Of a stretch of 32,508 nucleotides of DNA, positions 1 through 32,508 are shown piece by piece. Each line of letters begins with the position of its first letter. Within the stretch, counting starts at the first letter, position 1. Below the pieces are notes generated by a model. The model saw only the letters and a program-made list of their open reading frames with translations. It was not told the origin of the DNA and did no database searches. Location: NCBI GenBank assembly GCA_019634625.1, contig JAHCBA010000056.1:1-32508 (forward strand), in the 5' to 3' direction. The position numbers and the translations under genes were made by a program. This DNA is from Verrucomicrobiia bacterium. Its GTDB lineage: Bacteria > Verrucomicrobiota > Verrucomicrobiia > Limisphaerales > CAIMTB01.

Positions 1-128
1 TGATGGAGGATGTTGAGGAGCTTGTGCTTGGCGGAATCGTCGAGGAGGGGAAGGCGGCCGGCGACGCGGGACATGCAGTGGTACGTCGCGGGGAGGGAGG
101 GATCGGCCGTGATACGAGGGATTCTCAT
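1..128 (-). CDS. REP-associated tyrosine transposase, N-terminal part (cut by window edge)
   Basis: Reading the minus strand from an ATG at 128 gives 42 codons that stay open to the window edge. The peptide starts MRIPRITADPSLPATYHCMS and continues RVAGRLPLLDDSAKHKLLNI. This resembles the opening of the IS200/IS605-like Y1 transposases called RAYTs, in which a 'YHCMSR' beta strand is followed by a 'D..AK..L' helix. RAYTs are single-stranded DNA nucleases associated with dispersed palindromic repeats. The HUH motif and catalytic tyrosine would lie further left, outside the window. No Shine-Dalgarno motif precedes the ATG. A repeat arm at 219-249 stands about 90 bases upstream. The family call comes from pattern recognition on a short fragment; whether the full gene is intact cannot be judged here. 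Confidence 0.65.
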   Translation of the reverse strand, partial: MRIPRITADPSLPATYHCMSRVAGRLPLLDDSAKHKLLNILH

Positions 129-484
129 CGGGTGATGCGTGAAAGGTGCCGGGGAGGAGTGGGAGGCGGATGTGGTTGAACAGAATGGCGGAATGAGAGT
201 GATCGACGGGATTGAAGAGATCAACAAAAAATACCTGTCCCACTATCAAGCTAGCTCCGCGAGTCCACAAAGCACCCCACCATTGCGGCCGCGTGGAACT
301 CGGCTCCCGGATGCCACGCTTCGCGACGCTCGCACCTCATTCCAGGACTCCGGGACGCCACGGCTACACGGTGGGGACTGGTGTTGGGCTGGTGCAATGT
401 CTACGATGCAGGGAGGGGGGTCGTCTCGGGGAAGATGACGGGATACAGGAATGAGGTGCTTGTGACGATATTTCCAATTGGGCG
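129..484. other. Intergenic region without a convincing gene
   Basis: These 356 bases separate the left-edge transposase from the LOG-family gene. The transposase leader and its terminal repeat occupy about 166-249. The rest (about 255-440) contains GC-rich text such as GGAACTCGGCTCCCGG and CTTCGCGACGCTCGC. It has the look of another dispersed non-coding repeat, but no second copy exists in this window. The short open frames here have no recognisable protein features, and no terminator or promoter is convincing. Confidence 0.5.
166..249 (-). repeat. RAYT leader with terminal 31-base repeat arm
   Basis: The arm at 219-249 starts GATCAACA and ends CCTGTCCCACTATCAA. It has the same layout as the reverse arms at 12133-12163, 17497-17527 and 22387-22417: TCAACA or TCAnnA, then about eight bases, then a CC-GTC-like block and an A/T-rich end. 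Inward of it, GCGGATG followed by TTGAACAGAA (about 168-186) matches GCGGATC followed by TTCAACAGAA in the 11997-12163 island. The stretch therefore appears homologous to those islands over roughly 85 bases, although divergent. Its position just upstream of the transposase start suggests it is one end of that element. Confidence 0.5.
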
Positions 485-1189
485 ATGAGTATGCATCACG
501 CGATGAATGGGAACGGGAACCACCGATTTTGGGAGGAGGATCCGTGGCGGGTGCTGCGGATCATGTCGGAGTTTGTGGATTCGTTTGAGGAGATGTCCCA
601 GGTGCCGCCGGGGATCACGATCTTCGGTTCGGCACGGACTCCGGAGGCGGACGGCGGATACCAGTCGGCGCGGGAGCTGGGTCACAAGCTGGCGAAGCAC
701 GGGTTTTCGGTGATCACGGGGGGAGGGCCGGGGATCATGGAGGCGGCGAACCGGGGGGCGTCGGAGGTGGATCGGGCGTTGAGCGTGGGGCTGAGCATCG
801 AGTTGCCGTCGGAACAGGCTCCCAACCGGTACGCGGGGGTGCAGGTGGATTTCCGGTATTTCTTCGCGCGAAAGGTGTGTCTGGCGAAGTACAGCACGGG
901 GTTTGTGTTTTTCCCGGGAGGGTTTGGGACGCTGGATGAGTTTGGGGAACTGATCACGCTGGTGCAGACCCAGCGGATTCCGCGGTTCCCGCTGGTGCTG
1001 TTCGGGCGTGGGTACTGGGAGGGGCTGGTGCGGTGGATCAACGACACGCTGTTGACGAGCGGGATGATCTCCGCGGGGGACAACGCGTTGTTTCATGTCA
1101 CGGACTCCGTGGATGAAACGGTGGACTGGTTCCTGGATTTCCGGCGGGAGATGGGGACGCCGCGGAAGGCACCGCGGGCGTTCCGGTAG
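485..1189 (+). CDS. LOG-family (TIGR00730-type) Rossmann-fold protein
   Basis: The 234-residue protein belongs to the LOG / 'lysine decarboxylase-like' family. Characterised members are cytokinin riboside 5'-monophosphate phosphoribohydrolases or related nucleotide 5'-monophosphate nucleosidases. Two diagnostic motifs are clear: GGGPGIMEAANRGA at residues 79-92, and PGGFGTLDE at 144-152, the PGGxGTxxE signature holding the catalytic glutamate. The 'ARK' at 128-130 matches the conserved R-K pair before that motif. An N-terminal extension of about 40 residues, HRFWEEDPWRVLRIMSEFVD, is usual in the longer bacterial members. Alternative in-frame ATGs lie at 491 and 503, and no Shine-Dalgarno sequence decides between them. 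The gene stands 67 bases before the peptidase gene and may be cotranscribed. Family membership is secure; the physiological substrate is unknown. Confidence 0.9.
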   Translation: MSMHHAMNGNGNHRFWEEDPWRVLRIMSEFVDSFEEMSQVPPGITIFGSARTPEADGGYQSARELGHKLAKHGFSVITGGGPGIMEAANRGASEVDRALSVGLSIELPSEQAPNRYAGVQVDFRYFFARKVCLAKYSTGFVFFPGGFGTLDEFGELITLVQTQRIPRFPLVLFGRGYWEGLVRWINDTLLTSGMISAGDNALFHVTDSVDETVDWFLDFRREMGTPRKAPRAFR

Positions 1190-1256
1190 CGGCGATGGGA
1201 GGGTTGGCTGGAACGGATCCGATTCCGGGACAAGCGGTTAGCCGGACGATTGCCAG

Positions 1257-2555
1257 ATGGCGGGAACTCGCCACGCTGGGGCGGTGCACGAAGTGACACG
1301 GTTGGGGAACGGGCTGACGGTGGTGACCGCTGCGATGCCGCACATGGCGAGCGTGAGCGTGGGGTTGTGGATCGGGGTGGGTGGCCGCCACGAGCCGGAC
1401 CGGTTGAACGGGGTGGCGCACTTCATCGAGCACATGCTGTTCAAGGGGACCGAGCGCCGATCGGCGCACCGGATTTCGCAGGATGTCGAGGGGATCGGTG
1501 GGTACCTGAACGCGTTCACGAGCGAGGATCACACCTGCTTCTATTCGAAGGCGCTGCGGCACCGGTACGAGGATCTGCTCGAGGTGTTGTTCGACATGCT
1601 GCTGCATTCCCGGTTCGACCCCGGGGACATCCGGCGGGAGCGGGAGGTGATCCGGGAGGAGGTGGCCATGTACCTGGACCAGCCGCAGCAGCATGTGCAG
1701 GAGTTGTTCAATGAGATCATGTGGCCGGACCATGCGCTGGGGCGGCCGTTGACGGGCACGTTTGGATCGATTGCGCGGATTGGGCGACGGGAGTTGCGGA
1801 CGTTCCTCGGGCGGCATTACACCGCGCCCGCGGCGGTGGTGGCGGCGGCGGGGGCGCTGGAGCACCAGGCGATCGTCCGGTCGGTGCGGCGGTTGTCCCG
1901 ACACTGGCCTGCGGAGGCGGGGCCGCGCGGGGAGCCGTTCCACGGCGGTTGTCCGAGTCCGCGCATCCGGCTGTTCACAAAGAAGACGGAGCAATCCCAG
2001 GTGGCGCTGGGGTTCCGGGCGTATTCGAGGCACGACCCACGGCGGTATGCGCTCCGGCTGCTGAACATCATCCTGGGGGAGAACATGAGTTCCCGGCTGT
2101 TTCAGATTGTGCGGGAGGACCGGGGGCTGGTGTATTCGATCTACTCGACGCCGAGCTTCTGGGAAGACGTGGGGGATCTGGTGATTTCGGCAGGACTGGA
2201 TGCGGAGAAGATCGAACCGGTGATCCGGCTGGTGATGCGGGAGCTGCGGCGGTTGACGGTCGAGAAGGTGGGCCGGGCGGAACTGCGCCGGGCGCATGAC
2301 TACGCGCTGGGCCAGATGGAGCTGAGCCTGGAGAACACGGAGCACCGGATGATGTGGCTGGGGGAGCAGATGGTGACCACGGGGCAACTGATGCCGTTCG
2401 ACCAGGTTCGTGCCGAGCTGGCGCGGGTCAATGGGACGGCACTGCGCGAGGTCGCACGGGATTTGTTCCAACCGGAGCGGAGCGCACTGGCGGTGGTGAG
2501 TCCATGGCGGTCGGACCGGCCGTTGCAGCGGGCGATGGCGGAGGGATTTGCCTGA
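1257..2555 (+). CDS. M16 family zinc metallopeptidase (insulinase/processing-peptidase type)
   Basis: This 432-residue protein has the one-chain, two-half layout of bacterial M16B peptidases. The inverted zinc motif HFIEH is at residues 55-59, with a downstream glutamate ligand at about E134/E135 in REVIREEVAM, matching the family's HxxEH-(about 75)-E pattern. The C-terminal half carries the 'R.Y.L.LLN.ILG.NMSSRLFQ.VRE..GLVYSI' region typical of the substrate-binding partner domain. No signal peptide is visible, so it is probably cytoplasmic. Such enzymes degrade unfolded peptides; a precursor-processing role is possible but not shown. The stop is only two bases before the pabB start, so the two are probably translated from one message. 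The ATG at 1257 places the first strand (VTRLGNGLTVVT) near residue 12, as expected. Confidence 0.9.
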   Translation: MAGTRHAGAVHEVTRLGNGLTVVTAAMPHMASVSVGLWIGVGGRHEPDRLNGVAHFIEHMLFKGTERRSAHRISQDVEGIGGYLNAFTSEDHTCFYSKALRHRYEDLLEVLFDMLLHSRFDPGDIRREREVIREEVAMYLDQPQQHVQELFNEIMWPDHALGRPLTGTFGSIARIGRRELRTFLGRHYTAPAAVVAAAGALEHQAIVRSVRRLSRHWPAEAGPRGEPFHGGCPSPRIRLFTKKTEQSQVALGFRAYSRHDPRRYALRLLNIILGENMSSRLFQIVREDRGLVYSIYSTPSFWEDVGDLVISAGLDAEKIEPVIRLVMRELRRLTVEKVGRAELRRAHDYALGQMELSLENTEHRMMWLGEQMVTTGQLMPFDQVRAELARVNGTALREVARDLFQPERSALAVVSPWRSDRPLQRAMAEGFA

Positions 2556-2557
2556 CC

Positions 2558-4024
2558 ATGGATCCGGTCATCCCCCATTCCACGAGGCACACGCCCGAGT
2601 CGCTGGCGGCGCGTTTTCGCGGGGAACGGGACTGGATGCTGCTGCGGAGCCGCTGCTTCGAGTATCCGCAGGCGCGGTACTCGTTCCTGGCGGCGCGGCC
2701 GTTTCTCACATTTCGGGCGTATGGATCGCGGGGGGAGTTGGGTCGCGAAGGGCGGGTGGCGGACGTGATGTTCGGGAATCCCTGGCGGATGATCGAGGGA
2801 CTCATGGCGCGCTACGAGCTGCTGGATGAGATCGACCTGCCGTTTCCGCTGGGGGGGGCGTTTGGATTCTGGGGGTACGACTTGCGGGTGTACGTCGAGC
2901 CGCGGCTGCGCCGGGGAGCCGCGGCGGACCTGGATCTGCCCGACGCATGGCTTGGATTCTATGACAGCCTGGTGGTCTTCGACCATCGGGTGGACCGGAC
3001 GTACATCGTCTCGACGGGCCTGATGCCGGATGGTTCCCGGGATCCGGTCCGTGCACGCCAGGCGGCCGAGGCATGGCGCCGTCATCTCGATTCGGAACCT
3101 GCGGGGGAACCGGTATTGGAATCCGGGTCGGGCCGGATGGAATGGCCGGGAGGGGAGGTGGCGGTTTCGAACCTGGACCGGGAGGGGTATGTGTCGCGGG
3201 TCGAACGGGCGCGGCGGTACATCCGGTCGGGGGACATTTACCAGGTGAATCTGGCGCAGCGCTGGGGGGCGCCGCTGGGGGAGGAGGGGTGGGTCCACTG
3301 GCTGCGGCTGGCGGAGCGTTCGCCGTCGCCGTTCGGGGCGTTTCTGGAGGCGGGAGATTTCGCGCTGGCGTCGGTGTCGCCCGAACTCTTTCTGAAGATG
3401 AGCGGCCGGCAGGTGGTGACGCGGCCGATCAAGGGGACGCGACCGCGGGCGGCGGATCCGGATCTTGACGCGCGGTGGACGTTCGACCTGCAGACCAGTC
3501 CGAAGGAGGTGGCGGAACTGGTGATGATCACGGATTTGCTGCGGAACGACCTGGGCCGGATGTGCGAGTACGGGACGATTCGAGTTCCGGACTTGTTGCG
3601 GCTGGAGCGGTTTTCGCAGGTGCAGCATCTGGTGTCCACGGTCGAGGGCCGGCTACGTCCTGAGGTGACGCATCTGGCGGCGCTGGAGCATGCCTTTCCC
3701 GGGGGGAGCATTACGGGGGCGCCGAAGATCCGGGCGATGGAGGTGATCGACGAACTCGAGCCGGTGGGACGGGGGCCGTACACGGGGTGTGGCGGGTATC
3801 TGGGATTCAACCAGGAGAGCCAGGTGAACCTGCTGATCCGGACGAGCGTGATTGAGAACGGGCGGGCCTGGTATCACGCCGGGGCGGGGATCGTGGCCGA
3901 CTCGGATGCGGGGGCGGAGTACGAGGAGACACGGATCAAGGCCAGGGCCTTTCGGGAGGTGACAGGGATGGACCCGGTGGTTCGCGGTCCGTCCTGGCCG
4001 GCGCATGGGGCCGGGCAGCGATGA
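2558..4024 (+). CDS. pabB: Aminodeoxychorismate synthase component I (PabB)
   Basis: The 488-residue enzyme belongs to the chorismate-binding superfamily. The lysine of RPIKGTRPR (K292) is the PabB hallmark: PIKGT is used for aminodeoxychorismate synthesis, where anthranilate synthase has PIAGT. The C-terminal domain also shows SGDIYQVNLAQR (224-235), TSPKEVAELVMITDLLRNDLG (first half 313-325) and the FPGGSITGAPK motif (380-390). With ammonia from a PabA glutaminase it makes 4-amino-4-deoxychorismate for folate. No pabA is seen here. The frame is open upstream of 2558, but that stretch overlaps the peptidase gene. The ATG at 2558 follows the peptidase stop directly and has GGAGGG about 12 bases upstream. 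The stop overlaps the next start as ATGA, indicating translational coupling with pabC. Confidence 0.92.
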   Translation: MDPVIPHSTRHTPESLAARFRGERDWMLLRSRCFEYPQARYSFLAARPFLTFRAYGSRGELGREGRVADVMFGNPWRMIEGLMARYELLDEIDLPFPLGGAFGFWGYDLRVYVEPRLRRGAAADLDLPDAWLGFYDSLVVFDHRVDRTYIVSTGLMPDGSRDPVRARQAAEAWRRHLDSEPAGEPVLESGSGRMEWPGGEVAVSNLDREGYVSRVERARRYIRSGDIYQVNLAQRWGAPLGEEGWVHWLRLAERSPSPFGAFLEAGDFALASVSPELFLKMSGRQVVTRPIKGTRPRAADPDLDARWTFDLQTSPKEVAELVMITDLLRNDLGRMCEYGTIRVPDLLRLERFSQVQHLVSTVEGRLRPEVTHLAALEHAFPGGSITGAPKIRAMEVIDELEPVGRGPYTGCGGYLGFNQESQVNLLIRTSVIENGRAWYHAGAGIVADSDAGAEYEETRIKARAFREVTGMDPVVRGPSWPAHGAGQR

Positions 4025-4869
4025 CGGTGTATCTCCAGGACCGTTTTGTGCGGGAGGCGGAGGCGCGGGTCTCGGTGTTTGACCGGGGCTTTCTGTATGG
4101 GGACGGGTTGTTCGAGACGGTGCGGGCGTACGGGGGACGGCTGTTTCTGTGGGAGGGCCATTGGGAGCGATTGGTGGCGGGGGCGGGGATGTTGGGAATC
4201 CCGCTGCCGGGAACGGGGCCGGCCTTGCGGGAGGTGGCCGGGGAACTGCTGCGGCGGAACGGGCATGGGGATGGGACGGTGCGGATCCAGGTCACGCGGG
4301 GTCCGGGGGTGCGGGGGTATTCGCCACGGGGAGCGGGGCCCCCGACGCTGGTGATCACGACCCATCCTGCTGCGCCGCTGGAGGCGCCGTTCCCGGGTCC
4401 GTGGCGGCTGCGGACGGCGAGCCTGCGGTTATGGAGCGGCGATCCGACGGTCTGTGCGAAGACAACGAGCAAGCTGTTGCAGGTGCTGGCGCGGGCGGAG
4501 GCGGAGGCGGAGGGCGCGGATGAGGCGCTGCTGTTGAATGATCGCGGCGAGGTGGCGGAGACGGCGGCGGGGAACGTCTTCTGGTTCGAGGGGGGGCGGT
4601 GGTGCACCCCGATGCTGGAGTCGGGCGGGCTGGCGGGCGTGACGCGGCGGTGGATGTTGGGGCTGCTGGGTCGCCTGGGATGGCCGCATGCCGAGGTGCG
4701 GCGGGGGGTGGAGGGGTGGCGGGAGGTGGAGGCGGTGTTTGTGACCCTGAGCAGTCACGGGCTGGTGGCGGTGTCGGAATGGGATGGGCATCGGTGGCCG
4801 GCGGACCCCCGGATCGGTCGGTTGCAGGAGGGGTACCGGGAAGCGGTGCGGTCCATTCTTTCCCATTGA
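4021..4869 (+). CDS. pabC: Class IV PLP aminotransferase-fold enzyme, probable 4-amino-4-deoxychorismate lyase (PabC)
   Basis: The 282-residue protein is a fold-type IV PLP enzyme. FDRGFLYGDGLFET (20-33) is the family's N-terminal signature. K147 in AKTTSKLLQVL sits where PabC and related enzymes form the Schiff base. EVAETAAGNVFW matches the conserved E.sE...sNlF block near the phosphate site. The branched-chain and D-amino-acid aminotransferases share this fold, so sequence alone would leave the reaction open. The 4-base overlap with pabB makes the lyase, which cuts aminodeoxychorismate into 4-aminobenzoate and pyruvate, by far the likeliest. Together with folB nearby on the other strand this forms a loose folate-biosynthesis neighbourhood. 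Confidence 0.88.
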   Translation: MTVYLQDRFVREAEARVSVFDRGFLYGDGLFETVRAYGGRLFLWEGHWERLVAGAGMLGIPLPGTGPALREVAGELLRRNGHGDGTVRIQVTRGPGVRGYSPRGAGPPTLVITTHPAAPLEAPFPGPWRLRTASLRLWSGDPTVCAKTTSKLLQVLARAEAEAEGADEALLLNDRGEVAETAAGNVFWFEGGRWCTPMLESGGLAGVTRRWMLGLLGRLGWPHAEVRRGVEGWREVEAVFVTLSSHGLVAVSEWDGHRWPADPRIGRLQEGYREAVRSILSH

Positions 4870-4905
4870 AGGGCGCGGGCGGGGACATGATGCTGCCGCG
4901 CAGCC

Positions 4906-5727
4906 ATGTTCGCTTTGCTTGCGCAAGCCGCCTGGGAATCGCAACCGGAGATTCCCGTCGGGTTTCAGGGTGATGCGGTGGCCTACTCGCTTCTTCTGCT
5001 TCTGGCGGCGGTGATTGTGCTGGGGGCGATCTGCCTGTTGTTCACGCTGCATTTCCTGGCGCAGCGGCGGGGGGAGATGCCGGTGACTGAGGCACCGGCG
5101 GCGGAGCGGCCGGATGCTTCCGTGGCCTGGCGGAACAACGGGGTGTTGCTGGTGCCGGCTCGATGGATGGCAGTGCGGGCCACCACGGTGCGCGAGGTGC
5201 GCAATGCGCTGCGGTTGTCGCGGGCCACGCCCTGTTCGATCGAGGACGGCCTGGCCGGGAACCATCAGCAGGCGTTGTTCCTGGCGCCACCGGTCAACGG
5301 TTGGGTGTTGATCACGGGGCCGGGCGTTCCGGACCCGGCCATCGACATCGACGAGGTGTACCACTTGCTGCGGGCGCTGAGCATCAAGCTGGGTTCGGCC
5401 CAGTTTTTCGGGTTCAACCGGGGTCTTGGGCACCACGGCTGGGCCTGGGCGCGCGGGGGCGGGGTGGTGCGGGCTTTTGCCTGGGTGGACGGCACGGTCT
5501 GGAACGAGGGTGTTCCCACGCCGGCCGAGCAGTCGCTGCGAATGCGGTGTCCGACCTACGACGATCCGGCGCCGCGGAGCGCCATGGCGCGGCAGGGGAT
5601 CCTGACCAACATCGACAAGGTTCCCCTGCTGGCGGCCCGATGGAGCATCGACCCGGTGAGTGTCCACCAGCAGTTGCCGAATGGGATCGGGGTGTCGGGG
5701 GAGTTCACGCGGGTGCGATCGTCCTGA
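4906..5727 (+). CDS. Membrane-anchored protein of unknown function
   Basis: I do not recognise this 273-residue protein. One strong hydrophobic helix spans about residues 27-51 (AYSLLLLLAAVIVLGAICLL). It is followed by a soluble domain rich in W, G and V, with segments such as VPARWMAVRATTVREVRNAL, FLAPPVNGWVLITGPGVPD and HHGWAWARGGGVVRAFAW. The short N-terminus before the helix suggests a single-span protein with the large domain on one side of the membrane; orientation is unclear. It starts 36 bases after pabC in the same direction and could be the last gene of that unit. Codon use matches its neighbours, so it is probably real. No catalytic motif is visible. Confidence 0.75.
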   Translation: MFALLAQAAWESQPEIPVGFQGDAVAYSLLLLLAAVIVLGAICLLFTLHFLAQRRGEMPVTEAPAAERPDASVAWRNNGVLLVPARWMAVRATTVREVRNALRLSRATPCSIEDGLAGNHQQALFLAPPVNGWVLITGPGVPDPAIDIDEVYHLLRALSIKLGSAQFFGFNRGLGHHGWAWARGGGVVRAFAWVDGTVWNEGVPTPAEQSLRMRCPTYDDPAPRSAMARQGILTNIDKVPLLAARWSIDPVSVHQQLPNGIGVSGEFTRVRSS

Positions 5728-5765
5728 TCCGCGGGAGAATGGGGGTACCGGGGGGCTGGGCGGCT

Positions 5766-6128
5766 TCAAGGGGCCTGGCCGGCGGGTCGTTGAACCCGGA
5801 CGCTGACATGCCGGGCGTGGGGCAGGATGAACTTCTTCACTTCGACCGTGACGGAGGGAACGCCGAATCGTGTGCGGGCGCCCTCGGCGATTTCGACGGC
5901 CAGCGTTTCGATGAGTTTCCATTGGCGGCCTTCGCCGAGCGAGCGGACCCAGAGGCTTACGGCGTGGTAATCGACGGTCCGTTCGAGGTCGTCGGCTGCG
6001 GCCGCGGCGGAGAGGTCGAGGTGCAGTTCCAGGGTGAGGGACAGGCGCTGGGGACGGGCGCGTTCGGTGTCGGGAACGCCGATGTGGAAGAGCACCTCCA
6101 GGTCGTGGATCAGGATGCGGTCGGGCAT
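5766..6128 (-). CDS. folB: Dihydroneopterin aldolase (FolB)
   Basis: The 120-residue protein has the length and motifs of FolB, which converts 7,8-dihydroneopterin to 6-hydroxymethyl-7,8-dihydropterin and glycolaldehyde in folate synthesis. It begins MPDRILIHDLEVLFHIGVPD like the family. Key positions coincide with well-studied FolB numbering: E22 in the TER motif, Y54 in TVDYHAV, E74 in LIETLA, and a lysine in VEVKKF (K98/K99). FolB works as a ring-shaped homo-oligomer in the cytoplasm. Immediately upstream of the ATG, where a ribosome binding site would lie, is a 112-base heptanucleotide array ending five bases before the start codon. The gene converges with the unknown gene ending at 5727, and its product would act in the pathway fed by pabB/pabC. 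Confidence 0.9.
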   Translation of the reverse strand: MPDRILIHDLEVLFHIGVPDTERARPQRLSLTLELHLDLSAAAAADDLERTVDYHAVSLWVRSLGEGRQWKLIETLAVEIAEGARTRFGVPSVTVEVKKFILPHARHVSVRVQRPAGQAP

Positions 6129-6133
6129 GGGAT

Positions 6134-6245
6134 GGCGAATGGCGAATGGCGAATGGCGAATGGCGAATGGCGAATGGCGAATGGCGAATGGCGAGTGGCG
6201 AGTGGCGAGTGGCGAGTGGCGAGTGGCGAGTGGCGAGTGGCGAGT
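6134..6245. repeat. Two-block heptanucleotide tandem array in the folB leader
   Basis: Eight copies of GGCGAAT (6134-6189) are followed without interruption by eight copies of GGCGAGT (6190-6245). The two blocks differ by one A-to-G transition. On the folB sense strand the order is eight ACTCGCC then eight ATTCGCC, ending five bases before the folB ATG. Seven is not a multiple of three and neither unit creates a stop in any frame, which explains the open frames running through it. Copy number could vary by slippage. Confidence 0.95.
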
Positions 6246-6271
6246 GGTGTGCCTGCGGGTTCGAGTACGAG

Positions 6272-6346
6272 TACCGCCCTTCGGGCTGAGTACGAGTTTC
6301 CACGAGGGTTGGCGGGTGCGGGTTCCGAAAGCCAGGGATGCGCCCG
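6272..6346. repeat. Dispersed element of about 77 bases headed by a GCCC hairpin, copy 1
   Basis: It begins TACCGCCCTTCGGGCTGAGT, where GCCC-TTC-GGGC can form a tight hairpin. It continues ACGAGT, CACGAGGGTTGG and GGTTCCG and ends GGATGCGCCCG. Copies 2 (12266-12342) and 3 (22506-22582) share the same order of blocks. This copy starts 26 bases after the heptanucleotide array, between folB and the HAD-Nudix gene. Confidence 0.75.
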
Positions 6347-6383
6347 CCGTTCCCCCGTTCCCGGATTCGCGATTCGCCCGGAT

Positions 6384-7490
6384 TCACGAGCCGGGCGGGA
6401 GCGGGGGCACGAGGGGCCCGGGTTGGGCGAGGGCGTTGAGGAGGATCCGGGTGGGTTCGTTGAGGTCCATGGCGAGCGCCTCGGCGGGGGTGACCCAGCG
6501 GAATGACTGGGCTTCATCGTTGAGGCGGACGTCGGGGTTGCCTGGGGCGTGGCAGCGGTAATTGAGGAGGACGAAATGTTCCTCCCGGTAGAATTCGGGG
6601 GAGCGGATGCAGTCCTGGACGAGGACGAAGCGGGGGGCGTCCACATCGAGGCCGGTTTCCTCGCGGAGTTCGCGGCGCAGGGCGTCTTCGCTGGTTTCGC
6701 CGAATTCGACTTTGCCGCCGGGGATGCCCCAGCGGCTGGACCATTTGTGGGTGCGGATCATGAGGACGCGGCCGTCGTCGCGGAAGATGGCAGCGCCGAC
6801 GGTGACGATGGGGCGGCGGCGGGCGGGATCGGTGGAGGCGGGGGCGGAGGGGTTGGGGAGATCGAGGTGATGGCGGGAAAGGATGGCCTGGAGTTCGCCG
6901 AGGTGCTCCACGACGAGATCGGGTCCGGCGGCGCGCAGGCGGTTGGAGGCGGTGTAGCCGGTCAGGACGGCGACGCTGCGGACGCCACCGTGGCGGGCGG
7001 TTTCGATGTCATGTTCCATGTCCCCGATGAAGAGGGTTTCGTCGGGGAGCCAGGCATGGGAATCGAGGAGGGCGTGGATCTGGCGGCGTTTGTCCCAGAC
7101 GCCGAGGTAGGGATGGTCGAGGTAGCGATCGAAGCCGATGGCGCGGGTCTGCACGGCGAAGTGGTCGGGGTGCATGGTGCTGAGGAGGGCGGTCCGGAGC
7201 TGGCGGGCGCGGCAGAACTCGAGGAAGGCGCGGGCATGGGGGAGTTCGCGGACGGAGTGCTGCACCTCGCGGAAGCGGGCATGGAACCACTCCTCGAGGC
7301 GGTCCATGGGAACATCGGGGGTATGGGTCTGGTAGAACCCGGTGAAGGGGAGGGTGAATTCGTCGCGGAACCGTTCGAGGGAGATGGGTTCCCGGCCGGC
7401 CTGGCGCAGGACGTGATTGGTGGCTTCCCAGACGGCGGGGAGATCGTCCACGAGGGTCCCCGACCAGTCGAAGATCACGTTGCGGATCAC
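6384..7490 (-). CDS. HAD-family hydrolase fused to a Nudix hydrolase
   Basis: One 368-residue chain joins two hydrolases. The N-terminal part (1 to about 210) is a HAD phosphatase: nucleophile D8 in DWSGTL, motif II S104 in LLST, motif III lysine about K134 in WDKRRQI, and motif IV D157/D161 in GDMEHD. After a Pro/Ala linker (about 211-225), the C-terminal part is a Nudix domain with a perfect box at 259-281 (GX5EX7REUXEEXGU). The HAD half probably removes phosphate from a small metabolite; the Nudix half probably splits a nucleoside diphosphate derivative. In motif I the usual second aspartate is serine (DWS), which recalls the DWAGT of phosphonatases. The GTG at 7490 puts the HAD strand at the N-terminus as usual; an ATG at 7544 would add 18 residues. 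Neither has a Shine-Dalgarno motif. Confidence 0.85.
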   Translation of the reverse strand: MIRNVIFDWSGTLVDDLPAVWEATNHVLRQAGREPISLERFRDEFTLPFTGFYQTHTPDVPMDRLEEWFHARFREVQHSVRELPHARAFLEFCRARQLRTALLSTMHPDHFAVQTRAIGFDRYLDHPYLGVWDKRRQIHALLDSHAWLPDETLFIGDMEHDIETARHGGVRSVAVLTGYTASNRLRAAGPDLVVEHLGELQAILSRHHLDLPNPSAPASTDPARRRPIVTVGAAIFRDDGRVLMIRTHKWSSRWGIPGGKVEFGETSEDALRRELREETGLDVDAPRFVLVQDCIRSPEFYREEHFVLLNYRCHAPGNPDVRLNDEAQSFRWVTPAEALAMDLNEPTRILLNALAQPGPLVPPLPPGS

Positions 7491-7673
7491 GGGGCGGAGG
7501 GTAACAGGGCTGGTAAACGGGGCCAAGCGGCGCATCCGGTGCATCCCGGAGTTGTGGGTGAGGAGGCAGCGAATCGGAGGGACGAGCTCTGCGAGTCCTC
7601 AACCCGACGCTCCACGCGGTTGCGGCCTCGTTTCCGTTGCCTCGGGGCCCGGGGGGGCCTTCCAATGGGGCCG

Positions 7674-8231
7674 ATGAACCGCATTCTGGTCCTGTTCGAT
7701 TCGAAGTCGGGGAACACCGCGAAGATGGCGGAACTGGTGGCCGAGGGGGCGCGGCGCATTGCGGACACGGAGGTGCGGGTGCGCCGGGTGGAGGACGCGA
7801 CGGCGGACGATGTGCGGTGGTGCGATGGGCTGGCGGTGGGGAGCCCGACGAACATGGGGTTGCTGTCGTGGCGGATGAAGCGGTTTTGGGACGACGTGAT
7901 GCTGGAGCAGTGGATGGAGGTGGACGGGAAGATTGCGTGTGCGTTCAGCAGCGCGGGGGCCTGGGGGGGAGGGATGGAACTGACGTGCCAGGCGATCCTC
8001 ACGTTGATGATGAACTTCGGATTCCTGACGTTCGGGGTGACGGACTATGCGGCGAAGGGGATGACGCTGCATTACGGGGCGGTGGCGATGAAGGAGCCGC
8101 GCGAGGCGGAGGTGCAGGCGTCGTGCCGCCTGCTGGGGCAGCGGCTGGCGGAATGGACGGCGGTGATGGTGCACGGCCGGCAGGAGGAGCATCCGTCGAG
8201 GAAGAAGGATCAGCGGATGACGGCCGGCTGA
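7674..8231 (+). CDS. Flavodoxin-like / WrbA-type NAD(P)H:quinone oxidoreductase
   Basis: The 185-residue protein has a flavodoxin fold. Its first strand ends in the FMN-phosphate loop DSKSGNTAKMAELV (about residues 9-22). Later segments fit the flavin-contacting loops: VGSPTNMGLLSWRMKRFWD and FSSAGAWGGGMELTC, the latter like the WrbA GSGxGGGxE region. It could bind FMN and reduce quinones, or act as an electron carrier; WrbA-type proteins are about 200 residues, close to this length. The ATG at 7674 is preferred because the first beta strand NRILVLFD follows at once; an ATG at 7665 is also in frame. It lies divergently from the HAD-Nudix gene and 73 bases before uppP on the same strand. The charged tail (QEEHPSRKKDQRMTAG) is unremarkable. 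Confidence 0.82.
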   Translation: MNRILVLFDSKSGNTAKMAELVAEGARRIADTEVRVRRVEDATADDVRWCDGLAVGSPTNMGLLSWRMKRFWDDVMLEQWMEVDGKIACAFSSAGAWGGGMELTCQAILTLMMNFGFLTFGVTDYAAKGMTLHYGAVAMKEPREAEVQASCRLLGQRLAEWTAVMVHGRQEEHPSRKKDQRMTAG

Positions 8232-8304
8232 AGGGCGTGCTGGGGCCCGGGAGGCGGGCAGAACGGGCTTGTCATCGGGGCGCGATTTCCTCGAAGTCGC
8301 GCGC

Positions 8305-9099
8305 ATGCCGGATTGGATCGCGGTGATCATACTCGGGATCGTGGAGGGGGTGACGGAGTTTCTGCCGGTCTCCTCGACGGGACATCTGCTGCTGGTGCGG
8401 CACTGGCTGCCGATCCGGTCGGAGATGTTGAAGTCGGATTTGTTTATTGTGGTCATCCAGCCGGCGGCGGTGGTGGCGGTGATCCTGGTGTTCTGGAAGC
8501 GGCTGGAGGGGTTGGTGCGGGAGTGGCATCGGCCGGAGTCGCGGGATTACGTGTACAAGATGGCGGCGGCGTTTGGGCTGACGGGAGTGGGAGGGTTGGC
8601 GATCAAGAAGGTGGGATTTGAACTGCCCGAGACGGTGACGCCGGTGGCGTTGGCGCTGCTGGTGGGAGGGGTGATGTTCCTGGCGGTGGAATGGTGGTTG
8701 AAGTCGCGTCCGACGGTCACGGAGGTGACGTGGGTGATGGCGTTGGCGATGGGGGCGGGGCAGTTGCTGGCGGCGGTGTTTCCGGGATTGTCGCGTTCTG
8801 GGGCGACGATCCTGGTGGCGCTGATGTTCGGGCTGGCGCGACCGCAGGCGGCGGAGTTTTCGTTTCTGCTGGGGATTCCGACGTTGCTGGCGGCGGGAGC
8901 CAAGGAGACGTGGGACGCGCTGCGGGATCCGCCGCCGTACCCGCTGGACTGGGGACTGGTCGCGCTGGGATCGGTGGTGTCGGGGGTGACGGCGTTTGTG
9001 GCGGTGAAGTGGCTGCTGCGGTATGTGCAGAGCCACACCTTCAACGTGTTCGGCGTGTACCGGGTGGTGGTGGGGCTGCTGATTCTGGCGTGGGTGTGA
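8305..9099 (+). CDS. uppP: Undecaprenyl-diphosphatase (UppP/BacA)
   Basis: The 264-residue integral membrane protein dephosphorylates undecaprenyl pyrophosphate to regenerate the lipid carrier for peptidoglycan and polysaccharide synthesis. Both family signatures are present: EGVTEFLPVSSTGHL (14-28), holding E14, E18 and H27, and FPGLSRSGATI (159-169), with the catalytic arginine R164. About seven to eight hydrophobic segments follow the usual pattern. The ATG at 8305 gives the normal N-terminus MPDWIAVIILGIVEG; an upstream TTG at 8269 is less likely. The last 59 bases overlap the 3' end of glnD on the opposite strand. Loss of this gene generally raises bacitracin sensitivity. Confidence 0.95.
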   Translation: MPDWIAVIILGIVEGVTEFLPVSSTGHLLLVRHWLPIRSEMLKSDLFIVVIQPAAVVAVILVFWKRLEGLVREWHRPESRDYVYKMAAAFGLTGVGGLAIKKVGFELPETVTPVALALLVGGVMFLAVEWWLKSRPTVTEVTWVMALAMGAGQLLAAVFPGLSRSGATILVALMFGLARPQAAEFSFLLGIPTLLAAGAKETWDALRDPPPYPLDWGLVALGSVVSGVTAFVAVKWLLRYVQSHTFNVFGVYRVVVGLLILAWV

Positions 9100-11848
9100 G
9101 GGGTTGCTGGAGGGTGGTGCGGAGGCGGTGTTCGATGTCGCGCCGGCGTTCCGCGCGGGTCACGGGGGTGCCCTCATCCTCGGTGACATAGAAGGTGTCG
9201 ATGGCGGCGCCCTTTTCGGTGCTGATTCGGGCGAAGGTGATGTCGAGGCCGAGGTCGGCGAGGGCATCGGTGAGGTCGAAGAGCAGGCCGATGCGGTCGG
9301 GTCCCTCGATCTCGATGACCGTGCGGTCGCGGACGGTGGTGTTGTCGAAGGCGATGCGGGCGGGGATGGGTTCGAAGCCGGCGAAGAGGGGCGGGGCGGC
9401 GTGGTTCCGGTGTTGGGCGATGAGGCGGGGGAAGTCCAGGGGTTCGCCCCGGAGGGAGCGGGTGAGGAGATCGTCGAAGCATTCCCGTGCCTCGCGTGCG
9501 GGGACGCGGGCGGTTTGGGGATCGGTCACGAAGAGGGTATCGAAGACCGGGCCGTCAGGGCGGGAGAAGATGCGGGCGCCGAGGATGTTGAGGGCGGAGG
9601 CGGCGAGGGCGCCGGCGACACGGTTGAAGAGGCGCGGGCGGTCCCAGGTGCAGATTTTGAGGACGGAGTAACCGCGGTCCGGTTCGGCGTGCCAGGCGAT
9701 GACGGGGTCGAGGACGCGACCGTCCGGGGCGAGTTGGTTCCACATGAACCGATGGGCGAGGCTGATATCGCCGGCGATTTCGCGGGCTGAGTGGACGAGG
9801 AAATAGCGTTCGGGCAGGTGGGAGAAATGGGATTCGATTTCGTCGGCCTGGATGGTGCGGGGGAGCTGACGGCGGACCTCGGCGCGGAGGGATTTGAGGC
9901 GTTCGTGGGCGGCGCCACGGAAGTGGTCATCGCCGGCGAGGACGCCTTCGGCGCGGCGGTGGAGGGTCCAGAGGAGGGATTCCTTGAAGGGGGTCCAGAG
10001 GGACTCGCTGGTCGCCATGGAGTCGGCGAAGGTGTGGAGGGTGAGAAGGTGCAGGTGTTCCGGGGTCTGGACGGAGCTGGCGAAGTCGCGGATGACCTCG
10101 GGGTCATCGAGGTCGAATTTCTGGGAGAGCCGGGCCATGAGGAGGTGATGGCGGACGAGGAAGGCGACGGTGGCGGAGGCTGGGGCGGGAAGGCGGAGGC
10201 GGCGGGTTTGGGTGAGGGCGACGCGGGTGCTTTCGGCGGCGTGATCGCGGGTGTGGGAAGCCTTGCCGACGTCGTGGAGGAGGAGGGCGAGGTAGAGAAT
10301 GTAGGGGCGATCCAGGGCGCGGAACATTTCGGTGTAGGCGGCGAAGGGTTGTTCGCGGGCGTCCCAGATCCGGTCGAGGACTTCGAGGCAGACCAGGGTG
10401 TGTTCGTCGGCGGTGTAGAGGTGGTAGAACTCGTGTTGAACGCGGCAGGTCAGGCGGTGGAAGGCGGGCATGTACTTGGCGAGGAAACCGGTCTCGTGCA
10501 TGGCACGGAGGATGCGGGCGACGTCCCCGCGCCGATTGAGGATTTCGAGGAAAGTCTGGTGAACGCGGGGATCGGCGAGGAACTCGCGATTGACGAGGGA
10601 GAGGTGGCGGCGGATGGCGTCCTCGAGATCGGGATGGAAGGGGAGGCCGAGTTGCTGGGCGTGGAGGAAGGCGCGGATGAGGCGGCGGGGTTGGTCGCGG
10701 AAGATGCGGGAGGATGAGGCGACGAGTTCGCCGTCGTGGGCACGGAGTCCGTCGAAGACGGGTTCACGGAAGGGGGTGGCGCGCTGGATGATGCGGCCGA
10801 GGCGGGCGAGGCGTCCGGGTTTGCGGAGGGCGAGGCGACGTTCGAGGTTGCGGGTGATGAGGTGGAGATGGCGGACTTCGCGGTAGTAGTCGCCCATGAA
10901 CCGTTCGACGCGACGGGCGAGGGAACGGTCGTGGTAGCCGAGGTGATGGGCGACGGAGGGTTGGAGGGCGCGGGTGAGGATATCGTTTTTGCGGGACTGC
11001 TGGTGGTGGAGTTCGTTGCGGACGCGGAGGAGGAAGTCGTAGGAGCGTTCGAGTTGCCGCCAGGTGGCGCGGTCGAGGAGTTTGCGTCCGACGAGATCGC
11101 CGAGGTCGGCGACGTGGAACCGGACGGCGGCCATCCAACGGAGGTTCTGGTAGTCGCGGAGTCCGCCGCAGCCGCTCTTCACATTGGGTTCGAGGAGGCA
11201 GTAGCTGTGGCCCCACTTGGCGCGGCGTTCCTGTTGATCCTTGAGCCGTTCCTCGACGTAGGCCTCTTCGCGTCCTTTCAGGCAGCGGTCCTCGAGGACG
11301 ATGCGCATCTGGGCGAAGAGGCGCCGGTCGCCCCAGACCTGACGGGCCTCGACGAGGGCGGTCCGGGAGTCCATGCGGCGGTTGGCTTCGCGGACGCAGT
11401 CGTCGAGGTTGCGGACCACCGGGTGGCATTCGAGTCCGACGGTCCAGAGGAAGGGGACGAACTTTTCCATGAGCGCACGGACGAACGGACCGGGCTCGTG
11501 GGTGCGGCGGTCGTGGAGGACGGCGATGTCGAGGTCGCTATGGGGATTGAGTTCGGCGCGACCGTAGCCGCCGAGGGCGACGACGGCGAGGGGTTCGGGG
11601 GGGAAGTCGGAGGCGAGGGCGGCGCGGTAGGCGTCGAAGGTGTGTTGGAGGAGGAGATCGATCATTTCGGCGCGGGCGCGGCAGACTTCGCGACCTCCGC
11701 CGCCGGCGCGATGGAGGATGCGCAGGCGCTGGGTTTCGATCTTGAGGAAGCGGCGGAAGCGGTCCGGTTCCTCGCAGGGCAGGCGGCCGGCTGGGAGGCG
11801 CAGGCGGGCGTGGGCGCTTGCCGACAGCTTTTCGGTGAGAGTGGGCAC
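9041..11848 (-). CDS. glnD: [Protein-PII] uridylyltransferase / uridylyl-removing enzyme (GlnD)
   Basis: The 935-residue nitrogen sensor modifies and demodifies PII proteins in response to glutamine. Domains are in canonical order: a nucleotidyltransferase with GGYGRAELNPHSDLDIAVL (about 93-111, D105 and D107 as metal ligands); the PII-uridylyltransferase helical region with KWGHSYCLLEPNVKSGCGGL and RDYQNL (211-236); an HD hydrolase domain with LLLHDVGKASHTRDHA (H525, D526; later HH at 567-568); and two ACT domains (about 725-800 and 842-910) that bind glutamine. Length is normal. The frame is open to 12127, but the extra 93 codons run through repeat sequence. The GTG at 11848 begins VPTLTEKLSASA just before conserved sequence and is chosen as start. 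The tail overlaps uppP by 59 bases tail-to-tail. Confidence 0.93.
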   Translation of the reverse strand: MPTLTEKLSASAHARLRLPAGRLPCEEPDRFRRFLKIETQRLRILHRAGGGGREVCRARAEMIDLLLQHTFDAYRAALASDFPPEPLAVVALGGYGRAELNPHSDLDIAVLHDRRTHEPGPFVRALMEKFVPFLWTVGLECHPVVRNLDDCVREANRRMDSRTALVEARQVWGDRRLFAQMRIVLEDRCLKGREEAYVEERLKDQQERRAKWGHSYCLLEPNVKSGCGGLRDYQNLRWMAAVRFHVADLGDLVGRKLLDRATWRQLERSYDFLLRVRNELHHQQSRKNDILTRALQPSVAHHLGYHDRSLARRVERFMGDYYREVRHLHLITRNLERRLALRKPGRLARLGRIIQRATPFREPVFDGLRAHDGELVASSSRIFRDQPRRLIRAFLHAQQLGLPFHPDLEDAIRRHLSLVNREFLADPRVHQTFLEILNRRGDVARILRAMHETGFLAKYMPAFHRLTCRVQHEFYHLYTADEHTLVCLEVLDRIWDAREQPFAAYTEMFRALDRPYILYLALLLHDVGKASHTRDHAAESTRVALTQTRRLRLPAPASATVAFLVRHHLLMARLSQKFDLDDPEVIRDFASSVQTPEHLHLLTLHTFADSMATSESLWTPFKESLLWTLHRRAEGVLAGDDHFRGAAHERLKSLRAEVRRQLPRTIQADEIESHFSHLPERYFLVHSAREIAGDISLAHRFMWNQLAPDGRVLDPVIAWHAEPDRGYSVLKICTWDRPRLFNRVAGALAASALNILGARIFSRPDGPVFDTLFVTDPQTARVPAREARECFDDLLTRSLRGEPLDFPRLIAQHRNHAAPPLFAGFEPIPARIAFDNTTVRDRTVIEIEGPDRIGLLFDLTDALADLGLDITFARISTEKGAAIDTFYVTEDEGTPVTRAERRRDIEHRLRTTLQQPLTPTPESAAPPPPGTRRTR

Positions 11849-11996
11849 GGCGGGAGGACGGTAGAGGAGGGTGCTGGGTGGGGGGAATCGGGAATCCGGA
11901 AGAGGGGGATGGCGGACAGGGGCCGGCCCGGATCCTAAGCCGTAGCCATGCAATAAGGTCGGGCGCGCCGGCTTAATCTTTTCGGCCAAGGACTCC

Positions 11997-12163
11997 AAAT
12001 AGAAAGTCAGGCATAGTGTTGTTGACGTCGCACGACTGCCCGATTCCCCCCCCCGAAATCCCATCCGACCGCTGGAGATGACCTGATCGCGGATCTTCAA
12101 CAGAACAACGCCCGGCCTTTTCGACACAACGAGGTCAACAGTACACTGCCCGTCTCATTATCT
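11997..12163. repeat. REP/MITE-like island, copy A
   Basis: The left arm (11997-12027) reads AAATAGAAAGTCAGGC, nine bases, then GTTGACG-type text. The right arm (12133-12163) is its imperfect inverse: GGTCAACAG ... GCCCGTC ... ATTATCT. A second reverse-oriented arm (about 12095-12125) starts CTTCAACAGAACAACGCCCG. Between the arms, GAGATGACCTGATC matches copy C (GAGGTGACCTGATC) and, more loosely, copy B (GAGATGGGCTTGTC). The island is richer in A and T than the flanks. The ends form a 31-base imperfect inverted repeat enclosing about 167 bases. Confidence 0.7.
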
Positions 12164-12265
12164 GGAGAATGCGAGAGCGAGTTGATCTGAAGAGCCCGGT
12201 GCGGGGCAACCGCCCGCCGGGATCTGAGCGGGGGGCGCCGGGTGACCGGCGGCCCTACCGCGACA

Positions 12266-12342
12266 GTGCCGCCCTTCGGGCTGAGTACGAGTCCCCACAC
12301 GGGGTGGTTTGGGCGAGTTCCAGGAACCTGAGATGCGCCCGG
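12266..12342. repeat. Dispersed element headed by a GCCC hairpin, copy 2
   Basis: It begins GTGCCGCCCTTCGGGCTGAG, continues TACGAGTCCCCAC, GGGGTGGTTTGGGCGAGTTC and CAGGAACCTGAGATGCGCCC. The hairpin GCCC-TTC-GGGC and the terminal GAGATGCGCCC are shared with the other copies. It lies about 100 bases to the right of island A, the same order and similar spacing as copy 3 relative to island C. Confidence 0.75.
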
Positions 12343-12422
12343 GGGCCGGGCGTCCTGAAAATATGGATTGCCGCGACGGGATGGGGCGGCTAGTCCGTTG
12401 CGGGAATCAAGGATCCAGACCC

Positions 12423-12887
12423 ATGGAATTCACACCGGCGGGCGAGATCATCGGAGCGATGCACCAGGTGCGGACGGTGAAGATTGCGGGTTTTCCGCAA
12501 CTTCCTGACGGAGAGTTTTCCTTTGTCGATCTGCATTGCACCAATCCGGCATGTGACTGCCGGAAGACGATTATCCAGGTCATCCACAAGGGAAGGGTGG
12601 TCTCGATGATCGATTATGGCTGGGAGACGCCGGAGTATTACCGGAAGTGGATGGGTGACGATGATGCGATGGCGACGGAAATGGCGGGGGCGTCGATTTC
12701 CATGGAGAGCCCGGATTTGGTCCGCCGCGAGGCCATCCTCAAGCTGTTCGAGGCGTTGATGAACGAGCGATGGAAGATGGCGTTCAAGCACCACTATGCC
12801 CTCGTGAAGGAGCGACTGGCGGCGCGTTCCTCGAAGGGTTCGGCCGCGGCGGATGGGCGGGAGGAGGGGGGCGGGGCGGGGCGGTGA
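12423..12887 (+). CDS. Small conserved-looking protein with a CxxxxCxC motif
   Basis: The 154-residue protein has a central DLHCTNPACDCRKTIIQV stretch with C39, C44 and C46, followed by a hydrophobic strand and IDYGWETPEYYRKW (63-76). Similar 'C..p.CDCR' plus 'YGWE..eyY.kW' arrangements occur in uncharacterised proteins of several bacterial phyla, as far as I recall. The cysteines could bind a metal, but no full four-ligand site is obvious unless chains pair up. The ATG at 12423 is preferred because the open frame upstream (from 12309) passes through the hairpin-headed repeat. AAGGA about 11 bases before the ATG is a weak ribosome site. Its end is 40 bases before the epimerase gene. Function unknown. 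Confidence 0.75.
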   Translation: MEFTPAGEIIGAMHQVRTVKIAGFPQLPDGEFSFVDLHCTNPACDCRKTIIQVIHKGRVVSMIDYGWETPEYYRKWMGDDDAMATEMAGASISMESPDLVRREAILKLFEALMNERWKMAFKHHYALVKERLAARSSKGSAAADGREEGGGAGR

Positions 12888-12927
12888 ACGATTGACCCGG
12901 GCCGGGCGGGGGTTCTACAAAGCGGGC

Positions 12928-14085
<1,158 letters not shown>

Positions 14086-14093
14086 AGGCGGAG

Positions 14094-14184
14094 GCTTGAG
14101 GCCTGAAGCCTGAAGCCTGAAGCCTGAAGCCTGAAGCCTGAAACCTGAAACCTGAAACCTGAAACCTGAAGCCTGAGGGCTGAG
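14094..14184. repeat. Two-block heptanucleotide array between galM and mqnA
   Basis: Units in order: GCTTGAG, six GCCTGAA (14101-14142), four ACCTGAA (14143-14170), GCCTGAG and GGCTGAG. As in the array at 6134-6245, the unit is seven bases and two blocks differ by a single transition. The array fills nearly the whole gap between the galM stop (14085) and the mqnA stop (14191), two convergent genes. Confidence 0.95.
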
Positions 14185-14190
14185 GGGGGG

Positions 14191-15036
14191 TTAGGGGACG
14201 TAGTGGGGGGGGAAGACGGGGTGGGGTTGGTGGCGGCGGAGGTAGTCTGCGAAGCGGGCGAGGCCGGCTTTTTCGCGGGCGCCGAGGTGGTGCCGGGTGT
14301 GCCGGGTGAGGTAACGGCGGCGAAAGGCGGCGTCGCGTTCGGGGGCGGATTCGATGATGAGATCGAGTTCGCGTTGTCCGCGGAGCGCTGCGGATTGGAG
14401 TTCTGCCCGGAGGGAGGTGGTGTCGGCATCGCGGCGCAGAACCCAGACGGCGTACACGAAGGGGAGGCCGGTCAATTGCTGCCAGGCCAGGCCGAGGTCC
14501 CAGACGGGCAGATCCGGGTGGAGGTGGCGAAAGGCAATGGCCGGATCGCCGATGAGGAGGGCGGCGTCGTGGTCCGGCGCGCGGTCCGGTTCGGGAAGAG
14601 GCCGCAGGGCGGGGCGCAGACCACGTTCCGCGAGGAGTACGCGGAGGAGGTTGACGCTGGTGAGGGAGGCGGTGTGGCAGAAGACGGTTTGAATGCAGTC
14701 GAGGGGTTGCCGGTGGGCGAGGAAGACGCTGTGCACTTCGCCGTCGGAGGCGACGCAGGGGCCGTCGAGGATGTCGTAGCCGGGATGGAGAAGGGCCTCG
14801 GTCACGCTGAGCAGGGCGGCGTCGAGTTCGCCCAGGCGGAGGGAGACGGCGAGGTCGGACGGGGGTGCGAGACGGAGGCGGTGTTCGATGCCGCGGACGA
14901 GGGGTGCGGCGTTGAGGTAGGGGACGGATCCGGCGCGCAGCAAGGTGCCCGGATCTGGGGCGAGGGCAGGGAGCGTCCCGGAATCGGGCGGTGTCGGGAA
15001 GAGAGTGGACGGCAACATGCGAACCGGTGGGGCCAT
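14191..15036 (-). CDS. mqnA: Menaquinone biosynthesis protein MqnA (chorismate dehydratase) family
   Basis: The 281-residue protein has the MqnA/MqnD fold, related to periplasmic binding proteins. Signatures are AGSVPYLNAAPLVRGI near the start (35-50) and VWDLGLAWQQLTGLPFVYAVWV (first half 178-190). MqnA dehydrates chorismate to 3-[(1-carboxyvinyl)oxy]benzoate, the first step of the futalosine pathway to menaquinone. MqnD shares the fold, but the N-terminal SVPYLNAAPL and LTGLPFVYA blocks favour MqnA. ATGs at 15036 and 15018 both leave an unusual N-terminal tail of about 30 residues, rich in Pro. A TTG nearer the conserved block, at LLRAGS, would give normal length. The RAYT element ends 39 bases upstream of 15036, so it may have displaced the original promoter. 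No other mqn gene is in the window. Confidence 0.85.
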   Translation of the reverse strand: MAPPVRMLPSTLFPTPPDSGTLPALAPDPGTLLRAGSVPYLNAAPLVRGIEHRLRLAPPSDLAVSLRLGELDAALLSVTEALLHPGYDILDGPCVASDGEVHSVFLAHRQPLDCIQTVFCHTASLTSVNLLRVLLAERGLRPALRPLPEPDRAPDHDAALLIGDPAIAFRHLHPDLPVWDLGLAWQQLTGLPFVYAVWVLRRDADTTSLRAELQSAALRGQRELDLIIESAPERDAAFRRRYLTRHTRHHLGAREKAGLARFADYLRRHQPHPVFPPHYVP

Positions 15037-15075
15037 GGTGCCAGCGGACGGGCGTTGAGCCAGTCCGGCATCGTT

Positions 15076-15100
15076 GGGGTCAGATCTCTGATTTTGACAA
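15076..15100 (+). repeat. Left terminal inverted repeat of the RAYT element
   Basis: Twenty-five bases beginning GGGGTCAGATCTCTG, pairing with 16163-16187 (24 of 25 positions). The internal GTCA...TGAC makes it a weak palindrome. Confidence 0.9.
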
Positions 15101-15111
15101 ATCTCCGGAGG

Positions 15112-15121
15112 TCGGAGGAGG
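15112..15121 (+). promoter_or_regulatory. Strong Shine-Dalgarno site of the RAYT gene
   Basis: TCGGAGGAGG/GGAGGAGGG lies about 10 bases upstream of the ATG at 15131. Almost no other gene in the window has a comparable site, so it both supports this start and sets the element apart. Confidence 0.6.
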
Positions 15122-15130
15122 GTTGCGGAC

Positions 15131-16183
15131 ATGGCGAGGCCTTTGCGATGCGAGTTGGAGGGAGGGCGCCAGCATGTGATGGCGCGGGGGAACGAGCGGA
15201 GGCCCATCTTCGTGGAAGACCGGGACCGGCAGCACTTCATGGAGTTACTGGCGGAGCTTCCGGAGCGATTCGGGGTGGAGGTGCATGCCTGGGTGCTGAT
15301 GGACAATCATTATCATCTGCTGTTGAGGACACCGGAGGCGAATCTGAGCCGGGCGTGCCAGTGGTTGAACGTGGCGTACAGCGTGTGGTTCAACCGGCGG
15401 CATGAACGGATCGGGCACCTTTTTCAGGGGCGGTTCAAATCTGTGCTGGTGGACGACGGGAGCTGGATGGAGGTGGCCCGGTATGTGCATTTGAATCCGG
15501 TGCGGGTGGCTGGATTGGGACTGGGCAAACCGGACCGTGCGCGACAGCGGACGGTGGGTTCGCCCGACCCCGGGGGAGACTTGGTGGCGCGACGCCTGGA
15601 GGGATTGCGGAGCTTCCGGTGGAGTTCGTACCGGGCGTATGCGGGATTGGCGGAGGCGCCCCCGTGGCTGACGACCGGCGATGTGCTGGGAGTCGGGCGG
15701 GGCGGTCTGACCGTGACCGAGGCCAGACGGGAGTTGCGAAAGTACCATGAGGCGCCCCTGCGGGGAGGCCGCTTGGAGACGGTGTGGGACCGGGTGGTGG
15801 GGGGGGCGCTGCTAGGGTCGGAGGAGTTCATTGTCCGGATGAAGGAGCGGCTCAAGCAGGTGCCGGGGGAGGTTTCCGGGGCTGGCGGGTTTCGGGATCG
15901 GATTGGGTGGGAGCGGATCGTTGAGGCGGTGGAGGCGGAGCACGGCGAGCGGTGGGAGGCATTTCGGGATCGACACGGGGACTGGGCCCGGGATGTGGCG
16001 CTGTACCTGGGGCGTCGGAGAGGGCGGATGACCTTGCGGGAGCTGGGCGAGCGAGTGGGCGGACTTGGCGTGGCGGCGACCGGGCAGGCGGTGAGTCGGG
16101 TGACCAGGAGCCGGGAACGGGGTGGGGATCTGGCTCGACGCATCGAGGCGATCGAACGGCAATTGTCAAAATCAGAGATGTGA
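15131..16183 (+). CDS. REP-associated tyrosine transposase (Y1, IS200/IS605-like fold)
   Basis: The 350-residue protein is a Y1 HUH nuclease of the COG1943 type. It opens ARPLRCELEGGRQHVMARGN, the standard RAYT N-terminus. The HUH motif is H60-Y61-H62 in MDNHYHLLL, and the catalytic tyrosine is Y118 in EVARYVHLNPVRVAG. HLFQGRFKSVLVD (97-109) is also conserved. Residues beyond about 200 form a long C-terminal extension ending in a helix-turn-helix-like segment (TLRELGERVGGLGVAATGQA). It would cut and join single-stranded DNA at its own ends or at related repeats. A strong GGAGGAGGG lies about 10 bases before the ATG, unlike neighbouring genes, which lack such sites. The last codons and the TGA lie inside the right terminal repeat. 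All motifs are intact, so it may be active. Confidence 0.93.
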   Translation: MARPLRCELEGGRQHVMARGNERRPIFVEDRDRQHFMELLAELPERFGVEVHAWVLMDNHYHLLLRTPEANLSRACQWLNVAYSVWFNRRHERIGHLFQGRFKSVLVDDGSWMEVARYVHLNPVRVAGLGLGKPDRARQRTVGSPDPGGDLVARRLEGLRSFRWSSYRAYAGLAEAPPWLTTGDVLGVGRGGLTVTEARRELRKYHEAPLRGGRLETVWDRVVGGALLGSEEFIVRMKERLKQVPGEVSGAGGFRDRIGWERIVEAVEAEHGERWEAFRDRHGDWARDVALYLGRRRGRMTLRELGERVGGLGVAATGQAVSRVTRSRERGGDLARRIEAIERQLSKSEM

Positions 16184-16187
16184 CCCC
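16163..16187 (-). repeat. Right terminal inverted repeat of the RAYT element
   Basis: Reverse complement of the left repeat with one mismatch. It encodes the last residues of the transposase and its TGA stop (16181-16183). A GTG at 16180 overlaps this stop and is in frame with the SGNH gene. Confidence 0.9.
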
Positions 16188-16197
16188 GAGACGATTC

Positions 16198-17274
16198 ATG
16201 GTGCTGGCCCTGGGGGGCGGGGTTCTGGTGGCGGAATTCGTGCTGGGGTATGCGCTGTGGATGCGACAGTCCCGGCAGAGTGCCATTCATCACACGTTGG
16301 GTGAGGTGAGGTTGGTGCTGGAGGAGTTCGCCGACCGGCCGCGGCCGGTCGCGGTGCGCGTGTTGTACGAGCCGGAGTCGATGTATCGTCCTGACCCGCT
16401 TTTGGGGTATTCGAGCCGGCCCGGGGTTTACCAGGTGACACTGACGAACACAGCGGGCGGGGAGGCGCGCACTTTTCGGGTGACGATCGATGAGGCCGGT
16501 CGGCGGGTGACGTCAGCGGCGCCGGGGTTGTTGGAGGGACGACCGGAGATCTGGGTGATGGGGAACTCGTTTGTTTATGGTTGGGGTAACGACGACGAGA
16601 CGACCTTGGGGGCGTTCCTGCAGCGTTATTTTCCGGACCGACGGGTGGTGAACTATGCGGAGAGCGGGTACGGCAATGTGCATGGGTATTTGCAGATGCT
16701 CCGGGATCTGCCGATGGCGGACCCGGCGCCGCAGACGGTGGTCGTAGGGTACGCCGACTACTACAACGAGCGGAATGTGGCCGCGGCGAGCCGGTTGCAG
16801 ACCTTTCGTCGCGGGCTGGACAGGACCGGCGGGGGCGAATGGCAGTCGGATCCGGCCGAGTTCACGCATCCGCGGGCTCGGTTGGTGGAGGGACGGTTGG
16901 AGATCGACCGGGTGCCCTTGTTTCCGGAGGCCTCCGGCCGTTCCCAGCGCGGGAGGGATCCGTCGCTGGACGAGCAGTACGAGGTGACCTGCCGGCTGTT
17001 GGAGGAGATGGCGCAGCTGGGTTCGGCGCATGGGGTGCGTCTGGTGTTGGGATTTCTTCAGGGCGGGGACGACGACCCGGCGGTGACGTGTGCGGAGGCG
17101 CATGGCTACCTGGTGGCGGATCTGCGTCCAGACTACAACCGGCACGAGTGGGACGATTTCCAGCCGCTGGACGGGCATCCGGGGCCGGTGGCCCAGAGCA
17201 TCTACGCGTGGAAACTGTTCCGGGCACTGATGGAGGGTGAGGAGGACGGGGTCGGATCGCTGCCTGCACAGTGA
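16198..17274 (+). CDS. SGNH/GDSL-hydrolase-like protein with N-terminal membrane anchor
   Basis: The 358-residue protein starts with a hydrophobic segment (about 1-21), a signal anchor. The rest carries the four SGNH blocks in order: S124 in VMGNSFVYGWG, a glycine in NYAESGYGNVHGYLQ (152-166), N190 in VVGYADYYNERN, and a D-x-H pair in LDGHPGPVAQS (D325, H327). Such enzymes are esterases or acyl-transferring/removing enzymes; substrates of exported members are often acetylated sugars or lipids, but none can be named here. An in-frame GTG at 16180 would add MTPRRF, giving a basic stretch before the anchor, and lies inside the RAYT right end overlapping its stop. The original start may have been lost to the insertion. 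The class call is good; the substrate is unknown. Confidence 0.8.
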   Translation: MVLALGGGVLVAEFVLGYALWMRQSRQSAIHHTLGEVRLVLEEFADRPRPVAVRVLYEPESMYRPDPLLGYSSRPGVYQVTLTNTAGGEARTFRVTIDEAGRRVTSAAPGLLEGRPEIWVMGNSFVYGWGNDDETTLGAFLQRYFPDRRVVNYAESGYGNVHGYLQMLRDLPMADPAPQTVVVGYADYYNERNVAAASRLQTFRRGLDRTGGGEWQSDPAEFTHPRARLVEGRLEIDRVPLFPEASGRSQRGRDPSLDEQYEVTCRLLEEMAQLGSAHGVRLVLGFLQGGDDDPAVTCAEAHGYLVADLRPDYNRHEWDDFQPLDGHPGPVAQSIYAWKLFRALMEGEEDGVGSLPAQ

Positions 17275-17307
17275 CCAGTGACCTTCCGAAGCACGACTTC
17301 GAAGCGT

Positions 17308-17527
17308 AAATAAAAAGTCAGGCGATTTGATGTTGACGCCGAATCATCCGGTCAGAAGTTCGAGAAGGTATTAAAAGTCAGGCGTCTTTCGGTTGACGCA
17401 GTGATCCGATCGGGGGCCCAAAGAAATCTCATTCGGCTGCGGGGAGATGGGCTTGTCGCCGGTAAGTAAAACGAGCCGGGCCTATTCTTTGACGGTCAGT
17501 CAATAGTACAATGCCTGCCAAATAATC
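17308..17527. repeat. REP/MITE-like island, copy B
   Basis: Two forward 31-base arms lie exactly 60 bases apart (17308-17338 and 17368-17398), both with AAAAGTCAGGCG and GTTGACG. A reverse arm lies at 17497-17527 (CAGTCAATAG ... ATGCCTGCC ... AATAATC). Between them GGAGATGGGCTTGTCGCCGG and AGTAAAACGAGCCGGGCC align with the interior of copy A. The island occupies most of the 293-base gap between the SGNH gene and tctA, two convergent genes. No terminator is obvious outside it. Confidence 0.7.
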
Positions 17528-17567
17528 GGCATGGGTGCTTCCTTACGGGGCGTTGCCTGGATGGAGG

Positions 17568-19067
17568 TCAGGCGCGGGGGATGAGAGTATCCGGGGATGG
17601 ACCTGGGGCTTTGCGAAGGAGGCGGGCGATCCTGGGGCCGACGAGGGAGAGGACGAGGAGGAGCCAGAGGACGAGGCAGATGGGGCGGGTGACAAAGGGC
17701 AGGAAGGCGCCCTGGGACTTGATGAGGCCGGTTCGGAGATTCTCTTCGACCATGGGGCCCAGGATGAGACCAAGGATGAGGGGGGCGACGGGGATGCGTC
17801 GGGATTCGAGGAAATAGCCGACCCAGCCGGCGGCGACCATGATCCCGACATCGAAGAGGCTGTTGCGAAGGGCGAAGGCGCCGACGACGGAGAAGACGAC
17901 GACGGCGGTCATGATGAGGTTGCGGGGGAGGCGGAGGATGCCGCCGAAGGTCTTGAAGGCGAGGTAGCCGCAGGGGAGGAGGAGGAGTTGGGTGATGAGG
18001 GCGATGCCGAAGATGGCCTCCACCTGGGCGGCGCTTTGTTCGAAGATGAGGGGGCCGGGCTTGAGGTTGTACACGAGCACGGCGCCAATGACGATGGCGG
18101 TGACGGTGTCACCGGGGATGCCGAAGACGAGGGCGGGGATCCAGGCGCCGGCGACGGCGGCGTTGTGGGCGCCGGCAGGCGCAACGACGCCGCGTTCGTC
18201 GCCCTTTCCGAGCCGTTCCGGATTTCGGGCGGATTTCTTTTCGATGCCGTAGGCGGCCCAGGCGGCGATGTCGGCGCCGGCGCCGGGCAGGGCTCCGGTG
18301 AAGGTGCCGACGATGGAGGCTCGGACGAGAGTCAGCTTGTGGCGGAGGAGGGTGAGGAGGCTATGGAGGGGGCGGATGTGGTCGTCTGGGCGGACGGAGG
18401 GGGCGGACATGGACTCGCCCCGGGCGACATTGCGAAGGACTTCGGAGAGGCCGAAGAGGCCGATCATGACGGGGATGAAGCCGACGCCGCTCATGAGGTC
18501 GGACTGGCCGAAGGTGAAGCGGGGGGTGCCGCTGACGAGGTCGATGCCAACGGTGGAGAGGAGCATGCCGAGGGCGGCGGCGAGGAGGCCTTTGATGGTG
18601 GAGCCGCCGCTGACGGCGGCGCTGAGGCTAAGCCCGAGAATGCCCAGCCAGAAGTATTCGAAATTGCTGAAGCGCAGCGCGAACTTGGCGAGTTGCGGGG
18701 CGAGGAACATGAGGATCAGCACACCGACGAGGCCGCCGAGGCAGGAGCTGAAGAGGGCGAGGGAGAGGGCGTGGCCGGCGCGGCCTTGTCGGGCCATGGC
18801 GTGGCCGTCGAGTGTGGTGGCGGCGGAGGCTGGGGTGCCGGGGATGCGGAGGTAGATGGCGGGGATGTCGCCGGCGAAGATGGCGGCGAAGCTGACCCCG
18901 ATGATCATGGCGAGGCTGGCGGTGGGGTTGTCGAGTTCGAAGCTGATGGGGACGATGAGGGCGACGGCCATGGTAGCCGTGAGGCCGGGGGTGGCGCCCA
19001 CAAACAGGCCGAAGAGCATGGCCAGAATGAGCGGCCCGAGGATCTGCGGTTGGAGCAGTTCCGTCAT
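17568..19067 (-). CDS. tctA: Tripartite tricarboxylate transporter large permease (TctA)
   Basis: The 499-residue inner-membrane protein has 11-12 hydrophobic segments and the TctA signature near its start, FGLFVGATPGLTATMAVALI (19-38). A second copy of the glycine-rich pattern, TFTGALPGAGADIAAWAAYG, lies in the C-terminal half, matching the family's internal duplication. It would form the transport channel for a tricarboxylate or other organic acid together with TctB, fed by the binding protein TctC. Length is normal (about 500). It is the last of four genes transcribed leftwards, 37 bases after tctB. Confidence 0.93.
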   Translation of the reverse strand: MTELLQPQILGPLILAMLFGLFVGATPGLTATMAVALIVPISFELDNPTASLAMIIGVSFAAIFAGDIPAIYLRIPGTPASAATTLDGHAMARQGRAGHALSLALFSSCLGGLVGVLILMFLAPQLAKFALRFSNFEYFWLGILGLSLSAAVSGGSTIKGLLAAALGMLLSTVGIDLVSGTPRFTFGQSDLMSGVGFIPVMIGLFGLSEVLRNVARGESMSAPSVRPDDHIRPLHSLLTLLRHKLTLVRASIVGTFTGALPGAGADIAAWAAYGIEKKSARNPERLGKGDERGVVAPAGAHNAAVAGAWIPALVFGIPGDTVTAIVIGAVLVYNLKPGPLIFEQSAAQVEAIFGIALITQLLLLPCGYLAFKTFGGILRLPRNLIMTAVVVFSVVGAFALRNSLFDVGIMVAAGWVGYFLESRRIPVAPLILGLILGPMVEENLRTGLIKSQGAFLPFVTRPICLVLWLLLVLSLVGPRIARLLRKAPGPSPDTLIPRA

Positions 19068-19104
19068 GGCCGGTTCGATCCGGGTTTGGGAGGTGGGAGG
19101 CGGG

Positions 19105-19626
19105 TTACCATGGGAATCCGAGCAGACCGGTGGGGAGTTGAACGCGGAAGAGGGTGGCGAAGAGGAGATGGATCACGGCAACGAGGGTGATGGCGGTGCC
19201 GACGGCCCAGCGCCAGGTGGCACCGAGGCCTTTCATGAGGCCCAGGACCAGCAGAATGGTGCTCGGGATGAAGCCGAGCCAGGCGATGGCGGGGACATAG
19301 AGGATGGCGGCCAGTCCGACGGAAAGGGTGGCACGGGGCGGAAAGAGGGATCGGGGATTGGGGAGGAACGGGTTGGGTTCGCCACGGGCTGCGGCGGCGC
19401 GCTGGGCTTCGCGAAGTTCGATGAGTTCCCGGAGGCCGCCGGCCGCAAGGAAGAGTCCCAGGAGGAGCGGAAAGGCGCGGGGTCCAGGGTCGGAAGTGTC
19501 GCCGAGGGGCCGATAGGGGATACGGGCGGCGAGGAAGGCGGCCATGGCGCCAAAGGCCACCAAGGCGGTGCCGAGGGCGAGGCTGGGACGGTCTGGAGGG
19601 GGCGGGGAATCGGGGTCGGGGATCAT
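19105..19626 (-). CDS. tctB: Tripartite tricarboxylate transporter small permease (TctB)
   Basis: The 173-residue protein shows four hydrophobic segments (about 18-36, 50-66, 102-132 and 137-160), the family layout. The loop after the first helix contains PLGDTSDPGPRAFPLLLGLF, matching the conserved 'lG..dPGPg.fP' region of TctB. It is the small membrane partner of TctA. The ATG at 19626 overlaps the tctC stop as ATGA, so translation is coupled; the upstream open frame to 19665 would overlap further and is not needed. Confidence 0.9.
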   Translation of the reverse strand: MIPDPDSPPPPDRPSLALGTALVAFGAMAAFLAARIPYRPLGDTSDPGPRAFPLLLGLFLAAGGLRELIELREAQRAAAARGEPNPFLPNPRSLFPPRATLSVGLAAILYVPAIAWLGFIPSTILLVLGLMKGLGATWRWAVGTAITLVAVIHLLFATLFRVQLPTGLLGFPW

Positions 19627-20633
19627 GGTCGTGCGTAGCCGGCAGCCTCGATGACGGTCCGCCACTGGGCGTCCTGGGCCTCCAGGAAGGCGGTGAAGTC
19701 GTGGGGCCCGCGGCGGGCGGTGGCGAATCCGTTGAGGCGCATGAACTCGGCGAATTCGGGGGATTCCGTGATGGTCTGGAGGTGGGACTGGAGGAGCGCG
19801 ACGATGTCGGGGTGAACGCCACGGGGCAGGACGATGCCGCGCCAGCCGATCGCCTCCCAGTCGATGCCGGCTTCGAGGACCGTGGGGAGATCGGGGAATT
19901 CGGCGAGGCGTTCGCGACTCATGACGGCGAGGACGCGGAGCTGGCCGGCCTCGATCTGGGAGGCGGCTTCGGGGACGCTGCAGCAGACGAGATCGACGTG
20001 ACCGCCGAGGAGTTCGACGAGGGAGGGAGCTGAGCCCTGGGTGGGAACCCAGACGACAGAATCCACGGTCAATCCAGCAGCCATGAGGAAACCGGCGCGG
20101 GCGAGGTCCCAGGCTCCCCCGGTGGAGGTGCCGGACATGCTGAGCTGGCGGGGGTTCTGGCGGATGTGATCGATCAATTGGGTGACCGAGGTCCAGGGGG
20201 CATCCTGGCGGACGATAAGGGCGGCGGCGTCGCCGTTGAGCTGAATGAGCGGGGTGAAGTCGCGGTGGGTCAACTCCGAGATGCCCATCCAGTGCATGGT
20301 ATTGAGCTCGAAGGTGGCCATGGTGAGGGTGTAGCCATCGGGAGCGGCGTCGGCCCCCGCTTGATGGCCGGCGGCACCGCTGCCGCCGATGCGGTTCACG
20401 ACCACGACGGGCCGGCCGAGGCGGCGCTGGAGTTGTTCGGCGACAAATCGGGCGATACGGTCGGTGCCGCCGCCGGCGGCCCAGGGGCAGATCAGAGTAA
20501 CGGCCCGGCGAGGGTAGCCTTCGGCCGGGCTGACATTGGGATCGACAGCCTCGCCGGGACGGCAGCCTGGGAGGAGTGCAAGGAGGCCAGCTGCCAGCCA
20601 GGCGCGGGGGTTGAGGAGGGAGCGAAGGATCAT
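19623..20633 (-). CDS. tctC: Tripartite tricarboxylate transporter substrate-binding lipoprotein (TctC/Bug family)
   Basis: The 336-residue protein has a lipoprotein signal (MILRSLLNPRAWLAAGLLAL then LPGC, lipidated C24). The mature part carries Bug-family motifs: YPRRAVTLICPWAAGGGTDRIARFVA, here 'ICPWAAGGGTD' as the loop that holds a carboxylate, VVVVNRIGGSGAAGH, and PDGYTLTMAT. It captures an organic acid outside the cytoplasm and delivers it to TctAB; the ligand cannot be told from sequence. The ATG at 20633 is chosen because it begins the signal peptide; the frame upstream (to 20846) overlaps the propeller gene. It follows the propeller gene by 58 bases. Confidence 0.92.
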   Translation of the reverse strand: MILRSLLNPRAWLAAGLLALLPGCRPGEAVDPNVSPAEGYPRRAVTLICPWAAGGGTDRIARFVAEQLQRRLGRPVVVVNRIGGSGAAGHQAGADAAPDGYTLTMATFELNTMHWMGISELTHRDFTPLIQLNGDAAALIVRQDAPWTSVTQLIDHIRQNPRQLSMSGTSTGGAWDLARAGFLMAAGLTVDSVVWVPTQGSAPSLVELLGGHVDLVCCSVPEAASQIEAGQLRVLAVMSRERLAEFPDLPTVLEAGIDWEAIGWRGIVLPRGVHPDIVALLQSHLQTITESPEFAEFMRLNGFATARRGPHDFTAFLEAQDAQWRTVIEAAGYARP

Positions 20634-20691
20634 TGGGGTTGTGGCGGGAGGGGGATGGAGGACGCTGGATTCCTGGCGCATGGGTGGGCGG

Positions 20692-21882
20692 CTATCGTCC
20701 GGCGCGGAGGGATGAGGGCATTCCGGGGGTGGGGATGCGGATGCCGGTGTCCCGGAGGCGGTGGCCGCGCACCCGGTAGATCCAGAGTTCCCGGTCGGGA
20801 TGGCATTGCACGACGAGGTGACGTCCGTCCGGGCTGAAGGCGACACCTTCGGGGATGCGGCCGATGAGGACTTCCTGGACGACGGTAAAGCGGTTGCCTT
20901 GGCGGCGGAGGAGGACGAGGGAGCCGTTGGCGGTGCGGAGGGGATCGGCGGGGCCGAGGTTGGAACCGTTCATGAGGACCGCGGCGACGAGGTGGCCGCG
21001 GGGATGAATCTCGATGGATTCGGGAACGGCGCCGAGGGCGACGTAGTCGTGGGTGCGGATGGGGTCCACGGTGAGGTCGATGACGGACATGGCGTCGGGA
21101 TCGAGACCGTTGCCATGGCCTTGGCCGGCGGTGAGGGCGAGGCGGCCATCGGGGGTGATGACACAGCGATAGGGCTGGCCATAGACGGAGACCTTCCGGT
21201 CGGTGGGGCGGAGGGTGTCGCCATCGAGTAGGAGTACGGCGAGGTAACCGCCCTTTTGGACGCTGGCGAGGACAAGGCGGCCATTGGGATGGACGGCGAC
21301 GTCCGAGACGCTGTCCTCGGGTGCGGCCACCGGGACAGTCTGGAGGTGGGAGAGGTGCGGACCATCGAGCCGCAGAAGGGAGACGGTGCCATCGGCGCGG
21401 TTGGCGACGAGGACACGGGAGCCATCGGGTGTGATGGAGAGCCCGCTGGGCTGGCTGCCGGCGCGGGCTTCGCCGACGACGCGGGGAGGCTGGAGGGTGA
21501 GGTCCACGACACGGAGGGTGGACTCGGGGATCCAGCGGGAGGGATCGAGGGGATCCAGGCGGAGGGAGTCGGCGACGATGGCGTGGCGGTTGTCGGGGGT
21601 GATGGCGAGGTTGGAAGGGGGGCCGATAACGGAATTGGGAATGTCGTCGATATGCTGAACTCGGGGCGGGAAGACGGAGAAGTCGAGCAGGGTGAGGGAA
21701 TCGGGATTGGCGCCTGGGACGGTGCGGGCGGCACCGGAATCGAGGTCGATCTTGTTCTCGTTGCCCGAGATCATCAGTTGCGCTGTCGCCGATTGGGGCA
21801 GCGCGGGGAGGAGGCCGGCGAGGATGAGACGGGCGAGCGCCAGGCGGCGGGCTGTTCGCGGGATTGGGAGGGGGCCGAGCAT
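20692..21882 (-). CDS. Exported beta-propeller protein (YncE / lactonase-like repeats)
   Basis: The 396-residue protein has a signal peptide ending near TATAQ-type sequence (about residue 35, QSATAQ). At least six blade repeats follow, each with a 'P(D/N)GR..vV' turn: LAITPDNRHAIVAD, LSITPDGSRVLVAN, VAVHPNGRLVLASV, CVITPDGRLALTAG, IEIHPRGHLVAAV and VAFSPDGRHLVVQ. This is the YVTN/YncE or 6-phosphogluconolactonase-like seven-bladed fold, acting in the periplasm or at the cell surface. Ligand or activity is unknown. It is the first gene of the unit leading into tctCBA. The frame is open upstream to 22236, but that part crosses the transposase remnant; the ATG at 21882 gives a proper signal peptide. 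Confidence 0.85.
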   Translation of the reverse strand: MLGPLPIPRTARRLALARLILAGLLPALPQSATAQLMISGNENKIDLDSGAARTVPGANPDSLTLLDFSVFPPRVQHIDDIPNSVIGPPSNLAITPDNRHAIVADSLRLDPLDPSRWIPESTLRVVDLTLQPPRVVGEARAGSQPSGLSITPDGSRVLVANRADGTVSLLRLDGPHLSHLQTVPVAAPEDSVSDVAVHPNGRLVLASVQKGGYLAVLLLDGDTLRPTDRKVSVYGQPYRCVITPDGRLALTAGQGHGNGLDPDAMSVIDLTVDPIRTHDYVALGAVPESIEIHPRGHLVAAVLMNGSNLGPADPLRTANGSLVLLRRQGNRFTVVQEVLIGRIPEGVAFSPDGRHLVVQCHPDRELWIYRVRGHRLRDTGIRIPTPGMPSSLRAGR

Positions 21883-22039
21883 GGGCTGGTGCCTGGAACC
21901 TTTGGATCGGATCGGATTGGGCTTTATGACCACGGATGGAGGCGGTTCCGGGAACGGCACGGAGGCTAGGAGGGAGTTGGCGGTGGAGGCAACCGGGTTT
22001 TGGGGAGGTCTTGGGGACCGTGAATCCTTGGCGAGCTTC

Positions 22040-22215
22040 GGGGAAATGCTTTTCCAGATGCCCCCTTCGGGTCCGCAACCCTGTTCGCACTTTCGAGCAC
22101 CCCATTGGCGATGGGCCGGATCCGCAACTGCAGGATCGGTCTGAGCGGTGCTCCGCCCTCTCCTGTCTCCCGGGGCACGTGTCCTGTCCTGATGGTCTTC
22201 GGCCCCCCGCCGCGT
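22040..22215 (-). pseudogene. Decayed C-terminal fragment of a RAYT transposase
   Basis: The minus-strand frame reads GPKTIR, then GGAPLRPILQLRIRPIANGV and LES. The intact-looking C-terminus at the right edge reads GPEAIR, then GGQLPLGQILRLRIRHMTDG and VFLGS. The order and spacing of identical residues point to a common origin. Beyond 'GVLES' the match is lost, so a frameshift or degeneration is likely, and an extra segment of about ten residues separates the two blocks. No N-terminal part with an HUH motif is present. Confidence 0.5.
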
Positions 22216-22265
22216 CCGATTGCTGCTGGGGCCCACCCACCATTCAATAGAATAGAGAATAGAAG

Positions 22266-22456
22266 AAATAAATGGTCAGGCTCTTAGTTGTTCACGCCAT
22301 ACCGGATACCCCAAGAAGACCAACGTGGCTGCCAGAGGTGACCTGATCATGATTCGTCAACAAAATCAAGAAAGGGTCGGTTTGGTCAGTCAGCAGTAAA
22401 ATGCCCGACTTATTGTTAGATCTTGGGTCAATAATTATCTGCCAGGCCTATTGCAG
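22266..22456. repeat. REP/MITE-like island, copy C
   Basis: A forward arm (22266-22296: AAATAAATGGTCAGGC ... GTTCACG) is followed by three reverse-oriented arms: about 22355-22380 (CGTCAACAAAATC), 22387-22417 (CAGTCAGCAG ... ATGCCCGACTTATT) and about 22426-22456 (GGTCAATAATTATCTGCC). Inside, GAGGTGACCTGATC matches copy A. The island begins about 50 bases from the decayed transposase fragment and is markedly A/T-richer than the flanks. Confidence 0.7.
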
Positions 22457-22505
22457 ATGCGCACACAAGAGGTGAGCCTGCCGGTTCGGCGACGTGAATG
22501 ATGGG

Positions 22506-22582
22506 TACCGCCCTGCGGGCTGAGCACGAGTCCCAACGAGGGATGGCTTGGGCGCGTTCCTAGGACCTGAGATGGCCCGGAG
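22506..22582. repeat. Dispersed element headed by a GCCC hairpin, copy 3
   Basis: It begins TACCGCCCTGCGGGCTGAGC and continues ACGAGTCCCAACGAGGGATG, GCTTGGGCGCGTTCC and GGACCTGAGATGGCCCGG. Compared with copies 1 and 2 the hairpin loop is TGC instead of TTC, leaving the GCCC/GGGC stem intact. It ends about 70 bases before the aminotransferase start. Confidence 0.75.
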
Positions 22583-22652
22583 GGAGTGGGTGGGGGGGGA
22601 GGTTCGACCTTGCGGGGGGGGCGGGGCTCCATGAGAGTCGCGGCCGAGGTTC

Positions 22653-23747
22653 ATGCGTATGGGTCACGTCAAGCTGCACATTCCCGGACCGGTGGAGGTG
22701 AGTCGGAAGACATTCGAGGCATTCTGCCGGCCGATGATCGGGCATCGGGGCCAGGGGTTTAAGGACCTGTACGGGCGGATTCAGCCCGGGCTGCAGGCGG
22801 TGTTTGGGACGCGGAGGCTGGTGTATTTGAGCACCTCTTCGGCGTGGGGGGTGATGGAGGCGTCCATCCGGAACCTGGTGCGCCGGAAGGTGCTGACGTG
22901 CATGTGCGGGGCGTTTTCGGACAAGTGGCTGGATGTGGCGAAGCGGTGCGGGGTGGAGGCGGAGGCGTTGCAGGTGCCGTGGGGATCGCCGATCCGGGCG
23001 GAGGAGGTGGACCGGCGGCTTGCGGGGGGCGGGTTCGATGCGCTGACGTTGATCCACAACGAGACGAGCTGCGGATTGATGAACCCGCTGGAGGAGATTG
23101 CGGCGTTGAAGGGGAAGTACCCGGACGTGCTGTTCGTCGTGGACGTGGTGAGTTCGTTGAGCGCGGTGCCGATGTCGTTCGATGGGCTGGGGGTGGACGT
23201 GATGCTGGCGGGCGTGCAGAAGGCGTTTGCCTTGCCGCCAGGGCTGGCATTGTTCGCGTGTTCGGCGGCGGCGCTGGAGCGGGCGGCGACGGCGGGGGAT
23301 CGCGGGTATTACTTCGACTTCGTGGAGTTTCAGAAGAATGCGGAACAGAACATGACGCCGAGCACGCCGAGCATCGGGCATGTGCATGCGCTGGAGAGCA
23401 AGCTGGAGGACATCCTGTCGGAGGGGTTGGAGGCCCGGTATGCGCGGCATGTGGAGACGAACGGGATGCTGCGGGATTGGGCGGTGGGGCACGGGTTCAC
23501 GCTGTTTCCGGAGGCGGGGTATGAGTCGCGAACGCTGGTGTGTGTGAACAATGGGGCGCGGCCGGGGGGACGGACGGTTGATGTGGCGGCGTTGCAGAAG
23601 CGGGTGAAGGACCGGGGAATTCTGATCGACGGGGGTTATGGCAAGATCAAGGGGACGACCTTCCGACTTTCCAACATGGGGGACGAGACGCCGGAGACGA
23701 TCCGGACGTTGATCGGGGTGCTGGACGAGGCGATCGCGGGGTTGTAG
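22653..23747 (+). CDS. Class V PLP aminotransferase (alanine-glyoxylate / serine-pyruvate type)
   Basis: The 364-residue enzyme belongs to fold-type I, class V aminotransferases. The start HIPGPVEVSRKTFEAF is typical of the alanine-glyoxylate/serine-pyruvate and soluble hydrogenase small-subunit-like group. HNETSCGLMNPLEEIA (135-150), D164 in FVVDVVSSLSAVPM, and the Schiff-base lysine K190 in MLAGVQKAFALPPGL complete the cofactor site. It could use serine, alanine or aspartate as amino donor; phosphoserine aminotransferase is distant kin. GYGKIKGTTFRLSNMG near the end is the conserved substrate-carboxylate region. ATGs at 22653 and 22659 are both possible. It stands alone, convergent with the ABC permease gene. 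Confidence 0.88.
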   Translation: MRMGHVKLHIPGPVEVSRKTFEAFCRPMIGHRGQGFKDLYGRIQPGLQAVFGTRRLVYLSTSSAWGVMEASIRNLVRRKVLTCMCGAFSDKWLDVAKRCGVEAEALQVPWGSPIRAEEVDRRLAGGGFDALTLIHNETSCGLMNPLEEIAALKGKYPDVLFVVDVVSSLSAVPMSFDGLGVDVMLAGVQKAFALPPGLALFACSAAALERAATAGDRGYYFDFVEFQKNAEQNMTPSTPSIGHVHALESKLEDILSEGLEARYARHVETNGMLRDWAVGHGFTLFPEAGYESRTLVCVNNGARPGGRTVDVAALQKRVKDRGILIDGGYGKIKGTTFRLSNMGDETPETIRTLIGVLDEAIAGL

Positions 23748-23829
23748 GGGGGGCCGGTCGATGCCCGGCGGGATTCGGGCGGTCGGGGATGGGATGGGAT
23801 CGACGAGGGAGGGGCCGCGAGGGGAGGGA

Positions 23830-24804
23830 TCAGCCGCGCTGGCGGGCGGCGCGGGACTGGCGCCACTTGTCGAGTCCGACGGCGAGGACGATGACGATGC
23901 CGATGATGATTTCCTGCATGTAGGTGGGCCAGCCCATCTGGTTGGAGCCATTGCGGAGGACGGCCATCATGAGGGCGCCGATCATGGAACCGGCGATGCT
24001 GCCGGTGCCGCCGGAGAGGCTGGCTCCGCCGATGACGACGGCGGCGATGACGTCGAGTTCGAGACCGATGGCGACGGAGGGATCGCCGAGGGTGAGGCGG
24101 GAGAACTGCATGAGGCCGGCGAGACCGAAGAAGACGCCGGCGAGGCCATAGATGAAGAGTTTGTGGAGGGCGACCCGGATGCCGCAGAGGCGGGCGGTGG
24201 CCTCGTTGGAGCCGATGGCGAAGATGTAGCGTCCGAAGACGGTCTGGCGAAGGACGACGGCCATGAGGAGGGCGAGGGTGATGGCGACCCAGACGCCGAT
24301 GGGGAGCGGGAAGAGTTGCTGGGGCTGGGAGAGGGCCATGAGACCGTTGAGGGGGGAGGGCTGGGGATTGACGGTCTGGTTGCCGGCCAGCCATTTGGCG
24401 GCGCCGCGGACGACGCCCATCATGCCGAGGGTGACGATGAAGGGCATCATGCCGAAGCGGGCAATGATGGCGCCGTTGAGGGAGCCGATGAGAACGCCGG
24501 TGAGGAGGGTGAGGAGGACGACGGCGGAGGGGGGAAGGCCAAGGAGGACGAGTTGGGCGGCGACGACGCTGGTGAGGGCGACGACGGAGCCGACACTGAG
24601 ATCGATGCCACCGGAGACGATGATGAGGGTCATGCCGAGGGCGCCGGTGGCGACGATGACGGTCTGGGTGAGGATGATCTTGAAGTTCCCGCCGGTGAGG
24701 AAGTAGGGGCGGACCTCGGGGCTGAGGGAGAAGAGGCCGACGACGAAGGCGAGGCCGATGAGGGGGCCGAGGGAGGCGAGGAGGCGGGACAACCGGGGGT
24801 TCAT
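23830..24804 (-). CDS. Sugar-type ABC transporter permease (RbsC-like)
   Basis: The 324-residue inner-membrane protein has eight to ten hydrophobic segments and the RbsC/BPD_transp_2 patterns: LIIVSGGIDLSVGSVVALTS (about 61-80), LNGAIIARFGMMPFIVTLGM, GSNEATARLCGIRV (the cytoplasmic coupling 'EAA-like' loop) and AAVVIGGASLSGGTGSIAGS. It would form the channel of a ribose/xylose/galactose-class importer with the double ATPase. The ATG at 24804 overlaps the ATPase stop as ATGA, so the pair is translationally coupled. The frame upstream of it lies inside the ATPase gene. The transported compound cannot be told from the permease. Confidence 0.92.
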   Translation of the reverse strand: MNPRLSRLLASLGPLIGLAFVVGLFSLSPEVRPYFLTGGNFKIILTQTVIVATGALGMTLIIVSGGIDLSVGSVVALTSVVAAQLVLLGLPPSAVVLLTLLTGVLIGSLNGAIIARFGMMPFIVTLGMMGVVRGAAKWLAGNQTVNPQPSPLNGLMALSQPQQLFPLPIGVWVAITLALLMAVVLRQTVFGRYIFAIGSNEATARLCGIRVALHKLFIYGLAGVFFGLAGLMQFSRLTLGDPSVAIGLELDVIAAVVIGGASLSGGTGSIAGSMIGALMMAVLRNGSNQMGWPTYMQEIIIGIVIVLAVGLDKWRQSRAARQRG

Positions 24805-26321
24805 GAAAGGTCGGGTGACGGGGGATCTTCGGCTGCGGACTGGCCGATGGCAGCGGCCATGATGTCGTGTTCGGTCCAGTCGGCGACGGGGCGGATTTCG
24901 CGGAGGCGGCCGCGGCACATGACGCCGATGGTATCGCAGACGCCGAGGAGTTCGGGGAGGTAGGAGCTGACGAAGACGATGGCCTTGCCCTGGGCGGCGA
25001 GTTCGCCGATGAGGCGGTAGATGTGGGCCTTGCTGCCGACGTCGATGCCGCGGGTGGGTTCGTCCAGGAGGAGGATGCGCGCCTGGTGATGGAGGAGGCG
25101 GGCCACGGCAATTTTCTGCTGATTGCCACCGGACAGTTCGCCGACGGGCTGGGCGGGGCCGCGGGCGCGGACGTCGAGGCGGCGCATCCATTCCCCGGTG
25201 AGGGCCTGCTGGCGGCGGGCGGAGACGAGACCGAAGCGGGAGACTGGGGCGAGGCGGGTGAGGGTGACGTTGTCGGCGAGGTGTCGTTGGAGGAGGAGAC
25301 CTTCGGACTTGCGGTCCTCGCTGAGGAGGCCGACGCCGGCGTTCAGGAGGTGGCGTGGGCCGAGACCGGTGGTGTTGCGATCCAGGACGGTGACGGAGCC
25401 GGCGGGGGCATCATCGAGACCGAAGATGGCGCGGAGGGTTTCGGTGCGGCCGGCTCCGACGAGGCCGGCGATGCCGAGGATTTCTCCGGCACGGAGGGTG
25501 AAGGAGGCGGAGGCGGGTTTGCGGCGGCCGGCGAGGCGGGAGACCTGGAGGACGGGGGTGCCGAGGGCGTGGGGGATGCGCGGGTAGATGTCGCGGACAT
25601 CGCGGCCGACCATGAGGCGGATGATGTGGTTGAGGTCGGCCTCGGCCATGGTTCCGGAGCCGACACTTTCGCCATCGCGGAGGACGGTATAGCGGTCGCA
25701 GATGGCACGGCACTCCTCGAGGAAATGGCTGATATAGATGACGCTGACGCCGCGTTCGCGGAGGCGTCGGACGACGGCGAAGAGGGTTTCGGCGTCGCGC
25801 TGGGTGAGGCTGCTGGTGGGTTCGTCGAGGATGAGGACGCGGGGTTGGCGGACGAGGGCGCGGGCGATTTCGACGATTTGCTGGGTGGCGAGGGGGCAGG
25901 CGCCGGCGGGGGTGTCGAGGGGGAGTCCCGGGTGGTGGAGTTCTTCGAGGGCGCGGTGGGCGAGGTCGCGGCGGCGGCGGCGGTCGAGCCAGCCCCAGCG
26001 GGCGGGTTCATCGCCGAGGAGGATGTTTTCCTCGATGCTGAGGTGGGGGGCCAGGGTGAGTTCCTGGTAGATCATGGCGATCCCCGAGCGTCTGGCGTGC
26101 AGGGGGGAATCGGGGACGAAGGGGGCGCCGTCGAGTTCGATGCGGCCGGCATCGGGCCGGCAGGCGCCGCTGAGCACCTTCATGAGGGTGCTCTTGCCGG
26201 CGCCATTCTCGCCGATGAGGGCGAGGACCTCGCCGGGGGCGAGATCGAGGGAGACGCCCCGCAGGGCGCGGGTGGCGCCGAAGGACTTCTCGACCTGCCG
26301 CATGGCGAGGCGGGCGTTCAT
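24801..26321 (-). CDS. Sugar ABC transporter ATPase with two nucleotide-binding domains (RbsA/MglA-like)
   Basis: The 506-residue protein contains two ABC domains, the hallmark of sugar importers of the RbsA class. Domain 1: Walker A GENGAGKST (37-45), Q-loop Q86, Walker B VLILDEPTSS (162-171); its signature is degenerate (PLATQQIVEIA at 143-153, where RbsA has LSIGEQQ). Domain 2: degenerate Walker A GLVGAGRTE (286-294), a normal signature LSGGNQQKIA (396-405) and Walker B ILLLDEPTRGIDVGSK. This asymmetry is normal for the family. It pairs with the permease downstream. No periplasmic binding protein gene is adjacent; upstream, 211 bases away, is the FemAB-like gene. Confidence 0.93.
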   Translation of the reverse strand: MNARLAMRQVEKSFGATRALRGVSLDLAPGEVLALIGENGAGKSTLMKVLSGACRPDAGRIELDGAPFVPDSPLHARRSGIAMIYQELTLAPHLSIEENILLGDEPARWGWLDRRRRRDLAHRALEELHHPGLPLDTPAGACPLATQQIVEIARALVRQPRVLILDEPTSSLTQRDAETLFAVVRRLRERGVSVIYISHFLEECRAICDRYTVLRDGESVGSGTMAEADLNHIIRLMVGRDVRDIYPRIPHALGTPVLQVSRLAGRRKPASASFTLRAGEILGIAGLVGAGRTETLRAIFGLDDAPAGSVTVLDRNTTGLGPRHLLNAGVGLLSEDRKSEGLLLQRHLADNVTLTRLAPVSRFGLVSARRQQALTGEWMRRLDVRARGPAQPVGELSGGNQQKIAVARLLHHQARILLLDEPTRGIDVGSKAHIYRLIGELAAQGKAIVFVSSYLPELLGVCDTIGVMCRGRLREIRPVADWTEHDIMAAAIGQSAAEDPPSPDLS

Positions 26322-26532
26322 GGATGGGACGTGGACAGGTGGACGGGGCACGGCCCGGGATGGGTTGTGCGCGTCGGCTCGGCTCCAAAGAGCGGAACGG
26401 CATCGCGGGGTCAAGCCCGGTGTGTCGATGCGACGGGATGCGGGGGATGGTGGGACTGGCGGAGCTTGTCTTTCCGGAGGCCGGAGGCGAGAGGGGAGAT
26501 ACGGAAGCTGGCGAGGGGAGGGGGGAAAGCCA

Positions 26533-27666
26533 TCAGCCGGCATGGGCGCCTGCGAGGAGGCGGCGGGGGAGAAGGCGGCGGAGGGGCGGCCAATCCAGGA
26601 GTCGGTGTCCGCCGGCACGGAGGAGGAGTTGAACAAGGGGATGAAAGAAGCGGCACTGGAAGGGGCGGAGGACCATGGGGATGCCGCCGAGGCCGAGTTT
26701 GAACTGGGCGAGGCTGGAGAGGGACGATGGAGAGGGTTGACGGCCTTCGGCCAAGGCGCGGGCGAGGTTGGTTTCGAAGCCCATGAAGTCGAAGTGGCGG
26801 TGGCCGGATTCGCGGGCCCACCGCATGGCGGCCCAGTAGAGGGATTCGTTGGGGCGGAGGTCCGGGGCTTCTCCGGACCAGCCAATGCGCCAGGCGCGGG
26901 CCCAGGTGCCGAGGGCGAGGACGATCAGGCCGGCGATCGGGCGCGCGTCGTGTTGGGCGAGGAAGAGGCGGATGTGTCCGCCGGGGTGAAAGGCCTGCCA
27001 GACGCGGTGGAGGAATTCGCCGGCGGGGATGTTGGAGCGGACACCGCGGCGGGCGCACAGGGCGAGCATGAGTTGTCCGAAGGTGTCGAGGTCGGACTCC
27101 GACCCGGAGCGGATGAGGAGGCCGCGTTCCTGTCCCTGGCGGATGTAGCGGCGGGTGGTGCGCCTCATGCGGGCGAGGATTTCCTCTTCGGGGGGGGTAA
27201 GATCGACGACGAGGGTGGCGGCTTCGGAGGTCTGGGGCGGGAGAAGGGCGGGTTGGGGGAAATAGCCGGCGGCACGGAGGGCGGCCTCGGAGGGTCCTCC
27301 CTGGTACGGGAGGACCATGGAGAGGTAAGCCCAGCGGCGTTGGGCGGCGGCCGTGCGGAGGGTTTGGAGGAGCAGAGGGGCGAGGTGGGCGGCCTCCTCG
27401 AGGAGGAGCGGGCCGCGCTGGATGTAGGCGACGTGGCCGAGGCGGGGGGCAGGGCGGACAAGGACCTGGACGCCGCCCAGGAGGCGGTCCCCTTCGCGGA
27501 GGGTCCACCGGCAGGGTTCCCATCCGCGAATCCGCTGTGCGTCGCCCCAGCCGGAGGATTGTTCCGGGTGGGGCTGGGGATGGCGGGCGACCCAGGCATC
27601 CCATTCGGGGTCCCTGGGGTCCGTGGAGGGCACCACCCGGGGCGAATGCGTGTGGGTGATGTTCAT
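26533..27666 (-). CDS. FemAB/FemX-like GNAT-fold aminoacyl- or acyltransferase
   Basis: The 377-residue protein looks like the FemAB-type double-GNAT family, whose members add amino acids to peptidoglycan precursors or act in exopolysaccharide systems. Supporting stretches are SSGWGDAQRIRGWEPCRW (early GNAT strand with the 'Q...W...K' pattern), RRTTRRYIRQGQERGLLIR, the 'R....R.A...G' helix typical of FemX, LFLAQHDARPIAGLIVLALG, NESLYWAAMRWARESGHRHF and DFMG, and LAQFKLGLGGIPMVL, resembling the family's 'l..FK.gfG' end. The ATG at 27666 is the only sensible start. It follows the tyrosine kinase gene by 62 bases and probably belongs to the same transcript. The substrate is unknown; the context favours envelope or polysaccharide work. 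Confidence 0.82.
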   Translation of the reverse strand: MNITHTHSPRVVPSTDPRDPEWDAWVARHPQPHPEQSSGWGDAQRIRGWEPCRWTLREGDRLLGGVQVLVRPAPRLGHVAYIQRGPLLLEEAAHLAPLLLQTLRTAAAQRRWAYLSMVLPYQGGPSEAALRAAGYFPQPALLPPQTSEAATLVVDLTPPEEEILARMRRTTRRYIRQGQERGLLIRSGSESDLDTFGQLMLALCARRGVRSNIPAGEFLHRVWQAFHPGGHIRLFLAQHDARPIAGLIVLALGTWARAWRIGWSGEAPDLRPNESLYWAAMRWARESGHRHFDFMGFETNLARALAEGRQPSPSSLSSLAQFKLGLGGIPMVLRPFQCRFFHPLVQLLLRAGGHRLLDWPPLRRLLPRRLLAGAHAG

Positions 27667-27728
27667 CGGGCGGACAGGGGAAGGCGAGGCAGGGTTTGGG
27701 GAGAAGAGACGGGGGTGGCGCAGGGGGA

Positions 27729-30089
27729 TTATGACGGCGGGTTGCGGGGTTGCCGGCGGGTTGGGGCGGGTTGGGAGGGGACAGGATCGACATCGACGGT
27801 GGGGGGCGGATTGGGCTGGCCGTTGCCGTCGGAGCGGAGCGTGGCGAGGAGACTGGCTCCTGCGGGGCGATGAGCGGGGGGGGCAGGGTCGGGGGGTGCG
27901 TCCGCCGGGGAGGTGGAGGGGATGGGGTTGTGGTACTGGGCGTAGTAGTAGGCGGTGTAGTAGTAGCCGGGATCGGAGGTGGAGACGCCGTTGAGGATGA
28001 GGCCGAGGATGCGGGCGCCGCGTTGACGGACGGTATTGACGGCGAGGCGGGCGAGGCGGAGGGAGGTCACTCCCGCGCGATAGACGAAGATCAGACCGTC
28101 GCACTGGCTGGCGAGGGTGGGGACGTCGTCCATGCCGATGACGGGTGGGGAATCGAAAATGATGTAATCGAAGTGGGTGCGGGCTTCGGAGACGAGTTGG
28201 TGGAGGGATCGGGAGAGGAGACGTTCGCCGGGGTTGGGGGCGGCGCCACCGGCGGTGATGATGGCGAGGGAGCGGTGGGGGGTGGCATTGAGGACCTCGG
28301 ACCAGGGTTCGCGACCGTCGAGGACCTCGGAGAGGCCGGGTTCGGAGGGGACGCCGAAGACCTGGGCGACGGTGCCGCGGCGGAGGTCGGCATCGATGAG
28401 GAGAACCCGGTTGCCGGCGCGGGCGAGGGTGATGGCGAAGTTGACGGTGAAGGTGGATTTCCCGTCGCCGGGAACGGAACTGGTGGCGAGGAGGACCTGT
28501 CTGGGTCCGCCGAGGTCGCCGAACATGATGGAAGAGCGCACGCCGCGAAAGGATTCGACGAAGAGGGTATCGACCTGGAGGTCATCGACGGAGACGAAGG
28601 AGCCCGGGGGGCGGTTGTCCAGGGAGAGGAGGGGAACCTGGCCGAGGATGGGTTCGTCGAGGGCGTGTTCGAGGTCTTCGGCGGATTCGAGGCGGTCATC
28701 GAGGCGATGGAGGAGGAAGACGAGTCCGAAGCCGGAGAGGAGGCCGACGAGGATGCCGGTGACGATGATGCGGGCACGGGCGGGACCGACGGGTTGATCG
28801 GAGGCGAGGCCTTCTTCGAGGATGGTGATGATTTCGCTGCTGGGCTGGATTTGGTGGAGGGCCTGGAGTTCGCGGGCGAATTGGTCGCGGAGTTCGCGTT
28901 TGGCGGCGAGGTCGATGCCGAGGGAGACGAATTGGCGATGGATCTCGCGGAGACGCTCGACCTCGGTGCGTTGGGATTCGACCTGCCGGTCGAGGACGGC
29001 CTCCTCCTGGCGAAGGGAGCCGATGCGGGCCTGACGGAGTTCTTCGATGAGATCGAGCTGGGTGGCGATCTGGCGTCTTGTCTCGCCGATGGCCTCCTGG
29101 AGGCGGACCATGTAGGGGTGGCGCGGTTTGAGGACCTCGGACTGGCGGTCGGATTCGGCGAGGAGACGGGCGAGAGCGAGTCTGAGATCCCGGTAGGAGG
29201 AGCGGCCGGTGAATTTATCGAGGGGATCGGCGGAGTCGAGGGAGACGGGGTCTTCGGGGTTGGGCGGGGGCGGACCGGTTGGGGAGGTCGGGGTGGGGGA
29301 GAGTGGGGCGGCGCTGAAGGCGGCGTCGGGCAGGTCGGCGAGTTCGGCAGCGGAACGCTCCTCGAGGCGCTGACCCTCCAGCATGACGGCCTGGCGGCGG
29401 CGCTGAAGGTTGATGAGGAGGTCCTGGGCGGCGTTGCCGGTGTCCTGGCTGGTGGCAATGCGGTGTTCGCGGATGAAGTCGTCGAGGCGATGCTGGGCTT
29501 CGGCGACTTGCTCCTCCTGTTGGCTAAGCTCGACGCGGGTCTTGTCCATCTGCCGGCGGGCGACCTCGCTGTGCATCTGTTCCTTGAAGGCGAGGAATTC
29601 CTGGGCCCAGGTGCGGGCAAACTGGCGGGCGTATTCGAGGTTGCTGCTTTCCACCGTCATGATGAAGGTCGATCCCTGACCCTGGCTCACGGTGAGGTGA
29701 CGGGAAGGGGGGGGGCCGTCGGGGAGTCGGAACTCCTGCATTTTCTCTTCGACCCGACCGAGGACCTGGCTGCCGCGCATGTACTGGAGTTGATCGGCGA
29801 CAAAGCTGTTCTTCTCCTCGAGAACGACGGCCCGGTCACCGGATCGTTGGGAGAGGGCGATCCGCGGGGCGATGCCGAGGCGGGACTGGGCCCGGTAGGT
29901 GTCCGGGGTGGTGAAGGAGTAGTAGGTGGCCAGGCCGGAACCGAGGGCGAGGGTGAGCAGCGGGATCCACCACCGGTTGCGGAACATTCGCAGCGAGCGG
30001 CGGAGGAGGGCCAGGAGGTTGACACGGTCGGCCACGGGCATGCGGTAGCCCACGTGGTGAGGGCCGTGGTAGGGGACGGGATGGTCCAT
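27729..30089 (-). CDS. Wzc-like polysaccharide co-polymerase and tyrosine autokinase
   Basis: The 786-residue protein combines a Wzz chain-length domain with a BY-kinase. A transmembrane helix lies at about 41-58 and a second at about 440-461. Between them is a large periplasmic part with long coiled-coil stretches (about 185-250 and 300-425), including a Pro-rich insert (262-280). The cytoplasmic kinase has Walker A ATSSVPGDGKST (535-546), Walker A' LLIDADLRR (563-571) and Walker B YIIFDSPPV (642-650). Seven tyrosines cluster at 709-719 (GYYYTAYYYAQYH), the autophosphorylation tail. An unusual Pro-rich tail of about 65 residues follows. Such proteins control polymerisation and export of exopolysaccharide. 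It starts 18 bases after the export-protein gene. Confidence 0.93.
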   Translation of the reverse strand: MDHPVPYHGPHHVGYRMPVADRVNLLALLRRSLRMFRNRWWIPLLTLALGSGLATYYSFTTPDTYRAQSRLGIAPRIALSQRSGDRAVVLEEKNSFVADQLQYMRGSQVLGRVEEKMQEFRLPDGPPPSRHLTVSQGQGSTFIMTVESSNLEYARQFARTWAQEFLAFKEQMHSEVARRQMDKTRVELSQQEEQVAEAQHRLDDFIREHRIATSQDTGNAAQDLLINLQRRRQAVMLEGQRLEERSAAELADLPDAAFSAAPLSPTPTSPTGPPPPNPEDPVSLDSADPLDKFTGRSSYRDLRLALARLLAESDRQSEVLKPRHPYMVRLQEAIGETRRQIATQLDLIEELRQARIGSLRQEEAVLDRQVESQRTEVERLREIHRQFVSLGIDLAAKRELRDQFARELQALHQIQPSSEIITILEEGLASDQPVGPARARIIVTGILVGLLSGFGLVFLLHRLDDRLESAEDLEHALDEPILGQVPLLSLDNRPPGSFVSVDDLQVDTLFVESFRGVRSSIMFGDLGGPRQVLLATSSVPGDGKSTFTVNFAITLARAGNRVLLIDADLRRGTVAQVFGVPSEPGLSEVLDGREPWSEVLNATPHRSLAIITAGGAAPNPGERLLSRSLHQLVSEARTHFDYIIFDSPPVIGMDDVPTLASQCDGLIFVYRAGVTSLRLARLAVNTVRQRGARILGLILNGVSTSDPGYYYTAYYYAQYHNPIPSTSPADAPPDPAPPAHRPAGASLLATLRSDGNGQPNPPPTVDVDPVPSQPAPTRRQPRNPPS

Positions 30090-30107
30090 GCGGTGGCGCG
30101 TCGGATA

Positions 30108-30740
30108 TCAATTGAACCACTTCGTCCGGACCTCGACACGGTCGCCGTCCTGGAGGATCAGGTCGCGTTCGCGTATCCCCTCGCGGAGGATGGAGCGGAC
30201 ATTAATCTCGAGGGTGCGGGACTGTTGGGAGTCCGGATCGAGGCGGTGCACCTTGACGCGGCGGAGGTCGGCATCGGGGGTGAAGCCGAGTTGAAGGATG
30301 GCGTCGCTGAGCAGCAGCGGCGGAGTGTCCGGGGTGAGGGGAAGCGTGGCGGACATTTCGCCGAAGAACTGGACCCGTCCTGGAGTGACAATTTTCTCGC
30401 CGAGGGTGAGTTCGACGGTGGCGCGATGGTAGTAGTCGGCGAGGAGGCTGCGGGTTAGGTCTTCGCGCACTTCCTCGACGGTCTTCCCACGCACCAGAAG
30501 GGTGATGCGGAGGTCGGAATCCCGTGAAACGGGGAAGCTGACTTCGCCGACACTATTGACGACGACGAGGAGCGGGGCGGGGCCACGGACGGGGTCCTCG
30601 GCGATGCGATACTGGATGCGGTCACCGGCGCGAAGCACGTGTTTGGGGGGAGGTTCCAGGGCGGCAGATTCCTGGGCCCCGCTCCAAGGCGCGACGAGCG
30701 CCGGCGCCAGGAAGAACATCATCAAGGACCGGAGTATCAT
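30108..30740 (-). CDS. Polysaccharide export protein (Wza-like, SLBB domain), short form
   Basis: The 210-residue protein has a signal peptide (about 1-22, cut near GAQES). A poly-export domain begins HVLRAGDRIQYRIAEDPV, and a soluble ligand-binding beta-grasp (SLBB) region contains GRVQFFGEMSATLPLTPDTP and ILQDGDRVEVRTKWFN. Family members form the outer-membrane or periplasmic part of the channel for exopolysaccharide. Full Wza is about 380 residues; this chain has one SLBB repeat and no obvious C-terminal outer-membrane helix, so it is a short type seen in other EPS clusters. It lies 34 bases after the barrel gene and 18 before the kinase gene. Confidence 0.9.
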   Translation of the reverse strand: MILRSLMMFFLAPALVAPWSGAQESAALEPPPKHVLRAGDRIQYRIAEDPVRGPAPLLVVVNSVGEVSFPVSRDSDLRITLLVRGKTVEEVREDLTRSLLADYYHRATVELTLGEKIVTPGRVQFFGEMSATLPLTPDTPPLLLSDAILQLGFTPDADLRRVKVHRLDPDSQQSRTLEINVRSILREGIRERDLILQDGDRVEVRTKWFN

Positions 30741-30774
30741 GGATCGAAGGGATCGGGGAGGGTGGTGGTGGGAT

Positions 30775-32112
30775 TCAGAAGCGATAGCTGGCGGTCAAGG
30801 AGAAGCGGTTCTCGAAGTAGTCCCGATCGCTGCTCCGGGCGGATCGAGTGTGGATGGCGTAGGAGGCGCCCAGGTGGCTTCGGGAGGAAGTGCGCAGGCC
30901 GACTCCAAGGTTGAGATGATAGAGGTCGGCATCATCGCCACCGGGTCCGGAGATGGAGATCGACCGGTATCGGAAGCCCAGACTGGACGTGAGCCGGGAG
31001 TTGAGGCGGGCAGTCAGGGCGTAGCGGACAGAGAGATCTTCGGTGTAGTTGGAACCGAACCCGGAGTCGACGCTGGTGCCGACCGAGGCGGAGTGATCGA
31101 CGAATCGGTTGAGGCGATGGTTGGCCGCGAAGTTGAAGATCGTCCCCGAGAAGTCGCTCCGGTCGGAGATGGACCCGGTCTGGTCGTACCACGATTCAGC
31201 GTGTTGGACGAGGGCGCTGAGGGAGAGGGATTCGATGGGGCGCCATGTGAGGTGGGGACCGACGGCGAAGGATTGGCCATCGTTCTGGGTCGGTTCCGAG
31301 AATGTGAAGATCGAGTAGGATCCCGAGACGCCGGCGGCCACGGGCGTGGTGATTCGCACCATGGCCGAACCTTCGAAGGCATGGAGATCGCGGTCCAGCG
31401 AGGTGAACTGGTCATTAAGGGATCGGTTGATGGCGAAGCGATATCCGCCGGAGAGGCTGATGCGGCGTGCGCCGCCCCAGAAGGCGCGGAGACCGGTAGC
31501 ATTGGCCACCTGCTGAAATGCAATGTCAAAGGTGTCCTCGCCTCCGGCGAATTCCGGTCTGGACGAAGCCTCCGAGGTGGACGCGGTGTGGTTGGAGAGA
31601 CGGAGATCGACTTCGCCGAGGCCGAAGGTGTAATCGAGATGGGAATTGGGGGCGATGTAGAGGCGGTTCCGGTCGCTGGTCCCGGCCCACCACTCATACC
31701 CGATGCCGACATCCGCCTGGAGTTTCTGGCGATCACTGACCGGGTAGAAGAGGCCGACCGTGAGGGTGGGGCGCAGTCCGAAATCGGCATCGCGGTGGCC
31801 GGATGGGCGGTAATTCCGGTTGTCGGTGACGATGGCCGTCAGGGACGCATCGTAGCGCATCCGAAGGGTGGAGCCGAGGCGGGTGGAATAGTGGTTGGCT
31901 TCGACCGGGCGATAGGGCGGGTATGGCAGTTCGAGGGTGATCAGCTCGGTCGTCTCCTGGGCGGCCGACCGACCGAGTCCGGTCCAAGCGGAGGCGAGAA
32001 GAGCGAGCAGAACCCGGAGGCGGCGGCCAGATGGGGCGGGCCTTCCGTGGTCCACAGGGCCCCCGCGAAGCAGAGACGCGGCCCGTAAGCGAAATAAGCG
32101 TGGGGCGAACAT
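30775..32112 (-). CDS. Outer-membrane beta-barrel protein of the polysaccharide export module
   Basis: The 445-residue protein has a signal sequence (RRLRVLLALLASAWTGLGRS then AAQ) and then many alternating strands typical of a barrel, such as STRLGSTLRMRYDASLTAIV, HLNLGVGLRTSSRSHLGASY and the terminal ENRFSLTASYRF ending in phenylalanine, a BamA-recognition feature. The family resembles outer-membrane proteins found beside EPS export genes; in a Wza/Wzc context it may be the exit pore for the polymer. The ATG at 32112 leaves 30 residues before the hydrophobic core; a GTG at 32055 (MDHGRPAPSGRRLR...) would give a more normal signal. It is the first gene of the rightmost minus-strand unit. No glycosyltransferase is present in the window. 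Confidence 0.82.
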   Translation of the reverse strand: MFAPRLFRLRAASLLRGGPVDHGRPAPSGRRLRVLLALLASAWTGLGRSAAQETTELITLELPYPPYRPVEANHYSTRLGSTLRMRYDASLTAIVTDNRNYRPSGHRDADFGLRPTLTVGLFYPVSDRQKLQADVGIGYEWWAGTSDRNRLYIAPNSHLDYTFGLGEVDLRLSNHTASTSEASSRPEFAGGEDTFDIAFQQVANATGLRAFWGGARRISLSGGYRFAINRSLNDQFTSLDRDLHAFEGSAMVRITTPVAAGVSGSYSIFTFSEPTQNDGQSFAVGPHLTWRPIESLSLSALVQHAESWYDQTGSISDRSDFSGTIFNFAANHRLNRFVDHSASVGTSVDSGFGSNYTEDLSVRYALTARLNSRLTSSLGFRYRSISISGPGGDDADLYHLNLGVGLRTSSRSHLGASYAIHTRSARSSDRDYFENRFSLTASYRF

Positions 32113-32213
32113 GATCTCCAGTCATGGGAAGCTGCCGCAGCGGACGCACGGGCGGCAACCGCAATCTTGCCGCAATCTTGCTCTACACCCATTCTCCCGT
32201 TCCGGAGGCTGCC

Positions 32214-32508
32214 TCACCCCACTGCATCGACGCGGAGATCGCGCAACACGGTAACTCCTGGAATCGGGGCGCCGCGAATGATGCGGGCGCCGCTCTTGCG
32301 CCGCTTGCCGAACTTGTCCCGGTGCCGTTCCCACATCTGGTTCACGAACTCCTTCGATCCCAGGAACACCCCGTCAGTCATGTGTCGGATCCGCAGCCGC
32401 AGGATCTGGCCCAGCGGCAGTTGACCACCCCGCGCCAGTTCCGCCCGGATCGCCTCCGGACCCAGCACCCGCTTGTCGCTCCGCCCCGACGTCCCGCCGA
32501 TCACGTAT
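32214..32508 (-). CDS. REP-associated transposase, C-terminal part (cut by window edge)
   Basis: The visible 97 codons run in from the right edge and end at a TGA (32214-32216). The sequence has VIGGTSGRSDKRVLGPEAIR, ELARGGQLPLGQILRLRIRH, MTDGVFLGSKEFVNQMWERH, RDKFGKRRKSGAR, and LRDLRVDAVG at the end. The blocks 'R.R..TDG..LGS..FV', 'R..FG.KRK.GAR' and 'LRDLRV' are, in my recollection, the standard C-terminus of a group of RAYT transposases common in Verrucomicrobia. The open frame has no stop before the edge, so the GTG at 32504 is unlikely to be the true start. The catalytic domain is outside the window. Confidence 0.7.
   Translation of the reverse strand, partial: YVIGGTSGRSDKRVLGPEAIRAELARGGQLPLGQILRLRIRHMTDGVFLGSKEFVNQMWERHRDKFGKRRKSGARIIRGAPIPGVTVLRDLRVDAVG

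Follow-up and report, generated by a model that had tools for sequence, protein, structure and literature searches.

Insertion sequences of the IS200/IS605 type encode a Y1 transposase and are bounded by a left end with a foot sequence and by a right-end hairpin, and non-autonomous derivatives of them exist. Domesticated transposases are reportedly the subject of a 2017 paper by Bertels and others. RAYTs are described, in the accessible parts of the respective sources, as single-copy domesticated genes (PMC8049555) and as flanked by inverted REP hairpins (PMC2817692). In TIRtrons, a Y1 transposase (TIRYT) is accompanied on both sides by inverted repeats with a GGGGWSAS-type motif, and TIR repeats elsewhere occur in dimers and clusters, according to the available portion of PMC3733652. 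The TnpAY1 subclass 2.3, named from Chromatiales and Alteromonadales, has a median length of 325 aa, 3.9 copies, the key motifs NHYH, WE and YVDLNP and an insertion between HUH and Y; no REP-like sequence is reported for it in the accessible sections of its source (PMC6006769).

The window analysed here, that is, the whole stretch of 32,508 nucleotides, is the entire contig C56 of a 6.74 Mb Verrucomicrobiia genome in 88 contigs, and the sequence therefore cannot be extended leftward on this contig. Both edges cut a gene of one Y1 transposase family (Table 1). We favour, with a probability of about two in three, the reading that this family moves as a Y1 unit with a short upstream repeat, the arm, as its left end, and that the repeat islands A, B and C in the window are non-autonomous clusters of this end motif. 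The reading is based on data, namely the copy number, the one-sidedness of the arm, the arm common to leaders and islands, leader homology that starts at the arm, and an arm amplification confined, among the genomes searched, to this one.

The family shares with the REPtron/RAYT (TnpAREP) system an HUH-Y1 transposase bearing a motif of the Y-x-x-NP type, and short repeats that lie beside the gene and are scattered in the genome, some of them as convergent pairs. Unlike that system, as far as the accessible parts of PMC2817692, PMC6006769 and PMC8049555 describe it, which has a single, vertically inherited gene, the present family numbers at least 34 copies, its arm is one-sided, and the arms have neither GTAG nor a stable hairpin. 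With TIRtrons it has in common the Y1 transposase, end repeats, whose GGGACAG form in relatives may correspond to a G..WSAS motif, and the occurrence of repeats elsewhere in dimers and clusters; however, TIRtron repeats are inverted on both sides in the available description (PMC3733652), whereas here they are upstream only. Compared by eye at the level of the consensus, the family's own arms retain only GnCAG of the GGGGWSAS-type motif. Judging from its sequence, the protein resembles TnpAY1 subclass 2.3, with 326 aa against a median of 325, an insertion between HUH and Y, and several copies. It departs from the accessible account of that subclass (PMC6006769) in its NHFH, WG and YIDLNP motifs, its occurrence in Verrucomicrobiota and the presence of an upstream arm. 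The literature searched, from which subscription journals were mostly absent, yielded no account of a multicopy family with a repeat on one side; as far as found, a RAYT that is multicopy and whose one-sided end lacks both hairpin and GTAG would not have been described previously.

A protein search of the genome gave 51 family matches, many of them at contig ends, which suggests that transposase copies broke the assembly. Copies containing a start (35) or a stop (30) were tabulated; once the divergent copy C4:111866 (55% identity) is excluded from the family counts, there are at least 34 start-containing copies (33 and the one at the window's left edge) and 29 stop-containing copies, right edge included. 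The 14 complete family copies have a mean protein identity of 94% and a mean DNA identity of 91.6%, with NG86 values of 0.29 for dS and 0.034 for dN. Four genomes of the same genus hold just 1–3 transposase relatives each, at 38–45% identity, so the amplification belongs to the lineage of this genome. The protein has an HUH-Y1 core with MSNHFH and, as the Y-x-x-NP type motif, YIDLNP. It matches Pfam Y1_Tnp at 50.2 bits (cut-off 23) up to residue 71; the curated model NF047646 (REP-associated tyrosine transposase) matches from position 123 at 59.6 bits, below its cut-off of 80, and a sequence search of solved structures reached ISDra2-type TnpA chains only at E 0.17. Copies differ more at synonymous sites near the ends of the ORF than in its middle (0.366 vs 0.151, permutation p 1e-4), a pattern consistent with gene conversion among them. 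For this reason the steep fall in identity at the ends of the ORF does not by itself mark an element boundary. The copies on C38 and C46 (L026 and L188) have downstream flanks that are 93% identical over 279 nt past the stop, likely a segmental duplication or an assembly effect.

Table 1. Coordinates of the transposase copies, arms, islands and two-sided element within the window
Feature	Position	Strand	Details
Y1/RAYT-type transposase, N-terminal 42 codons	1..128	-	ATG at 128; truncated by contig edge; from sequence and translation
Leader from arm to ATG, left-edge copy	129..215	-	leaders resemble one another as a class (mean z 0.85) but not the islands (mean z 0.08 to 0.10)
Upstream arm of left-edge copy	216..251	-	matrix score 16.4; R1 10.0 bits with filters off; 219-249 in the earlier note
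Island A, forward arm	11994..12030	+	R1 31.7 bits; R2 19.8 bits
Island A, weak inner arm	12092..12121	-	R3 14.4 bits, E 0.47; includes the TTnAACAGAA block
Island A, reverse arm	12130..12166	-	R1 28.6 bits
Two-sided TIRtron	15076-16187		Y1 gene 15131-16183, flanked on either side by the 25-bp inverted repeat GGGGTCAGATCTCTGATTTTGACAA
Island B, outer forward arm	17305..17341	+	R1 38.3 bits; R2 32.9 bits
Island B, second forward arm (tandem)	17365..17401	+	R1 26.9 bits
Island B, reverse arm	17495..17531	-	R1 22.3 bits
Island C, forward arm	22263..22299	+	R1 27.5 bits
Island C, reverse arm	22385..22421	-	R1 25.5 bits; R2 22.6 bits
Island C, weak second reverse arm	22423..22459	-	R3 19.1 bits; R1 13.9 bits
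Second family copy, C-terminal 97 codons and stop	32214..32508	-	truncated by right contig edge; 98% identity over residues 230-326

The 31-base arm that the earlier note saw upstream of the left-edge ATG is real. Scored with a matrix of island arms it clearly exceeds its shuffles (mean -1.1, sd 3.6), 0 of 1000 of which were as good; covariance model R1 detected it with filters off only, and under default filters it was not found at E<=10. It is a weak member of the family, yet clear against shuffles. A second repeat family of about 165 bp with self-complementary ends adjoins the left-edge leader (window 253-364) and recurs close to several further transposase copies, on one side or the other.

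The training set of model R1 comprised 19 leader arms plus 5 from islands, that of R2 the 19 leader arms only, and that of R3 island arms only (35 of 46); R1 and R2 used 19 of the 40 leader arms kept (21-nt core), and one arm-like match (C9, -256) was excluded from the models. R2 and R3 were built separately because leader arms were in the training of R1. By R1, 31 of 33 copies carry one or more upstream arms in the direction of the gene, the window's left-edge copy apart and with 19 leader arms in training; L010 and L029 have no forward arm upstream by this model. With R3, a forward arm is found upstream in 24 of the 33 copies and a reverse arm upstream in 2. None of the 29 stop-containing copies has an arm within 600 nt downstream by R1 or downstream of the stop by R3, and none follows the stop of the right-edge copy. 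A fuzzy pattern places a gene-strand arm in 27 of 28 leaders, C11 being without. R2 in turn, run over 0.79 Mb, identified 54 sites at E<=0.5, islands A, B and C each contributing arms to them. Given that R2 recovers the islands and R3 recovers 24/33 leaders, leader arms and island arms are one family. Family ORFs also hold an antisense arm-like site about 323 nt before the stop (L025:3027-3063, minus strand), which R3 scores at up to 27 bits; it is unproven as a real arm, synonymous variation there being ordinary (63rd percentile) with no added constraint.

The arm has the consensus ATAATAAG-n-CAGGC-n9-TTGAC with an AT-rich 5' foot, and is mostly separated from the downstream ATG by 50 to 140 nt; several leaders carry tandem arms. 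In 10 of 11 pairs of copies, leader homology starts -1 to +35 nt from the 5' end of the proximal arm, which suggests that the foot of the arm is the left end. These 11 pairs are the ones aligned within the leader, two further pairs that match a different repeat far upstream being uncounted, and in one leader pair the homology persists for 27–29 nt beyond the arm. After the stop, part of the copies have a short tail like GTCGCnnCATCTGGGG, and up to 65 nt are common to a few. No empty site was found, and insertion ends are therefore drawn from copy-to-copy comparison.

As to structure, none of 6 folded single arms stands out clearly from its shuffles (z 0.83 to -1.64), and the islands, taken as single-strand DNA, are not clearly above theirs either (z 0.74 for A, 0.45 for C, -1.14 for B). 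A possible 4-bp stem in the arm has no covariation, its pair 14-32 being unpaired in 19 of 35 arms, and the GT[AG]G foot of REPs is absent, the consensus foot being ATAATAAG with no GTAG. In the absence of a clear fold, covariation and a GTAG foot, the arms are not REPs in the strict sense. The two arms of one island are moreover no more alike than arms across islands (16 islands, p 0.96). REPINs, inverted REP pairs that form a hairpin, were rejected on these grounds: neither islands nor arms clearly outdo shuffles in folding, the stem is without covariation, and the island arms are unmatched.

No coordinates were given for the islands in the earlier note; they are taken here as 11994-12166 (A), 17305-17531 (B) and 22263-22421 (C), and islands other than these were defined by convergent model matches. 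Islands A and C lie between divergent genes and island B between convergent genes. In the genome at large R1 has at least 161 matches at E<=10, from the 150 candidates scored out of 948, and ten other genomes, four of them of the same genus, give 2 R1 matches together at E<=1 (150 candidates scored in each), one of these directly upstream of a transposase copy. Among the genomes searched, amplification of the arm is restricted to the family's own genome. In a 0.76 Mb sample of this genome, selected partly for the known matches inside it, 37 neighbouring arm pairs comprise 21 tandem, 13 convergent and 3 divergent ones, and the spacing of tandem arms peaks at 38-41 nt. A different repeat of 77 nt, with copies 74-78% alike, is present at window 6270-6346, 12265-12341 and 22504-22580, where one copy stands alone, one follows island A and one follows island C.

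On the favoured reading of a mobile Y1 unit, the left-edge gene would belong to a mobile HUH-Y1 (RAYT-type) family of at least 34 copies, whose unit would start at the AT-rich 5' foot of the arm and stop shortly past the stop codon, with a right end devoid of an arm. The transposase would recognise the arm as its left end and cleave there. The end motif would have been copied alone, probably in trans, to some 150 or more sites, where the copies would form tandem arms about 38–41 nt apart as well as convergent pairs, islands A–C being three such clusters. Several observations speak against this reading: the GTCGCnnCATCTGGGG-like tail after the stop is limited to part of the copies, the left-edge arm scores weakly, two copies have no forward arm by R1, one leader pair is homologous beyond the arm, and in a second copy-rich genome, G197, the arms are mostly in front of transposases. 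The proposal that the group of the left-edge gene is the autonomous partner of the islands is upheld to the extent that this group is the best candidate, given the arm family common to leader and islands.

The earlier note had gone further and modelled the islands as arm-gene-arm elements that lost their gene, a derivation by internal deletion that is now highly improbable. Leaders and islands do have the arm in common, as the reciprocal R2 and R3 models bear out, and the island ends carry inverted arms. The three leader blocks said to be shared as well, GCGGAT, TTnAACAGAA and TCGAC, do follow one another in that order in island A (at 12089, 12096 and 12121), where the block TTCAACAGAA sits within the degenerate arm 12092-12121, but they are missing from islands B and C. 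When the left-edge leader minus its arm was locally aligned with the island interiors, shuffle p values were 0.11 (A), 0.68 (B) and 0.95 (C). More broadly, 29 leaders with a located arm end were compared, arms removed, with 23 islands, two of them overlapping (C59 and C59b); the mean leader-island z was 0.08 and 0.10 in the two orientations, no match above chance, compared with leader-leader and island-island means of 0.85 and 1.38. Right halves of islands, said in the note to be the better conserved, are not: over 231 island pairs with arms removed the mean local score is 14.5 for left and 14.6 for right halves, and islands A–C are mixed (left/right 24/21, 14/26 and 17/9). With no leader match in their interiors and equal halves, the islands have kept no transposase leader beyond the arm. 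The matching arm anticipated downstream of the full gene, whose absence the note had named as refuting its model, is missing within 600 nt of the stop in all 29 copies, no transposase gene remnant was seen in the islands, and the island arms are inverted, those of the transposase gene being upstream and in direct orientation. An origin by internal deletion was therefore rejected, on the missing downstream arms, the lack of leader homology and the confinement of the blocks to A. Nor do the islands resemble MITEs, which retain the two termini of the autonomous element together with subterminal sequence; there is no right-end arm and no leader homology. The Y1 transposase and a left end with a foot sequence are also features of IS200/IS605 elements; unlike in those, no right-end hairpin was found here and the islands are not deleted copies.

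Two further explanations give the arm a role other than that of a transposon end. The transposase unit could insert immediately 3' of arms scattered beforehand, so that the arm is a pre-existing target and hence found upstream only. Several leaders with tandem arms and the spacing mode of 38-41 nt are consistent with such a target, and insertion sequences that use REPs as targets are known from the accessible part of PMC2817692. However, the homology between copies takes in the proximal arm and begins near its foot, and the different arms of distant relatives stand at about the same place, which makes a target unlikely. More doubtful still is an arm that serves as a site for another protein, a regulator or nucleoid protein, and was borrowed by transposase leaders, although GnCA...TGAC is a half-palindrome and arms lie near genes unrelated to transposition, as do islands A and C between divergent genes. 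Island B is found between convergent genes, and the arms are clustered in tandem and convergent arrangements. Against such a protein site speaks also that the amplification is seen in the genome where the transposase expanded too and not in ten others, and that the association with the transposase is phylum-wide.

Of 288 genomes from the phylum, 48 contain the transposase at E<=1e-30. GGGACAG was counted in an independent set of 27 leaders, where it occurs within 200 nt upstream on the gene strand in 10 and on the reverse strand in 3, and downstream in 0/27 forward and 2/27 reverse; the 10 upstream occurrences have a uniform-model p of 3.6e-13 and were never reached in 2000 shuffles. The first set, from which the motif was taken, had it upstream in 12/24 forward and 2/24 reverse, and downstream in 2/27 forward and 0/27 reverse. 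A stricter pattern that adds the TTGA part is found upstream and forward in 6/27 leaders of the independent and 9/24 of the first set; being rarer in both, it indicates that arms vary. R3 detects upstream arms in other genomes at L083 and L084 (51 loci searched), and distant relatives with different arms hold these at about the same place. One genome of the phylum, G197, has 117 transposase matches at E<=1e-30 that belong to several lineages with different upstream arms (loci L199, L234, L238, L242, L245, L248, L251, L254 and L257). Its lineage-specific arms are mostly in front of transposases: when stand-alone arms were sought there with two narrow patterns, these hit 5 and 4 sites, and of the 9 at least 7 are directly upstream of transposase copies. 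Amplification of the arm is thus not a general result of many copies. Relatives on gammaproteobacterial plasmids (16 records) have 26-31% identity, and some of their leaders, viewed by eye in eight of the 16 regions and uncounted, carry GGACAGACAC or AGACACCCA.

It is possible, as a tentative extension, that a phylum-wide Verrucomicrobiota branch of RAYT type moves with a single upstream, direct, non-hairpin arm that varies between lineages, the right end being set otherwise, for example by the 3' end of the gene. In the present species the end motif would then have escaped and multiplied, and RAYT genes would here be active and multicopy rather than domesticated and single-copy. With at least 34 copies and well over a hundred stand-alone repeats, the relation between transposase and repeat becomes testable where both have multiplied, and the question is raised of how a Y1 enzyme defines its second end without a repeat. 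Subclass 2.3 is reported without a REP-like partner in the accessible text of PMC6006769, whereas the related family described here has upstream repeats, as do its relatives in the phylum.

Elements with two arms do occur in the same genome, as two-sided TIRtrons are present in it, and the main family is not among them. One of them lies in the window itself (Table 1); its 25-bp repeat has 14 copies in the 0.76 Mb sample, and contig C61 holds a similar element. The window further contains tandem arrays of 7-bp units at 6132-6236 and 14083-14173 (ATGGCGA/GTGGCGA and TGAAGCC, respectively).

What the first reader, a model, noticed from the sequence alone, without database searches (positions are those of the whole stretch)
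11997..22456. Family of 31-base GTCAGGC...GTTGACG units in three head-to-head islands
Islands A (11997-12163), B (17308-17527) and C (22266-22456) each contain forward arms on the left and reverse arms on the right. Forward arms at 11997, 17308, 17368 and 22266 are all exactly 31 bases in the same register. Reverse arms at 12133, 17497 and 22387 are also 31 bases. The interiors align too (GAGATGACCTGATC in A, GAGGTGACCTGATC in C, GAGATGGGCTTGTC in B). No protein is encoded, and the islands are A/T-richer than the rest. The layout matches REP/BIME or MITE elements, and the genome also carries RAYT transposases, which act on such repeats. A described family with this exact unit is not known to me.
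Basis: seen in the sequence. Interest (0 to 1): 0.72.

Follow-up and report, generated by a model that had tools for sequence, protein, structure and literature searches.

The report
Amplified transposase-linked repeat arms in Verrucomicrobiota
The three islands belong to a large family (hundreds of arms) of short intergenic repeats in one Verrucomicrobiota genome, and the repeat unit is the same two-part sequence that sits in front of a roughly 30-copy transposase gene, so the islands are probably small passenger elements spread by that transposase, although no movement has been shown.

Summary
The arm AAATAATAA-GTCAGGC-N8-GTTGACG occurs hundreds of times. A held-out profile finds 65 hits in 593 kb against 0-1 in controls, which extrapolates to about 700 genome-wide. 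64 of 65 arms are intergenic; typical islands are tandem arms, a ~65-bp core and inverted arms. The four congeners held have none.

That one (15131-16183) is a TIRYT with its own GGGGTCAG inverted repeats. The partner is a different, ~30-copy RAYT with the hallmarks of TnpAY1 subclass 2.3 (a fragment lies at 32217-32507). 23 of 28 copies carry the arm upstream, mostly in the same orientation. Homologs in other families of the order carry the same arm (CAGG-N10-TTGAC). There TTGAC looks like the -35 box of the RAYT promoter. Only one other genome of 320 scanned (G124) is as enriched, and it too has dozens of this RAYT's copies.

The arm shows no hairpin covariation, so it is not a REP. Islands favour divergent intergenic regions, unlike REPs. 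Best reading: MITE/REPIN-like non-autonomous elements built from this RAYT's 5' arm. Movement is inferred, not shown.

The parts
11997..12027 (+). Island A, forward arm (A/T box plus GTCAGGC-N8-GTTGACG)
   Evidence: 44 bits
12028..12094 (+). Island A core, with GAGATGACCTGATC at 12075-12088; arm plus core is 80% identical over about 110 bp to C49:18297-18406
12095..12116 (-).
   Evidence: 16 bits
12133..12163 (-). Island A, outer reverse arm
17308..17338 (+). Island B, forward arm 1
   Evidence: 43 bits
17368..17398 (+). Island B, forward arm 2 (60 bp from arm 1)
17399..17496 (+). Island B core (GAGATGGGCTTGTC) with a doubtful reverse arm near 17460 (12 bits)
17497..17527 (-). Island B, reverse arm
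22266..22296 (+). Island C, forward arm
22297..22386 (+). Island C core (GAGGTGACCTGATC)
22387..22417 (-). Island C, reverse arm
22424..22453 (-).
32217..32507 (-). 3' part (97 aa) of one copy of the partner RAYT (subclass 2.3-like, roughly 30 copies in the genome); the contig breaks inside it
15131..16183 (+). Another RAYT (Y1_Tnp, HYH, DnaA-like C-terminus, subclass 2.1/TIRYT type); not the partner of the arms
15076..15100 (+). Left inverted repeat of that RAYT, GGGGTCAGATCTCTGATTTTGACAA (fits the TIRtron consensus GGGGWSAS)
   Evidence: PMC3733652
16163..16187 (-). Right inverted repeat of that RAYT

Best explanation
The arm is the conserved 5' (left-end) element of a multi-copy RAYT (REP-associated tyrosine transposase) lineage that has the hallmarks of TnpAY1 subclass 2.3. 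In front of the RAYT its right half, TTGAC, also looks like the -35 box of the RAYT promoter. In this species, and separately in G124, the arm has been copied into hundreds of intergenic sites, in this species mostly as compact units of tandem arms, core and inverted tandem arms. These units carry no gene. They are most likely non-autonomous, MITE/REPIN-like elements spread in trans by the RAYT, with local gain and loss of tandem arms at about 36-bp spacing. Shown: the copy number, the layout, the link to the RAYT, the parallel amplification, and sequence homology between islands that starts at the A/T box. Inferred: that the RAYT recognises the arm and moves the units.
For: Amplified and real. 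Species-specific: 0 profile matches in four congeners against at least 160 in this genome, which is a capped lower bound. RAYT link: about 30 copies at 90-97% identity. An arm of at least 15 bits lies 60-420 bp upstream of 23 of 28 Y1 domains, 31 of 35 arms in the same orientation; about 1 of 28 is expected from genome density. The same arm with the same CAGG-N10-TTGAC spacing precedes RAYT homologs in other families of the order, which themselves mostly lack the amplification. Parallel case: of 320 genomes of the order only this one (133 sites against 15 control) and G124 (123 against 12) stand out. G124 has dozens of copies of this RAYT, and its readable upstream regions carry the arm. Promoter: TANNNT after TTGACN falls at offsets 15-18 in 18 of 21 occurrences across the three RAYT sets. 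Unit copying: island-to-island alignments run through arm and core and mostly start 6-9 bp outside the outer arm.
Against: No empty site, excision or movement was seen; no second strain is held. RAYT genes have no scored arm downstream of the gene, so the RAYT unit is not itself flanked by inverted arms. Island arms and RAYT-linked arms are recognisably different subfamilies (GTTGACG against a TTTTAAA spacer), so the islands are not fresh copies of today's RAYT ends. Known RAYTs cut hairpins in single-stranded DNA, and this arm is not a hairpin. Homology between RAYT copies stops at the start and stop codons, so the limits of the mobile unit are undefined. The enrichment of islands in divergent intergenic regions is not explained by this model.
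Confidence: 0.62

Rival explanations
1. The arms are operator sites of a host DNA-binding regulator or nucleoid protein, arranged in arrays at divergent promoters; the RAYT merely uses the same site to control its own promoter.
For: The arm is bipartite with a degenerate spacer and no palindrome. Islands favour divergent intergenic regions: 14 of 20 in the unbiased sample and 51 of 87 overall, against 17-18% of intervals. In RAYT upstream regions the site overlaps a -35 box.
Against: Whole units of arm plus core are homologous between loci, with a shared outer boundary, as in copied elements. Presence is restricted to one species of its genus. Arm orientation does not follow the direction of the neighbouring gene (52 of 88, p = 0.11).
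Confidence: 0.15
2. The islands came first, and RAYT copies insert next to existing arms, using them as landing sites (as ISPpu9 does with REPs, PMC8450116).
For: RAYT copies are about 91% identical in DNA only across the ORF, while upstream sequences differ.
Against: RAYT-linked arms form their own subfamily, and RAYT homologs in genomes without amplified arms still carry a single arm at a similar place. The arm therefore travels with the gene.
Confidence: 0.1
3. Classical REP/BIME family (palindromic REPs mobilised by a TnpAREP).
For: High copy number, intergenic, inverted pairs, a RAYT gene nearby.
Against: No covariation or conserved palindrome, no GTAG tag, wrong intergenic preference (PMC3733652, PMC8266576).
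Confidence: 0.05
4. MITE family of some other transposon with TIR-type ends, with the RAYT link a by-product.
For: Inverted ends, no coding capacity, about 130-bp unit with core.
Against: The arm is tied to one RAYT lineage in several families of the order. No other transposase family was searched for next to arms.
Confidence: 0.08

Closest known systems
TIRtrons / TIRYT repeats (Di Nocera et al. 2013, PMC3733652; TnpAY1 subclass 2.1 in PMC6006769)
   Same: RAYT-like gene with non-REP repeats at its side; repeats dispersed as singles, dimers or clusters. The arm core GNCAG is reminiscent of the WSAS half of their GGGGWSAS consensus.
   Different: No GGGG; no inverted copy found downstream of the gene; different RAYT type (HuH-Y distance 111 instead of about 57); hundreds of arms in tandem-core-inverted islands; arm carries a promoter -35 box.
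REPINs and their RAYTs (Bertels and Rainey 2011, PMC3116915)
   Same: Non-autonomous intergenic units of two inverted arms with a spacer, linked to a RAYT gene in the same genome.
   Different: Arms are not palindromic REPs; several tandem arms per side; the RAYT is present in roughly 30 copies, whereas RAYTs in PMC3116915 are single-copy.
TnpAY1 subclass 2.3 (PMC6006769)
   Same: Partner protein has length 326, HuH-Y distance 111 and a Y---NP motif, and is multi-copy; the paper gives median 325, median 110, Y---NP, and the only class-2 subclass without low copy number.
   Different: The paper found no REP-like structures next to subclass 2.3 genes; here a non-palindromic repeat family is linked to them, and the copies are 90-97% identical.
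Bacterial MITEs such as Correia/NEMIS, ERIC, RUP
   Same: Short intergenic elements with inverted ends and no gene.
   Different: No target-site duplication was looked for; the linked enzyme is a HUH RAYT rather than a DDE transposase.

Membership tests
REP / BIME | 20-40 nt imperfect palindrome (stem-loop) | tested here: not met
   Position 1 varies freely while its partner stays A; mutual information of the putative pairs is at background; folding z about -0.5 for arms and -0.8 for units, against mononucleotide shuffles
REP / BIME | GTAG (or GTGG) tetranucleotide 5' of the stem | tested here: not met
   Positions -4 to -1 are A/T-rich; G at -4 in only 23% of island arms
REP / BIME | High-copy, intergenic, inverted pairs | tested here: met
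REP / BIME | Located mainly between convergent or unidirectional genes | tested here: not met
   51 of 87 islands in divergent intervals; REP preference from PMC3733652
REPIN | Two inverted arms with spacer, copied as a unit, RAYT gene in the genome | tested here: met
   Arm-core homology between islands; 33 head-to-head pairs 78-121 bp apart; RAYT link
REPIN | Forms a hairpin in single-stranded DNA | tested here: not met
   25 units: median z -0.4, only a few below -3
REPIN | Mobilised by the RAYT | not testable with these tools
   No second strain or reads; no biochemistry
TIRtron / TIRYT repeats | Inverted copies of the repeat on both sides of the transposase gene | tested here: not met
   No scored arm downstream of the RAYT copies of this genome; none in a 400-bp scan downstream in G124
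TIRtron / TIRYT repeats | GGGGWSAS motif in the repeat | tested here: not met
   Only the WSAS-like GNCAG part is present; the window's other RAYT does carry GGGGTCAG
MITE | Terminal inverted repeats, no coding capacity | tested here: met
   terminal arms are imperfect and variable in number
MITE | Target-site duplication or empty site | not tested
   No paralogous or allelic empty site available; flanks were not examined for duplications
TnpAY1 subclass 2.3 (partner protein) | Length about 325, HuH-Y distance about 110, Y---NP motif | tested here: met
   326 aa, 111, YIDLNP; values from PMC6006769
TnpAY1 subclass 2.3 (partner protein) | Placement in the subclass 2.3 clade by phylogeny | not tested
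   No reference members at hand; subclass-like homologs at 25-31% identity in Pseudoalteromonas, Shewanella, Vibrio plasmids, HuH-Y distance 101-112

The most novel reading that the evidence does not exclude
Subclass 2.3 RAYTs, for which no associated repeats were found in the survey read here, recognise a non-palindromic bipartite arm instead of a hairpin. The same sequence serves as their promoter and as the end of a non-autonomous element, and when this RAYT multiplies in a genome its arm multiplies with it.
Probability: 0.3. Interest if true: 0.72.

Novelty: new variant of a known kind. Interest (0 to 1): 0.52.

Why it matters
Subclass 2.3 is described as the one class-2 TnpAY1 (RAYT) group without low copy number, and no repeats had been identified next to it (PMC6006769). 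A repeat family tied to it, amplified in parallel in two bacterial families, makes the question of what these RAYTs act on testable, and shows that RAYT-linked repeats need not be palindromes. The preference for divergent promoter regions also makes an effect on gene expression worth testing.

Tried and rejected
Promoter or terminator only: island arms show no -10 box at the right distance, and arm orientation does not follow gene direction. Hairpin/REP: rejected by covariation and folding. Rfam: no match in the window. Partner = RAYT in the window: rejected, it has its own GGGGTCAG repeats and belongs to another type. Conserved positions of the islands near glnD in relatives: the nearest relatives (66-71% GlnD identity) have no arms and no shared gene order there. 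Exact motif in 97 relatives: one single match in one other genome. The arm-like match inside the RAYT ORF was not used as evidence, because other genera lack it. My first gene caller mis-called strands and was replaced. One strand folding (over the length limit) and one script (time limit) failed and were replaced.

Full report
Observation. Two further clear arms lie in islands A and C. The islands are 46-54% G+C in a 66.8% G+C window. Rfam has nothing in the window.

Size of the family. The window lies on contig 56 of a 6.74-Mb, 88-contig Verrucomicrobiota genome (nearest glnD relatives are Verrucomicrobiales and other Verrucomicrobiota MAGs). GTCAGGC-N8-GTTGACG with up to one mismatch occurs 98 times against 9 for the reversed pattern. 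I fetched 1.45 Mb in stretches. The whole of C1 and 280 kb of C2 (593 kb) were fetched without regard to hits. A profile trained on the other contigs finds 65 hits of at least 16 bits there, against 1 in reversed sequence and 0 in Markov shuffles; shuffles of intergenic sequence alone give about 0.1. That extrapolates to about 700 arms. Among intergenic GNCAGGC sites, TTGAC lies at exactly +16 in 88 of 346, against 1.8 at other offsets, so the two blocks have a fixed spacing while the spacer is degenerate.

Layout. 64 of 65 arms in the unbiased sample are intergenic, although intergenic sequence is 15% of it. Same-direction arms are spaced mostly 34-40 bp. Head-to-head pairs are mostly 83-104 bp apart. 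The core between them is asymmetric and recognisable in many islands, in either orientation. Island A and C49:18297 are 80% identical through arm and core, and island alignments mostly begin 6-9 bp outside the outermost arm, at the A/T box. This points to copied units. 51 of 87 islands lie between divergent genes (154 of 863 intervals, 34% of intergenic bases); 8 lie between convergent genes. In the window, A and C are divergent and B is convergent. The divergent preference is strong but has no explanation here. Arm direction does not follow gene direction (52 of 88, p = 0.11). Part of the 87-island set was fetched around RAYTs and arms; the unbiased subset gives 14 of 20 divergent.

Not a hairpin. 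Putative stem pairs GTCAG/TTGAC show no covariation; position 1 is T, C, A or G while its partner stays A. Units and single arms fold little better than mononucleotide shuffles.

The transposase link. The genome holds 30 Y1_Tnp matches. Two, including the one in the window, are of the type with GGGGTCA- repeats. The rest form one lineage of 326 aa, about 91% identical in DNA and 90-97% in protein, with roughly 30 copies, because 44 matches include halves at contig ends. One such half is at window 32217-32507. 23 of 28 scored copies have an arm of at least 15 bits upstream, 31 of 35 arms in the same orientation; by eye most of the remainder have a variant with a spacer one base longer or shorter. 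About 1 of 28 would be expected from the arm density. DNA homology between copies stops near the start codon and about 20 bases after the stop codon. No scored arm lies downstream of these genes.

Other genomes. Four congeners have no profile match and only 39-44% identical RAYTs in 1-3 copies. The profile search scores at most 150 candidates per genome, so the own count of 160 is a lower bound. In 320 genomes of the order, 22 encode RAYT homologs at E up to 1e-85. Of the upstream regions read, most carry AAATAAAGTGACAGGTTC-N-TTGAC or a close variant, some 30-55 bases before the start codon. GNCAGG-N10-TTGAC is strongly enriched only in this genome (133 against 15) and in G124 of another family (123 against 12), with slight excess in G285 and G286. 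G124 has 145 RAYT matches including fragments; I estimate at least several tens of copies. All 15 readable upstream regions used there hold a TTGAC block in an arm-like context by eye; the strict left block matches in only one of 16 by regular expression, so this statement rests partly on visual alignment. In the three sets, TANNNT after TTGACN falls at offsets 15-18 in 18 of 21 occurrences (own 5 of 6, f7 6 of 8, G124 7 of 7), the spacing of a sigma-70 promoter.

What the partner is. Length 326, HuH-Y distance 111 and YIDLNP match TnpAY1 subclass 2.3 of PMC6006769 (median 325, median 110, Y---NP). NCBIfam gives REP-associated tyrosine transposase below its cut-off. [quoted passage not shown] A phylogenetic placement was not done. 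The window RAYT (HYH, distance 57, weak DnaA-like C-terminus, GGGGTCAG repeats) fits subclass 2.1/TIRYT (PMC3733652). Five gammaproteobacterial plasmid copies of the 2.3-like type were inspected; three show GGACAGGCAC or GGACAGACAC-like tandem copies upstream, without the TTGAC block at the same spacing. This is a lead only.

Mechanism. The best-supported reading is that the arm is the 5' element of this RAYT lineage, used there as part of its promoter, and that units built of arms and core are non-autonomous elements spread by the RAYT in trans. Recognition and movement are inferred. The strongest points against are the absence of a downstream arm at RAYT genes, the different subfamily of the island arms, and the lack of the hairpin that characterised RAYTs require (PMC8266576).

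Scope of the novelty claim. Literature was searched only in the open library; the main RAYT classification paper (Bertels et al. 2017) is not held. I found no description of this repeat or of repeats tied to subclass 2.3, but absence there is not proof.

Noticed in passing
   Followed up: partly
partner RAYT ORF, about 616 bp after the Y1 domain start (e.g. C27 copy, codons 220-227): All 15 copies examined hold an inverted arm-like sequence GCGTCAGCAGAATATCGCCTGGC (or a one-base variant) inside the coding region, with a run of A/T-ending codons (TCA GCA GAA TAT) in a gene with 15% A/T third positions. Homologs in other genera lack it. Meaning unknown.
   Followed up: partly
many contig ends of G000 (C1, C23, C27, C46, C49, C52, C56, C61, C64, C65, C66, C72, C81-C83 and others): The assembly breaks inside the partner RAYT gene, as expected for a recent multi-copy element; the window's right end is one such break.
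   Followed up: no
upstream regions of RAYTs in congeners (L161, L164): Congeners carry a different tandem repeat, GGGGACAGG..., in front of their more distant RAYTs, which suggests turnover of the arm within the genus.
   Followed up: no
window 6118-6264 and 14069-14187: Short tandem repeats of a 7-base unit (ATGGCGA / GTGGCGA; TGAAGCC / TGAAACC).
   Followed up: no
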